Shown in pieces: positions 1-38,108 of a stretch of 38,108 nucleotides of DNA. Each line of letters opens with the position of its first letter. Positions within the stretch are counted from its first letter, which is position 1. The notes under the pieces are model-generated. The model was not told where the DNA came from. It saw nothing but the letters and a program-made list of their open reading frames with translations, and ran no database searches. Source of the stretch: a virus. The stretch is taken from positions 1 to 38,108 of the IMG/VR virus record IMGVR_UViG_3300031841_003318; one strand, 5' to 3'. The position numbers and the translations under genes are program-made.

Positions 1-145
1 CTTGCTTGTCGCCAGAGTTTTTATCCTTCCAGCTTTCACTTGTTGCAACGCTGATAGTTGTTATTGCTGCACCTGCTGGGGTGTAGCGAACCTCTGGGTC
101 TTTACCTAAAGTTCCAACTATAATTGCTTTATTTACGCCTTTCAT
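1..145 (-). CDS. ssb: Single-stranded DNA-binding protein (3' part cut by window edge)
   Basis: Only the first 48 codons are present. They read [20 protein letters not shown] followed by a [21 protein letters not shown]-type stretch, the N-terminal OB-fold signature of bacterial and phage SSB proteins. SSB coats single-stranded DNA in replication and recombination. The ATG at 145 has an AAAGGG Shine-Dalgarno sequence upstream. It is the last visible gene of a leftward recombination operon behind the Gp157-like and Rad52-like genes, which fits a role in delivering ssDNA to the annealing protein. The C-terminal acidic tail lies outside the window, so completeness cannot be judged. Confidence 0.93.
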
Positions 146-175
146 TTAATTACCCTTTTGTGGTTAATGGTTAAT

Positions 176-694
176 TTATTTAATTGATAGCGATGACTTG
201 CCGCGCTTAAGCTCTAGCCCTTTGATAACTTCGCCAGATCTTAGGGCTTTTGCTGCTAGCTTTTTGTCTACTGATTTTATTGTTTTCGTGACAATGTATT
301 TCTCAGGGACTAACGACTCCTCTTTCACATTTACAGATTTGACACCTTTTCTTAGTGACAACTTAAACTCTGCACGTTCAATTTTTGGGATTCCAGACAA
401 TTCGAGATTAAATCTTACGTACTCTTTTAGCCGTTTGGCTTTATTTTCAATAATGATTCGCCTTGCTTTAATTCTATCCTCTGCCTCTTTTAATGCTTTT
501 GCGTCAGCTTCAATATTCTGCATGTACGCGGCGGTGTTAAAAAGCTTATCTTCAAGCTCAAGCTCTAAAGCTTCCATAGTATCATTGAATGATTCATCGT
601 CTAACCCTTCAATATCTAGTAGCTCGGTTAGCGCCTTGTTGTATTGATCAGTTAATTCATATAATGCGGTCATTATTTTCTCATTTTTCCCCAT
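176..694 (-). CDS. Gp157-like phage protein
   Basis: The 172-residue protein resembles the siphovirus Gp157 family (Pfam Siphovirus Gp157): an N-terminal LYELTDQYNKALTELL segment, an acidic helical part, a long charged coiled-coil centre (about residues 55-95, EAEDRIKARRIIIENKAKRLKEY) and a C-terminal KTIKSVDKKLAAKAL region. Members often sit beside SSAP/SSB recombination genes, as here, and their biochemical role is poorly defined. The start overlaps the end of the upstream Rad52-like gene by 22 nt, which suggests translational coupling. Family assignment is by sequence character only. Confidence 0.8.
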   Translation of the reverse strand: MGKNEKIMTALYELTDQYNKALTELLDIEGLDDESFNDTMEALELELEDKLFNTAAYMQNIEADAKALKEAEDRIKARRIIIENKAKRLKEYVRFNLELSGIPKIERAEFKLSLRKGVKSVNVKEESLVPEKYIVTKTIKSVDKKLAAKALRSGEVIKGLELKRGKSSLSIK

Positions 695-1239
695 TGAAAC
701 CTAGTTGATTTTGAGTCTCTTGCTGCCAAAAATCTCACCTTGCCCTCTGTGAATTCAGAATACCAAAGCCATTCTTTAAGCTTTAGATTCCAAGTTTGTT
801 GAGGTTTTCCGTTTTTACCCTGCTTCACCCATTCGGACACGTAGTCCCCTTGCTGTAAAGGGCTTCCATCTCCGTTTAACTTAACCTTAATCACAGGGTA
901 ATCGTAAAGCTCTCTACCTATACCCCAGTTAAAGCAAGCCCTTTTGAATGAGTCGCTGGCCAACCCCTTGCCAGGTTCGGCATTGCTAGCTGTTCCGGTA
1001 TCCTCTTTGCCAACCCATCTATTTGTTGTTGCGTCAAAAATAGAAACTATGCAATTTTGGTTATCTCTGCTGTGTTCGCGCTTCCAATTAAGTGGTCCAC
1101 AAACATCATCCAGTCTCTGCATGTCGCACCTAGCGTCTTTATAGGCTAGAATAGTTGCATAACCGCCGTTATTGATGGATTGAACTCTAAACTCAATTTG
1201 ATCAACCTTTAGAGGCTCGGATAATTTAGTTAAGTCCAT
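673..1239 (-). CDS. Rad52-type single-strand annealing protein (SSAP)
   Basis: This 188-residue protein has the core signature of the Rad52/Rad22 superfamily: YKDARCDMQRLDDVCGPLNW near residues 33-52, a WVGKEDTGTASNAEPGKG segment, and SDSFKRACFNWGIGRELY near residues 95-112. Phage members anneal complementary single strands during genome recombination and repair. It lies between small genes and the Gp157-like/ssb pair, a standard phage recombination module. The start overlaps the upstream gene's stop. No exonuclease gene is visible next to it, so a partner nuclease, if any, would lie outside the window. Confidence 0.88.
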   Translation of the reverse strand: MDLTKLSEPLKVDQIEFRVQSINNGGYATILAYKDARCDMQRLDDVCGPLNWKREHSRDNQNCIVSIFDATTNRWVGKEDTGTASNAEPGKGLASDSFKRACFNWGIGRELYDYPVIKVKLNGDGSPLQQGDYVSEWVKQGKNGKPQQTWNLKLKEWLWYSEFTEGKVRFLAARDSKSTRFQWGKMRK

Positions 1240-1405
1240 TACTTAAGCACTCCGTTTCGTGATAAAGCCTTGAGTATTCATTGACTACATTTTCAAAGCT
1301 TAGGCTTTGCAGTTCAGTTGATATTTGCGCTTGATCTTGAGTATAGACACCATCAAACCAAGCGAGAGCTAAATTACTCTCCATTTCTTGAGTTTCTGTT
1401 TTCAT
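1226..1405 (-). CDS. Hypothetical small protein, 59 aa
   Basis: The ATG at 1405 is preferred over an in-frame ATG nine bases upstream because it overlaps the stop of the preceding small membrane gene as ATGA. The product is acidic (MKTETQEMESNLALAWFDGV at the start) with no recognisable domain. Its 3' end overlaps the start of the Rad52-like gene by 14 nt, so it is part of the same coupled operon. Function unknown. Confidence 0.6.
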   Translation of the reverse strand: MKTETQEMESNLALAWFDGVYTQDQAQISTELQSLSFENVVNEYSRLYHETECLSNGLN

Positions 1406-1518
1406 AATCCCCACCCTAATAAAATATTATCTACAATGCCTGGGGCTGATGCGCCCACCATAAGAATAACTAGAATACCTAAAGTCTTGTATATTTTTTC
1501 TTTGGTTGTTAGTTTCAT
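1402..1518 (-). CDS. Small single-pass membrane protein, 38 aa
   Basis: After MKLTTKEKIYKTL there is a hydrophobic stretch (GILVILMVGASAPGIV, about residues 14-29) and a short tail ending LLGWGL. The basic N-terminus before the helix suggests an N-in orientation. Both ends overlap neighbours by 4 nt (ATGA type), which supports it as a real coupled gene despite its size. Function unknown; tiny membrane proteins in early phage operons can act in host takeover or exclusion, but nothing here shows that. Confidence 0.55.
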   Translation of the reverse strand: MKLTTKEKIYKTLGILVILMVGASAPGIVDNILLGWGL

Positions 1519-1898
1519 TGTTTCGCCTCTAGCAATTCTGGGTTTTCGTGGATATTGCCGATTACTTGATATCGAAAAAAATCAACAATCGCCGAAGGAT
1601 TGCCATTTGAAAAGTTTAACCCTTTAAAAGTAAACCTACCTTCCCAAAAAACAATTACAGCAAGCCGATTAAACCCATAGTCGATAATATCCCCCTCATA
1701 AATCTCAACGTCGTTCTTATCTTTTAGGCCTGTAAATTGACGTTTTGCGAGTATTGAATGATTTTTAAGTATTGGGCAATCACAAACATAATCAAAGTGG
1801 TCGCCGCCTTCTATCTCTGCAAAGGAAAAAGTTTTATTATGATAAGTCCTAACCTCGCCATCCACGCCATAGATAAAATTAAACTTAATCTCTCTCAT
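1515..1898 (-). CDS. YopX-family protein
   Basis: The 127-residue product has hallmarks of the phage YopX family: an N-terminal REIKFNFIYG, a central TGLKDKNDVEIYEGDIID block (about residues 56-73) and a C-terminal VIGNIHENPELL (about 112-123). The family is widespread in phages and prophages and has no firmly established function. The gene is coupled by 4-nt overlaps to both neighbours in the leftward recombination operon. Confidence 0.85.
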   Translation of the reverse strand: MREIKFNFIYGVDGEVRTYHNKTFSFAEIEGGDHFDYVCDCPILKNHSILAKRQFTGLKDKNDVEIYEGDIIDYGFNRLAVIVFWEGRFTFKGLNFSNGNPSAIVDFFRYQVIGNIHENPELLEAKQ

Positions 1899-2290
1899 AA
1901 CGCCATCTCCCTTGCTTGCTTAGCTTCGTAAGAGCCGTCACGCTTATCGCTGTTATCTGGATAGAACTTGTAATCTCTTGGAGGTTCGAGCGCTTTATCC
2001 ATGATATTATCCAAAGTTTCTTTTACTAGCTCTTTGTAGGCTGCAATTAACGCACTATCAGACCTGTTATCAAAAACACGCTTAAGCCTAACTCTTGATT
2101 TAAAGTAATCGGATAAAAAACTCTCATCCTGCTTACTTGCAACTTCATCGATAAACAGCTCGAACTCTTTTGAGTGGTTGGTTTCCATGACTACCAACTG
2201 ACACTGCCAGTGAACGCGGTCGAATATACTTAAATCTACACCGCTGTATTGTGTATTGATGTGTTTTTCGAATTCTGTTAATTGACTCAT
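1895..2290 (-). CDS. Hypothetical early protein, 131 aa
   Basis: This is the first gene of the operon read from the minus-strand promoter at 2324-2352. The product is helical and charged, with a central FELFIDEVASKQDESFLSDY segment and a C-terminal YEAKQAREMAL. I recognise no domain. The stop overlaps the YopX-like start by 4 nt. Its first position after the promoter suggests early expression. Confidence 0.7.
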   Translation of the reverse strand: MSQLTEFEKHINTQYSGVDLSIFDRVHWQCQLVVMETNHSKEFELFIDEVASKQDESFLSDYFKSRVRLKRVFDNRSDSALIAAYKELVKETLDNIMDKALEPPRDYKFYPDNSDKRDGSYEAKQAREMAL

Positions 2291-2302
2291 TTGATTTATT
2301 CC

Positions 2303-2331
2303 TTAACTTTATCTAATGAATCTAGTATAAT
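2303..2331 (+). promoter_or_regulatory. Plus-strand sigma70-type promoter for the small XRE gene
   Basis: TTAACT (2303-2308), a 17-bp spacer, then a consensus TATAAT (2326-2331) point rightward into the XRE gene that starts at 2372. The -10 box overlaps that of the divergent minus-strand promoter almost completely. Confidence 0.6.
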
Positions 2332-2352
2332 CGCATTATTGCAACAAATCAA
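2324..2352 (-). promoter_or_regulatory. Minus-strand sigma70-type promoter for the recombination operon
   Basis: Read on the minus strand, TTGATT (2352-2347), a 17-bp spacer and TATACT (2329-2324) lie about 35 bases upstream of the 131-aa gene. Because this -10 box shares bases with the plus-strand -10 box, polymerase could occupy only one of the two at a time. Confidence 0.6.
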
Positions 2353-2371
2353 CTCTAAAGGTTAATTAATT

Positions 2372-2572
2372 ATGAATATAGGAAAATCATTAAAAATAGC
2401 TTTAACAAGACACGGCAAGACGCAACGAGAAATGTCGCACGATCTAGGCGTAAGTCATGTTGTCCTTAACAGGCACTTTAACAACGCAAGAACTTTAACC
2501 CCTGTAACTATCCAGCAATATGCTGATTATTTCGGACTAAAACCCTCTGAGCTTATAGCTTTAGGTGAGTGA
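2372..2572 (+). CDS. Small XRE/Cro-like DNA-binding regulator
   Basis: This 66-residue protein is the only convincing plus-strand gene here. It is a single helix-turn-helix domain: GKSLKIALTRHGKTQREMSH then DLGVSHVVLNRHFNN, with recognition helix about residues 27-37, ending in DYFGLKPSELIALGE, as in HTH_3/Cro proteins. It has no oligomerisation or cleavage domain, so it is Cro-sized rather than a LexA-type repressor. It is transcribed divergently from the recombination operon and converges with the methyltransferase gene (stop codons 1 nt apart). It probably regulates the shared promoter region and itself. Confidence 0.85.
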   Translation: MNIGKSLKIALTRHGKTQREMSHDLGVSHVVLNRHFNNARTLTPVTIQQYADYFGLKPSELIALGE

Positions 2573-2573
2573 G

Positions 2574-3179
2574 TTAAAGCTTTTCAAATACTAAAAAATA
2601 ACTATGAAATATCCGCGCATGCTTTTGAACTTTCTTTTTTGTGCCTTTTTGCTGGGGTATTGCCATTCTTGATTTGGCTGGAAGTATAAATAAATCTTTC
2701 AGTCTAAATAACTCGCTAGCCCAGCTGATAACATTAACATGAGTACAATGCATCTTATGATTGTGGATGATGTCTTGACACTTAAATATTAACAAGCCCT
2801 TTCTTTTTAGAATTCTACCCACCTCTTTAATAGTCCCTTTGTAATGCTCTTCTAGCTCTTCATATCGCCAATAGCCACCAAACCTTTTTGCCATAACCAT
2901 ATTTCCATTCCCTTCTCTGGCTGCGCGCACATAGGTTAAAAATGGCGGGTCAAAAACAACACTTTTCAATGACTCGCCACCAAATGGCAGCGCAGTGCTG
3001 CATGACTCTGTAACGCCGTCAACTTGAGGGCTTATATCGGTTTTATGCGTAGGCTGTGGAATTTCTTTATAAAAAGAGCCATTGCCGTACGTGCAATCTA
3101 AATCAAACCGATCTAAACCACACAAAACCATTATCGACTTTAATATGTCAACTTGATTGTACTCAACGCTTCTTATCAC
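2574..3179 (-). CDS. Putative N6-adenine/N4-cytosine DNA methyltransferase
   Basis: The 201-residue protein has a motif IV-like VVFDPPF (about residues 74-80), typical of amino-methyltransferases acting on adenine N6 or cytosine N4. It also has a glycine-containing motif I-like DCTYGNGSFY (28-37) and RILKRKGLLIFKCQD strands resembling the later Rossmann part. Initiation is at GTG 3179 with an AGGAG Shine-Dalgarno six bases upstream. No restriction gene is adjacent, so it looks like an orphan phage enzyme, probably protecting phage DNA or modifying regulatory sites. The short length suggests a minimal catalytic domain. Confidence 0.75.
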   Translation of the reverse strand: MIRSVEYNQVDILKSIMVLCGLDRFDLDCTYGNGSFYKEIPQPTHKTDISPQVDGVTESCSTALPFGGESLKSVVFDPPFLTYVRAAREGNGNMVMAKRFGGYWRYEELEEHYKGTIKEVGRILKRKGLLIFKCQDIIHNHKMHCTHVNVISWASELFRLKDLFILPAKSRMAIPQQKGTKKKVQKHARIFHSYFLVFEKL

Positions 3180-3212
3180 AATTCACTCCTATTAACATAT
3201 CTAACCCTTCTA

Positions 3213-3380
3213 TCAAATAGAGTGGTTTTCACAAATTCGCTTGGCTTCCTCGGCATTGTTCGACTTGCCGATGAACTCTTTCTTATAACTGCACATAAAT
3301 AACGTGGGCCTAGCATCTGTCCAGCATATTCTATATGGGCCGCTATCAGTGTAGTATTTGTTTTTGCGCTTCCAGTTCAT
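3213..3380 (-). CDS. Hypothetical small basic protein, 55 aa
   Basis: It begins MNWKRKNKYYTDSGPYRICW and ends EEAKRICENHSI. It has three cysteines and an aromatic-rich N-terminal half, with no assigned domain. The ATG overlaps the DUF551-like gene's stop as ATGA, and the composition looks protein-like throughout. Confidence 0.55.
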   Translation of the reverse strand: MNWKRKNKYYTDSGPYRICWTDARPTLFMCSYKKEFIGKSNNAEEAKRICENHSI

Positions 3381-3589
3381 TCACTATCCTTTTGCTTTGG
3401 TGGTTTCCAACTTATTACGTTGTCATGCTCCCAAACATAACCGTTAACTTTGAAATGCGGCCTATTGCCTCTGTTTTTGTGGCAGTAAAATGTGCAATTA
3501 AACTCTCTGCCAAGACTGTCTTTAGTTGTAACTTTCTGATTATTTTCAGGCAATCTTGTTTTTACATCTATCCAGTTATTGTTACTCAT
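3377..3589 (-). CDS. DUF551-like protein
   Basis: The protein starts with WIDVKTRLPENNQKVTTKDS and ends with a V-I-S-W-K-P-P segment. That is the pattern of DUF551, small phage and prophage proteins that open with W-I-x-V-x-x-R-L-P and end around a tryptophan. Function unknown. Start is ATG 3589 (GTG 3592 is the alternative); a strong AGGAGG lies 6-9 bases upstream of either. About 70 residues. Confidence 0.75.
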   Translation of the reverse strand: MSNNNWIDVKTRLPENNQKVTTKDSLGREFNCTFYCHKNRGNRPHFKVNGYVWEHDNVISWKPPKQKDSE

Positions 3590-3608
3590 CACTCTTTACC
3601 TCCTAATT

Positions 3609-3872
3609 CTATTTGGTTTCTTTGATATCTTTAAGCGCTGAGAACAGTAACCTTAAGCACTCCCTAGCGGCTAAATTAGGTGATGATTGCTTGAAATCTG
3701 TTTTAACTTCAAAACTCACACCTTTACCAGTAACAAAAACATCAATAGCGCAATGCCATCCATCATATTTCCCTAACCTCGGGCTTCCGTAACTTTCCAA
3801 TTTTTCTAAAGCTTCATCAGTAGTTAGTGAATCTAATTTAAAATCTTGTTGATAAGTCGTTAAGTCGCTCAT
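3609..3872 (-). CDS. Hypothetical early protein, 87 aa
   Basis: The N-terminal half (LTTDEALEKLESYGSPRLGKYD) is followed by a strand-rich HCAIDVFVTGKGVSFEVKTDF and a C-terminal helix. The strand pattern suggests a small alpha/beta fold, but no family is recognised. The start overlaps the upstream gene's stop by 4 nt. Confidence 0.6.
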   Translation of the reverse strand: MSDLTTYQQDFKLDSLTTDEALEKLESYGSPRLGKYDGWHCAIDVFVTGKGVSFEVKTDFKQSSPNLAARECLRLLFSALKDIKETK

Positions 3873-4369
3873 AATCCTAACCTCTCTTTAATGTTAACCT
3901 TTTTAAATTCCTCTCTTAGCTTATTAAGCTCCTTTTCCCGCGCTTTCATTGGGTTTATCGCTCTAGCTCCAATCTTTGGGCGATCGCACTCTTTGAAACT
4001 TTCGTATTCGTCGTTGTACTTCTCATGCCTAAGGTATTTATCTGGCGTTACTCGGAATTTTTTATCAGGGAATTCTTTCTTGTAAAGAGGTAAGGCTTTC
4101 TTGATTTGAGCCTTTTTCTTTTTGCTTAGCCGCTTCCATATAGTTGTGACTTGCTTTCTGTTTCTTTTAATGCCGTACTCAGTGAGAAATTCCTCGACCT
4201 CAATGTCGATTGATTCCTTGGTTTGAATGCCTTCGTATTCCTGTAGGCGCTCGTTAAGGTAGTGAATCTCATTATCTTGAAATTCGACAACTTTTTTATG
4301 CTCCTCTTCACGCTTATTCCATGCCTCTATGAATTCTGAGCGCTTAGTAAAAGTGGATAGGTCTATCAT
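3869..4369 (-). CDS. Hypothetical charged coiled-coil protein, 166 aa
   Basis: Residues 14-55 are predicted helical and strongly charged. A lysine-rich centre follows (WKRLSKKKKAQIKKALPLYK, about 83-102), then a PDKYLRHEKYNDE segment and a basic helical tail. The centre loosely resembles C-terminal parts of some phage replication-initiation proteins (an A-L-x-x-Y then x-x-x-Y-L pattern), which is only a hint. It may bind nucleic acid given its charge. Confidence 0.55.
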   Translation of the reverse strand: MIDLSTFTKRSEFIEAWNKREEEHKKVVEFQDNEIHYLNERLQEYEGIQTKESIDIEVEEFLTEYGIKRNRKQVTTIWKRLSKKKKAQIKKALPLYKKEFPDKKFRVTPDKYLRHEKYNDEYESFKECDRPKIGARAINPMKAREKELNKLREEFKKVNIKERLGL

Positions 4370-4371
4370 AG

Positions 4372-4584
4372 CTATTCCTCCGTGTTTGAAAATTCTGCCA
4401 CATCCTTATTAAAACCCTCCATTAGTTCTACAGCAGCAACAAGCTCTTTGCGTAGATCGGCATTCTCTTTTTGTAGTTGCTCCACAGCATCAATTAAGGC
4501 TATTGAATTTCTTGCTTGCGGCCTCTCGAAAACTATAATTTCTTCTTTGCATTCGGCAACTAGATTTTCATATTCATCACTCAT
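4372..4584 (-). CDS. Hypothetical coiled-coil protein, 70 aa
   Basis: It is acidic overall with a clear heptad-like stretch ALIDAVEQLQKENADLRKEL (about residues 29-48). It resembles the small coiled-coil proteins common in phage early regions, with no functional assignment. It sits 2 nt upstream of the 166-aa gene. Confidence 0.55.
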   Translation of the reverse strand: MSDEYENLVAECKEEIIVFERPQARNSIALIDAVEQLQKENADLRKELVAAVELMEGFNKDVAEFSNTEE

Positions 4585-4589
4585 TGTTA

Positions 4590-4856
4590 TTACTCTCCTT
4601 TGCTGAGATTTGATCTTGCATACTCGAATGCCTCATCGATTTCGGCAAAAACATTCTCGTCTTTTATGAATATATAATCCTTGTAAGATCTATATCTTAG
4701 TTCGTTTTCTGGGTCTATTTTACGCATCTCAAAGCCATAGTAAGTTTGTAAGATGTTAGCCTTTCTGTTGTAATTATCCCTAAGCATGTTAATCAACTCG
4801 CCATCAATATGATCTATTACAGCTGTGCGCTTAAGAGCTTCTTCTTTTGTTATCAT
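4590..4856 (-). CDS. Hypothetical early protein, 88 aa
   Basis: It opens MITKEEALKRTAVIDHIDGE with a tyrosine-rich middle (NILQTYYGFEMRK) and an acidic C-terminal helix. A purine-rich AGGAGATAAGAGA lies just before the ATG as a ribosome-binding site. No family recognised. Confidence 0.6.
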   Translation of the reverse strand: MITKEEALKRTAVIDHIDGELINMLRDNYNRKANILQTYYGFEMRKIDPENELRYRSYKDYIFIKDENVFAEIDEAFEYARSNLSKGE

Positions 4857-4871
4857 TCTCTTATCTCCTAT

Positions 4872-5117
4872 TTAGTTAACTTGATGTATTTTATGCTTCT
4901 GGTCAAAATTACACTCAAGACAACCCCACCCGACTGAGCCGCTGTACGGGTGCTGGCATAGTTTTAATAACTCATCAATCTGAATGTTTAAAATTTCTAT
5001 TTCAGCATCGGCCTCTTTTGCTATTGACAGCAAATCATTCAAGTTAAACCTTCTAATATCGCCATCAATAGACTCGCCGCCTAAAATTTGAGCTGTCACT
5101 TTGTTTTTGTATGTCAT
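4872..5117 (-). CDS. Hypothetical protein with C-terminal cysteine/histidine cluster, 81 aa
   Basis: The N-terminal half is helical (LLSIAKEADAEIEILNIQIDELLKL). The C-terminal part holds a C-x2-H pair and, after SGSVGWG, a C-x2-C pair and a final H-x-x-H-like tail. That pattern could bind zinc. Part of the compact early operon; function unknown. Confidence 0.6.
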   Translation of the reverse strand: MTYKNKVTAQILGGESIDGDIRRFNLNDLLSIAKEADAEIEILNIQIDELLKLCQHPYSGSVGWGCLECNFDQKHKIHQVN

Positions 5118-5145
5118 ATTGTTTTCCTTTAGTTAATAGGGGTCA

Positions 5146-5514
5146 TTAGACCGATTTTGCCGATGCTGGCGCGTTTACTAGAAACTCAACCTCTTCAAGT
5201 CGGTTAAATAAATTACTGATCGCCGCCTCTTGCTTTTCTACTATCTGCTTTAAACTGTCTATTTCAGCTCTCATGCTCTTTTTTATTGAATCAGGCGTCT
5301 TTTCATCACCCATTAGTTGGGCGAACCTATTAAGACCCTTATCACCTTTAATGAATCCATGCTTCCCATGAATTTTAAGAGTGCCATTACTCCAAATATC
5401 ACAAATATCATTGATTCTTATATGCGATGGAAATTCGTGAGTACCTGCCAGAATCTCATAATCCTTTTTGTAAGCAAGCTCTTTAATTAAGTTTAGCTTT
5501 TCTTTCTTGTTCAT
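5146..5514 (-). CDS. Hypothetical early protein, 122 aa
   Basis: The N-terminal half resembles a small alpha/beta domain with INDICDIWSNGTLKIHGKHG (about residues 34-53). The C-terminal half (80-112) is a coiled coil, LKQIVEKQEAAISNLFNRLE. It is the first gene after the 490-nt non-coding gap. AGGGG lies nine bases before the ATG. The coiled coil suggests self-association; no function assigned. Confidence 0.6.
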   Translation of the reverse strand: MNKKEKLNLIKELAYKKDYEILAGTHEFPSHIRINDICDIWSNGTLKIHGKHGFIKGDKGLNRFAQLMGDEKTPDSIKKSMRAEIDSLKQIVEKQEAAISNLFNRLEEVEFLVNAPASAKSV

Positions 5515-5845
5515 AGAGATATACCCCTAGTTATTTGTGAATTTTAAAGTCAGTTATAGCTACTTCCCCATTAAAGCCTATCAAGCTGCCAATATTTCTA
5601 TTGGTGGGTACTACATCAGATCAACCAAGTATCGGCTAACCTATTTCAAACAATGTATTGATAAATTACATTGAGTCCATTAATTCGGGACTAACAATCA
5701 ATGACAAGCTCAGTATCCATTTGTTAGATTCATAATCTGCCAAACTAGACAATGCTGTTTAAAGCCTTTAGCTATAGGCATTCAATTTAATTCTTTGCGG
5801 GACAGAAGATTAAACTTCCAAAAAGACTGTTTATATGGGAGCATT
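5515..5845. other. Non-coding gap downstream of the structured RNA
   Basis: This stretch lacks a credible reading frame on either strand. It contains two perfect short inverted repeats, CCAATA/TATTGG (5589-5604, 4-nt loop) and CAATGTA/TACATTG (5651-5673, 9-nt loop), plus the near-palindromic operator-like sequence at 5764-5779. It could be leader RNA for the 122-aa gene or hold binding sites; an origin of replication is possible but no iterons were seen. Confidence 0.4.
5758..5785 (-). promoter_or_regulatory. Promoter-like element with a palindrome filling its spacer
   Basis: On the minus strand, TTGAAT (5785-5780) is followed by exactly 16 bases, GCCTATAGCTAAAGGC (5779-5764), then TTTAAA (5763-5758). 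The 16-mer is a palindrome apart from one symmetric mismatch pair, so an operator may fill the space between -35 and -10. The -10 match is only 4/6. It would drive the operon starting at 5514. Confidence 0.4.
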
Positions 5846-5940
5846 AAAAAAGGCGCTTAGAGAATATGTGACCTCTGTTGATAGAGGGGCGAAATTCGAT
5901 AGAGAAAAACCCACCAAAGATCACACATTTCCTAAACACC
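5846..5940 (-). terminator. Intrinsic terminator of the small RNA (long stem plus U6)
   Basis: The 3' arm of the 20-position stem ends in GCGCC followed by TTTTTT on the minus strand. The loop is large, so termination may rely on the lower GC-containing part of the stem. Alternatively it is a regulated attenuator for the genes from 5514 on. Confidence 0.5.
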
Positions 5941-5978
5941 CTTTATCAAATTTGCTTTTTAAACGGCTACCACACCGC
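5846..5978 (-). ncRNA. Candidate phage small structured RNA with intrinsic terminator
   Basis: A promoter at 5985-6012 would start transcription near 5978. About 38 nt later, bases 5940-5921 pair with 5871-5852 to give a 20-position stem with 19 pairs (15 Watson-Crick, 4 G-U) and one A-C mismatch. It encloses a 49-nt apical region that contains a CCTCT/AGAGG hairpin (5887-5872). The stem is followed at once by six U residues (5851-5846), as in a terminator. The G-U pairs exist only in the minus-strand RNA, agreeing with promoter and terminator direction. A 23-codon frame (5928-5857, MCDLWWVF...) lies inside the stem but has a poorly spaced ribosome site. Role unknown: a decoy, antisense or 6S-like RNA, or an attenuator leader. 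Confidence 0.6.
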
Positions 5979-5984
5979 AATTAA

Positions 5985-6012
5985 ATTATACCTCATTCTT
6001 GGTTATTGTCTA
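5985..6012 (-). promoter_or_regulatory. Strong sigma70-type promoter for the non-coding region
   Basis: On the minus strand TAGACA (6012-6007, 5/6 consensus), a 16-bp spacer and TATAAT (5990-5985, 6/6). The -35 box overlaps the last codons of the 66-aa gene ending at 6003. No coding gene starts within 450 nt downstream, which supports an RNA product. Confidence 0.65.
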
Positions 6013-6203
6013 GTCTCCTTAATAAAATCAATCTTGTTTTCGTCTTTGCCTAGCGTTAACGCGCTATCGAACAACTCTTTAATCATGGCATATGTAGACT
6101 GCTGAACATCTTCCGGCAGCAGGTTTATTGTTAGCGTTGAATAGGCTATAAAAGCGGTTTCAAGGTTGATTAACCTAGCCTCTAGCTTTTCCTCTTTAGT
6201 CAT
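6003..6203 (-). CDS. Hypothetical early protein, 66 aa
   Basis: Helical, amphipathic, with MTKEEKLEARLINLETAF at the start. It overlaps the upstream gene's stop by 4 nt (ATGA). It is the last gene of the operon begun at 8885, and its final codons double as the -35 box of the small-RNA promoter. No family recognised. Confidence 0.6.
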   Translation of the reverse strand: MTKEEKLEARLINLETAFIAYSTLTINLLPEDVQQSTYAMIKELFDSALTLGKDENKIDFIKETRQ

Positions 6204-6493
6204 TCTTCTATATCCTCCTTAGTTATTAGTTTTTGTAGGCACATCATAATCTCATCTCTACTTAATCCCTTTCCATACTTAGTCCACCTTCTTACGTCAA
6301 TATCAATAATCTTCTTTATACCATCCACTAGAGACTCCCTGTCTACGTTAAAGTGTTTGGCTATAGCTATGGCGTCTTGCTTGTTGATAATCAAATCGCC
6401 ACTACTTATCTTTATGCAAAAACTGTTATTAAGACCGCCAGCCCAAATAAATTCAGCATCGCTATCACTCCACTTATGCTTGTCTATGCTCAT
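6200..6493 (-). CDS. Hypothetical early protein, 97 aa
   Basis: The N-terminal half is strand-rich (FIWAGGLNNSFCIKISSGDL). An AIAIAKHFNVDRESL helix and a C-terminal RRWTKYGKGLSRDEIMMCLQ helix pair follow. No domain recognised. Both ends overlap neighbours by 4 nt, showing tight translational coupling. Confidence 0.6.
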   Translation of the reverse strand: MSIDKHKWSDSDAEFIWAGGLNNSFCIKISSGDLIINKQDAIAIAKHFNVDRESLVDGIKKIIDIDVRRWTKYGKGLSRDEIMMCLQKLITKEDIEE

Positions 6494-6747
6494 TGTTTTG
6501 GCGCTCCTATAAGCTTAATTAATACGCTAAACATGTAGGCTATCAGCATTAAACCTAGAGGCATGATAACCAAGCCCACAAGAAGGCCAAAAAGCACCCT
6601 AGCATCACTTATTGAAAGCTCAATAATGGCGCCAATAATCATAATAAATATACACATAAACATCGGCGAGTAAGCTTGGCTATTAGCGCTGACCTCTATA
6701 ACTGCCTTTTTAATATCGCTAGATACAATTTCTTTTAGCTGGCTCAT
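6490..6747 (-). CDS. Small two-pass membrane protein, 85 aa
   Basis: Two hydrophobic helices are visible, about residues 28-45 (MFMCIFIMIIGAIIELSI) and 52-77 (LFGLLVGLVIMPLGLMLIAY), with a soluble N-terminus. It sits in the early operon, far from the lysis cassette, so a holin role is unlikely. It may act on the host membrane, but that is speculation. Confidence 0.6.
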   Translation of the reverse strand: MSQLKEIVSSDIKKAVIEVSANSQAYSPMFMCIFIMIIGAIIELSISDARVLFGLLVGLVIMPLGLMLIAYMFSVLIKLIGAPKQ

Positions 6748-6914
6748 TGTTTGTTATCCTTTTTATTAAATGTTAAGTCAACCGCATAAGTTCTGGGTGT
6801 ATTTCTGTTAGTCTCATCCAAACACTGACTGCACACCCACTCATACCCATTTCGATAAAAAGCCTTATTACAGCAAGGGCAAATTGTTGGTGCTAGCTGA
6901 TTATTCAAAAACAT
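6744..6914 (-). CDS. Small zinc-ribbon-like protein, 56 aa
   Basis: Two cysteine knuckles, CPCC (about residues 12-15) and CSQC (about 32-35), are separated by 16 residues, the spacing of a small zinc ribbon. The rest is polar and ends in a lysine-rich tail. The start lies directly after the preceding gene's TAG, and the stop overlaps the membrane gene's ATG. Likely a nucleic-acid- or protein-binding zinc module; function unknown. Confidence 0.6.
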   Translation of the reverse strand: MFLNNQLAPTICPCCNKAFYRNGYEWVCSQCLDETNRNTPRTYAVDLTFNKKDNKQ

Positions 6915-7127
6915 CTACTTACCCTCACATTCAATTACTATTCGATTAGGCCGCTTTCCCTTGTGTGGGATATCCTGACCATGCTCGATACTGGTTGATT
7001 TAACTTTCTGGTTGAATTCGCTTTGGCATGTTGGCTGCTTGGGTTTTTCAAAGCCACCAAAAAAAACGCCTCCGAATAAAAAACCTCCAAGCCAAACAAG
7101 GATCAACGCTGGCAACAAATCTTTCAT
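6915..7127 (-). CDS. Small N-anchored membrane protein, 70 aa
   Basis: Residues 5-25 form a glycine-rich hydrophobic segment (LPALILVWLGGFLFGGVFFGG) followed by a polar basic domain with two cysteines. It could be a signal anchor or a cleaved leader. It ends directly before the zinc-ribbon gene. Function unknown. Confidence 0.55.
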   Translation of the reverse strand: MKDLLPALILVWLGGFLFGGVFFGGFEKPKQPTCQSEFNQKVKSTSIEHGQDIPHKGKRPNRIVIECEGK

Positions 7128-7129
7128 AA

Positions 7130-7312
7130 TTACTCCCTATAATACTCAATCATGGCATCAGCAAGCTCGAAATCGGCCTCTGATGGCGTTTTCTCTTCTA
7201 AATCGATAACTTCTACATCTTTCTCTATATCGCGCTTCTTAGGCTTGCTGTAGCTCTTTACAAGCGATTCAAGTCTAAATTTCAAAGGATAGCTTCCCTT
7301 TAAGTATTTCAT
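7130..7312 (-). CDS. Hypothetical small protein, 60 aa (start uncertain)
   Basis: It is charged, with a basic LVKSYSKPKKRD stretch and an acidic C-terminus ending ADAMIEYYRE. The ATG at 7312 overlaps the upstream gene by 38 nt. A TTG at 7285 with AGGGA nine bases upstream would leave only an 11-nt overlap and a 51-aa product. Function unknown. Confidence 0.5.
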   Translation of the reverse strand: MKYLKGSYPLKFRLESLVKSYSKPKKRDIEKDVEVIDLEEKTPSEADFELADAMIEYYRE

Positions 7313-7499
7313 CGTTTAGATTGACTGCTCCAACTTGGGGCTTGTGGATAGCTTCAAACTTATCCACAGCATCCGAAATAGTTGATTCATCTTTACGCAT
7401 TTTTACAATTAGTTTGTTAAACTCATTAACTACGCTAGGTGGCACTTGGCCTTGTAGGTGTTTAGCGACTAAATTACTTAATTCAGTTGACTGTCTCAT
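7275..7499 (-). CDS. Hypothetical early protein, 74 aa
   Basis: The start MRQSTELSNLVAKHL at 7499 is chosen because it overlaps the upstream stop as ATGA; an in-frame ATG 42 bases earlier lies inside that gene. It is helical with a polar DESTISDAVDKFEAIHKP centre. No family recognised. Confidence 0.55.
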   Translation of the reverse strand: MRQSTELSNLVAKHLQGQVPPSVVNEFNKLIVKMRKDESTISDAVDKFEAIHKPQVGAVNLNDEILKGKLSFEI

Positions 7500-7732
7500 T
7501 TTTCTAACTCCTTTAGTAGTGCGTCTGCCATCTCTACGCATTGAGTGGCTATTTGTGCGCTATGAACATCACCAATTCTTTCTCTAAAAAGGTTTAATGC
7601 CAGCCCTGCGAAATACTCTCTTTTGGTTAAACCTCCAAATACATCAATGATATCTTTGGCTTGCTCTTTAGATATTACCTCGTCCTGATTAAAGTTGGCC
7701 ATTGGTGCGGCTGTCATATCTCCGTTATTCAT
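7496..7732 (-). CDS. Small phage protein of a widespread early-gene type, 78 aa
   Basis: The core GLTKREYFAGLALNLF (about residues 34-49) and C-terminal QCVEMADALLKELEK follow a pattern seen in many small phage early proteins (an L-T-x-R-x-Y-F-A segment and a final A-D-A-L-L helix). No function is known to me. Translationally coupled to neighbours on both sides. Confidence 0.6.
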   Translation of the reverse strand: MNNGDMTAAPMANFNQDEVISKEQAKDIIDVFGGLTKREYFAGLALNLFRERIGDVHSAQIATQCVEMADALLKELEK

Positions 7733-8154
7733 TTTGATAACTCCTTATTGTGTTTAATTAAATCTTTTAAAGTCCACTGGTGACACGTTCTACTTTTAAT
7801 GCCTAGTATGGAAGGTTTAGGGATGACTCCAGCTTTAAAGTAATTGTGTATCGTGCCATCGCTTTTAACTTTAAGAATTTTTGCTAAGTCTTTTGCGGAT
7901 AGAGTATGGTCGCCTGGCATTCCTTGATAATCATCTAGATTGATATGTCTTTTCGGCATCTTACGTCTGACTCGCTTACATTTTTCAATGTCGTTAATAA
8001 AGTTAGCCTCTGCCACGCCTACAACTTTGATTTTTCCGCCGTTTTTAAGGAATTCATCAACATCTTTTTGAAGTTGCGCGCTTTCCTCGATCTTTGGTGC
8101 TGCAATCGGAACTCTGTTTTTGCAATGCTGGATTCTGCTTTGAATTGTTCTCAT
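7729..8154 (-). CDS. Putative DNA-binding early protein with C-terminal HTH, 141 aa
   Basis: The start at 8154 gives an ATGA overlap with the preceding membrane gene. The basic N-terminus (MRTIQSRIQHCKNRVP) leads to a GGKIKVVGVAEANFIND middle and a C-terminal HTH-like region, LSAKDLAKILKVKSDGTIHNYFKAGVIPKPSI in overlapping parts (about residues 88-118). It is followed by a WTLKDLIKHNK ending. That tail resembles MerR/excisionase-type winged helices, in which the HTH is followed by proline and a T/W-containing wing. Probably a transcription regulator. Confidence 0.6.
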   Translation of the reverse strand: MRTIQSRIQHCKNRVPIAAPKIEESAQLQKDVDEFLKNGGKIKVVGVAEANFINDIEKCKRVRRKMPKRHINLDDYQGMPGDHTLSAKDLAKILKVKSDGTIHNYFKAGVIPKPSILGIKSRTCHQWTLKDLIKHNKELSK

Positions 8155-8264
8155 GACACTAACCACCCTATAAAAAATGCAATTAACCAAAATGCCAGCG
8201 CGATTAATCCTAGCCATAATAGGCTTGCTTGGCCTTCTGTTGTGTTGTCTTGTTCGTTATTCAT
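8151..8264 (-). CDS. Small single-pass membrane protein, 37 aa
   Basis: A polar N-terminus (MNNEQDNTTEGQ) is followed by a long tryptophan-bearing hydrophobic helix through LLWLGLIALAFWLIAFFIGW. Both ends overlap neighbours (TAATG upstream, ATGA downstream). This is the second tiny membrane protein in the early region. Confidence 0.6.
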   Translation of the reverse strand: MNNEQDNTTEGQASLLWLGLIALAFWLIAFFIGWLVS

Positions 8265-8692
8265 TACTTATCCCTCTCTATCTTTTCAAGAATTGCTCGT
8301 CTAGCAAATTCGCTAAAGTTTGGATGAATTCGTTTTGCCGCCTCCCACTCGTCCTCGTAAATTCTAATGTTTTTTACAATCTTATTTGTTGAAAGCTCGA
8401 TGCTTGAAGAATTTAAATTATTAATGATTAACTTAAGCTGCTTGACGCAATCATCAAAACCTTTCAAAAAAATCTCTTTTTTGCATTTTTCATGGTACTG
8501 ATGATCTAAATACAAGCTTTGAATTAATTTTTGCTCAATAACCCTTCTGTCGTTGCATGCATATATAAAGCTTTGCGCCTCTCTAGCCCCAAATAATTTC
8601 CTAAGCTGTTTAATCCTTAAGGAAAACCTAGTCGTCTCACCAACCTTTACAAAATCCCCAAAATCAACAATATAAACGCAACCATTAACCAT
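8264..8692 (-). CDS. GIY-YIG-like (T5orf172/MUG113 type) domain fused to a ribbon-helix-helix-like tail
   Basis: The start at 8692 is set by GGAGG six bases before the ATG. Residues 4-30 (GCVYIVDFGDFVKVGETTRF then R-I-K-Q-L) match the opening of T5orf172/MUG113 proteins, a branch of the GIY-YIG nuclease superfamily. The domain continues to about residue 90 with E53 as a possible metal ligand. Residues 104-140 (KIVKNIRIYEDEWEAAKRIH, then NFSEFARRAILEKIE) look like a ribbon-helix-helix DNA-binding module: one strand, two helices, SEFARRA signature. The gene lies directly behind the XRE regulator. It could be a DNA-cleaving or DNA-binding regulator; catalytic activity is not established. Confidence 0.65.
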   Translation of the reverse strand: MVNGCVYIVDFGDFVKVGETTRFSLRIKQLRKLFGAREAQSFIYACNDRRVIEQKLIQSLYLDHQYHEKCKKEIFLKGFDDCVKQLKLIINNLNSSSIELSTNKIVKNIRIYEDEWEAAKRIHPNFSEFARRAILEKIERDK

Positions 8693-8885
8693 TTTTAACC
8701 TCCGGAAATACCTCATCAACTGTTGAGTTGAGAGCGTTAGCAATCATTCTAGCTCTAGCCAATGAAGGGTTGGATAATGCATCCTTTTCTAGCCAACTTA
8801 CATAACTTCGAGTTGATGATAATTTCTCTGCTAGCTGCTCTTGAGTGATATCTAAAGACCTTCTTATCTTTCTTACGTTGTTCAA
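8685..8885 (-). CDS. XRE-family transcriptional regulator (TTG start), first early gene
   Basis: The 66-residue product is a single HTH_3 domain: VRKIRRSLDITQEQLAEKLS then STRSYVSWLEKDALSNPS, with recognition helix about residues 24-34, ending NALNSTVDEVFPEVKNG. TTG 8885 is the chosen start because AAAGGAG lies seven bases upstream. The longer in-frame ATG at 8945 would read through the promoter. It is the first gene after the strong promoter at 8917-8945 and probably acts on early phage promoters, possibly its own. Its stop overlaps the next start by 8 nt. Confidence 0.85.
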   Translation of the reverse strand: MNNVRKIRRSLDITQEQLAEKLSSTRSYVSWLEKDALSNPSLARARMIANALNSTVDEVFPEVKNG

Positions 8886-8916
8886 TCTGTTACTCCTTTC
8901 GCCTAATTGAATGTAC

Positions 8917-8945
8917 ACTATAGACAAAATAATACCCGCTGTCAA
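8917..8945 (-). promoter_or_regulatory. Near-consensus sigma70 promoter of the early operon
   Basis: TTGACA (8945-8940, 6/6), a 17-bp spacer and TATAGT (8922-8917, 5/6) on the minus strand point at the XRE gene 32 bases further on. This is among the best promoters in the window. A TGTACA palindrome just downstream of the -10 could be part of an operator. Confidence 0.8.
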
Positions 8946-8963
8946 ATTTAATTTCGAGCGGGT
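8934..8963 (-). terminator. Hairpin after the tailspike gene, overlapping the early promoter
   Basis: ACCCGCT (8963-8957) and AGCGGGT (8940-8934) form a 7-bp stem with a 16-nt loop, starting 6 nt after the spike stop. The following ATTATTTT is a weak U-tract, so termination may be partial. The -35 box of the early promoter lies in the loop and the 3' arm in its spacer. Confidence 0.5.
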
Positions 8964-8968
8964 TGTGG

Positions 8969-11221
8969 CTAGCCTTGGAAATTGACTGTTATTGTTCTGG
9001 TTGATCCTAATCTATTTTTTATTAGCAGGTTTCCGCCGGTGAACCAGACATTCAAGTCGCCATCTACATCATTGTTAACTGTGCCGCCTGGATTAAAGTT
9101 AGCAGCGGCCGCTGCCCCAAAGTTCAAAGCGCCAGAGCTGTCAATTGATACAACTCCACATGAAAGCCTACTTAAAGTGGTTGTAATAGTCGCCATACCC
9201 CTATTATCAACATTTGGAACCTCTATAGTCATGGTCGCATCATCAGCTAGAGATTGAGAGAATACATGGCTCCCAGTATTTGTCGTATTATTGCCATTTT
9301 CGTCCACGCCTGTAATTCTACTTTCCAAAGAGGATACGCCGTTATCAGTGGTAGCTGTCACGCCGATTGAAGGGGTCATCTGAAGAGTTGGTTTGGCCAA
9401 ACTTGCCGGCGTCGTTGTCTGGTATGTTGGCTTAACTGCTGTGGATGCGTGCGTAAATTTATCCACTTTTATTATAGCGACAGACTTTAAATCTGCACTA
9501 GACGCGAATCCAAACAATCCGTTTGCGGAATCTATCTCTTTAACATAAACGCTGTCGACGTTAGCATAAAAAACACCGGTACTGGTTAATGCGGGACACG
9601 ACATAAAAGACGAATGAGAGGCAGTTGATATAACGTTAGTGACATTAATAACACTATCAAAGGTCGAAGTTAAATCGGACTGAGATGCGGTTATAACTGG
9701 CGTTGCCATGGAGCCTGTTGTTGTATTATCATGTATTGTTACGTCTGAAACATTGCCTATTCTTGGTTTGATTAATGTTCCAGCAGCAAATATGCTTATC
9801 GCAGATATAGGGCGAGCAAAGGTTGCTTCCCCGCTAGCAGAATCTTCATACAAGAAAGTTGGCCCGATAACATCGCCGCCATGTATCTGCAAATCAATCT
9901 CGACTGATGCGCCGGTAATCCCTGCTATATTCCGATAAACAGTTGGCGCAATAACGGTTGTTACATCGTTTTGGGTTTTAATAGCCCTCCCTTTGCAATT
10001 CTTAAAGTAGCAATTTGAGATGTTTGCCGTTGTTCTTCTTACCAAGTTAGATGCTACATTGGCAAAAACTTTTAATCCATCTGCATCTGTGTTGTTTGAG
10101 TTGTCAGTGGTTTCGCCGTTAGTAATATCAATAAAGCTGCATCGGTCTATCAAGGTGCTTTTTACATCAAACGTGTTAAGTAGTGTAACCGTTAATCCGC
10201 TTGTGCCAGTGACGCCTGGATTTCCGTTTCCAAGAGCTCTTGTATGGTTTTTGAATTCAGTTCCGGCAATATTTACCTCTTCAAATCCGCCCCGAATAAA
10301 GAGTCCTGCATTGCCATTGTTTCCAGTGTCAACATAGGAGTCATTAAAGGACCCGCCATTAATTACAACCCTGCCGGTGCTCTCTTGATTGGCAAAGATG
10401 TAAAACGGATACCCTGAAACACCCCCGCCAGAAACATTAACCCCATCAATTGTTAAAGAAAATCCAGCGCAATCGATAGCAACATTGTCTTCTCGACTAC
10501 CGTTCGCAACATCCGTCAAAAGACCTCCACCACCAGAAGCCTTAAGTGTTGTATCTCTCGCTAATGTGATAGTGGCTGTAGTTTTTATTTTGAATGTTTT
10601 CGAGCAAAAATCTACAACCCCATTATTATCTATGATATGAACAAGAGCCGCCGAATTGTCAACGTCGCCCTCTACCAACCCCCATTGGCTTGCTAAAGCT
10701 ATGCCAGCATCTCTCAACACGAAACTAAAGCTTAACGTGTCATGGGCAATAATATTATAGCCGTTAGCCGTTCCTGTTCCGGCGATAGTGTCGAATATTC
10801 CGTTAGCCCTTTCCGCTACCATATAAGCCCCGTCTGGGCTACCTACCGCTGTTAAGTTGGCCACGGTGTCAATGTTTTGTATGTCATCACTAACATCCGA
10901 GGTTAACCCTTGAGAATAAACTAGCCCAGCTGCATCAGCTATATTTACGTAAGCAGCAGAAGTTCCACCAAGAGCATTTAAATCGATAACCCCCTCACCA
11001 ACTAAGACAAACTCATTTCCAGAAGCGTCCGATAGATTGGGGCTGTTGTTTGTTAATGGATCTACGCTTACCGTTCCAACGGTGCCAAGAGAGCGCCATC
11101 TCGCTGCGCCTTTATCGCCGGTGGTTGTATAACCTTCGAACGAGATTATCTGTCCAGCGCTATAGCCTGACGGGTTTAGATGGTTATTAATGAAAGATAC
11201 CGCAGTGTCAAATTTAATCAT
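8969..11221 (-). CDS. Tailspike / parallel beta-helix receptor-binding protein
   Basis: The 750-residue protein has a short N-terminal adaptor (FDTAVSFINNHLNPSGYSAG, then YTTTGDKGAARW), a motif common at the start of phage tailspikes just before the pectate-lyase-like beta-helix. Beyond it, serine/asparagine/glycine-rich repeating strands (for example SLTIDGVNVSGGGVSG, about 255-270) suggest a right-handed beta-helix, and a beta-rich C-terminal domain ends with RTITVNFQG. It probably binds and degrades host surface polysaccharide. It is coupled by ATGA to the Ig-like gene. It lacks its own head-binding domain, which appears in the 386-aa gene two positions upstream. Confidence 0.8.
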   Translation of the reverse strand: MIKFDTAVSFINNHLNPSGYSAGQIISFEGYTTTGDKGAARWRSLGTVGTVSVDPLTNNSPNLSDASGNEFVLVGEGVIDLNALGGTSAAYVNIADAAGLVYSQGLTSDVSDDIQNIDTVANLTAVGSPDGAYMVAERANGIFDTIAGTGTANGYNIIAHDTLSFSFVLRDAGIALASQWGLVEGDVDNSAALVHIIDNNGVVDFCSKTFKIKTTATITLARDTTLKASGGGGLLTDVANGSREDNVAIDCAGFSLTIDGVNVSGGGVSGYPFYIFANQESTGRVVINGGSFNDSYVDTGNNGNAGLFIRGGFEEVNIAGTEFKNHTRALGNGNPGVTGTSGLTVTLLNTFDVKSTLIDRCSFIDITNGETTDNSNNTDADGLKVFANVASNLVRRTTANISNCYFKNCKGRAIKTQNDVTTVIAPTVYRNIAGITGASVEIDLQIHGGDVIGPTFLYEDSASGEATFARPISAISIFAAGTLIKPRIGNVSDVTIHDNTTTGSMATPVITASQSDLTSTFDSVINVTNVISTASHSSFMSCPALTSTGVFYANVDSVYVKEIDSANGLFGFASSADLKSVAIIKVDKFTHASTAVKPTYQTTTPASLAKPTLQMTPSIGVTATTDNGVSSLESRITGVDENGNNTTNTGSHVFSQSLADDATMTIEVPNVDNRGMATITTTLSRLSCGVVSIDSSGALNFGAAAAANFNPGGTVNNDVDGDLNVWFTGGNLLIKNRLGSTRTITVNFQG

Positions 11222-11565
11222 AATTGTGTACCAAAGAAAAAGAATGAGTTTACGTCAACAGTAACTACAGCAGCCAAGTTGTCTGTAATAGTGCATCGAT
11301 ATGTCGCTGACTTTTCATCGCCGTTTGAGCCTGATGCTGAAAACGTGACAGCTTCATTAGTGGCGCTCGATATACTTATATTATCACCACTAAGTTTTAT
11401 CCATGCGTAACTGTACGGCTCAGAGCCCCCTACAGCGTTAATTGTAATAAGGTTGCTAGTTAGCGATCCTGCTGGACCAGAGACTAGAGCGCCCGCTGGT
11501 GTTGCAAACGCATTGTAGGCTGTAAAGGCTGTTGTGGCTGCAAAGTTCTTAGCTATCCCAATCAT
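11218..11565 (-). CDS. Small Ig-like/PKD-type virion protein, 115 aa
   Basis: From M at 11565 (ATGA overlap with the upstream spike gene), an alanine/threonine-rich N-terminus precedes a beta-sandwich-like domain. Its ISSATNEAVTFSASGSNGDE region leads to YRCTITDNLAAVVTVDV, the C-x-I-x-D pattern of Ig/PKD domains in phage structural proteins. A SEPYSYAWIKLSG segment fits the same fold. It lies between two spike components, so a link or decoration in the tailspike complex is likely. Confidence 0.65.
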   Translation of the reverse strand: MIGIAKNFAATTAFTAYNAFATPAGALVSGPAGSLTSNLITINAVGGSEPYSYAWIKLSGDNISISSATNEAVTFSASGSNGDEKSATYRCTITDNLAAVVTVDVNSFFFFGTQL

Positions 11566-12722
11566 GAGAAATCCGCCCCTAAAGAAAACCCGAACCAAGT
11601 AGCTCCAGCATCGTAAGTGGTGAACCCAAATATATCTATAGAGTTTGCTGCTAAAGTTACTGTGGGAGCTGTTCCGCCAGCCCAGACTATAGTTCCTGGC
11701 CACGTTATACCCCAGCTTCCAACTCCATCCTGCTGCACCTTTAAGGTGATTGTGCTTGAATAGTCTGAATTTGGATTAAAATTAACAAAAGCCAAGCTTG
11801 ATACACTTTCAGTTAATGTTATTTGTTGGGATGCTCCGCTATCTAAATTTAAATTAAGAACTCCAGCGGTCGAGGTTGCTGTGACTATAGATTCAGAATA
11901 ATTTTGAAATCTGTAATAGTTGTTTTGTAATGCTAGCTGGAGCGTACCATTCAAATCTAAATAGTTCACTCCATCATTGGCGGGACCTGTAACTTGGACT
12001 AAGTATTTATCACCCCCAAGACCATCCCCTGAAACTGCATTGCCATTTAAAGTGACAGTGTTACCTGCAGTCAATTTGCCTGAGGCCGCGCTTGCAGCAG
12101 CCCCTGCCAAGTCTGAAAAAACTAACAGCGATTCAGCATCATCGTTAACTGGAACTAGTTGTCCGGTTGGGTCATTCTGCCTTCCAATAACTTTATCGCC
12201 AGCGTTTTTTGAGCTTGTTAAGGTGATTGTGGTTGAGTTTTTAACGGTGTAATCGATATCTTTAGCTAAAAACCCTTGATCACCTATATTTGTTTGTAGA
12301 TAGAAGACAGACTCATTTGCTCCAACATTTGAAAACGTAACATCTAATTGGCCTAGTGATAACTCTTGATCTTCAATAACAACTACACCACTAAATCCAT
12401 CGCTTCCGCTTTCTGGATTTTCTACGTTTGGCGCATAGTACTTTTGGACATCAAGTCTATCTAAAGCAGTAAAAGAGTAATCGCCGGAAACGTCCAACCT
12501 TAAAGGCTTGCCGTTTAACTCAGGAACGCCGCCTGAATTTGTTAGCACGGGCTGCGCTAGGCTAACAGGTATACCATCCTCCTGAATACCCCTAACGAGC
12601 TTCTGATTGGAGGCTATAGTTGGATCGGTATCTGGAAGGCCAAAGTAAAGCTTGGCGTTAAATAAAGCTCTAGATTTATCTGGATCAGGAATATAGATAT
12701 AAGGGTTAGTAATTTCAGTCAT
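11562..12722 (-). CDS. Tailspike adaptor with P22-like head-binding domain
   Basis: Residues 1-100 follow the P22 tailspike head-binding domain pattern: NPYIYIPDPDKSRALFNAKL, an EDGIPVSLAQPVLTNSGGVP block (about 48-67), LNGKPLRLDVSGDYSF and a final Q-K-Y-Y. In P22 this domain docks the spike onto the tail. The remaining 286 residues are beta-rich (ITLTSSKNAGDKVIG; a C-terminal WPGTIVWAGGTAPTVTLAAN sandwich) and carry no beta-helix or catalytic site that I recognise. The protein may be an anchor to which the separately encoded 750-aa spike attaches. Confidence 0.78.
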   Translation of the reverse strand: MTEITNPYIYIPDPDKSRALFNAKLYFGLPDTDPTIASNQKLVRGIQEDGIPVSLAQPVLTNSGGVPELNGKPLRLDVSGDYSFTALDRLDVQKYYAPNVENPESGSDGFSGVVVIEDQELSLGQLDVTFSNVGANESVFYLQTNIGDQGFLAKDIDYTVKNSTTITLTSSKNAGDKVIGRQNDPTGQLVPVNDDAESLLVFSDLAGAAASAASGKLTAGNTVTLNGNAVSGDGLGGDKYLVQVTGPANDGVNYLDLNGTLQLALQNNYYRFQNYSESIVTATSTAGVLNLNLDSGASQQITLTESVSSLAFVNFNPNSDYSSTITLKVQQDGVGSWGITWPGTIVWAGGTAPTVTLAANSIDIFGFTTYDAGATWFGFSLGADFS

Positions 12723-12754
12723 GTTTCGCCTCTAGTATTGGTTTATGGCTTATA

Positions 12755-12779
12755 TGTTATAATAACCTTTTTAAGGAGG
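12755..12779 (+). promoter_or_regulatory. Plus-strand extended -10 box and Shine-Dalgarno (possible antisense start)
   Basis: TGTTATAAT (12755-12763) is an extended -10 motif. AAGGAGG (12773-12779) follows, 4 nt before an ATG at 12784 that opens a 77-codon frame antisense to the ejection-protein gene. Part of the AAGGAGG is also the arm of a 7-bp hairpin ATAACCT/AGGTTAT, so the signal could be accidental. No good -35 box is present. Confidence 0.3.
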
Positions 12780-12796
12780 TTATATGGTTCTTTCTG

Positions 12797-14767
12797 TTAT
12801 TCTTGGAGTTCTTCTCTATCCTGTAATTCGCTCCGCATTGCTTGAGCTGCAACTAGCAAAGATTCGTTCACCTCTCGCAAGGCCTGCTCAAATGCCGTTG
12901 AGCCTTTTGGAGCGCCGGAGAGCTTCAGCAAAGCATTTCGAACTGGAGCAGACTCGTAAAGCCTTGCTAATCCTCCTGCCGTGCCTCCTATGCCTAGTGT
13001 GGCGCCTAGGTCTGTAAAGGCTGAGTAGGCAGTTAACCCTCCAGCAAGAGATTGACCCGTAGGTGTTGTCACTGCTGCATCCTGTGCTCTTCTGGTTGCC
13101 TCCAGAGCCCTTCTTAAGCCCTCTAATTGCTTTCTTTCCTTACCTTTGAAAAAGACCTTTATTTGAGGGTCGTATTTCTTAAGCTGTGATGCAAAGGAAT
13201 TTGGCGTCAACCCGCTTTGCCTAGAAGATAAATCGGACACAATTTTATTAATAATGGCCGCTCGACTATTAGCTCTACCTGTTTGAGTTAGACCGTCATA
13301 AAGCAGCTTCATGTCTGATTGATTCTTGCTAAACAATAATTGTTTAACGTTTTCAGGAGTGAAATCACCCTTATCTAAAATGTTTTTAAGTTTGGTTTTT
13401 GTTAGTTTTTTGGCCTCTTCTGCGTAAACTGCATTAGCTTTATTAAGCTTCATGAACTCTTGCGGCGTAAGATTGTTTTTAGCAAAAGCTTTCATGTCAG
13501 CAGTCATGGCATGCTCGACACTTTTTAAAAGGGATTTCGCCCTAGTTGAAAGCTGGCTTCTAGCTGTTGGATCTAAACCATCAACGACTTCTCTAAAGGC
13601 AGTCCTATTTTCTTTTAATGTCGAATAGGTTTGAGGCGCTGAACCTACCGCATTAGAAATTTCGGCCAAGTCATCCAAAGCGCTAGATTGGGTCATCACT
13701 CCAGGCTTAGAAAGCTCTTCTCTAACACTATTTATTCTTTTAGCTGTATTATCGGTTGGTATTACTCCCGCATCATCCAGTTTGTTTCCAGCGGATTCTA
13801 ATACATTGCCAGCTGCAAGCTTAACTCTATCTTTTTTACTTTTCAGGCTATCAATTATAGATTTATAACTAAATGAATTATATTTTTGAGCAATCTCATC
13901 AACTGCCTGCACTCGAAACTCTTGTTGGCCCTCTCTTGCTCCAGCTGTTCCTGCCAGTGGTATCTTCTCGCCTGTTTGCTGGGCTACCTTGCCAGGAAAT
14001 GTTTGTGGCGGCATAACATCACTAGTCATAATTGGTATGCCGGAATCCTCTGCTGATTTTAGTAGAGCGGCAGCCTCATCTGGGGATTTTCCTCTCAAAG
14101 CTCTCCACGCAGCGCCAAGCAAATCCTCAGCACCCTTGAATACGCCCCCAAGAGCGGCGGAAGTTGCTACCTCTCCAGCATCAAAATCTCCACCTAAAGC
14201 CACATCTCCGCCCTCTAGCAACGCCTCGCCAGTGGCACTCCTACCTATCGCGGAAGGTATTGTTGTGGCTCTCCCTGCTGGGCTGAAAGCTAAAACATCA
14301 CCCATAAATTTTGGAATATCCTGGAGAGATAGACCCGGCTTATTTAAAGCATAAGAACCAGATGGAAAGTCCGCTATGTAATTCCCTTTCTCATCCTGCC
14401 TGAAATTAACCCTATCGCCATATTGCTGTTTAATTATTTTCGCCTGCTCGGACAAGTCGCCAGTTGTAAAGGTTCCTAAATTAGCCTTAAATGCCTCGCT
14501 AGACATTTCGCTAAACTCTGGAGCGTTGCCGATGGTTGGGAGAGCTTCTATTTCAGGAGTTGTTCTATCAGATCCGGATACCATGGTCGATAACTTATCA
14601 ATAAATCCGACATCCTCTTCAGGTTGAATTTGCGTCTGAGGCTGCTCAACTGGAAAATCTGAAGCCACAGCAAGCCCAGAATCTATAGCCTTCTGCATAA
14701 TGACTTCTTTAGGGGTGCTGTCAGGAACGCCTTTGATGACTTTTCCGTTAGGAAGTGTAACATCCAT
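12797..14767 (-). CDS. DNA ejection (injection) protein, gp16-like
   Basis: The 656-residue protein opens VTLPNGKVIKGVPDSTPKEV, a module seen at the N-terminus of many podophage internal proteins. A glycine/alanine-rich region (about residues 150-215) could insert in membrane, and a long helical region follows. It is the last of three consecutive internal-protein genes, the order of P22 ejection proteins (gp7, gp20, gp16). Such proteins leave the capsid with the DNA and form a conduit through the cell envelope. The assignment rests on position, composition and the N-terminal module. Confidence 0.7.
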   Translation of the reverse strand: MDVTLPNGKVIKGVPDSTPKEVIMQKAIDSGLAVASDFPVEQPQTQIQPEEDVGFIDKLSTMVSGSDRTTPEIEALPTIGNAPEFSEMSSEAFKANLGTFTTGDLSEQAKIIKQQYGDRVNFRQDEKGNYIADFPSGSYALNKPGLSLQDIPKFMGDVLAFSPAGRATTIPSAIGRSATGEALLEGGDVALGGDFDAGEVATSAALGGVFKGAEDLLGAAWRALRGKSPDEAAALLKSAEDSGIPIMTSDVMPPQTFPGKVAQQTGEKIPLAGTAGAREGQQEFRVQAVDEIAQKYNSFSYKSIIDSLKSKKDRVKLAAGNVLESAGNKLDDAGVIPTDNTAKRINSVREELSKPGVMTQSSALDDLAEISNAVGSAPQTYSTLKENRTAFREVVDGLDPTARSQLSTRAKSLLKSVEHAMTADMKAFAKNNLTPQEFMKLNKANAVYAEEAKKLTKTKLKNILDKGDFTPENVKQLLFSKNQSDMKLLYDGLTQTGRANSRAAIINKIVSDLSSRQSGLTPNSFASQLKKYDPQIKVFFKGKERKQLEGLRRALEATRRAQDAAVTTPTGQSLAGGLTAYSAFTDLGATLGIGGTAGGLARLYESAPVRNALLKLSGAPKGSTAFEQALREVNESLLVAAQAMRSELQDREELQE

Positions 14768-15882
14768 TACAGGTCGCTCCAGTTGACTGTGTTTACTGCT
14801 GGCTCTTCAGGTTGAACGCCAAAAATATCATTTTCTGTGATACCAAACTGCTTTCCAAGCCTGATAGCTTCTGCTTTATCTTTAGACTGTTGAGAGTTTG
14901 CTTTTTTCATAAGCATCTTGGCTCGATTAACAAAGCCGTTTCTTTGCTTTTCTGTCAGTTTTTCGCCGCTTATGACTTTATTGTAAGCCCCCTTAAATCT
15001 TTCAGGAACTGAGGCGGCGCCCTCGGCAGTTGCAAATTCGCCCTCTCTTACGGTTGAACCTGGGTCTAGCATTTTCATGTAATTAAATATTAAGGATAGG
15101 TCTCCTGCTGGATCTGGATCGCTAGAGGAAGCCTCAATACGACCAAAAGCATCCCTAACCTTAACAAAGTCACCACTCTGTTTATCGTACCTGTCTCTTA
15201 TTTTTTTAGATCTATCAAAAGTTGTATTGGACTGCTTAAGCTCCTGCTCAATTCTTTCTTTCTCAGCCTTTCTTGCTTCAGCTGCCTCTTTTGATGAGCT
15301 TGATATTTCAGTAACTTGACCTGTCTTATTGTTTAATCTTAAAAAGCCAGTTGGCGTTTGAGTTATTGAAAAAACACCTTTCTCAAGTCCTCTATCCTGT
15401 CCATAAAACTGATTATAGGCATCTTTACCCATAGAATTAAATAAGATGGCTTTGGTGATAGTTCTGTCTGCCATTGGGTCTTTGCCAATTGCACCATGCT
15501 CTAAATCATTATTAGGGTCGTCGATCGCTTCTTGCATTAAAGCTTGCTTTGCTTGCTCGTCTTCAGATTCTAAAGCTTGATCATATCTAATCAGCCATTG
15601 CTGCTCAGCCTGTTGTTTAAGTGCTGCTCTGTCTGCACCTTCGACCGCTGCGCGCTTTGCGTTTCTCTGATCCATCCACTGAAATAAGTTAGGGTCAGCC
15701 TCTGCAAGCTTGATCATAGCTTGAGGGTCACCACTAGCGGCATTGGCGAATGCCAACCTCTTATCCCTATCTGCTTGGAGTTGAGCTTTTTGCGCATCTT
15801 CTTCGCGGTTCTGCTGCTTGATATTCGTAACAGCTTGAACTGGATTAAACCCACCTAAAGGATTGACTGAAAAACGATTCAT
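14767..15882 (-). CDS. DNA ejection protein, gp20-like
   Basis: A 371-residue, charged and largely helical protein. The stretch GDLSLIFNYMKMLDPGSTVR, then EGEFA (about residues 262-286), is a conserved feature of phage internal/ejection proteins. Glutamine- and alanine-rich helices dominate elsewhere (NIKQQNREEDAQKAQLQADR). Genes on both sides overlap as TAATG. Probably packaged in the capsid and ejected with the genome. Confidence 0.72.
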   Translation of the reverse strand: MNRFSVNPLGGFNPVQAVTNIKQQNREEDAQKAQLQADRDKRLAFANAASGDPQAMIKLAEADPNLFQWMDQRNAKRAAVEGADRAALKQQAEQQWLIRYDQALESEDEQAKQALMQEAIDDPNNDLEHGAIGKDPMADRTITKAILFNSMGKDAYNQFYGQDRGLEKGVFSITQTPTGFLRLNNKTGQVTEISSSSKEAAEARKAEKERIEQELKQSNTTFDRSKKIRDRYDKQSGDFVKVRDAFGRIEASSSDPDPAGDLSLIFNYMKMLDPGSTVREGEFATAEGAASVPERFKGAYNKVISGEKLTEKQRNGFVNRAKMLMKKANSQQSKDKAEAIRLGKQFGITENDIFGVQPEEPAVNTVNWSDL

Positions 15883-16451
15883 TAGCCGCCGCTCCTGTTG
15901 TATTCATTCGTACCTTGTATAATTGCGTCAAACATCCCACCATAGCCCTGCTGCATAGCGTTAGCTTGAGCAATCTGACCTTGACCCATAGTTCGACCAA
16001 TACCACTCATGGAGTTAGCTATTGCGTTGGTATTTAATGGCTGGTTAGCAAGCGTGGAGACGCCAGCAAGCCTTTGGTTAACAAGGCTATTTAAAACATT
16101 TTGATTGGATAGGGATAAATCTTGTGTCGTGTTCCCTGATCGAGTTAAACCTCTAGCGCCAGCATTAGCCAATACACCTTCCTGCCCTGCTTGAATCATT
16201 TGTTGATAAAAAGGGCTAGATTTAGTGTCTTCAATAAACTGGTTTTGACCTTCCCCTCCAGAGTAAAAATCGGACATTAATGGCAAAAACTGGTTTCTAA
16301 TCTCAAGCGGAAGAGCCTCGACCTCTTGCTGATAGTCAAGCGCTCTGTTCATGGCGTCAGCTTCTGTTCTAGCTGCGCCCTCTGCTCCCCTACCGGCCTC
16401 TCTAGAGCCTAAATAGGTGCCGACCGCTGCGGCAGCGTAGCCCCAAGGCAA
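15882..16451 (-). CDS. DNA ejection protein, gp7-like
   Basis: The 189-residue product opens MPWGYAAAAVGTYLGSREAG, a small hydrophobic glycine/alanine segment, then becomes helical and glutamine/asparagine-rich (LTRSGNTTQDLSLSNQNVLN). It ends MQQGYGGMFDAIIQGTNEYN. This resembles the small first member of the podophage ejection-protein set. It is translationally coupled to the gp20-like gene. Confidence 0.7.
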   Translation of the reverse strand: MPWGYAAAAVGTYLGSREAGRGAEGAARTEADAMNRALDYQQEVEALPLEIRNQFLPLMSDFYSGGEGQNQFIEDTKSSPFYQQMIQAGQEGVLANAGARGLTRSGNTTQDLSLSNQNVLNSLVNQRLAGVSTLANQPLNTNAIANSMSGIGRTMGQGQIAQANAMQQGYGGMFDAIIQGTNEYNRSGG

Positions 16452-16453
16452 TT

Positions 16454-17038
16454 TTACACTCTATCGCCAAGCATAAAGCCTGACTTATCCATTTTAGATT
16501 GCTTAATACAAATAATCATCGCTATCCTCTCTTCATCAGAGTTGTTTTCTACCCAGTGAGTATAGGAATTATCAAACGCCCATACATCACCATAGTTTGG
16601 CTCTATAATACCACATTCAAAACCGAATATCGCGCCTGCTCCATTCTGGATTGGGATGTAGTATTTGTCATAATACTCAGCGTGCCAGCCAGAGTCAGCG
16701 TGCGGCTGTATTTTCCCCCCAGGAGGTAACTTTGTAATTAGAACACCTCCCAACCTTTCGCCATCCACTAAGGACATAACCTCAAAACACAGCTTTTTAC
16801 ATTCAGGTAAGTTTTTAAGCCAGATAGAGTCATGCTCGTCGGCTATTTTTGAATAGTCGCCACTTTCATTCATTCCAGATATATCACCATATCTTAGCCA
16901 TATATCATCCATATCTGCATGCACTGGACCAGCCTCTTTTCTGGCATTAAACTCGCCAAATAATCCGTAGTTATCATAAAGCTCTTGTCTAGCTTTGGAC
17001 GCATCTACTGTTGAGCTTATCTTGTTGAATGCTTTCAT
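16454..17038 (-). CDS. Aspartyl/asparaginyl beta-hydroxylase-like 2-oxoglutarate/Fe(II) oxygenase
   Basis: The 194-residue protein shows the double-stranded beta-helix signature of the Asp/Asn beta-hydroxylase family: KIQPHADSGWHAEYY with an H-x-D metal pair (H113, D115), a distal histidine in YTHWVEN (H161), and R171 in SDEERIAMIICI, the expected 2-oxoglutarate-binding arginine. The enzyme would hydroxylate a protein side chain or another substrate using O2, 2-oxoglutarate and Fe(II). The N-terminal 80 residues are extra. Its start lies 50 nt inside the upstream sulfotransferase-like gene and has no clear Shine-Dalgarno, suggesting coupled translation. Confidence 0.8.
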   Translation of the reverse strand: MKAFNKISSTVDASKARQELYDNYGLFGEFNARKEAGPVHADMDDIWLRYGDISGMNESGDYSKIADEHDSIWLKNLPECKKLCFEVMSLVDGERLGGVLITKLPPGGKIQPHADSGWHAEYYDKYYIPIQNGAGAIFGFECGIIEPNYGDVWAFDNSYTHWVENNSDEERIAMIICIKQSKMDKSGFMLGDRV

Positions 17039-17522
17039 ATAATGATTTTGCTGCTTGTAAATTAATGTTAAAGGGATCTGACTGAATGTTAAATTGTGTT
17101 AATTTTAAATATCTATTACTCCACGGAGCATCAACCAAATACTCCCAAATATCCTTTAGCTTATTATCTAAATCGTACTGATTTACCCTAAGGCCCTCTA
17201 TTGCCTTTTGCTTTTCCCTCATCTCAATCAAGTTGTCGCGTGAGCCTTTTCCATACATTGCATCACACCATTCAACACATCTATCAAACTCTTGTTCGTT
17301 TTTTTCTATAATTACTACTTTGGAGTCTGGGAACTCTTGATTTAAGTTAATTAAAGTTAATCCTGTCGAGCTGTCGCCGCATCCTTTTATTTTATTTCGA
17401 TACTCCTCCATCGATTGGCAATGATTAAAGCCGTCATGATGGCAATACTGTCCTGATTGAGACATAAACACTGACAACCACGCGGTTCTACTTCTAGGTA
17501 ATCCAGAAATAAAGTAACTCAC
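16989..17522 (-). CDS. Sulfotransferase-like P-loop protein
   Basis: The N-terminus is a strand followed by SGLPRSRTAWLSVFM (residues 6-20), matching the 5'-phosphosulfate-binding loop (G-x-P-R-S-R/G-T) of sulfotransferases. Later segments DSKVVIIEKNEQEFDRCVEW (a Rossmann-like beta strand plus helix) fit the same fold. At 177 residues it is short for a full PAPS sulfotransferase. The phosphate-binding loop is intact, but the 3'-phosphate motif and a catalytic histidine are not obvious. It overlaps the hydroxylase gene by 50 nt and sits among tail genes, so the two may act in one pathway. Confidence 0.65.
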   Translation of the reverse strand: MSYFISGLPRSRTAWLSVFMSQSGQYCHHDGFNHCQSMEEYRNKIKGCGDSSTGLTLINLNQEFPDSKVVIIEKNEQEFDRCVEWCDAMYGKGSRDNLIEMREKQKAIEGLRVNQYDLDNKLKDIWEYLVDAPWSNRYLKLTQFNIQSDPFNINLQAAKSLYESIQQDKLNSRCVQS

Positions 17523-17797
17523 AATGCTACCCAGCCAGTATCAGCGCCAAATGTTGGATTGTAGTATTCGGTTGGTATAGATGTGTCAATATACTTTAAG
17601 GAGTAATTAGCTATAACCACACCCTCTGGACTTCCGGTGCCAAACTGTGGAGATAGATTACCATTATTTATAAGCCCTTCAACCCTCTGTAGGTCGCCCT
17701 TTATTGCCATATAATCTTCTATAGCGTTCTCTGACCATGCAGCGTGCTCTGTGGAACAGTCGCTCCAATCCTCAATGGTTTGATTTGACTCAATCAT
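17519..17797 (-). CDS. Small putative virion protein, 92 aa
   Basis: The N-terminal half is acidic/helical (GDLQRVEGLINNGNLSP). The C-terminal half, FGTGSPEGVVIANYSLKYID then a GADTGWVAL ending, resembles a short beta-motif (G-S-P-E-G-V-V ... G-x-x-T-G-W) repeatedly found in phage tail and fibre proteins. It lies between the gp10-like hub and the sulfotransferase-like gene with overlaps on both sides. Confidence 0.6.
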   Translation of the reverse strand: MIESNQTIEDWSDCSTEHAAWSENAIEDYMAIKGDLQRVEGLINNGNLSPQFGTGSPEGVVIANYSLKYIDTSIPTEYYNPTFGADTGWVAL

Positions 17798-19193
17798 AGT
17801 CTATTTCCAGCCCTCCAAATGCGGTTCTACCAGTGGATACAACTCTAAACTTGAGGTTAAAATTGTCTCTCACATAGCCAATATTCCTTCCTATAAACCT
17901 TAAATCATAATTGAACTGCTCACTTTCTAGAAATTTATATTCTTGCGCGTAGGTGACGCCATTAAGGGATTGAGACATAAATACTGTGATAGGTCCAGAA
18001 TGAAATCCTGGAATAGTATCCATTTCCATCTGGTTAATGCTAAATGTTTCGAGCTTTATAATCGGGCTGTAAAATAAGCCCTCCATTTGATCATCGTATT
18101 GAGCTGCTGTTGTTTCATCAAGATAACCGATAGAGTTGTCTATAGAGTCCCCGTACACCCATTTCGATAATCTTGGGTCAAACACTCCATTTCTGCCGCG
18201 CCAAGGAGATGAATCAACAACACCTGTCTTTGCGATAGTCCATCCATACTTGTTGCCATATTTGGCAGCTATGGTCATGTTGTATAACAAGGTTGTGTCT
18301 GGAAGTCTTATGATAATAAATTGATCACCATACTGAGTCCTCGTCTCCATGACAACAGATTGTAATTCGGTCTCAGTGTAAGCATTAATCAGCTTGTCTA
18401 TTTCTCTAGTGGCTATTCTGGAGTTCTTTCCGCCTGATACAATATGAACGCTCGGGTCTTCGTTTTTCCTGCCGCCAAGAATAAATATCTGACCATTCAT
18501 CTCGACCTTGCAATTAGTGCCGACAATTCCGACCTTAACGGCCTTACCTTGAATTCTCTCAAATCTAAAGTTTACAGCAGCGCCAGTATCTCTAAACCAT
18601 TCAATAGTGTACCTGTTAAGAACAACCATTTGGTTTTGCTCATTTTTTATCAGCCCATATGTCCTGTCGGGTGAAAATTCAGAAGTGGCAAAGGTTAACG
18701 GGTCTATATTGAATTCAGATGTTGCTGTAGTGTGGTATAGATTTTCGCCATCAGTGAAAAAGTAGACTCCATTTATCCATTTAAAGTCTATAGGGGAACC
18801 TAAATCTTCGTCAATCACCTCTGTTAATGTTGCGCCATCGTATAGCCAGAATCTGCCATCTGATAAGATGCCTTGAGTCTCGAAGGAGTTATCCATGATG
18901 ACATGTTGAGAGCCTGGAATAACACCGATAGCATCATAAGAGCCGTTTGTGTTAAGGGATATTAATGTAGTTTCTGAAACCCTAAGGTGAGAGTTTTGGC
19001 GAGGATTGAACCACCCACCCCGATCTACCCCTACAGCGTTACCAAGAAGAGTTAGCCCTGGATGAGATAATATATATCCTTGATCGCCTTTTATTTCTCT
19101 AGAAATTAAAGTGTAGTTAACTAATAATTGATCGCGATAATCGGTTTCTGAGCCGTGCTTATCACCTATAGAAATTGGGAGTTTTAATTCCAT
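17790..19193 (-). CDS. Tail hub / packaged-DNA stabilisation protein, gp10-like
   Basis: The 467-residue protein has the length and features of P22 gp10 relatives, such as an opening that leads to VNYTLISREIKGDQGYILSH and beta-propeller-like repeats (FWLYDGATLTEVIDEDLGSP; WINGVYFFTDGENLYHTT). In P22, gp10 forms the hexameric hub that plugs the portal vertex after packaging. Its ATG is embedded in the GGTAGCGCTA palindrome discussed below. It lies downstream of the fibre-like cassette rather than directly after the gp4-like gene. Confidence 0.78.
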   Translation of the reverse strand: MELKLPISIGDKHGSETDYRDQLLVNYTLISREIKGDQGYILSHPGLTLLGNAVGVDRGGWFNPRQNSHLRVSETTLISLNTNGSYDAIGVIPGSQHVIMDNSFETQGILSDGRFWLYDGATLTEVIDEDLGSPIDFKWINGVYFFTDGENLYHTTATSEFNIDPLTFATSEFSPDRTYGLIKNEQNQMVVLNRYTIEWFRDTGAAVNFRFERIQGKAVKVGIVGTNCKVEMNGQIFILGGRKNEDPSVHIVSGGKNSRIATREIDKLINAYTETELQSVVMETRTQYGDQFIIIRLPDTTLLYNMTIAAKYGNKYGWTIAKTGVVDSSPWRGRNGVFDPRLSKWVYGDSIDNSIGYLDETTAAQYDDQMEGLFYSPIIKLETFSINQMEMDTIPGFHSGPITVFMSQSLNGVTYAQEYKFLESEQFNYDLRFIGRNIGYVRDNFNLKFRVVSTGRTAFGGLEIDYD

Positions 19194-19273
19194 AGCGCTA
19201 CCTATTTAAAATTATAAGCTATTGTACCACACAATAATAAACAGTCCCGCGTTAGCTTGTTTGGGTAGCGCTA
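19193..19273. repeat. Inverted palindromic repeats at the left edge of the fibre cassette
   Basis: TAGCGCTACC (19193-19202) and GGTAGCGCTA (19264-19273) are a perfect 10-bp inverted repeat around a 61-nt AT-rich spacer. The left copy overlaps the hub gene's ATG, the right copy overlaps the fibre gene's stop. The spacer contains a TATAAT (minus strand) without a good -35. The same TAGCGCTA core occurs twice at the other end of the fibre gene. Confidence 0.7.
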
Positions 19274-21295
19274 TTTTCCTGCTATATAGATTTGAGCATA
19301 TCTTACTGTTAAATCACTACTCCCATCCTGTCTAGTTACTTGAGGCTTCATTCTCCAAGTCTTTTGCATTGATATAGGGGCGGCGAATGAAGTGTTACCA
19401 GCAGACGATCCAATCTCATTCATTGCTATAGCCGAGTTGGTCATATCAACAAATCCATTACCATCTCTTCGATCAATTACCCACTTAAATAAAAACTCTC
19501 TAGCCCCTCCAGAACTTACTGCTGTTATTGGGCTAGTTATCTCCCCGTTAACCTCTTCATTTGAGGTGCATTCCCAAGTGCCACTGACATCATCAATTAA
19601 TTTAAATCTTTCGGTATTGGTCGCCTGTATTAATGAGCTACCAGCCGTACCAAAAACTATGTCTTGATATACGCCATTAACAATGCCAGTTGTTTGTACT
19701 GAGTTATCATTAACAAAACCGCTACCAATATACGAGCTATCTTCAAAGCCGACGTTAGACACAGCAATAACTCTTGGATCCGAACCATCCAATCCTGCCG
19801 CGCTCCAAGTTCCGCTAGCTGTAACTGTAAATTCTCTGTTTATTTGAAAGCTATCAACCTGTTGATTGTAAACGTATGAACCGCCATCGTAATCGGTTGA
19901 GGAATCGGTATTGACAGTAATGGTATCGCCATCAACTAGAGCGGTTCCAATGTCGGTTAACGTAACAGAATTGGAAGTGAATGAACCGCTATCATTGACG
20001 CTATAGTTAACATTTTCAAACTCAAAAAACCCAGCGCCAGCAGTAGTTATAACTCTCCCGCTTGTATTGTAGGAGCTTGTAGTAAAGCCTGTGAGCTCAA
20101 CTATTTGGCCAGCATAAACACTAGAGCCAGTATAATTGAATCTTGCTAACCCTCCCGAATCGGTGACGCTAGTTACAGTGGTTGTCGCAATAGTCGCATC
20201 TGCAACAGCGGTAAATGTACCATCGGAGCCTGATGTATCAAATACTCCGCCACCTGAAACTGTGCAACCGGTCACCAAGAACCTAGATCCATCAAGTACC
20301 GCTGGGTCAATCCTAACTATGCTGCTAGTGCTTGATATAGCCCCAGTCGCAAATAAAATTCTTACCGCTTGCGTTTTTGCAAACTGATTAGTTATTGTGA
20401 TCATGTTAAGCCCTGGAGCTAAGGCAATAGGCGACACTTTATCAATAGTTATACTGCTGCAATTTCTTAGTGATAGAGTAGTTGAGTTTGCTATAAACCT
20501 AGTGGAATCTAGATTCACAACTCCGCCGAAAAACTCTCCCAAATCATTCCAACCTCTAACCCCCGCATTTTCTAGTAATAGAGCTCTAGTGCCTAAATCA
20601 ATAAACTTAGCACTTCCTGAATTGCTCTCTAGAGTCATATTGATTGCTGTAAATGCTCCGTCACCCGATATGAATGTATCAGTTCCAGTGTATATCCAAA
20701 CCATTCGTCCAGCCGAAGATTGAACTTGAAATATTCCGCCGTTTTCACAGACAATCCTCACATTAGACTCTATTTCTGTATCGATACTATTCCATAGAAA
20801 AACAGTAACCGAATTAACTGTAATAATGCCGCCTACAGCTAAGTCGTCCAAATCTGAAGCGCTTAATATTTCATAAACATTAACCCCGACAAAAGAACCC
20901 TTAACATTATTTAGATTTGTAAAAGTCATCTTCCCATCTAAATCGACAGTCACAGGAGCCTCATCAATGACTTTTCCGGTCGCGCCGCTAAATAAAACAA
21001 TCGATGTATCGGTGCTGGACGCTGGGCCAACCACATCTCCATCAGCTGCGCCTGTAGCGATAGGTTGAGCGGTGCCATTTTCATCTATCTCACCTTCGTA
21101 CACTCCGTCAGCACACTTGCAAGTAATAAAGCTGCCGACCCATTTTTCAGGGACTCTTCCAGCAAAGCGGCTCTCTATAAAGTAAGAAGTTGCCTGAACT
21201 TCCGCAATAGTGTCCGAAGTTGAATAGATATAAGAATCAAAAATTCCACGAGATTGAGAGTTTGAGCGGTCGAGTTTAAATTGATTAAACGCCAT
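19271..21295 (-). CDS. Putative tail fibre/spike protein, 674 aa
   Basis: The start at 21295 (MAFNQFKLDRSNSQSRGIFD) has GAGG six bases upstream. Residues 1-100 include a YIYSTSDTIAEVQATSYFIE and ADGVYEGEID module frequent at the front of phage virion proteins. The bulk is beta-rich, with strand repeats like SFVGVNVYEILSASDLDDLA, SRFIANSTTLSLRNCSSITI and fibronectin-like TSVTDSGGLARFNYTGSSVY. A C-terminal sandwich ends QIYIAGK. It probably binds a receptor or decorates the capsid/tail. It has its own structured leader and is bounded by palindromes, unlike its overlapping neighbours. Confidence 0.65.
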   Translation of the reverse strand: MAFNQFKLDRSNSQSRGIFDSYIYSTSDTIAEVQATSYFIESRFAGRVPEKWVGSFITCKCADGVYEGEIDENGTAQPIATGAADGDVVGPASSTDTSIVLFSGATGKVIDEAPVTVDLDGKMTFTNLNNVKGSFVGVNVYEILSASDLDDLAVGGIITVNSVTVFLWNSIDTEIESNVRIVCENGGIFQVQSSAGRMVWIYTGTDTFISGDGAFTAINMTLESNSGSAKFIDLGTRALLLENAGVRGWNDLGEFFGGVVNLDSTRFIANSTTLSLRNCSSITIDKVSPIALAPGLNMITITNQFAKTQAVRILFATGAISSTSSIVRIDPAVLDGSRFLVTGCTVSGGGVFDTSGSDGTFTAVADATIATTTVTSVTDSGGLARFNYTGSSVYAGQIVELTGFTTSSYNTSGRVITTAGAGFFEFENVNYSVNDSGSFTSNSVTLTDIGTALVDGDTITVNTDSSTDYDGGSYVYNQQVDSFQINREFTVTASGTWSAAGLDGSDPRVIAVSNVGFEDSSYIGSGFVNDNSVQTTGIVNGVYQDIVFGTAGSSLIQATNTERFKLIDDVSGTWECTSNEEVNGEITSPITAVSSGGAREFLFKWVIDRRDGNGFVDMTNSAIAMNEIGSSAGNTSFAAPISMQKTWRMKPQVTRQDGSSDLTVRYAQIYIAGK

Positions 21296-21413
21296 GATAA
21301 GCCTCATTAAAAAATTGAACTTCCATGTCCAAGGTCGGGAGGACAAAGCTTATCGGGTTGTCGGGATGGTGGACGGTAGCGCTACCTAGGCCGCCCGACA
21401 CGGCCTAGCGCTA
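21296..21413 (-). promoter_or_regulatory. Structured 5' leader of the fibre gene (possible pseudoknot and RBS sequestration)
   Basis: On the minus-strand RNA, an 8-bp GC-rich hairpin (21408-21401 with 21393-21386) has the 7-nt loop TGTCGGG, which is exactly complementary to CCCGACA at 21365-21359, allowing an H-type pseudoknot. Further on, GATAAGC (21354-21348) is complementary to GCTTATC (21302-21296), which touches the GAGG ribosome site and runs up to the ATG. The two structures could control fibre translation. Inference from pairing only. Confidence 0.5.
21375..21413. repeat. Palindromic repeats at the right edge of the fibre cassette
   Basis: GGTAGCGCTACC (21375-21386) is a 12-bp perfect palindrome, followed by the CTAGGCCG/CGGCCTAG hairpin and a second TAGCGCTA (21406-21413). 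The GGTAGCGCTA here is in direct orientation with the copy at 19264-19273, so the fibre gene lies between direct repeats. Confidence 0.7.
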
Positions 21414-21418
21414 TTATA

Positions 21419-22168
21419 TCAGCTTAAATTATCAATAACATTAAAGTTAATTGTTCTGACGTCAGCAAATTCAGGGGTGCTAGATGTTGTTACAATAGAT
21501 ATAGTCACAGTTTGATAGCCGCATAAAGTAGCAAGCGCCCTATAAAAAACCTCGGTACTGTCGTTTTGTATTTGATCGCCAGAAATAGTTAGCCCATTAC
21601 TCGATTTTATCTCATAACTGGATATTGTTTCACCTTCACCAAGGAAATTAGCCCACGACGCAATAAAGCTATCTATCGTGTTTAGTTGCATTTTTTCTGT
21701 TGAGCAAGATATAGGCGCATTAGGAGATTCTTTGTAGAATCTACGCCATTTCTGACCCCATCTAAAGTTATTCCCAGAGCCTACTGGCTGTCTGTCTGGG
21801 TAGTTTGTTTCATTAACGACTGCTGTCCTCGCGCTAGCATTAGACAGGGCGCCAGAAGCTTGTTTTTTTAAATCCATCAATGCGGGAGATGCTTGAGAGT
21901 TTTTACCAAACATTGGTATTAATCTCACTGCAACGTTAGTTTTCATCATTTGATTGAATTGAGGTGGTATCCCGCTGGTGGTGCTCGGGTCTGGCTCATC
22001 CTCAAAAAGATAGTTGATGCAGATGTTGCGGCTTTCATATTCGGCCGCTATTTCTTCCATCTTGATTAGCGCCTGTTGCTTTTCTTTTGGGGTGGGATCA
22101 ACAGTTAAGCCGCTAATCCTCAATTCATCAAAAGCCCCAATAAGGAGATCATCTTTAGTCGCTATCAT
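21419..22168 (-). CDS. Tail accessory factor (gp4-like) fused to an Ig-like domain
   Basis: Residues 1-140 follow P22 gp4: a helical DDLLIGAFDELRISGL opening, AAEYESRNICINYLF, then TNYPDRQPVGSGNNFRWGQK (about 122-141). This resembles gp4's Y-P-S-R-M-P-T-G-S-G-N segment. gp4 closes the portal after packaging. Residues 150-249 add a beta domain (NTIDSFIASWANFLGEGETI, ... VTISIVTTSSTPEFADVRTI) resembling phage Ig-like modules. gp4 proteins are about 165 residues, so the extra domain is an extension, perhaps for decoration or host binding. Confidence 0.75.
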   Translation of the reverse strand: MIATKDDLLIGAFDELRISGLTVDPTPKEKQQALIKMEEIAAEYESRNICINYLFEDEPDPSTTSGIPPQFNQMMKTNVAVRLIPMFGKNSQASPALMDLKKQASGALSNASARTAVVNETNYPDRQPVGSGNNFRWGQKWRRFYKESPNAPISCSTEKMQLNTIDSFIASWANFLGEGETISSYEIKSSNGLTISGDQIQNDSTEVFYRALATLCGYQTVTISIVTTSSTPEFADVRTINFNVIDNLS

Positions 22169-22448
22169 TAGCGTTCATCCCTTTTTTAATAGCTTCAATC
22201 TCCGCCTTGATTGTCTCTATTTTTTTGTTATGTGGGCTTTTTACACCCAATAACTTTGCTTCCCCTCTAAGCTCTGACTCTTCATCAAGGTGCACAGTGT
22301 AAGATTCTACCTTTATATTTTCGCTAGGGATGGGCTCTTCACTCCATTCAGAATCTTTAGTTAAAGACCAGCCAGCGGCTAGCTCATTAGCTAGGTATTT
22401 AGGTTCGCATAAAGAACTAACACCATCTTTCCAAATAACAACTGACAT
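22155..22448 (-). CDS. Hypothetical head-region protein, 97 aa
   Basis: It opens MSVVIWKDGVSSLCEPKYLA, has LAAGWSLTKDSEW (about residues 24-36) and a C-terminal charged helix (KKIETIKAEIEAIKKGM). The W-K-D-G and G-W-S-L-T features recur in small phage head proteins next to coat genes. It follows the coat terminator and overlaps the gp4-like start by 14 nt. Role unknown; head completion is plausible from position. Confidence 0.55.
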   Translation of the reverse strand: MSVVIWKDGVSSLCEPKYLANELAAGWSLTKDSEWSEEPIPSENIKVESYTVHLDEESELRGEAKLLGVKSPHNKKIETIKAEIEAIKKGMNANDSD

Positions 22449-22480
22449 ATATTATATCTCCGGTTTTCTTTCATTATAGC

Positions 22481-22509
22481 AAAAAAAAGGGGCAGCCAAA
22501 AGCCACCCC
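22481..22509 (-). terminator. Intrinsic terminator after the coat gene
   Basis: On the minus strand, GGGGTGGC (22509-22502) pairs with GGCTGCCCC (22497-22489) through eight pairs, including two G-U, around a short TTTT-G loop. Eight T residues follow (22488-22481). It would reduce read-through from the strongly expressed coat gene into head-completion genes. Confidence 0.85.
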
Positions 22510-22529
22510 ATACAACACTAAAGCTTAAG

Positions 22530-23795
22530 TTAGCCTGATACTGAAACGCCACACTGACTAGGGTTGGCAATTGTCACGCCAAACCAAGTAAATAAGCGGT
22601 ATCTGAATGTCATTTTAGCAATGTCGCCATCGTAGACCATATACATAGTCTGACCGTTGCTCATAGTGCTAGAAACAACCTTCATGCCATCAAACTCTTT
22701 AAACAAGTTGGCTGGAATGCTGCCACCAAGAACCTCAACAGCGTCTTTATCCCAAAATAAATTGGTTTTTGCTGAAGCGTCTGTATTTAAGCGATCTACT
22801 GTATCAAGGTTTGCAATTGTTGTATTAACATTAGCATAAGCCTTTTCTAAAGTTGATAATGCCGCATCATCAGCCGCAATGGGTTTAGGATATACAGTGA
22901 TACTGGTTCCTGAAGGTTTTGCTACAATAGTGAATGTCATCAACTCGCCAGTATCGGTTTTGTCATCAAGACCAACAGCATTAAGAGAGCCAATAGTAAC
23001 CTTATCTCCAATATTGTAGCCGCTTGAATCTGCGACCGGAATTTCTGCTGAACGATAGTCAACATTAGTACAAACACCGGTTGCTGCGTCAACCGTTCCG
23101 CCTTCTGGAGCGAATGATTGTGCTCCTGTTACGGTAGTTGCTGGATTTGCGCCGCCTGCTAGGTTTGGCAAATATGAGCCAGTGTAGACATCAAACTCGG
23201 CTACATTTTGACCTATTTGGCCAGTGTTCCAAGTTTCAGCAGGGCGGCCCTGAAGAGTTTGTCTGGCTGCTAAGTCCTGACCAAAACGAAGAGTTGATCG
23301 ATCGTTGAGAACGTAACATCTTTCACTTTGAGCGCCTTGTCTCTCATTCATGATAGCTTGACCTTGAGCGATGAAATCATAGCCACTGGTCGATACTACA
23401 TCACGGTAGAATAAGGAGCCTTGAGTGGCCACTGCTGTCGCGATAGTTTGATTAAGGTTAGACGCTTGACGCCTACCAGACTGCTCACCTCTACGCTTCC
23501 AGAACGTCATATCACGCAAATCATCAGCACGCTGCTCTACAAAATCATTTTTAGGGCTTCCTAGAATCGCAGGATAGGTCTCCTCGATAATGTCAGTTTC
23601 TAACCCTGTTAAATCCCAGCCGTCGATAATTGGTGCATGCTGCTGGACTGGGCGCCAAATAAAGTTGCCCGAGTTCTGCATGTCGCCCGCTTCCGGCTCA
23701 AAGAAATTCGTTAAGGGGAGCATCATGTCTTGGGTTTCGTAAGTCTCTAACGCGGACTCAAACATTACTTCTACAATCTTACCTGTACTAGCCAT
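22530..23795 (-). CDS. Major capsid (coat) protein, P22 gp5-like
   Basis: The 421-residue length matches P22 coat (430). Features include the N-arm (SALETYETQDMMLPLTNFFE), WRPVQQHAPIIDGWD, a long spine helix region (RRQASNLNQTIATAVATQGS), the NDRSTLRFGQDLAARQTLQG stretch and a central insertion domain (about residues 225-335) rich in beta strands. It ends with a TFRYRLFTWFGVTIANP strand. P22-type coats build T=7 capsids with scaffold. It is flanked upstream by scaffold and downstream by a strong terminator, fitting high-level expression. Confidence 0.9.
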   Translation of the reverse strand: MASTGKIVEVMFESALETYETQDMMLPLTNFFEPEAGDMQNSGNFIWRPVQQHAPIIDGWDLTGLETDIIEETYPAILGSPKNDFVEQRADDLRDMTFWKRRGEQSGRRQASNLNQTIATAVATQGSLFYRDVVSTSGYDFIAQGQAIMNERQGAQSERCYVLNDRSTLRFGQDLAARQTLQGRPAETWNTGQIGQNVAEFDVYTGSYLPNLAGGANPATTVTGAQSFAPEGGTVDAATGVCTNVDYRSAEIPVADSSGYNIGDKVTIGSLNAVGLDDKTDTGELMTFTIVAKPSGTSITVYPKPIAADDAALSTLEKAYANVNTTIANLDTVDRLNTDASAKTNLFWDKDAVEVLGGSIPANLFKEFDGMKVVSSTMSNGQTMYMVYDGDIAKMTFRYRLFTWFGVTIANPSQCGVSVSG

Positions 23796-23807
23796 TTTAG
23801 TTACCTT

Positions 23808-24857
23808 TTACCATTTGGACACATCTGCACCAGCTTTTTTGGCTGCTCTCTTGGCGTCAATTCTGCCTTGAGTGTCGCCATCCTTTACCGCTTTGTCATA
23901 CTGCTTCTTTAATGACTTGGCTGTTCCGGTTGCTGCGTCACCCTTGAGTTCCGCTGCTGGTTTTGGTGCGTCACTACGTTTTTTACGTGGAGGTTTTGAG
24001 GCTTTCTCTTGGATTTTAGCTAAATACATAACCCCGCTAGCACCTGTCTTGTCGTTCATTAGTTTATCTTTGAACTCATTAAGGGCTTTGGGGTTTCTGC
24101 CTAAGTAAAACCAAGCTTTCTCGCTACCTTCGCCATTGCTTTCCATGAGTGAAACAAATTGATCTGCAACTTCATTGCCTGAACCTGGAAACACTTGATC
24201 TAAAGTCTGCCGGATTAACAAATCTCCAGCCAGCCAAGCGTCTTGGGTTATCTTCTTTTCAGCAATTAATTTGCTTGCTTTGTTTAAATGCTCATGAACT
24301 GCATTTTCCCGAGCTTTGTTTGCTGCTTCAATTTCAAGCTGTTTAGCCCTATCTTGCTGGGTCGTCTCGAGACCTTTGTTAAGTTTTAACTCGATCTTTT
24401 TATCAAACCACGCTTCAAGCGCATCACCATGAAGCTTCTCGTCATAATCATAATCCTCTAATACCGGCCTTGGAGGTAAAACATCCTCAGCTTTCTTGGG
24501 TTGATTAGATAAGGCTTCAACTTTCTGTCTAAGCTCTTCTAGCTCGGCGTCTCTTTCCTCTTTCTGAGCCTTTAAATCTTTGTTTTTTAGACGTAGATGT
24601 TTAGCTTCAGCACTTGGAATGAAACCGCTTTTATTATCGTCTTCAGTCTTCTGCCAGTCTTCCAATTCACCTTCTGGTTCTGACTTTTCGTCATCAGTGT
24701 CGGTTTCTTCTTCAACTTCTAGCTCTTCGGGTTCCTCAACCTCAATCGGCTCTAAAGTTTCGTTATCCACCTCAACATACTCATCTTCCGGTGTATCTTT
24801 AGGCTGTTCAGCAGCCTCGTTTTGAGCTTTAAGCTCGCTTAACGATAATGTTTCCAC
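23808..24857 (-). CDS. Capsid scaffolding protein
   Basis: The 349-residue protein is highly acidic at the front (EDEYVEVDNETLEPIEVEEP), then a coiled coil (about residues 88-120, KDLKAQKEERDAELEELRQK). The C-terminus is lysine/alanine-rich with helix-turn-helix character (AAKKAGADVSKW), as in P22-type scaffolds whose basic C-terminal helices dock on coat. It lies between portal and coat as expected. It starts at GTG 24857 with GAGG eight bases upstream, and a promoter with an inverted repeat precedes it. Confidence 0.85.
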   Translation of the reverse strand: METLSLSELKAQNEAAEQPKDTPEDEYVEVDNETLEPIEVEEPEELEVEEETDTDDEKSEPEGELEDWQKTEDDNKSGFIPSAEAKHLRLKNKDLKAQKEERDAELEELRQKVEALSNQPKKAEDVLPPRPVLEDYDYDEKLHGDALEAWFDKKIELKLNKGLETTQQDRAKQLEIEAANKARENAVHEHLNKASKLIAEKKITQDAWLAGDLLIRQTLDQVFPGSGNEVADQFVSLMESNGEGSEKAWFYLGRNPKALNEFKDKLMNDKTGASGVMYLAKIQEKASKPPRKKRSDAPKPAAELKGDAATGTAKSLKKQYDKAVKDGDTQGRIDAKRAAKKAGADVSKW

Positions 24858-24882
24858 TTGATTATCCTCGTAGTGAACGATA

Positions 24883-24940
24883 ACTATAGGTAAGACCGCC
24901 TATATTCGGGTTTGCGTACTCACTCGCCAGTACCTATAGT
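24883..24940. repeat. 10-bp inverted repeat in the scaffold leader
   Basis: ACTATAGGTA (24883-24892) and TACCTATAGT (24931-24940) are a perfect 10-bp inverted repeat separated by 38 nt. The upstream arm contains part of the -10 box and the predicted transcription start. It could form a stem in the leader RNA or be a two-site operator. Confidence 0.7.
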
Positions 24941-24966
24941 ATAAAACTATTAAGTACCAGCTGCAA
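24938..24966 (-). promoter_or_regulatory. Sigma70-type promoter for scaffold and coat
   Basis: TTGCAG (24966-24961), a 17-bp spacer and TATACT (24943-24938) on the minus strand sit immediately after the portal stop. The leader to the GTG at 24857 is about 74 nt. It would give extra expression to scaffold and coat, whose transcription ends at 22481. Confidence 0.65.
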
Positions 24967-24977
24967 ATTTATTGAAA

Positions 24978-27038
24978 CTATGCTCTCTGCCTTAGGTCTG
25001 CGCCGGTGACTTTTCTTACGTTGTCTATTCGAGCGCCTTGTGATTGGATGTTCTTGAAGTTTATCTCGGCATCCGCTTTTTTAGCATCAACCATAACTTT
25101 AGCCCTGCTAGTTTCTGCATTATATTGATCTATTTGAGTATCCATCATATTGGATTGAGCATTCATTTGCTCAGCCTGAGCCTTACCCACTTCAGCTTGA
25201 GCTATCAATAGAGCTGGGTCTGGTTGATCTTGTTGTGATTGCTGCTGTTGAGCAAGCATCTGCTTCTCTTCATCAGTTTCAGGTTCAGCATAACCCTGTA
25301 GCACTAATTGATTCCTTGCGTACTCTCTCATTGATTTAAACGCTACACCATCAATCATAGTCATATACTCAAGCAGCATCATTTGACGCATAGGACTATC
25401 AGGGGCTTCACTGTTAATCATCTCCTTTAGTTCTTTGCGGCTCTGCTCTTTAACGGATTGGAAGCTTGGCCCAATATCGGCATAGACGTCAAATATATAA
25501 CTTTTAACATCATTTTTGACTACAAGTTGTAGCGTTTCTGGGTCTATCTCCTGTTGATTGATAACTTCTTTAGATGCTACGCCATCAGGCTTAACTAGTG
25601 ATACCTCTTGCTCTGTATCGTACACAACAGAAGCCATCGAAGCATAAACTTCACCATCACGCCTAAGAGCCGCTTTAAGATTATGTTGATAAATAAAAGA
25701 TTGCTTATCAAATAGCTTTTGAATCTGCTGTAAAGCCTCACCACTTAAGTCCATATCAGTAATATTTTGGGGTAGACCTTCACTGGCTACATCATTAATA
25801 GCTTCTCTTGACGCTTGTATACTTGCGATAAGAGCTTGAGGCATTGGTTGTTCAGGCATAACACCTTGAGCGCCAATTGGTAACGGGTCTCCGTTAGCGT
25901 CCTTCATGTTTTGAAGTTGGTAAGGGAAGTTGTTATCAGCCCCAGCTTCTTCATACATATGCTCGAAACCTTGTATCTGTTCAGGGAAGAATATAGGCTT
26001 CTGTCTTGGGCTTTTAGATACAATATCTGCAAGATAGGACAGCTGGAAGTTCCTCAGCCTTTGAGGGTCTTTTGCTAGCCTGACTATACCTTCGTAATGC
26101 TCCTCACCTTCAACAAAAGCCCTTTCTCCGTAATTGGGGATGACTGGTATATGCTCACCAGGTATAACTGAGCAATCTAATACCTCATCACCGCCGCCCA
26201 CGATGTAAAGCTTAACCTCGTAGACTTCCTTTTCGATTTCGTCGATTAACTGAAAGTCATTATCAATCAATTCGTCTTCTTTATCGTCGAGATCATCTTC
26301 TCTAACCTCTTGCTCGCTACCGATTGCATCAGCGAATAGGAATATCTTAACTTTCTTCTTGGTTCGATGATAAAAACGAGTAACGTAATAATCGGTGTTT
26401 CCAGTAAGCCATGGGAAAACATAGGAGTGCTCAGGAAATGCAAAAGAACTTGGTACATCAATATCGCTATCCCCTCCCAAGTCTTCAACCAGCTGCTTAT
26501 AACCATCCTCAGAATAGCCGACAAGGCATGAGACATAATTGGCATCAGACTTATCATTCAGTTTTGCATTAGGGTCCCAGAATACTTGATTGTTGGCTTC
26601 AAATAACGGTCTGCGGTTGATTATCTGTCGATTGTCGCCATTTCGTCTAGTTTTATAGGTAGTGTAGAGCTCCCATGCGCCAACGCCGCAAACAATTGAT
26701 TCCGTGATAGCGTTTTCTCTTGCCTCTAATGCTGAATTGTTACGCATATCTGAACGATACATGCCGTCAATAATGTCTGCGCCTGACTCATCAGTGTCTT
26801 CAATTGGCTCGAAATCAACCTGCACTGGGTTTGCTTTAATGTCTGATATAATCTGACGGGCAGCCTTTCGAAGCATATCGAATTGGCCACGATACTGAAG
26901 CGATGAGCCTCCTAGCTGCGTGTCATCCCACTGGGTCACGAAATAGAACAACATATCATCAGCGGCCTTCTCTCTAGTTGTCTGACCTCGCGTGTAAGCT
27001 TTATCGTGAAGCTTCCTGACTTCTGTGGCGCTAAGCAT
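24978..27038 (-). CDS. Portal protein, P22 gp1-like
   Basis: From M at 27038 the product has 686 residues (P22 portal: 725). Features are the EKAADDMLFYFVTQWDDTQL opening, AARQIISDIKANPVQVDFEP, and YVSCLVGYSEDGYKQLVEDL. A long C-terminal alpha-helical/glutamine-rich barrel region ends with KVTGADLRQRA, as in P22-type portals with a helical barrel. The dodecameric portal is the DNA entry and exit channel. The start at 27038 has GGGGAG seven bases upstream; ATG 27053 is the alternative. That ribosome site lies inside the HNH gene's last codons. Confidence 0.9.
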   Translation of the reverse strand: MLSATEVRKLHDKAYTRGQTTREKAADDMLFYFVTQWDDTQLGGSSLQYRGQFDMLRKAARQIISDIKANPVQVDFEPIEDTDESGADIIDGMYRSDMRNNSALEARENAITESIVCGVGAWELYTTYKTRRNGDNRQIINRRPLFEANNQVFWDPNAKLNDKSDANYVSCLVGYSEDGYKQLVEDLGGDSDIDVPSSFAFPEHSYVFPWLTGNTDYYVTRFYHRTKKKVKIFLFADAIGSEQEVREDDLDDKEDELIDNDFQLIDEIEKEVYEVKLYIVGGGDEVLDCSVIPGEHIPVIPNYGERAFVEGEEHYEGIVRLAKDPQRLRNFQLSYLADIVSKSPRQKPIFFPEQIQGFEHMYEEAGADNNFPYQLQNMKDANGDPLPIGAQGVMPEQPMPQALIASIQASREAINDVASEGLPQNITDMDLSGEALQQIQKLFDKQSFIYQHNLKAALRRDGEVYASMASVVYDTEQEVSLVKPDGVASKEVINQQEIDPETLQLVVKNDVKSYIFDVYADIGPSFQSVKEQSRKELKEMINSEAPDSPMRQMMLLEYMTMIDGVAFKSMREYARNQLVLQGYAEPETDEEKQMLAQQQQSQQDQPDPALLIAQAEVGKAQAEQMNAQSNMMDTQIDQYNAETSRAKVMVDAKKADAEINFKNIQSQGARIDNVRKVTGADLRQRA

Positions 27039-27507
27039 TGGCAAACTCCCCATGATAATAACTTCTAGCCTCTTCTGCCAAAAACTCAGCAAACTCTAGA
27101 CATTTGGTTCTATGTCTAAAAGCACCTTTTTTATGTCTTAATTGAACCCTGTATGATTTGGCATGCTTATCATAAATAACATTTTTAATTCCTAAAGAGT
27201 TGTTTTTCTGGGCTTTTGTGTTTGCTGAGTTTTGAGATTTATTGCAAGCTCTAAGGTTTTCAATCTTATTGTTCGATTTATCCATATCGATGTGATCTAA
27301 ATACTCGGGAAAATAACCGTGATGATACAAGAAAATTAACCTGTGCAAGTAATACCTTTTGCCATCAACGCGAACATCGAGATATCCGTTGCCGTGAGGG
27401 CATCCAACCACGTCGCCTTTTTTTGCATTGTAATGCGTGGTAACTTTTCTAATCAACTCCCCATCTTTATAACTGAACAATTCTTTGAGTCTTGTTTTTG
27501 TAAGCAT
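27031..27507 (-). CDS. HNH endonuclease with AP2-like domain (probable free-standing homing endonuclease)
   Basis: The 158-residue protein has an HNH core: Y-Y-L-H-R-L-I-F (H about residue 55) then YLDHIDMDKSNNKIENLRAC (about 69-88) with H72, N79/N80 and N84. An AP2-type DNA-binding segment (GIKNVIYDKHAKSYRVQLRH, about 106-125) follows. This combination is typical of phage homing endonucleases that insert between conserved genes. It starts 1 nt after the terminase stop, and its final codons supply the portal ribosome-binding site. It probably spreads by cutting related phage lacking the insertion. Confidence 0.88.
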   Translation of the reverse strand: MLTKTRLKELFSYKDGELIRKVTTHYNAKKGDVVGCPHGNGYLDVRVDGKRYYLHRLIFLYHHGYFPEYLDHIDMDKSNNKIENLRACNKSQNSANTKAQKNNSLGIKNVIYDKHAKSYRVQLRHKKGAFRHRTKCLEFAEFLAEEARSYYHGEFANA

Positions 27508-28977
27508 CTATCTACCCATAGTTTTGAGTGGTCTTGGTATGTAAACTTTCTTGATTGGTGCCATTATATCACCAATTCTAACAGAATATCGACGCATCAT
27601 ATAGGCATAGCGCACTCCGTCCAAGATGTCATCCATTACTTTTACAATTTTACCTTTGTCATCTCTATGGTATTGATTGAACTCGTTAAAAAACTCTAGG
27701 CATCCACTAAACACTTTAAATTTACCTTTACACATCAAATCTCTTATTTCGTAAAGCCCATGCTCGACACTATTTCCTCCTGTGTGGATCTTTCCAGCCT
27801 TGTTGATTGGTGGGTGAGTAGCATGTTCCGAGGTCATTCTAAATCCAGCATTTTGATAATGAACCTTCTGTTGCACAGCGTCATCTCGACCCTTCTCGTT
27901 TTGCAGTCCGTCATGAGGCCAAGCTACAGGGATATTAGATTGCCATGATTTAACAGCGCCCCAAGCGTCATTAGCAGACACTTTAGAGGCTTTCCAGCAG
28001 TGAGTTAAGTAAAACGTTCCAGTATCCCTGTCTTCAACCAATTTAACTTGAGATTGAGGATGATCCCAACCAAAATCCATCCCCCCAATAACAAACCAGT
28101 GGCTAGGGATTTCAAATGGGTCACACTTAATAAACTCTTCGGACAAGTCATAGATTCGACCATGACCTAGCATTGGAATGCCTTTTGTTCTCATATCTCG
28201 CTGATGAGCCGGATACTGTTCGAGCATCCTTTCCCGCTTCTCTTCTGTTATATGAGGCGCATCAATCCAACCTTTCTGCATAAAGAACTGGTCTTTGCTT
28301 GGGTCGTCCATAAACTTAATGACTAGCTCTGTTCGGCCATTCTCAGGAGTAAAGGTATATATCCCTCTACCACCTTTACCCTTGTCACCATTAATAGTCC
28401 TGGTTAGAACTTGAGGTCTGATTGTTTGGTCTCTCGGCTCTTCATCCACATGGAACCAATCAACAACATCTCCCATAATGGCATGCTGGCCTTGAGTGTA
28501 CGACCAGAACTGAATAACCGATGTTCCGCCAGTCTTATGTCTAACTCTAACTGTTCTCATTGCATTAGGCGTGCCGGTGGCGGACTCCCAGCTTACTATC
28601 TTATCTTTAGGGACTAACCCGCCGGTAAATTCTTTGCCAACATAATCACCGAACAAAGCTTTTTGCAGTAGGTCGCGACACTTTTCCATAGAATAACCAA
28701 GACCCCAGCATAAAGGGGCGAAGTCAAACTTATGCCCTTGATAGCCTTCTGGGTAGTCGCCGGTAAGATGGAATGAGTCAATTGTGGTGCCGGTGAACGT
28801 CTTACCGATTTGATTAGCTGCACAAAGACATGATTCGAAGTAATCAGCGGTAGCTGCGCAGAAGTCTTTTTGCCAGTCGTAAAACTGATTATATTGATCA
28901 AAAGCTAGATTAGCCTTTTTGCGCCTCTCTAGCTCTCTTTTGATTAGGACTTTTCTTTCTAGCTCTTTACGATTCAT
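27508..28977 (-). CDS. Terminase large subunit
   Basis: The 489-residue ATPase/nuclease has a Walker A loop AANQIGKT (about residues 53-60) and Walker B WFHVDEEP (174-181, catalytic E). A coupling motif region YTFTPENG follows, then RNase H-like nuclease strands GGMDFGWDHP (D301) and WPHDGLQ (D356). A C-terminal acidic pair is in VMDDILDGVRYAYM. It packages DNA into the prohead through the portal. It is separated from the small subunit gene by a terminator, a promoter and eight small genes. Confidence 0.93.
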   Translation of the reverse strand: MNRKELERKVLIKRELERRKKANLAFDQYNQFYDWQKDFCAATADYFESCLCAANQIGKTFTGTTIDSFHLTGDYPEGYQGHKFDFAPLCWGLGYSMEKCRDLLQKALFGDYVGKEFTGGLVPKDKIVSWESATGTPNAMRTVRVRHKTGGTSVIQFWSYTQGQHAIMGDVVDWFHVDEEPRDQTIRPQVLTRTINGDKGKGGRGIYTFTPENGRTELVIKFMDDPSKDQFFMQKGWIDAPHITEEKRERMLEQYPAHQRDMRTKGIPMLGHGRIYDLSEEFIKCDPFEIPSHWFVIGGMDFGWDHPQSQVKLVEDRDTGTFYLTHCWKASKVSANDAWGAVKSWQSNIPVAWPHDGLQNEKGRDDAVQQKVHYQNAGFRMTSEHATHPPINKAGKIHTGGNSVEHGLYEIRDLMCKGKFKVFSGCLEFFNEFNQYHRDDKGKIVKVMDDILDGVRYAYMMRRYSVRIGDIMAPIKKVYIPRPLKTMGR

Positions 28978-29187
28978 CTAAAGCCAACTATCATCATCGC
29001 CCTCTAAAACATCCCCAAGAAGCCCTCCAATAAAACTGCCACCGACAAGCCCTCCAATAATAGACGAACCAGTAACAGCCCCGACAACTCCACTAACTAG
29101 GAATTTCTCAAACTCGTCAGAGTCCAACTCCCGCTTAATCTCTCTAACTTCTCTTTCTGTGTAATATTTACCGTTTATAGTTGGCAT
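28978..29187 (-). CDS. Glycine-zipper membrane-associated small protein, 69 aa
   Basis: The start at 29187 (MPTINGKYYTEREVREIKRE) has AAGGAG six bases upstream. An acidic/basic N-terminal helix leads to a glycine-zipper stretch (about residues 32-58, VVGAVTGSSIIGGLVGGSFI), characteristic of membrane-inserting helical hairpins, and an acidic tail ending DDSWL. It is directly before terminase. It may associate with membrane or the virion; function unknown. Confidence 0.6.
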   Translation of the reverse strand: MPTINGKYYTEREVREIKRELDSDEFEKFLVSGVVGAVTGSSIIGGLVGGSFIGGLLGDVLEGDDDSWL

Positions 29188-29200
29188 ATGCTTCTCCTTT

Positions 29201-29440
29201 TTATTCATCTAACAAGCTTTTTATTAAAGCCTCTTTAGTCCTAAAAACTAAATACTGCTCTAACTTCATACGCTCTCGAATATCTACAAAAAAGTCAGAA
29301 TCTGCCACAAAGTAATAAGAGCATTCCCTAACCAGCCCACCTTCAGCAACTAGCTCATCAGTAACTCCGCAAACAACAGCCTCCGATACTTCATTGTTTC
29401 GAATAACCCAAACCTTATCATTTAACTTGAACTCACTCAT
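29201..29440 (-). CDS. Hypothetical small protein, 79 aa
   Basis: Beta-rich first half (FKLNDKVWVIRNNEVSEAVV), then a YYFVADSDFF segment and a C-terminal helix (KEALIKSLLDE). The opening resembles small SH3-like barrels (D-K-V-W-V-I). Coupled by overlap to the 70-aa gene upstream. No function known. Confidence 0.6.
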   Translation of the reverse strand: MSEFKLNDKVWVIRNNEVSEAVVCGVTDELVAEGGLVRECSYYFVADSDFFVDIRERMKLEQYLVFRTKEALIKSLLDE

Positions 29441-29649
29441 GACAGCAGTAGTATCTTAGATTTCTTTTCTTGCTCGACATCCACACCATACTCAAGCAGC
29501 AAGTCTTGTAGTGCCATAGCTGCACCTATCTTCATGAATGCTAGTGGTGCGTCTTTGGTATTTCCAGACTCTTTTAGCCCTTCAGCTTCAGATAATGATA
29601 TATGGTATATCTCAGCCGCTCTTGATTTCCAGTTAATTTTTTTAGTCAT
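29437..29649 (-). CDS. Hypothetical small helical protein, 70 aa
   Basis: The start at 29649 (MTKKINWKSRAAEIYHISLS) overlaps the upstream gene's stop; a longer frame from 29844 would run entirely over that gene in another frame and is not supported. It is helical with two amphipathic segments. No family recognised. Confidence 0.6.
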   Translation of the reverse strand: MTKKINWKSRAAEIYHISLSEAEGLKESGNTKDAPLAFMKIGAAMALQDLLLEYGVDVEQEKKSKILLLS

Positions 29650-29977
29650 TGTTGGCACTCCCAGCCTTTTCATACAACATAAACTCTTCCGGCTCTCCAA
29701 TAATAAAAATCTTCTCATCTCTAAGATAGTTGATATCAGCAATACCATCAAAATCAATACCTTCAGAGCCAAAATTAGAATAGCCCCCTTCAAATTGCCT
29801 AAGATTGGCATATGTGAACTTGCTACCAATATAGTGATAGTCAAGCTGCTCAGCTCTAGCTATAACAAAATGCGACACATGAGACCCATCCAGCGACCGA
29901 ATAAACTCCTCGCCACTCATTCTGCTTGATCTTTTATCAAGGGCATTCGCTAGAAATTTATATATTAACTTAATCAT
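29642..29977 (-). CDS. Hypothetical protein, 111 aa
   Basis: After a basic N-terminal helix (IKLIYKFLANALDKRS) come glycine- and aromatic-rich segments (FEGGYSNFGSEGIDFDGIAD) and an acidic GEPEEFMLYE ending. It is coupled to neighbours at both ends by short overlaps. No domain recognised. Confidence 0.6.
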   Translation of the reverse strand: MIKLIYKFLANALDKRSSRMSGEEFIRSLDGSHVSHFVIARAEQLDYHYIGSKFTYANLRQFEGGYSNFGSEGIDFDGIADINYLRDEKIFIIGEPEEFMLYEKAGSANND

Positions 29978-30138
29978 TCAACCTCCCATTCTTCTACGCT
30001 AAATCTGGTATCGATCCACTGTTCATCTTTTGCCAACTTTTCACACTTTATATTGGCGGCGATCTCTGTTGAAAAAATATGCGTAACTTCTGAGCCTTCG
30101 TAGTCAACCTCTCGCATTACTAAGTAAACCTTTTTCAT
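29974..30138 (-). CDS. Hypothetical small protein, 54 aa
   Basis: It reads MKKVYLVMREVDYEGSEVTH at the start and ends EEWEVE. The strand-helix pattern (VYLVMREV ... FSTEIAANIKCEKLAKDEQW) resembles a small family of phage proteins opening with K-V-Y-L-V. The ATG overlaps the next gene's start as ATGA. Function unknown. Confidence 0.55.
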   Translation of the reverse strand: MKKVYLVMREVDYEGSEVTHIFSTEIAANIKCEKLAKDEQWIDTRFSVEEWEVE

Positions 30139-30140
30139 AA

Positions 30141-30365
30141 TTATTTTCCCCTTAAGAAATCATCTACCAATGGCGAAAAAAGCACACAGAAACTTAGCCA
30201 AAGAGGAAGCGCAAGAAACACAATTAAATTCCTATTGACCTCGCCGTATGAAGGAAAGTCAATTATCCACTGGATGGGGTTGAGAATTCCTATATAGCTG
30301 ACACACAGCATTAGGTAAACAACCACCCAGGTCAGTAGGAACACTATTGCCGTATTTTTAATCAT
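30141..30365 (-). CDS. Small two-pass membrane protein, 74 aa
   Basis: Two hydrophobic helices: about residues 6-27 (AIVFLLTWVVVYLMLCVSYI) and 47-66 (LIVFLALPLWLSFCVLFSPL). Two short basic ends surround an external loop. It is coupled by ATGA to the HTH gene upstream. Near terminase, so its role may be late; unknown. Confidence 0.6.
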   Translation of the reverse strand: MIKNTAIVFLLTWVVVYLMLCVSYIGILNPIQWIIDFPSYGEVNRNLIVFLALPLWLSFCVLFSPLVDDFLRGK

Positions 30366-30529
30366 AATTCAGCCTCCTTATTCTCAACATAATATTTAAC
30401 CATGGCATTAAATAGCTCACGGTTATTCTTGTAATAGTTTTGAATCGTATCTGGGTGTTTACCATAGTATGAGGCTATATCTTTGATAGATGATGCGCCC
30501 ATAAGTCTGGCTGTTTGTGATGCGCTCAA
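30362..30529 (-). CDS. Small helix-turn-helix protein, 55 aa (TTG start)
   Basis: The TTG at 30529 overlaps the preceding stop as TTGA, matching the coupling style of the operon; ATG 30502 (46 aa) is the alternative. The core SSIKDIASYYGKHPDTIQNY, then YKNNRELFNAM, is an HTH like those in small phage proteins with a D-I-A-x-x-x-G-x-x-x-x-T-I segment. Possible DNA-binding regulator in the terminase operon. Confidence 0.55.
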   Translation of the reverse strand: MSASQTARLMGASSIKDIASYYGKHPDTIQNYYKNNRELFNAMVKYYVENKEAEL

Positions 30530-30681
30530 TCTTTATTGCCCCATGACTCGGTTAGCCATTCAAAAGGCCTACAGTAAGGGTTTACTACCCATATAGTTAA
30601 GCTAGCAAGCAAAGCAAACCAGCCAAAAACCGAGGCAATAAACAAAACAAGAAGAAACCTCCGTAAGTACATTTTCCACAT
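30526..30681 (-). CDS. Small single-pass membrane protein, 51 aa
   Basis: A basic start (MWKMYLRRF) precedes a long hydrophobic helix (LLVLFIASVFGWFALLASLT) and a polar tail with NPYCRPFEWLTESWG. AGGAGGG lies upstream of the ATG. It is the first gene behind the promoter at 30713-30740. Function unknown. Confidence 0.6.
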   Translation of the reverse strand: MWKMYLRRFLLVLFIASVFGWFALLASLTIWVVNPYCRPFEWLTESWGNKD

Positions 30682-30712
30682 ATCAAAACCCTCCTTCACT
30701 AATATAAGAGCT

Positions 30713-30740
30713 ATTATACCGAACTATTCATCACAATCAA
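30713..30740 (-). promoter_or_regulatory. Sigma70-type promoter for the terminase operon
   Basis: TTGATT (30740-30735), a 16-bp spacer and consensus TATAAT (30718-30713) on the minus strand, about 30 bases before the first ATG. It restarts transcription after the small-terminase terminator. Confidence 0.7.
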
Positions 30741-30746
30741 GGTATT

Positions 30747-30763
30747 TAATGAATTATTCATTA
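30747..30763. promoter_or_regulatory. 17-bp palindrome just upstream of the terminase promoter
   Basis: TAATGAATTATTCATTA is a perfect 7-bp inverted repeat around TTA, 7 bp upstream of the -35 box. The position fits an activator site or operator; part of the same motif (TATTCAT) recurs at 30725-30731 within the promoter spacer. Confidence 0.45.
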
Positions 30764-30782
30764 TATTTAATGTTTCGGGCAT

Positions 30783-30804
30783 AAAAAAGACCTCCAAAGA
30801 GGCC
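30783..30804 (-). terminator. Intrinsic terminator after the small terminase gene
   Basis: GGCCTC (30804-30799) and GAGGTC (30794-30789) form a six-pair stem (one G-U) with a TTTG loop, followed by six T residues (30788-30783) on the minus strand. Confidence 0.85.
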
Positions 30805-30821
30805 AAACTTAGGGGGTAATA

Positions 30822-31241
30822 CTACTGATTAAGTTCGTTTTCGAGCTCTTCATCTGTCATTTGGGTGATATCTTTAAATCCTACAGAGCCAGAGTGAACA
30901 GTATGATTCTTATTCTTATCAAATCCGCCGGTATAGTCACCAAGCTTCCCAAGAGCGCTTATGCGAGCCGAATGACTTGACCCTTCGTCATCCCTCTCTG
31001 ATTCAAGTTTAAGCCTTTCTACTATCCATTCTGTCGTAACTAGAGCCTCATCTGTTACTTTATCCATAAAAGCTTGTATTGCTTTTTGTATACTAGGTTT
31101 TACTAAGTTCTCACATCCAATCACATCCGCAGATGCTTTACTGTACCCAGCTTTAATAGCTGCTTGAGTTGCGTTAAATTTGCATTCGCCACAATAGAAT
31201 TCTACAAAGCGTCTTTGCTTGTCTGTCAGGTTAGTGTTCAC
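30822..31241 (-). CDS. Terminase small subunit
   Basis: The 139-residue protein has the Terminase_2 pattern: LTDKQRRFVEFYCGECKFNA, TQAAIKAGYS, a VKPSIQKAIQAFMDKVTDEA middle and an LGDYTG segment before an acidic tail (MTDEELENELNQ). Its HTH (about 20-40) recognises the packaging start site. It starts at GTG 31241 and is followed by a terminator. The gap of about 1.8 kb to the large subunit is unusual, since the two are commonly adjacent. Confidence 0.88.
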   Translation of the reverse strand: MNTNLTDKQRRFVEFYCGECKFNATQAAIKAGYSKASADVIGCENLVKPSIQKAIQAFMDKVTDEALVTTEWIVERLKLESERDDEGSSHSARISALGKLGDYTGGFDKNKNHTVHSGSVGFKDITQMTDEELENELNQ

Positions 31242-31277
31242 TATCTTTATCTCTCTTTCTTTGCTGTTGTCGGGTTA

Positions 31278-31286
31278 ATTATAGCA
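31278..31286 (-). promoter_or_regulatory. Extended -10 promoter-like motif before the small terminase
   Basis: TGCTATAAT on the minus strand matches an extended -10 (TGnTATAAT), placed just after the preceding gene's stop and 37 bases before the GTG. No good -35 box lies upstream, which is tolerable for extended -10 promoters. Confidence 0.45.
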
Positions 31287-33272
31287 TTATCTGCTGATTC
31301 TGTTTGGTCGCACTTGTGAGCTGCTTGTTCTGTTAGCTCTTGCGCCTGAACTTGATTCTCTATTCTGTCTTGCTCCAAAACTTGTTCTTGCGTTGTTTCT
31401 GGTTGTTTGGTCTATTTGGTTTATTACGCCCATAGAGCCTACTGAGAAGCTTCCACTTACACCGGTTATGAATGTAGTGACTGGTCCGGCAACGCCTAGA
31501 CTGCCTACATCATAAGAGCCTGAAGCGCCTGTTAATTTAGTTTGTGTGGCATTTTCTAGATTCCCAACCGAATAAGACGCAGTTACTCCGGTTATTGGTG
31601 TGCTAATTGCTGTTGATGCGGTTACATTGCCTACTTGATAGGTTCCGGCGTTACCAGTTATGGTTAATGTTTGATCGCCTTCTGGTGATAAATTACCTAC
31701 CGAGTAAGTTCCAGAGCTGCCAGTTAATGGGATAGTAACATCACCTACAGGTACAACGTTTCCGACAGCATAAGAGCCTGTATTACCAGTAATTGATATA
31801 TCAGTTTGATTATCTAGGCTGCCTACTGAATATGCTCCAGTTACGCCCGTTAGGTTGATTTGTGTTTGGTTATCGACACTTCCAACACTGTAGGCTCCTG
31901 TATTTCCTGTTAGCTCTATATCGATAGCTGTGGATGCAGTCACGCTGCCTACTGCGTACGCTCCAGAATTTCCAGTTAATGCAATATTTGTCTCTACTGA
32001 TAGATTTCCAGCTACATAAACACCTGAAACGCCTGATAGCGTAGCAGAGAGCGATCCTATGGTGATTGTTTCTAGCGCGTCTGCTGACCACGTTTTATCA
32101 GTATCATCTCCAAGCCTTATATAAATTTCTTCAGTTGCCGGCACCGCTCCAGCATAATTGTAAATATAAACCGTGCCTGATGGGCCTATATAAACTGTTC
32201 CACCGCCATTAGATAGGGTTTGCCATTCTAGCTGGTCAGCGTCTAACTCTATTCCGGTCGTATCTAAGAGAACACCTAAATCGTTTTGCTCTCTTATGGT
32301 CAAATACTGCCTTCCAGCTGGTGTGGTTAGTGAGACTAAATGCCCGCTAGCGTTAACCTCTGCGCTGTCATTTGTGACAAAAAAGTAAACATCCCCATAC
32401 AAGAGGCTTATAGCTGAGGATATATCGAATTGAATACTGGTGTCAGCCCATGAATCAACTGTTGATATAGTTACCGCTAAAGGGTCTGCCACATTATCAG
32501 ATGGGCTAATTGTTATATCGCCAGTCCCTTGAACTGCCTCAAATCCTGTGCCAGCGATAATTACATTGTTCTCACCTATCTCTACAACGTCATCGCCGCC
32601 AACGGTAGCTATATTAACCCCTGGCAATACTACGGGTGATTGAATTACAACAAACCCATGACAACCACCTATTGGTGAGCTTCCAGAGGTTGTAGCTGTT
32701 ATAGTTTCACCGGTCTCGAGAACCGTTACCTTTTTTCTAAAGATTGATACCTGTCTATATGCCGGAGTAGTTAGTAGAATGTCATTGGCTACTAAAGTAA
32801 ACCCTGTAGGAGTTCCTATTGTGCTAGCGCCGTTTGTACAGTGAAACTTATAGTAGAGCACTGTGGCACCTGCGGGCGCGTCATAAGTTAGCGATGGCGA
32901 GTTGTCTGTTGTGTAGGTTCCAGAATCTTCGCCATTGACTACTGGTATTGGGTTTATTTGGTCAACATCCTCAAGAGAAATCCCATAACCATTCTCATTA
33001 GTTAAAGCACCAGACCAAGTTAGACTAAGAGTTTGCGCAGTAAGAACGGGTGCGACCTTGTAAGATAGGTTTATTGTTGGATCACCAAGACCAGCCAAGT
33101 CGATAGTATTATCTTGAACCTCTGTTAGCGCAGCGCCTCCAAAATCTTGCCCGCTAGCTGTTGTTGTGCCACTTCTGTAGCCGTAAGGTATCCAGACTAA
33201 AAAATCAGCACCAGTATCAACCGTATAACTATCTCCGTCCGCAGCTACTGCTGAGCCTAAATAATCAGCCAT
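31287..33272 (-). CDS. Large virion appendage protein with C-terminal tandem repeats
   Basis: The 661-residue protein is beta-rich throughout. Residues 1-215 form a jelly-roll-like region (VLYYKFHCTNGASTIGTPTG). About 225-300 resembles an IPT/TIG-like domain (EIGENNVIIAGTGFE, ... SWADTSIQFDI). Residues 411-614 hold ten short repeats. The last 40 residues are basic with R/N/S-rich near-repeats (ARQNRESSSGARANRTSSSQ). It probably forms a fibre or surface decoration. It is read together with the 376- and 141-aa genes, which also look virion-like. Confidence 0.65.
   Translation of the reverse strand: MADYLGSAVAADGDSYTVDTGADFLVWIPYGYRSGTTTASGQDFGGAALTEVQDNTIDLAGLGDPTINLSYKVAPVLTAQTLSLTWSGALTNENGYGISLEDVDQINPIPVVNGEDSGTYTTDNSPSLTYDAPAGATVLYYKFHCTNGASTIGTPTGFTLVANDILLTTPAYRQVSIFRKKVTVLETGETITATTSGSSPIGGCHGFVVIQSPVVLPGVNIATVGGDDVVEIGENNVIIAGTGFEAVQGTGDITISPSDNVADPLAVTISTVDSWADTSIQFDISSAISLLYGDVYFFVTNDSAEVNASGHLVSLTTPAGRQYLTIREQNDLGVLLDTTGIELDADQLEWQTLSNGGGTVYIGPSGTVYIYNYAGAVPATEEIYIRLGDDTDKTWSADALETITIGSLSATLSGVSGVYVAGNLSVETNIALTGNSGAYAVGSVTASTAIDIELTGNTGAYSVGSVDNQTQINLTGVTGAYSVGSLDNQTDISITGNTGSYAVGNVVPVGDVTIPLTGSSGTYSVGNLSPEGDQTLTITGNAGTYQVGNVTASTAISTPITGVTASYSVGNLENATQTKLTGASGSYDVGSLGVAGPVTTFITGVSGSFSVGSMGVINQIDQTTRNNARTSFGARQNRESSSGARANRTSSSQVRPNRISR
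31431..32042 (-). repeat. Ten in-frame ~60-66 bp coding repeats
   Basis: The encoded repeats have the consensus [I/L]-T-G-x-[S/T/A]-G-x-Y-x-V-G-[S/N]-[V/L], with starts at residues 411 (degenerate), 432, 454, 474, 494, 516, 538, 560, 580 and 602, alternating 20- and 22-residue periods. DNA identity between copies is only moderate, so they are old or selected at protein level. They probably build a repetitive beta-structured shaft. Confidence 0.75.
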
Positions 33273-34403
33273 CTATGGTGTATAGGTGTAATAAACGCAT
33301 TCGTCCACCTCCCCCATAATTACCAGGTTGTCACCATGCATGCATAAACCTTCTGCGTTTCCAAACGATTGCCCTGATATATCTAAGGTGTCGATTAGAG
33401 TTCCGTCGAAGGTGTATTGATAGACAGATGTTCCAGAGCTTGATAACAGCAGCATATGACCTGTAGGTGGGTGAAATATACAACTTGCTAACTCTCCAGA
33501 CGGGATTACTGCGTCAGCATCAAAAGGCTCTGTTACCACTAAATTACCATCGCCCACTAAGTACTCATCACCTGTGTCCCAGTCGTTATCTGTGCCGCCT
33601 GATAAAGTAGCCGTGATGGTTGTTGCTGTGTTCGATGTAACGCTGCTATTTGATGAGCCGTCGGTAACATTGTCGATGTTCTCACCGGTCCAGTGATTCA
33701 CTTCCCAGTCTTGGGTTGAGTCAGTTAGCGTTGCAGCATTATCTGCGCCTGTATGGGTTCCGGTGTTTGAATAACTGTAATCTGTATCTCTATTGGTAGG
33801 CCTATTCATTAAGAATAGCCTTCTAACATCCACAGCACCTTCCTGGCATGCTAATAATTGCTGATTGGTCAGATGAAATCCTACCCCTTCTAAGCCGTCA
33901 TTAGTTCCAGCTGAATTTTTTGCAACAATTAACTCTTGTCTTTGAGTAACGTTAACATTAGAAGTGCTGAACATGTCATCTTCAGTGAAGGGGGCGTTAT
34001 AGATCCAGTTTCTTCCACCATTCTCGATACAAAACCAAAACTCGTACCCACCTTCCGTTAAATTCTGATAAACATCGGTAAGACCCTCGGTATCATTCAA
34101 ACCACCCAAACCTAAAATAGTAACGGTTCTAATTAAGGTGGGGGAGGCTACGCTATTAACAATGTCCGATTCACTTATTTCAGTGACAGTGCCAAAGTTG
34201 TTACGAATGAATCCAAATCTTTTGGTGAAAGGGTTATATCCTACATCGGACGTGTTTGTGCCAGTACCGAGATTTACCTTAGTTCCGGCGACAAGGTTTG
34301 ATACGCGCCAATTAGGGGACTCGGGGCTATCAAACGAGCTTATAGTGTCGTCTATGGTGTTGGGCGCCCAGTCAAAGCTAGTCTTTCCGATTGTTAAGGT
34401 CAT
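33273..34403 (-). CDS. Putative beta-propeller virion protein, 376 aa
   Basis: The fold looks like repeated four-stranded blades (YNPFTKRFGFIRNNFGTVTE; GGYEFWFCIENGGRNWIYNA). The C-terminus, HMLLLSSSGTSVYQYTFDGT then GLCMHGDNLVIMGEVDE, resembles SdiA-regulated/esterase-like propellers. A serine/threonine-rich insertion (about residues 215-290, GSSNSSVTSNTATTITATLS) breaks the propeller. Being next to the repeat protein, it is probably part of the same appendage. Confidence 0.5.
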   Translation of the reverse strand: MTLTIGKTSFDWAPNTIDDTISSFDSPESPNWRVSNLVAGTKVNLGTGTNTSDVGYNPFTKRFGFIRNNFGTVTEISESDIVNSVASPTLIRTVTILGLGGLNDTEGLTDVYQNLTEGGYEFWFCIENGGRNWIYNAPFTEDDMFSTSNVNVTQRQELIVAKNSAGTNDGLEGVGFHLTNQQLLACQEGAVDVRRLFLMNRPTNRDTDYSYSNTGTHTGADNAATLTDSTQDWEVNHWTGENIDNVTDGSSNSSVTSNTATTITATLSGGTDNDWDTGDEYLVGDGNLVVTEPFDADAVIPSGELASCIFHPPTGHMLLLSSSGTSVYQYTFDGTLIDTLDISGQSFGNAEGLCMHGDNLVIMGEVDECVYYTYTP

Positions 34404-34419
34404 GAGTCATAGCTCCGAC

Positions 34420-34845
34420 CTATGTTAATCGAATTAGGCCTGTTGTGCCGTCATCAGTAGGCATGGTTAGGGTAAAGTCGCCCGCTGTAACTGTTTGGCT
34501 TGAGAATGTGTGCACTGAAACCGCGTTAAGGCCTGTAGCTCTATAAAGCAAGACAGCATCAAAAGCGGTCGAAAGGGTTACGTTAGAGTAAACAATTGAA
34601 GCGCTTGGGGTGAAATGGGCTGTATCACCATCTAAGGCTGGAGGGTTTGCAGTTGTTACCGCTACGCCACCTGCCACATAGTTAGTTCCTGTAACTTCAC
34701 CTGTTGCGCTGTAGACTGTTGTGCTTTTATTGATCGTCGCTGTCGCAAGATAAAGGGCGGCATTCAATGTATCGGTGCCTAGCGCTATATTGCCAGCCAT
34801 ATTGTCTGTCTTGAAGCTGTTGCAAAGTTCTTGAGTGTTGGCCAT
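34420..34845 (-). CDS. Putative virion protein, 141 aa
   Basis: It opens MANTQELCNSFKTDNMAGNI and continues with YLATATINKSTTVYSATGEV, TNYVAGGVAV and a C-terminal beta strand set (VHTFSSQTVTAGDFTLTMPT). The pattern C-x-S-F-K ... Y-x-A-T-G-E-V ... Y-x-A-G-G is common to a small family of phage virion proteins of unknown role. A TATAAT (34879-34874, minus strand) lies upstream without a convincing -35 box. Confidence 0.65.
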   Translation of the reverse strand: MANTQELCNSFKTDNMAGNIALGTDTLNAALYLATATINKSTTVYSATGEVTGTNYVAGGVAVTTANPPALDGDTAHFTPSASIVYSNVTLSTAFDAVLLYRATGLNAVSVHTFSSQTVTAGDFTLTMPTDDGTTGLIRLT

Positions 34846-34874
34846 TTCTGTTATCCTGAATCAAATAAGACCTA

Positions 34875-35048
34875 TTATATCTTTTTTAGGTGTACATTAA
34901 CAGACCGGTGGACGCATCTATCATTTAGCCAATATTCAGTTATGTGGGCGCTATTATCGCCTGTTGCATCAATTGATTTAACTTCCTTTAACTTGGATTT
35001 TTCCATTTGAGTGATTGGGCCGCCTTCTTCCAATTGTACGTTAATCAT
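34875..35048 (-). CDS. Hypothetical small protein, 57 aa
   Basis: It begins MINVQLEEGGPITQMEKSKL and ends VHLKKI. The start overlaps the Rz1-like stop by 8 nt. It looks like a small alpha/beta protein (EYWLNDRCVHRSVNVHL). It follows the lysis cassette; function unknown. Confidence 0.5.
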   Translation of the reverse strand: MINVQLEEGGPITQMEKSKLKEVKSIDATGDNSAHITEYWLNDRCVHRSVNVHLKKI

Positions 35049-35334
35049 CGTCATGGCTCTTTAGTTCCTCTTGGTACTTTATTAAATCCTGGATGTTTTT
35101 ATCGCACCTTGTGATTTCTTTCTCTTGCTTCTTGCTGTGTACGGCTTGATCGATAGAAAACTGTTTGTAGTCGCCATTTTTAGCCGCATCAATAGCTTGT
35201 TTGGATGTTTCAAAGTTTGGGTTTTCACAGCCAACAAGGTACTTGGGAGGTATATCAATTAGCTTTATCTTTGTTACTGTCTTTGTCGTACATGCTGAGC
35301 ATAGAATCGACAACAGCAGAATCATCATCTTCAT
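35041..35334 (-). CDS. Rz1-like outer-membrane spanin (lipoprotein)
   Basis: The 97-residue product begins with a lipoprotein signal, MKMMILLLSILCSAC, with the lipidated cysteine likely C15 (L-C-S-A-C; cysteine at -3 is unusual). A mature IDIPPKYLVGCENPNF segment is reminiscent of o-spanins. It starts 80 nt inside the Rz-like gene in another frame, the nested arrangement typical of Rz/Rz1. With the inner-membrane partner it would fuse or disrupt the outer membrane in the last step of lysis. Confidence 0.75.
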   Translation of the reverse strand: MKMMILLLSILCSACTTKTVTKIKLIDIPPKYLVGCENPNFETSKQAIDAAKNGDYKQFSIDQAVHSKKQEKEITRCDKNIQDLIKYQEELKSHDDD

Positions 35335-35587
35335 TTTTTAGTTTCTCCAGTTCAACTATTTCGGCTGTATGTTTTTCAGATCGCTCCTCATCCCATACCT
35401 TTCGGTCTTGGTCTATTTTCTGATTTACAGCTTTTTCTTTCTCAAGAAGCTCTCTATTGCCTTTTTCTGTGGAGGCTTCAAATTCTGCGACTTTACGCCT
35501 TGATTTCTCACCCCTTAACATTAAGACAAGGACACCAATAACTGCCAGCATAGCTAATTTAATCTTTGCCCCTATAGCGCTAATCAT
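35255..35587 (-). CDS. Rz-like inner-membrane spanin
   Basis: Residues 5-23 are one hydrophobic anchor (IGAKIKLAMLAVIGVLVLML) followed by a long charged coiled coil (KVAEFEASTEKGNRELLEKE, ... VWDEERSEKHTAEIVELEKL). That is the i-spanin layout. At 110 residues it is shorter than lambda Rz (153) but comparable to other phage i-spanins. The overlapping Rz1-like gene in a different frame strongly supports the assignment. Confidence 0.78.
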   Translation of the reverse strand: MISAIGAKIKLAMLAVIGVLVLMLRGEKSRRKVAEFEASTEKGNRELLEKEKAVNQKIDQDRKVWDEERSEKHTAEIVELEKLKNEDDDSAVVDSMLSMYDKDSNKDKAN

Positions 35588-35756
35588 TATTTTTCATCCA
35601 CCGCTCGTCTGATTCTCTCATTAAAAGAAACCACTCTGACAAGTTATACCAAAATCTTTCAGCTCTATATCTAAGCCAAAAAACAGTAGGCATACCCTCG
35701 ATTTCCTCATCAGTGTAGAACAACTTAAAGCACTCTTTATTTTTAGGGCTAAACAT
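35580..35756 (-). CDS. Hypothetical small aromatic-rich protein, 58 aa
   Basis: It reads MFSPKNKECFKLFYTDEEIE, then W-L-R-Y-R-A-E-R-F-W and ends ERWMKNND. Aromatic-rich and acidic overall with no membrane helix. Both ends overlap neighbours by 8 nt in the lysis cassette. Function unknown. Confidence 0.5.
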   Translation of the reverse strand: MFSPKNKECFKLFYTDEEIEGMPTVFWLRYRAERFWYNLSEWFLLMRESDERWMKNND

Positions 35757-35913
35757 CTCTCATATCCGCTTTTGCGTTTATTAAGGATTTTATCTTTCCA
35801 AACCCATTATTCCACACCTTGGTATCTGGATTAGCTCCTTTACCTTTCTTTTGAGGCTTGCACATGGCACAGCCAGCGCGCCTATTTGAGTGTCTTTTTC
35901 TTTTGTGGTGCAT
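35749..35913 (-). CDS. Small basic protein with HxxxR/CxxC-like cluster, 54 aa
   Basis: It opens MHHKRKRHSNRRAGCAMCKP with histidines and a C-x2-C in a highly basic context. This recurring small phage protein type (K-R-H-S-N-R-R-A-G-C-x-x-C-K-P) may bind zinc and nucleic acid. It overlaps the holin candidate's stop as TGATG. Function unknown. Confidence 0.6.
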   Translation of the reverse strand: MHHKRKRHSNRRAGCAMCKPQKKGKGANPDTKVWNNGFGKIKSLINAKADMRDV

Positions 35914-36113
35914 CACTTATCCTCTAACGCTGTAGTGGTTTTATATCTAATATAACCCATTAATAGCGATAGGCAGAAGAAAGCTAGACCGTAATGTTCA
36001 CCAAGGAAAATTTTAAGATTGGGTAGCAAATCAATTACTTGAGGGAGCAAAGCAACTGCACCCGCTAGCCATATAGATTTACTTTTTGCTGCACCTTTTA
36101 TTGTGTTTTTCAT
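35913..36113 (-). CDS. Holin candidate (two-TM), 66 aa
   Basis: From M at 36113 (MKNTIKGAAKSKSIWLAGAV) there are two hydrophobic helices, about residues 13-29 and 41-56 (HYGLAFFCLSLLMGYI). The cytoplasmic-type tail is IRYKTTTALEDK, resembling the R-x-x-T-x ending of small phage holins. A longer frame upstream overlaps the preceding gene and is not supported. Its location between endolysin and spanins supports a pore-forming role. Confidence 0.7.
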   Translation of the reverse strand: MKNTIKGAAKSKSIWLAGAVALLPQVIDLLPNLKIFLGEHYGLAFFCLSLLMGYIRYKTTTALEDK

Positions 36114-36117
36114 TAGT

Positions 36118-36327
36118 TTAGCCTCTTGTTTTGAGTCTAGATTCCATTTCTTCCATCTGCTTATCAAGAACACTTATTAAGCCTTTGCCGTAGACTATTA
36201 ACTGCCTTCTGAATGCTTTACCTCTTGGGGTGTGCCTCTTAAAAAGCTTGCGTGATCTATTCGCATGATGTTTATTTCCTTGTGTCGGCGGCCTCATTGG
36301 AAACATTAAGTTGTTCATGTAGCTCAT
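36118..36327 (-). CDS. Hypothetical basic protein, 69 aa
   Basis: It is arginine/lysine-rich (KHHANRSRKLFKRHTPRGKA, about residues 19-38) with a C-terminal helix (LISVLDKQMEEMESRLKTRG). AAGG lies upstream of ATG 36327. Perhaps nucleic-acid binding; no family recognised. Confidence 0.5.
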   Translation of the reverse strand: MSYMNNLMFPMRPPTQGNKHHANRSRKLFKRHTPRGKAFRRQLIVYGKGLISVLDKQMEEMESRLKTRG

Positions 36328-36344
36328 ATATCAACACCTTCTAT

Positions 36345-36437
36345 CTATACAGGATCGTACCCGTCAGACAGGCCAATTGCTGCACCTTCATTACAAATAC
36401 CATCGCCGCCACCCTCAATTGTTCTTTCTGTGTTCAT
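36345..36437 (-). CDS. Very small protein, 30 aa
   Basis: MNTERTIEGGGDGICNEGAA, then IGLSDGYDPV. An AGAGGTGG ribosome site before the ATG is close to ideal, which is the main support for expression. It sits between endolysin and the basic 69-aa gene. Function unknown. Confidence 0.45.
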   Translation of the reverse strand: MNTERTIEGGGDGICNEGAAIGLSDGYDPV

Positions 36438-36448
36438 ATTACCACCTC

Positions 36449-36784
36449 TTATTTATACCCGTTATGCTCAAGACTATAGTGATTGCCATCGTTAAACCTT
36501 CCGCCCCAACAGCCACCGATAGACTCCCAGTATTCGCCAAGAGGTTTGTGCGATTCTGTTGAGGTTAGATATTCACCATCTTTAAATAGATTAAAATCAA
36601 CAGCTAAACGTTGTTTATGATTGCTGTTTTTGTGGCCGTAAGCTTTCTTTTCGCCAATATTGCCGTGCAATCGTCTATCTCTGTAAGCATCTCCAAAGGT
36701 CAATTCATAACCGTGGTTGTAAGCCCAGCAAATTAAATCGCTGATCATAAGTGTGAACTTTCTTTGTTTTTCGCCTAATGTCAT
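36449..36784 (-). CDS. Endolysin, M15-type peptidase
   Basis: From M at 36784 (ATGA overlap with the upstream gene) the 111-residue product has the M15/VanY zinc peptidase pattern: a GDAYRDRRLHGNIG region, H56 in NHKQRLAVDFNLF with D63 (H-x6-D), and H102 in NDGNHYSLEH. E84 or E106 may contribute to catalysis. Such endolysins cut the L-Ala-D-Glu or D-Ala link in peptidoglycan peptides. There is no signal peptide, so export would depend on the holin. The next genes encode holin and spanins. Confidence 0.88.
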   Translation of the reverse strand: MTLGEKQRKFTLMISDLICWAYNHGYELTFGDAYRDRRLHGNIGEKKAYGHKNSNHKQRLAVDFNLFKDGEYLTSTESHKPLGEYWESIGGCWGGRFNDGNHYSLEHNGYK

Positions 36785-37158
36785 TTCAAACCCAGCCATG
36801 CGAGTATAGCCATCAGTATAACTGAATTACTTATTCCGGTGATTCTGTCGAAGCTTGTTTTGGTGTTTGCTTGACGCTCTTTTATTAATATTAAGTCGCC
36901 AGCCATGCCGGACAACTCTTTGCCTTGTTCTTTTTGGTTTTGATCAAGTCTCTCCATGCGGGCTATGTCATGTTCGCGGTCTTTTCGTGTTTCAATGTGT
37001 GATTGAGTTAACTCCGTGACTGTTTCCACTAGCTTGTCTAGCTTTTTATCTGACTTCTCCTGTCTTTTCTCGCTCGCTTCTTGATGCTGGGTTAGCAATG
37101 CTGCGAAGCCGCTCAATATCTCTTCTGTGTCTGCGCTTCTCGTACTTTCTGTTTTCAT
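36781..37158 (-). CDS. Coiled-coil protein with C-terminal TM helix, 125 aa
   Basis: Residues 25-90 form a charged coiled coil (ASEKRQEKSDKKLDKLVETV, ... RMERLDQNQKEQGKELSGMA). The last 18 residues are hydrophobic (ISNSVILMAILAWLGLK), a tail anchor. AGGGG five bases before the ATG supports the start. It overlaps the 68-aa gene by 113 nt in another frame and the endolysin by 4 nt. This layout resembles small phage proteins located with holins (hemolysin XhlA-like). A lysis role is inferred. Confidence 0.65.
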   Translation of the reverse strand: MKTESTRSADTEEILSGFAALLTQHQEASEKRQEKSDKKLDKLVETVTELTQSHIETRKDREHDIARMERLDQNQKEQGKELSGMAGDLILIKERQANTKTSFDRITGISNSVILMAILAWLGLK

Positions 37159-37252
37159 AGTAACCCCTGCTTACCCATCCGATCGCAACGCCGAAAAAGA
37201 GCACCGATAACGCCTGAATGATAATTGTGACTGTCAATGCGTCTAGCTCCAT
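37046..37252 (-). CDS. Nested small membrane protein, 68 aa
   Basis: A clear TM segment (about residues 6-28, LTVTIIIQALSVLFFGVAIG) is followed by a strongly basic tail (NRKYEKRRHRRDIERLRSIA). Its frame overlaps the 3' end of the 160-aa gene by 98 nt and the 5' end of the coiled-coil gene by 113 nt. The TM-then-basic layout and the GGGGG-like ribosome site support it. The overlaps make it less certain than its neighbours. Confidence 0.5.
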   Translation of the reverse strand: MELDALTVTIIIQALSVLFFGVAIGWVSRGYYENRKYEKRRHRRDIERLRSIANPASRSEREKTGEVR

Positions 37253-37637
37253 GACCCAGCCCCCACATGTAAAGTAAACAAAGAATCATTATGATTCCAG
37301 CAAGATATGGGTAAATATTATACACTGAATAACCTATTGAATTACTTATGAAATAGAACGATACAACAATATTTAACAAAACGTTTATTGAAATTAGCGC
37401 TAATGCTATGAGGTGTGCGCCACTTTTCTTAAGATTCCACATGACGCCTAAATTGATAACGTTATAAATCCAATAGATAGCCCAGTTATTCTCAGCCCTG
37501 AATTCTTTGAATAAATAATGATATGCGACATCGGAAACGACAAAAAAGCACAACATTGTAAACGCAGTGCTTTTGTCATCATTCCAAACTCTTGTGTAAA
37601 GATACAAAGCAGCTAGAATGCACAAACCGTCGAACAT
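37155..37637 (-). CDS. Multi-pass membrane protein, 160 aa
   Basis: About four to five hydrophobic helices are visible (FDGLCILAALYLYTRV; TAFTMLCFFVVSDVAYHYLF; AIYWIYNVINLGVMW; LIALALISINVLLNIVVSFY; IYPYLAGIIMILCLLYMWGL). The last 35 residues are polar. It starts at ATG 37637 in a TGATG overlap with the 53-aa gene (GTG 37640 is an alternative). The family is not recognised. Its position before lysis genes could fit superinfection exclusion or lysis control. Confidence 0.65.
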   Translation of the reverse strand: MFDGLCILAALYLYTRVWNDDKSTAFTMLCFFVVSDVAYHYLFKEFRAENNWAIYWIYNVINLGVMWNLKKSGAHLIALALISINVLLNIVVSFYFISNSIGYSVYNIYPYLAGIIMILCLLYMWGLGHGARRIDSHNYHSGVIGALFRRCDRMGKQGLL

Positions 37638-37798
37638 CACTTTTTATCCGTGATTCTGCGGTTGTATTCTACATATTCAGCCTTTTTGCTTGCTGGCAGC
37701 GCTTGACCGCACAAATTGCAAACATTGCAAACATCAGTATTAGCCGAATCGCCGCTTGCTGGAGGTGGCTTTTTGTCACCGTCTTGACCTGTTGGCAT
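37637..37798 (-). CDS. Small cysteine-cluster protein, 53 aa
   Basis: It reads MPTGQDGDKKPPPASGDSAN, then a C-x2-C-x2-C cluster (DVCNVCNLCGQAL) and ends VEYNRRITDKK. The disordered, proline-rich first half and compact cysteine knuckle suggest metal binding. Both ends overlap adjacent genes. Function unknown. Confidence 0.55.
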   Translation of the reverse strand: MPTGQDGDKKPPPASGDSANTDVCNVCNLCGQALPASKKAEYVEYNRRITDKK

Positions 37799-37959
37799 TA
37801 TGCTACTCTCAAATAGTTAGATTCTTTAACTTGTGACAATACTACACCGTAACGTCTAGCAATAGCTATCGCTTGTGATGCGGTTCCAATACCCGAAAGG
37901 ATGATTTCTCGACCTCTCTCGATTCTCCACCGCTTTCTATGCGTGGTAAGAATATACAT
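37798..37959 (-). CDS. Small basic protein, 53 aa
   Basis: It opens MYILTTHRKRWRIERGREII, followed by ATASQ-like helical stretches and a YGVVLSQVKESNYLRVA end. It is rich in arginine and could bind nucleic acid. It is the first gene behind the promoter at 38004-38033 and overlaps the next ATG by one base (TAATG). Confidence 0.55.
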   Translation of the reverse strand: MYILTTHRKRWRIERGREIILSGIGTASQAIAIARRYGVVLSQVKESNYLRVA

Positions 37960-37989
37960 TGTCTTGGTGTCATGCTAGAGACTCTTAGT

Positions 37990-38040
37990 TAACAGATTGC
38001 TTAATTATACAGCAGGTATAAAAAAACCGCCAATCTGTTA
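37990..38040. repeat. 10-bp inverted repeat flanking the promoter
   Basis: TAACAGATTG (37990-37999) and CAATCTGTTA (38031-38040) are perfect complements 31 nt apart (41 bp centre to centre, about four helical turns). One arm covers the predicted start site, the other enters the -35 box, as for a pair of operator half-sites. Confidence 0.7.
38004..38033 (-). promoter_or_regulatory. Sigma70-type promoter for the right-hand (lysis) operon
   Basis: TTGGCG (38033-38028, 4/6), an 18-bp spacer and TATAAT (38009-38004) on the minus strand. The -35 box lies in the 3' arm of the terminator hairpin. Confidence 0.6.
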
Positions 38041-38050
38041 GGAAAGGCGG
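38020..38050 (-). terminator. Intrinsic terminator of the upstream operon
   Basis: CCGCC (38050-38046) and GGCGG (38031-38027) form a 5-bp stem with a 14-nt loop, followed by seven T residues (38026-38020). It ends whatever operon lies beyond the right edge. The last 58 bases of the window (38051-38108) contain no gene I can support. Confidence 0.75.
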
Positions 38051-38108
38051 CCTTCTACGCAATAAAAAAGCGCCTAGCCTAAAGTGAGAGTTGGGATATT
38101 CGGCCAAA

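Follow-up and report, generated by a model that had tools for sequence, protein, structure and literature searches.

An unannotated RNA element of 133 bases (5978-5846, minus strand) was located in the virus record IMGVR_UViG_3300031841_003318, of which a stretch of 38,108 nucleotides, hereafter the window, was analysed. Judged by sequence comparison, the element belongs to an RNA not listed before, copies of which occur in dozens of viruses of marine bacteria. It resembles the leading section of a larger RNA machine and probably represents the 5' domain of a multi-domain noncoding, tRNA-bearing RNA gene travelling among marine phages, which on the best reading is organised like GOLLD and ROOL but would be an unrelated RNA. 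Within the window, the 5' domain alone is certain. The tRNA is missing, and any 3' part would have diverged beyond recognition.

Upon re-reading of the sequence, the promoter, the 38-nt leader (5978-5941), the stem with 19 of 20 positions paired (5940-5921 with 5871-5852) and the U6 tract described in the original prediction were all found in place on the minus strand. The surrounding gap between coding sequences, predicted to be 490 nt within an operon, was also present and measured 488 nt (6002-5515). The features of the element and of the region on its 3' side are as follows.

5985-6012, minus strand: sigma-70-type promoter, TAGACA-16-TATAAT (-35 box at 6012-6007, -10 box at 5990-5985)
5963-5978, minus strand: P1, the 5' hairpin (GCGG ... 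CCGU); covariation
5967-5972, minus strand: g, the P1 loop, with partner g' at 5884-5879 (pseudoknot); permutation test
5945-5953, minus strand: f (AAAUUUGAU), linker strand, with partner f' at 5900-5892 (pseudoknot); permutation test
5939-5944, minus strand: h (AAAGGG), with alternative partner CCCUCU at 5888-5883; competes with the rod base and c; 4 bp in the window
5915-5941, minus strand: b, ascending rod arm; fold and covariation
5909-5912, minus strand: c (GGGU), pairing with GCCC at 5890-5887; 90% paired, last pair UG/CG/UA
5892-5900, minus strand: f' (AUCGAAUUU), apical loop strand (3' half of the loop); permutation test
5879-5884, minus strand: g' (CUAUCA), immediately ahead of the descending rod arm; permutation test
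5852-5877, minus strand: b', descending rod arm; covariation
5846-5851, minus strand: U6 tract, terminator-like; read from the sequence
5515-5845, minus strand: noncoding stretch of 331 nt where the relatives have their tRNA or tRNA-like stem and 3' domain; fold z −0.85
5124-5152, minus strand: GGTCTAATGACCCCTATTAACTAAAGGAA / GGTCTAATGACCCCTATTAACTAAAGG, weak similarity to the 3' terminus of the 3' domain found in relatives (29 nt, best profile match, E 0.057)

The promoter scored 11 of 12 and is one of two such sites within the first 20 kb; transcription would start near 5978. Folding of 5978-5846 on the minus strand yielded −46.5 kcal/mol (z −5.6), with none of 200 shuffled sequences being as good, compared with −23.8 kcal/mol (z −1.4) for the plus strand. 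This contrast supports the minus-strand direction given in the original prediction. The rod was found to be longer than the predicted 20-position stem, reaching the apical region with ~25 pairs plus an extension at its base.

A distant blastn search against annotated phages revealed unannotated matches in Vibrio phage 1.054.O, in Seahorse and, weakly, in Pseudoalteromonas phage HS2. A covariance model was built from seven sequences, and further members were collected via pattern scans of IMG/VR and blastn with the new members. The model returned 35 matches (28 distinct sequences) in the 38 loci searched, all with E below 1e-7 and mostly from Vibrio and Pseudoalteromonas phages; pattern matches from Photorhabdus, Acinetobacter and others were not confirmed by it. 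None of the 35 homologous loci carried an RNA annotation and none is in Rfam. Likewise, a Rfam scan of the element at gathering and E-value thresholds gave nothing, in keeping with the original prediction, in which no family had been recognised. No description of the RNA was found in the literature searched, and no copy was present in the plasmid collection. Among bacterial genomes of the order, 1 of 395 matched; the contig concerned, from a Psychromonas MAG, is phage-like and carries terminase and portal-like genes, which argues for a phage RNA rather than a common host RNA. The genomic context of the element varies widely (before terminase, between head genes, among early genes), and a search of viral contigs for relatives of the next ORF (122 aa) revealed none.

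The 27 other distinct sequences again show promoter, P1 hairpin, rod and U-tract, which is more than expected by chance. In most homologues, P1 is preceded at 6-8 nt by a TATAAT-like -10 box, and at least five U follow the rod in 28 of 28 distinct members of alignment A5. The U-tract is absent in HS5 and K68, where the crossing fold described below and the 3' region are kept; this was counted in favour of the reading as a 5' domain.

Several loci showed individual traits. Vibrio phage NF (MN812722) holds two different copies, at 10693-10823 (minus strand) and 21748-21866 (plus strand), the second being covered by locus L087; their flanks suggest different 3' types. In Vibrio phage K68 (L116, ~1008-1150), the 5' region has the same crossing topology in an unrelated sequence lacking the U-tract. 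Upstream of the element in L003, L005, L006 and L091, an inverted repeat (CCCACC...GGTGGG) spans the -35 region of the promoter and is a possible operator, and in L084, L087, L106 and L109, an extra small hairpin (such as TCCTTCGGGA) stands between the -10 box and P1. At L008, a HEARO RNA (Rfam RF02033, 105.8 bits; 4535-4763, minus strand) lies just upstream of the element. V039C (L092) has only the promoter region left, and BT-1011 (L082) has kept the 5' domain with the tRNA truncated and the 3' domain deleted; both are apparent recent deletions.

Conservation and covariation of the stem in related phages, by which the original prediction had proposed to be judged, were borne out by the homologues. 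The P1 helix was paired in 100% of cells, with compensatory changes (GCGG:CCGC, GUGG:CCAC, GUAG:CUAC, GCAG:CUGU), and the three rod helices were 88-99% paired, with both sides changed in 17 of 21 pairs. For the whole model structure, 95.0% of cells were paired, as opposed to 80.3% after shuffling, and both sides had changed in 19 of 30 pairs, the alignment having been fitted to the tested structure and thus favouring it somewhat. Sliding the partner strand as a control made pairing drop to 40-52%.

Two further conserved helices, f and g, which had been missed by the original prediction, cross the rod. They are not part of the covariance model and were tested by permuting partners between sequences, with kinship ignored. 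For g, the mean score in 28 sequences was 16.2, compared with 12.2 (sd 0.5) for permuted partners (0 of 20,000 as good); across homologues, its partner consists of the six to eight bases directly before the descending arm, and the same rod-crossing topology was found in diverged members. For f, the mean score was 21.4 versus 15.1 (sd 0.6), again with 0 of 20,000. The pairings of the P1 loop with g' and of the linker with the apical loop would thus both cross the rod, making the predicted fold a double pseudoknot. Of the earlier picture of a 6S-like or decoy rod with a large apical bulge, the rod therefore stands, whereas linker and 5' hairpin loop pair into the bulge as pseudoknots. Since the rod beats f by 11-24 kcal/mol in a nested model, f would either coexist with the rod as a pseudoknot or form only in the nascent RNA; the presence of both together was judged geometrically possible. 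The competing helix h is weak in the window, and covaries in relatives (AGAGGG:CCCUCU versus AGUGGG:CCCACU; 0 of 20,000). An alternative helix a, joining the linker with g', was rejected in its extension beyond the h core (1649 of 20,000).

Behind the U-tract, most relatives have a tRNA gene or an acceptor-like stem and, further on, ~300 nt of noncoding sequence that is conserved. Genes for tRNAs (Trp, Ser, Met, Gly, Val) lie within 0-5 nt of the U-tract in Seahorse, vB_VaM_H2, 1.085.O, IMG/VR contigs and the Psychromonas MAG contig. Many other relatives have a 6-8 bp stem resembling a bare acceptor stem, for example GUGUCUG...CAGACACA, most single cases of which are not significant alone. The ~300-nt region is common to groups of phages, and the gene behind it varies (phosphoesterase, DNA methylases, HNH). 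With the 3' region as the only query, many more phages were found; all eight loci inspected among them have a rod or pseudoknot at the 5' position, four being recognised by the model and four by helices only.

That the element is regarded as a 5' domain and not as free-standing is due mainly to helix i, which spans rod, U-tract and tRNA and joins the bases behind P1 to the beginning of the 3' region. In 26 loci, its mean score was 16.1 versus 12.2 (sd 0.53) for permuted partners, with 0 of 50,000 permutations as good and the non-redundant set giving a like result; the 3' segments had been excised manually, and kinship among the sequences was reduced rather than modelled. The pairings comprise ACUUGAAAG:CUUUCAAGU, GUGAAAG:CUUUCAC, GCUUGAAG:CUUCAAGC and GCUGAAAG:CUUUCAGC, the last three being independent changes. 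With post-P1 bases pairing beyond U-tract and tRNA or stem in the relatives, 5' domain, tRNA and 3' domain would be one RNA.

The 3' region is conserved and has been partly shown to be structured. Some covarying helices were found in one subgroup, and a covariation scan of the pooled 3' region alignment revealed no helices, probably because the types are chimeric or misaligned. Single-sequence folds (z −0.85, −0.10, −1.78) were not clearly better than shuffles; together with the null pooled covariation, this was counted against the 5' domain reading. In the window, no tRNA gene and no tRNA-like stem were found, helix i has 5 bp only, and the relatives' 3' domain was not recognised at 5515-5845 in a profile search; the short helix and the undetected 3' domain were likewise counted against it. 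The weak match at 5152-5124 sits after the ORF 5514-5146. At L106, a motif similar to window 5152-5124 occurs both before and after an HNH-like ORF.

According to the original prediction, the element is a free-standing RNA with its own promoter. The structured minus-strand RNA and its promoter hold, but relatives pair over a distance to the 3' region via helix i and two lineages lack the U-tract. Transcripts stopping at the U-tract, with tRNA and 3' region as mere neighbours, would give a 133-nt pseudoknotted RNA acting alone on a host or phage target as a trans-acting or decoy small RNA. This we consider unlikely, given that helix i joins linker and 3' region, that the eight loci reached via the 3' region alone contain the 5' region as well and that HS5 and K68 do without a U-tract. 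It is nonetheless favoured by the conserved promoter and U-tract, by the strong fold of the 133-nt element, by the unrecognisable 3' part in the window and by BT-1011, which retains the element in the absence of an intact tRNA and 3' domain and was counted against the 5' domain reading. In addition, a U-tract right after the GC-rich rod base in all 28 A5 members argues that a short terminated RNA matters, contrary to that reading. For the window phage alone, where helix i is weak (5 bp), the RNA may still be free-standing.

Regulation of termination was considered in three forms. Were h (AGAGGG:CCCUCU) or f to block the rod base in the nascent RNA, transcription would extend into the tRNA, the 3' region and the cargo gene, whereas the rod would otherwise terminate. 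The covariation of h, the tRNAs directly behind the U-tract and the formation of f before the descending arm in shortened-transcript folds of 2 of 3 members are consistent with such a conditional terminator; yet there is no sign of input from a ligand, a ribosome or a protein, the leader ORF is not conserved and two lineages lack a U-tract, which makes it improbable. By analogy with HK022 put, a structured phage RNA at the transcript start that antiterminates in cis through the beta' zinc-binding domain, the 5' structure could stay on RNA polymerase so that downstream terminators, its own included, are ignored. The highly structured element does stand at the very start of the promoter's transcript and precedes untranslated tRNA genes, but put is ~70 nt long with two stem-loops (PMC9378689) and has no rod closed by a U-tract. 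As fold and length differ and no series of downstream terminators was shown, put-like antitermination is very improbable. The 23-codon ORF with adjacent tryptophans, from which the original prediction had derived a possible leader-peptide attenuator, does exist in the window. It is not conserved, 18 of 28 homologues having no ATG ORF of at least 12 codons and only two others having WW in any frame; the comparison of the 28 homologues thus contradicts the attenuator, to which we assign a negligible likelihood.

For the favoured multi-domain RNA gene, the following course is proposed. The sigma-70-type promoter a few bases before P1 would start the transcript, and the RNA would form P1, the ~25-bp rod and the two rod-crossing helices (P1 loop with g', linker with apical loop). 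Rod and U-tract would end part of the transcripts, leaving a stable RNA of ~133 nt, so that a terminated form may also exist, and read-through would give the full RNA of ~450-700 nt. This full RNA would be a structural RNA made during infection and organised like GOLLD and ROOL, with a junction that either displays the embedded tRNA or releases it by cleavage. We infer termination at the U-tract, the long and short forms and any function. Only tentatively do we suggest a new large phage RNA class, in which double-pseudoknot 5' domain and 3' domain close a junction carrying the tRNA or a tRNA-derived acceptor stem, in one RNA that displays, stores or protects phage tRNAs (or assembles into a multimer) during infection.

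Several known RNAs share single traits with the element. The lambda late leader '6S' RNA (pR'-tR') is a short phage transcript that begins at a promoter and stops at a terminator in front of other genes, where protein Q acts at the promoter DNA; the layout is similar, but in the present element it is the RNA structure that is conserved. T4 species 1 and 2 RNAs are stable phage RNAs encoded beside tRNA genes, and are likened here by this neighbourhood, that is, by description and not by sequence. Bacterial 6S RNA has a comparably long rod, whereas the apical region of the element is filled by pseudoknots and there is no central bubble closed on both sides; the Rfam 6S models did not match the element. 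The organisation of the relatives' locus is similar to GOLLD and ROOL (PMC12286853). As in GOLLD (Rfam RF02032), the loci run from 5' domain via tRNA or acceptor stem to 3' domain, and relatives of the element are phage-borne and near tRNA genes, sometimes with a tRNA in the linker between 5' and 3' parts, the window being without tRNA. The present RNA would be shorter (~450-700 nt) than GOLLD, a homo-multimeric RNA cage, and would have a U-tract at the end of its double-pseudoknot 5' domain. ROOL (Rfam RF03087) is phage-borne, lies near tRNAs, has multiple pseudoknots and is of unknown function (PMC12286853); the first three traits are shared. The RF02032 covariance model gave no match at E ≤ 1 in 15 records and the RF03087 model matched 0 of 15, the control genomes being without a match for either; whole-Rfam scans gave no GOLLD match. 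Membership is therefore not claimed.

In the literature searched, GOLLD and ROOL were the sole phage-borne, tRNA-linked large RNA classes found, both of unknown function. A third, unrelated class, if true, would reside in small culturable Vibrio and Pseudoalteromonas phages, making the function of such RNAs testable by deletion. Unannotated gaps in well-known phage collections contain a conserved RNA family, and a reason is offered for the presence of tRNA genes at that spot.
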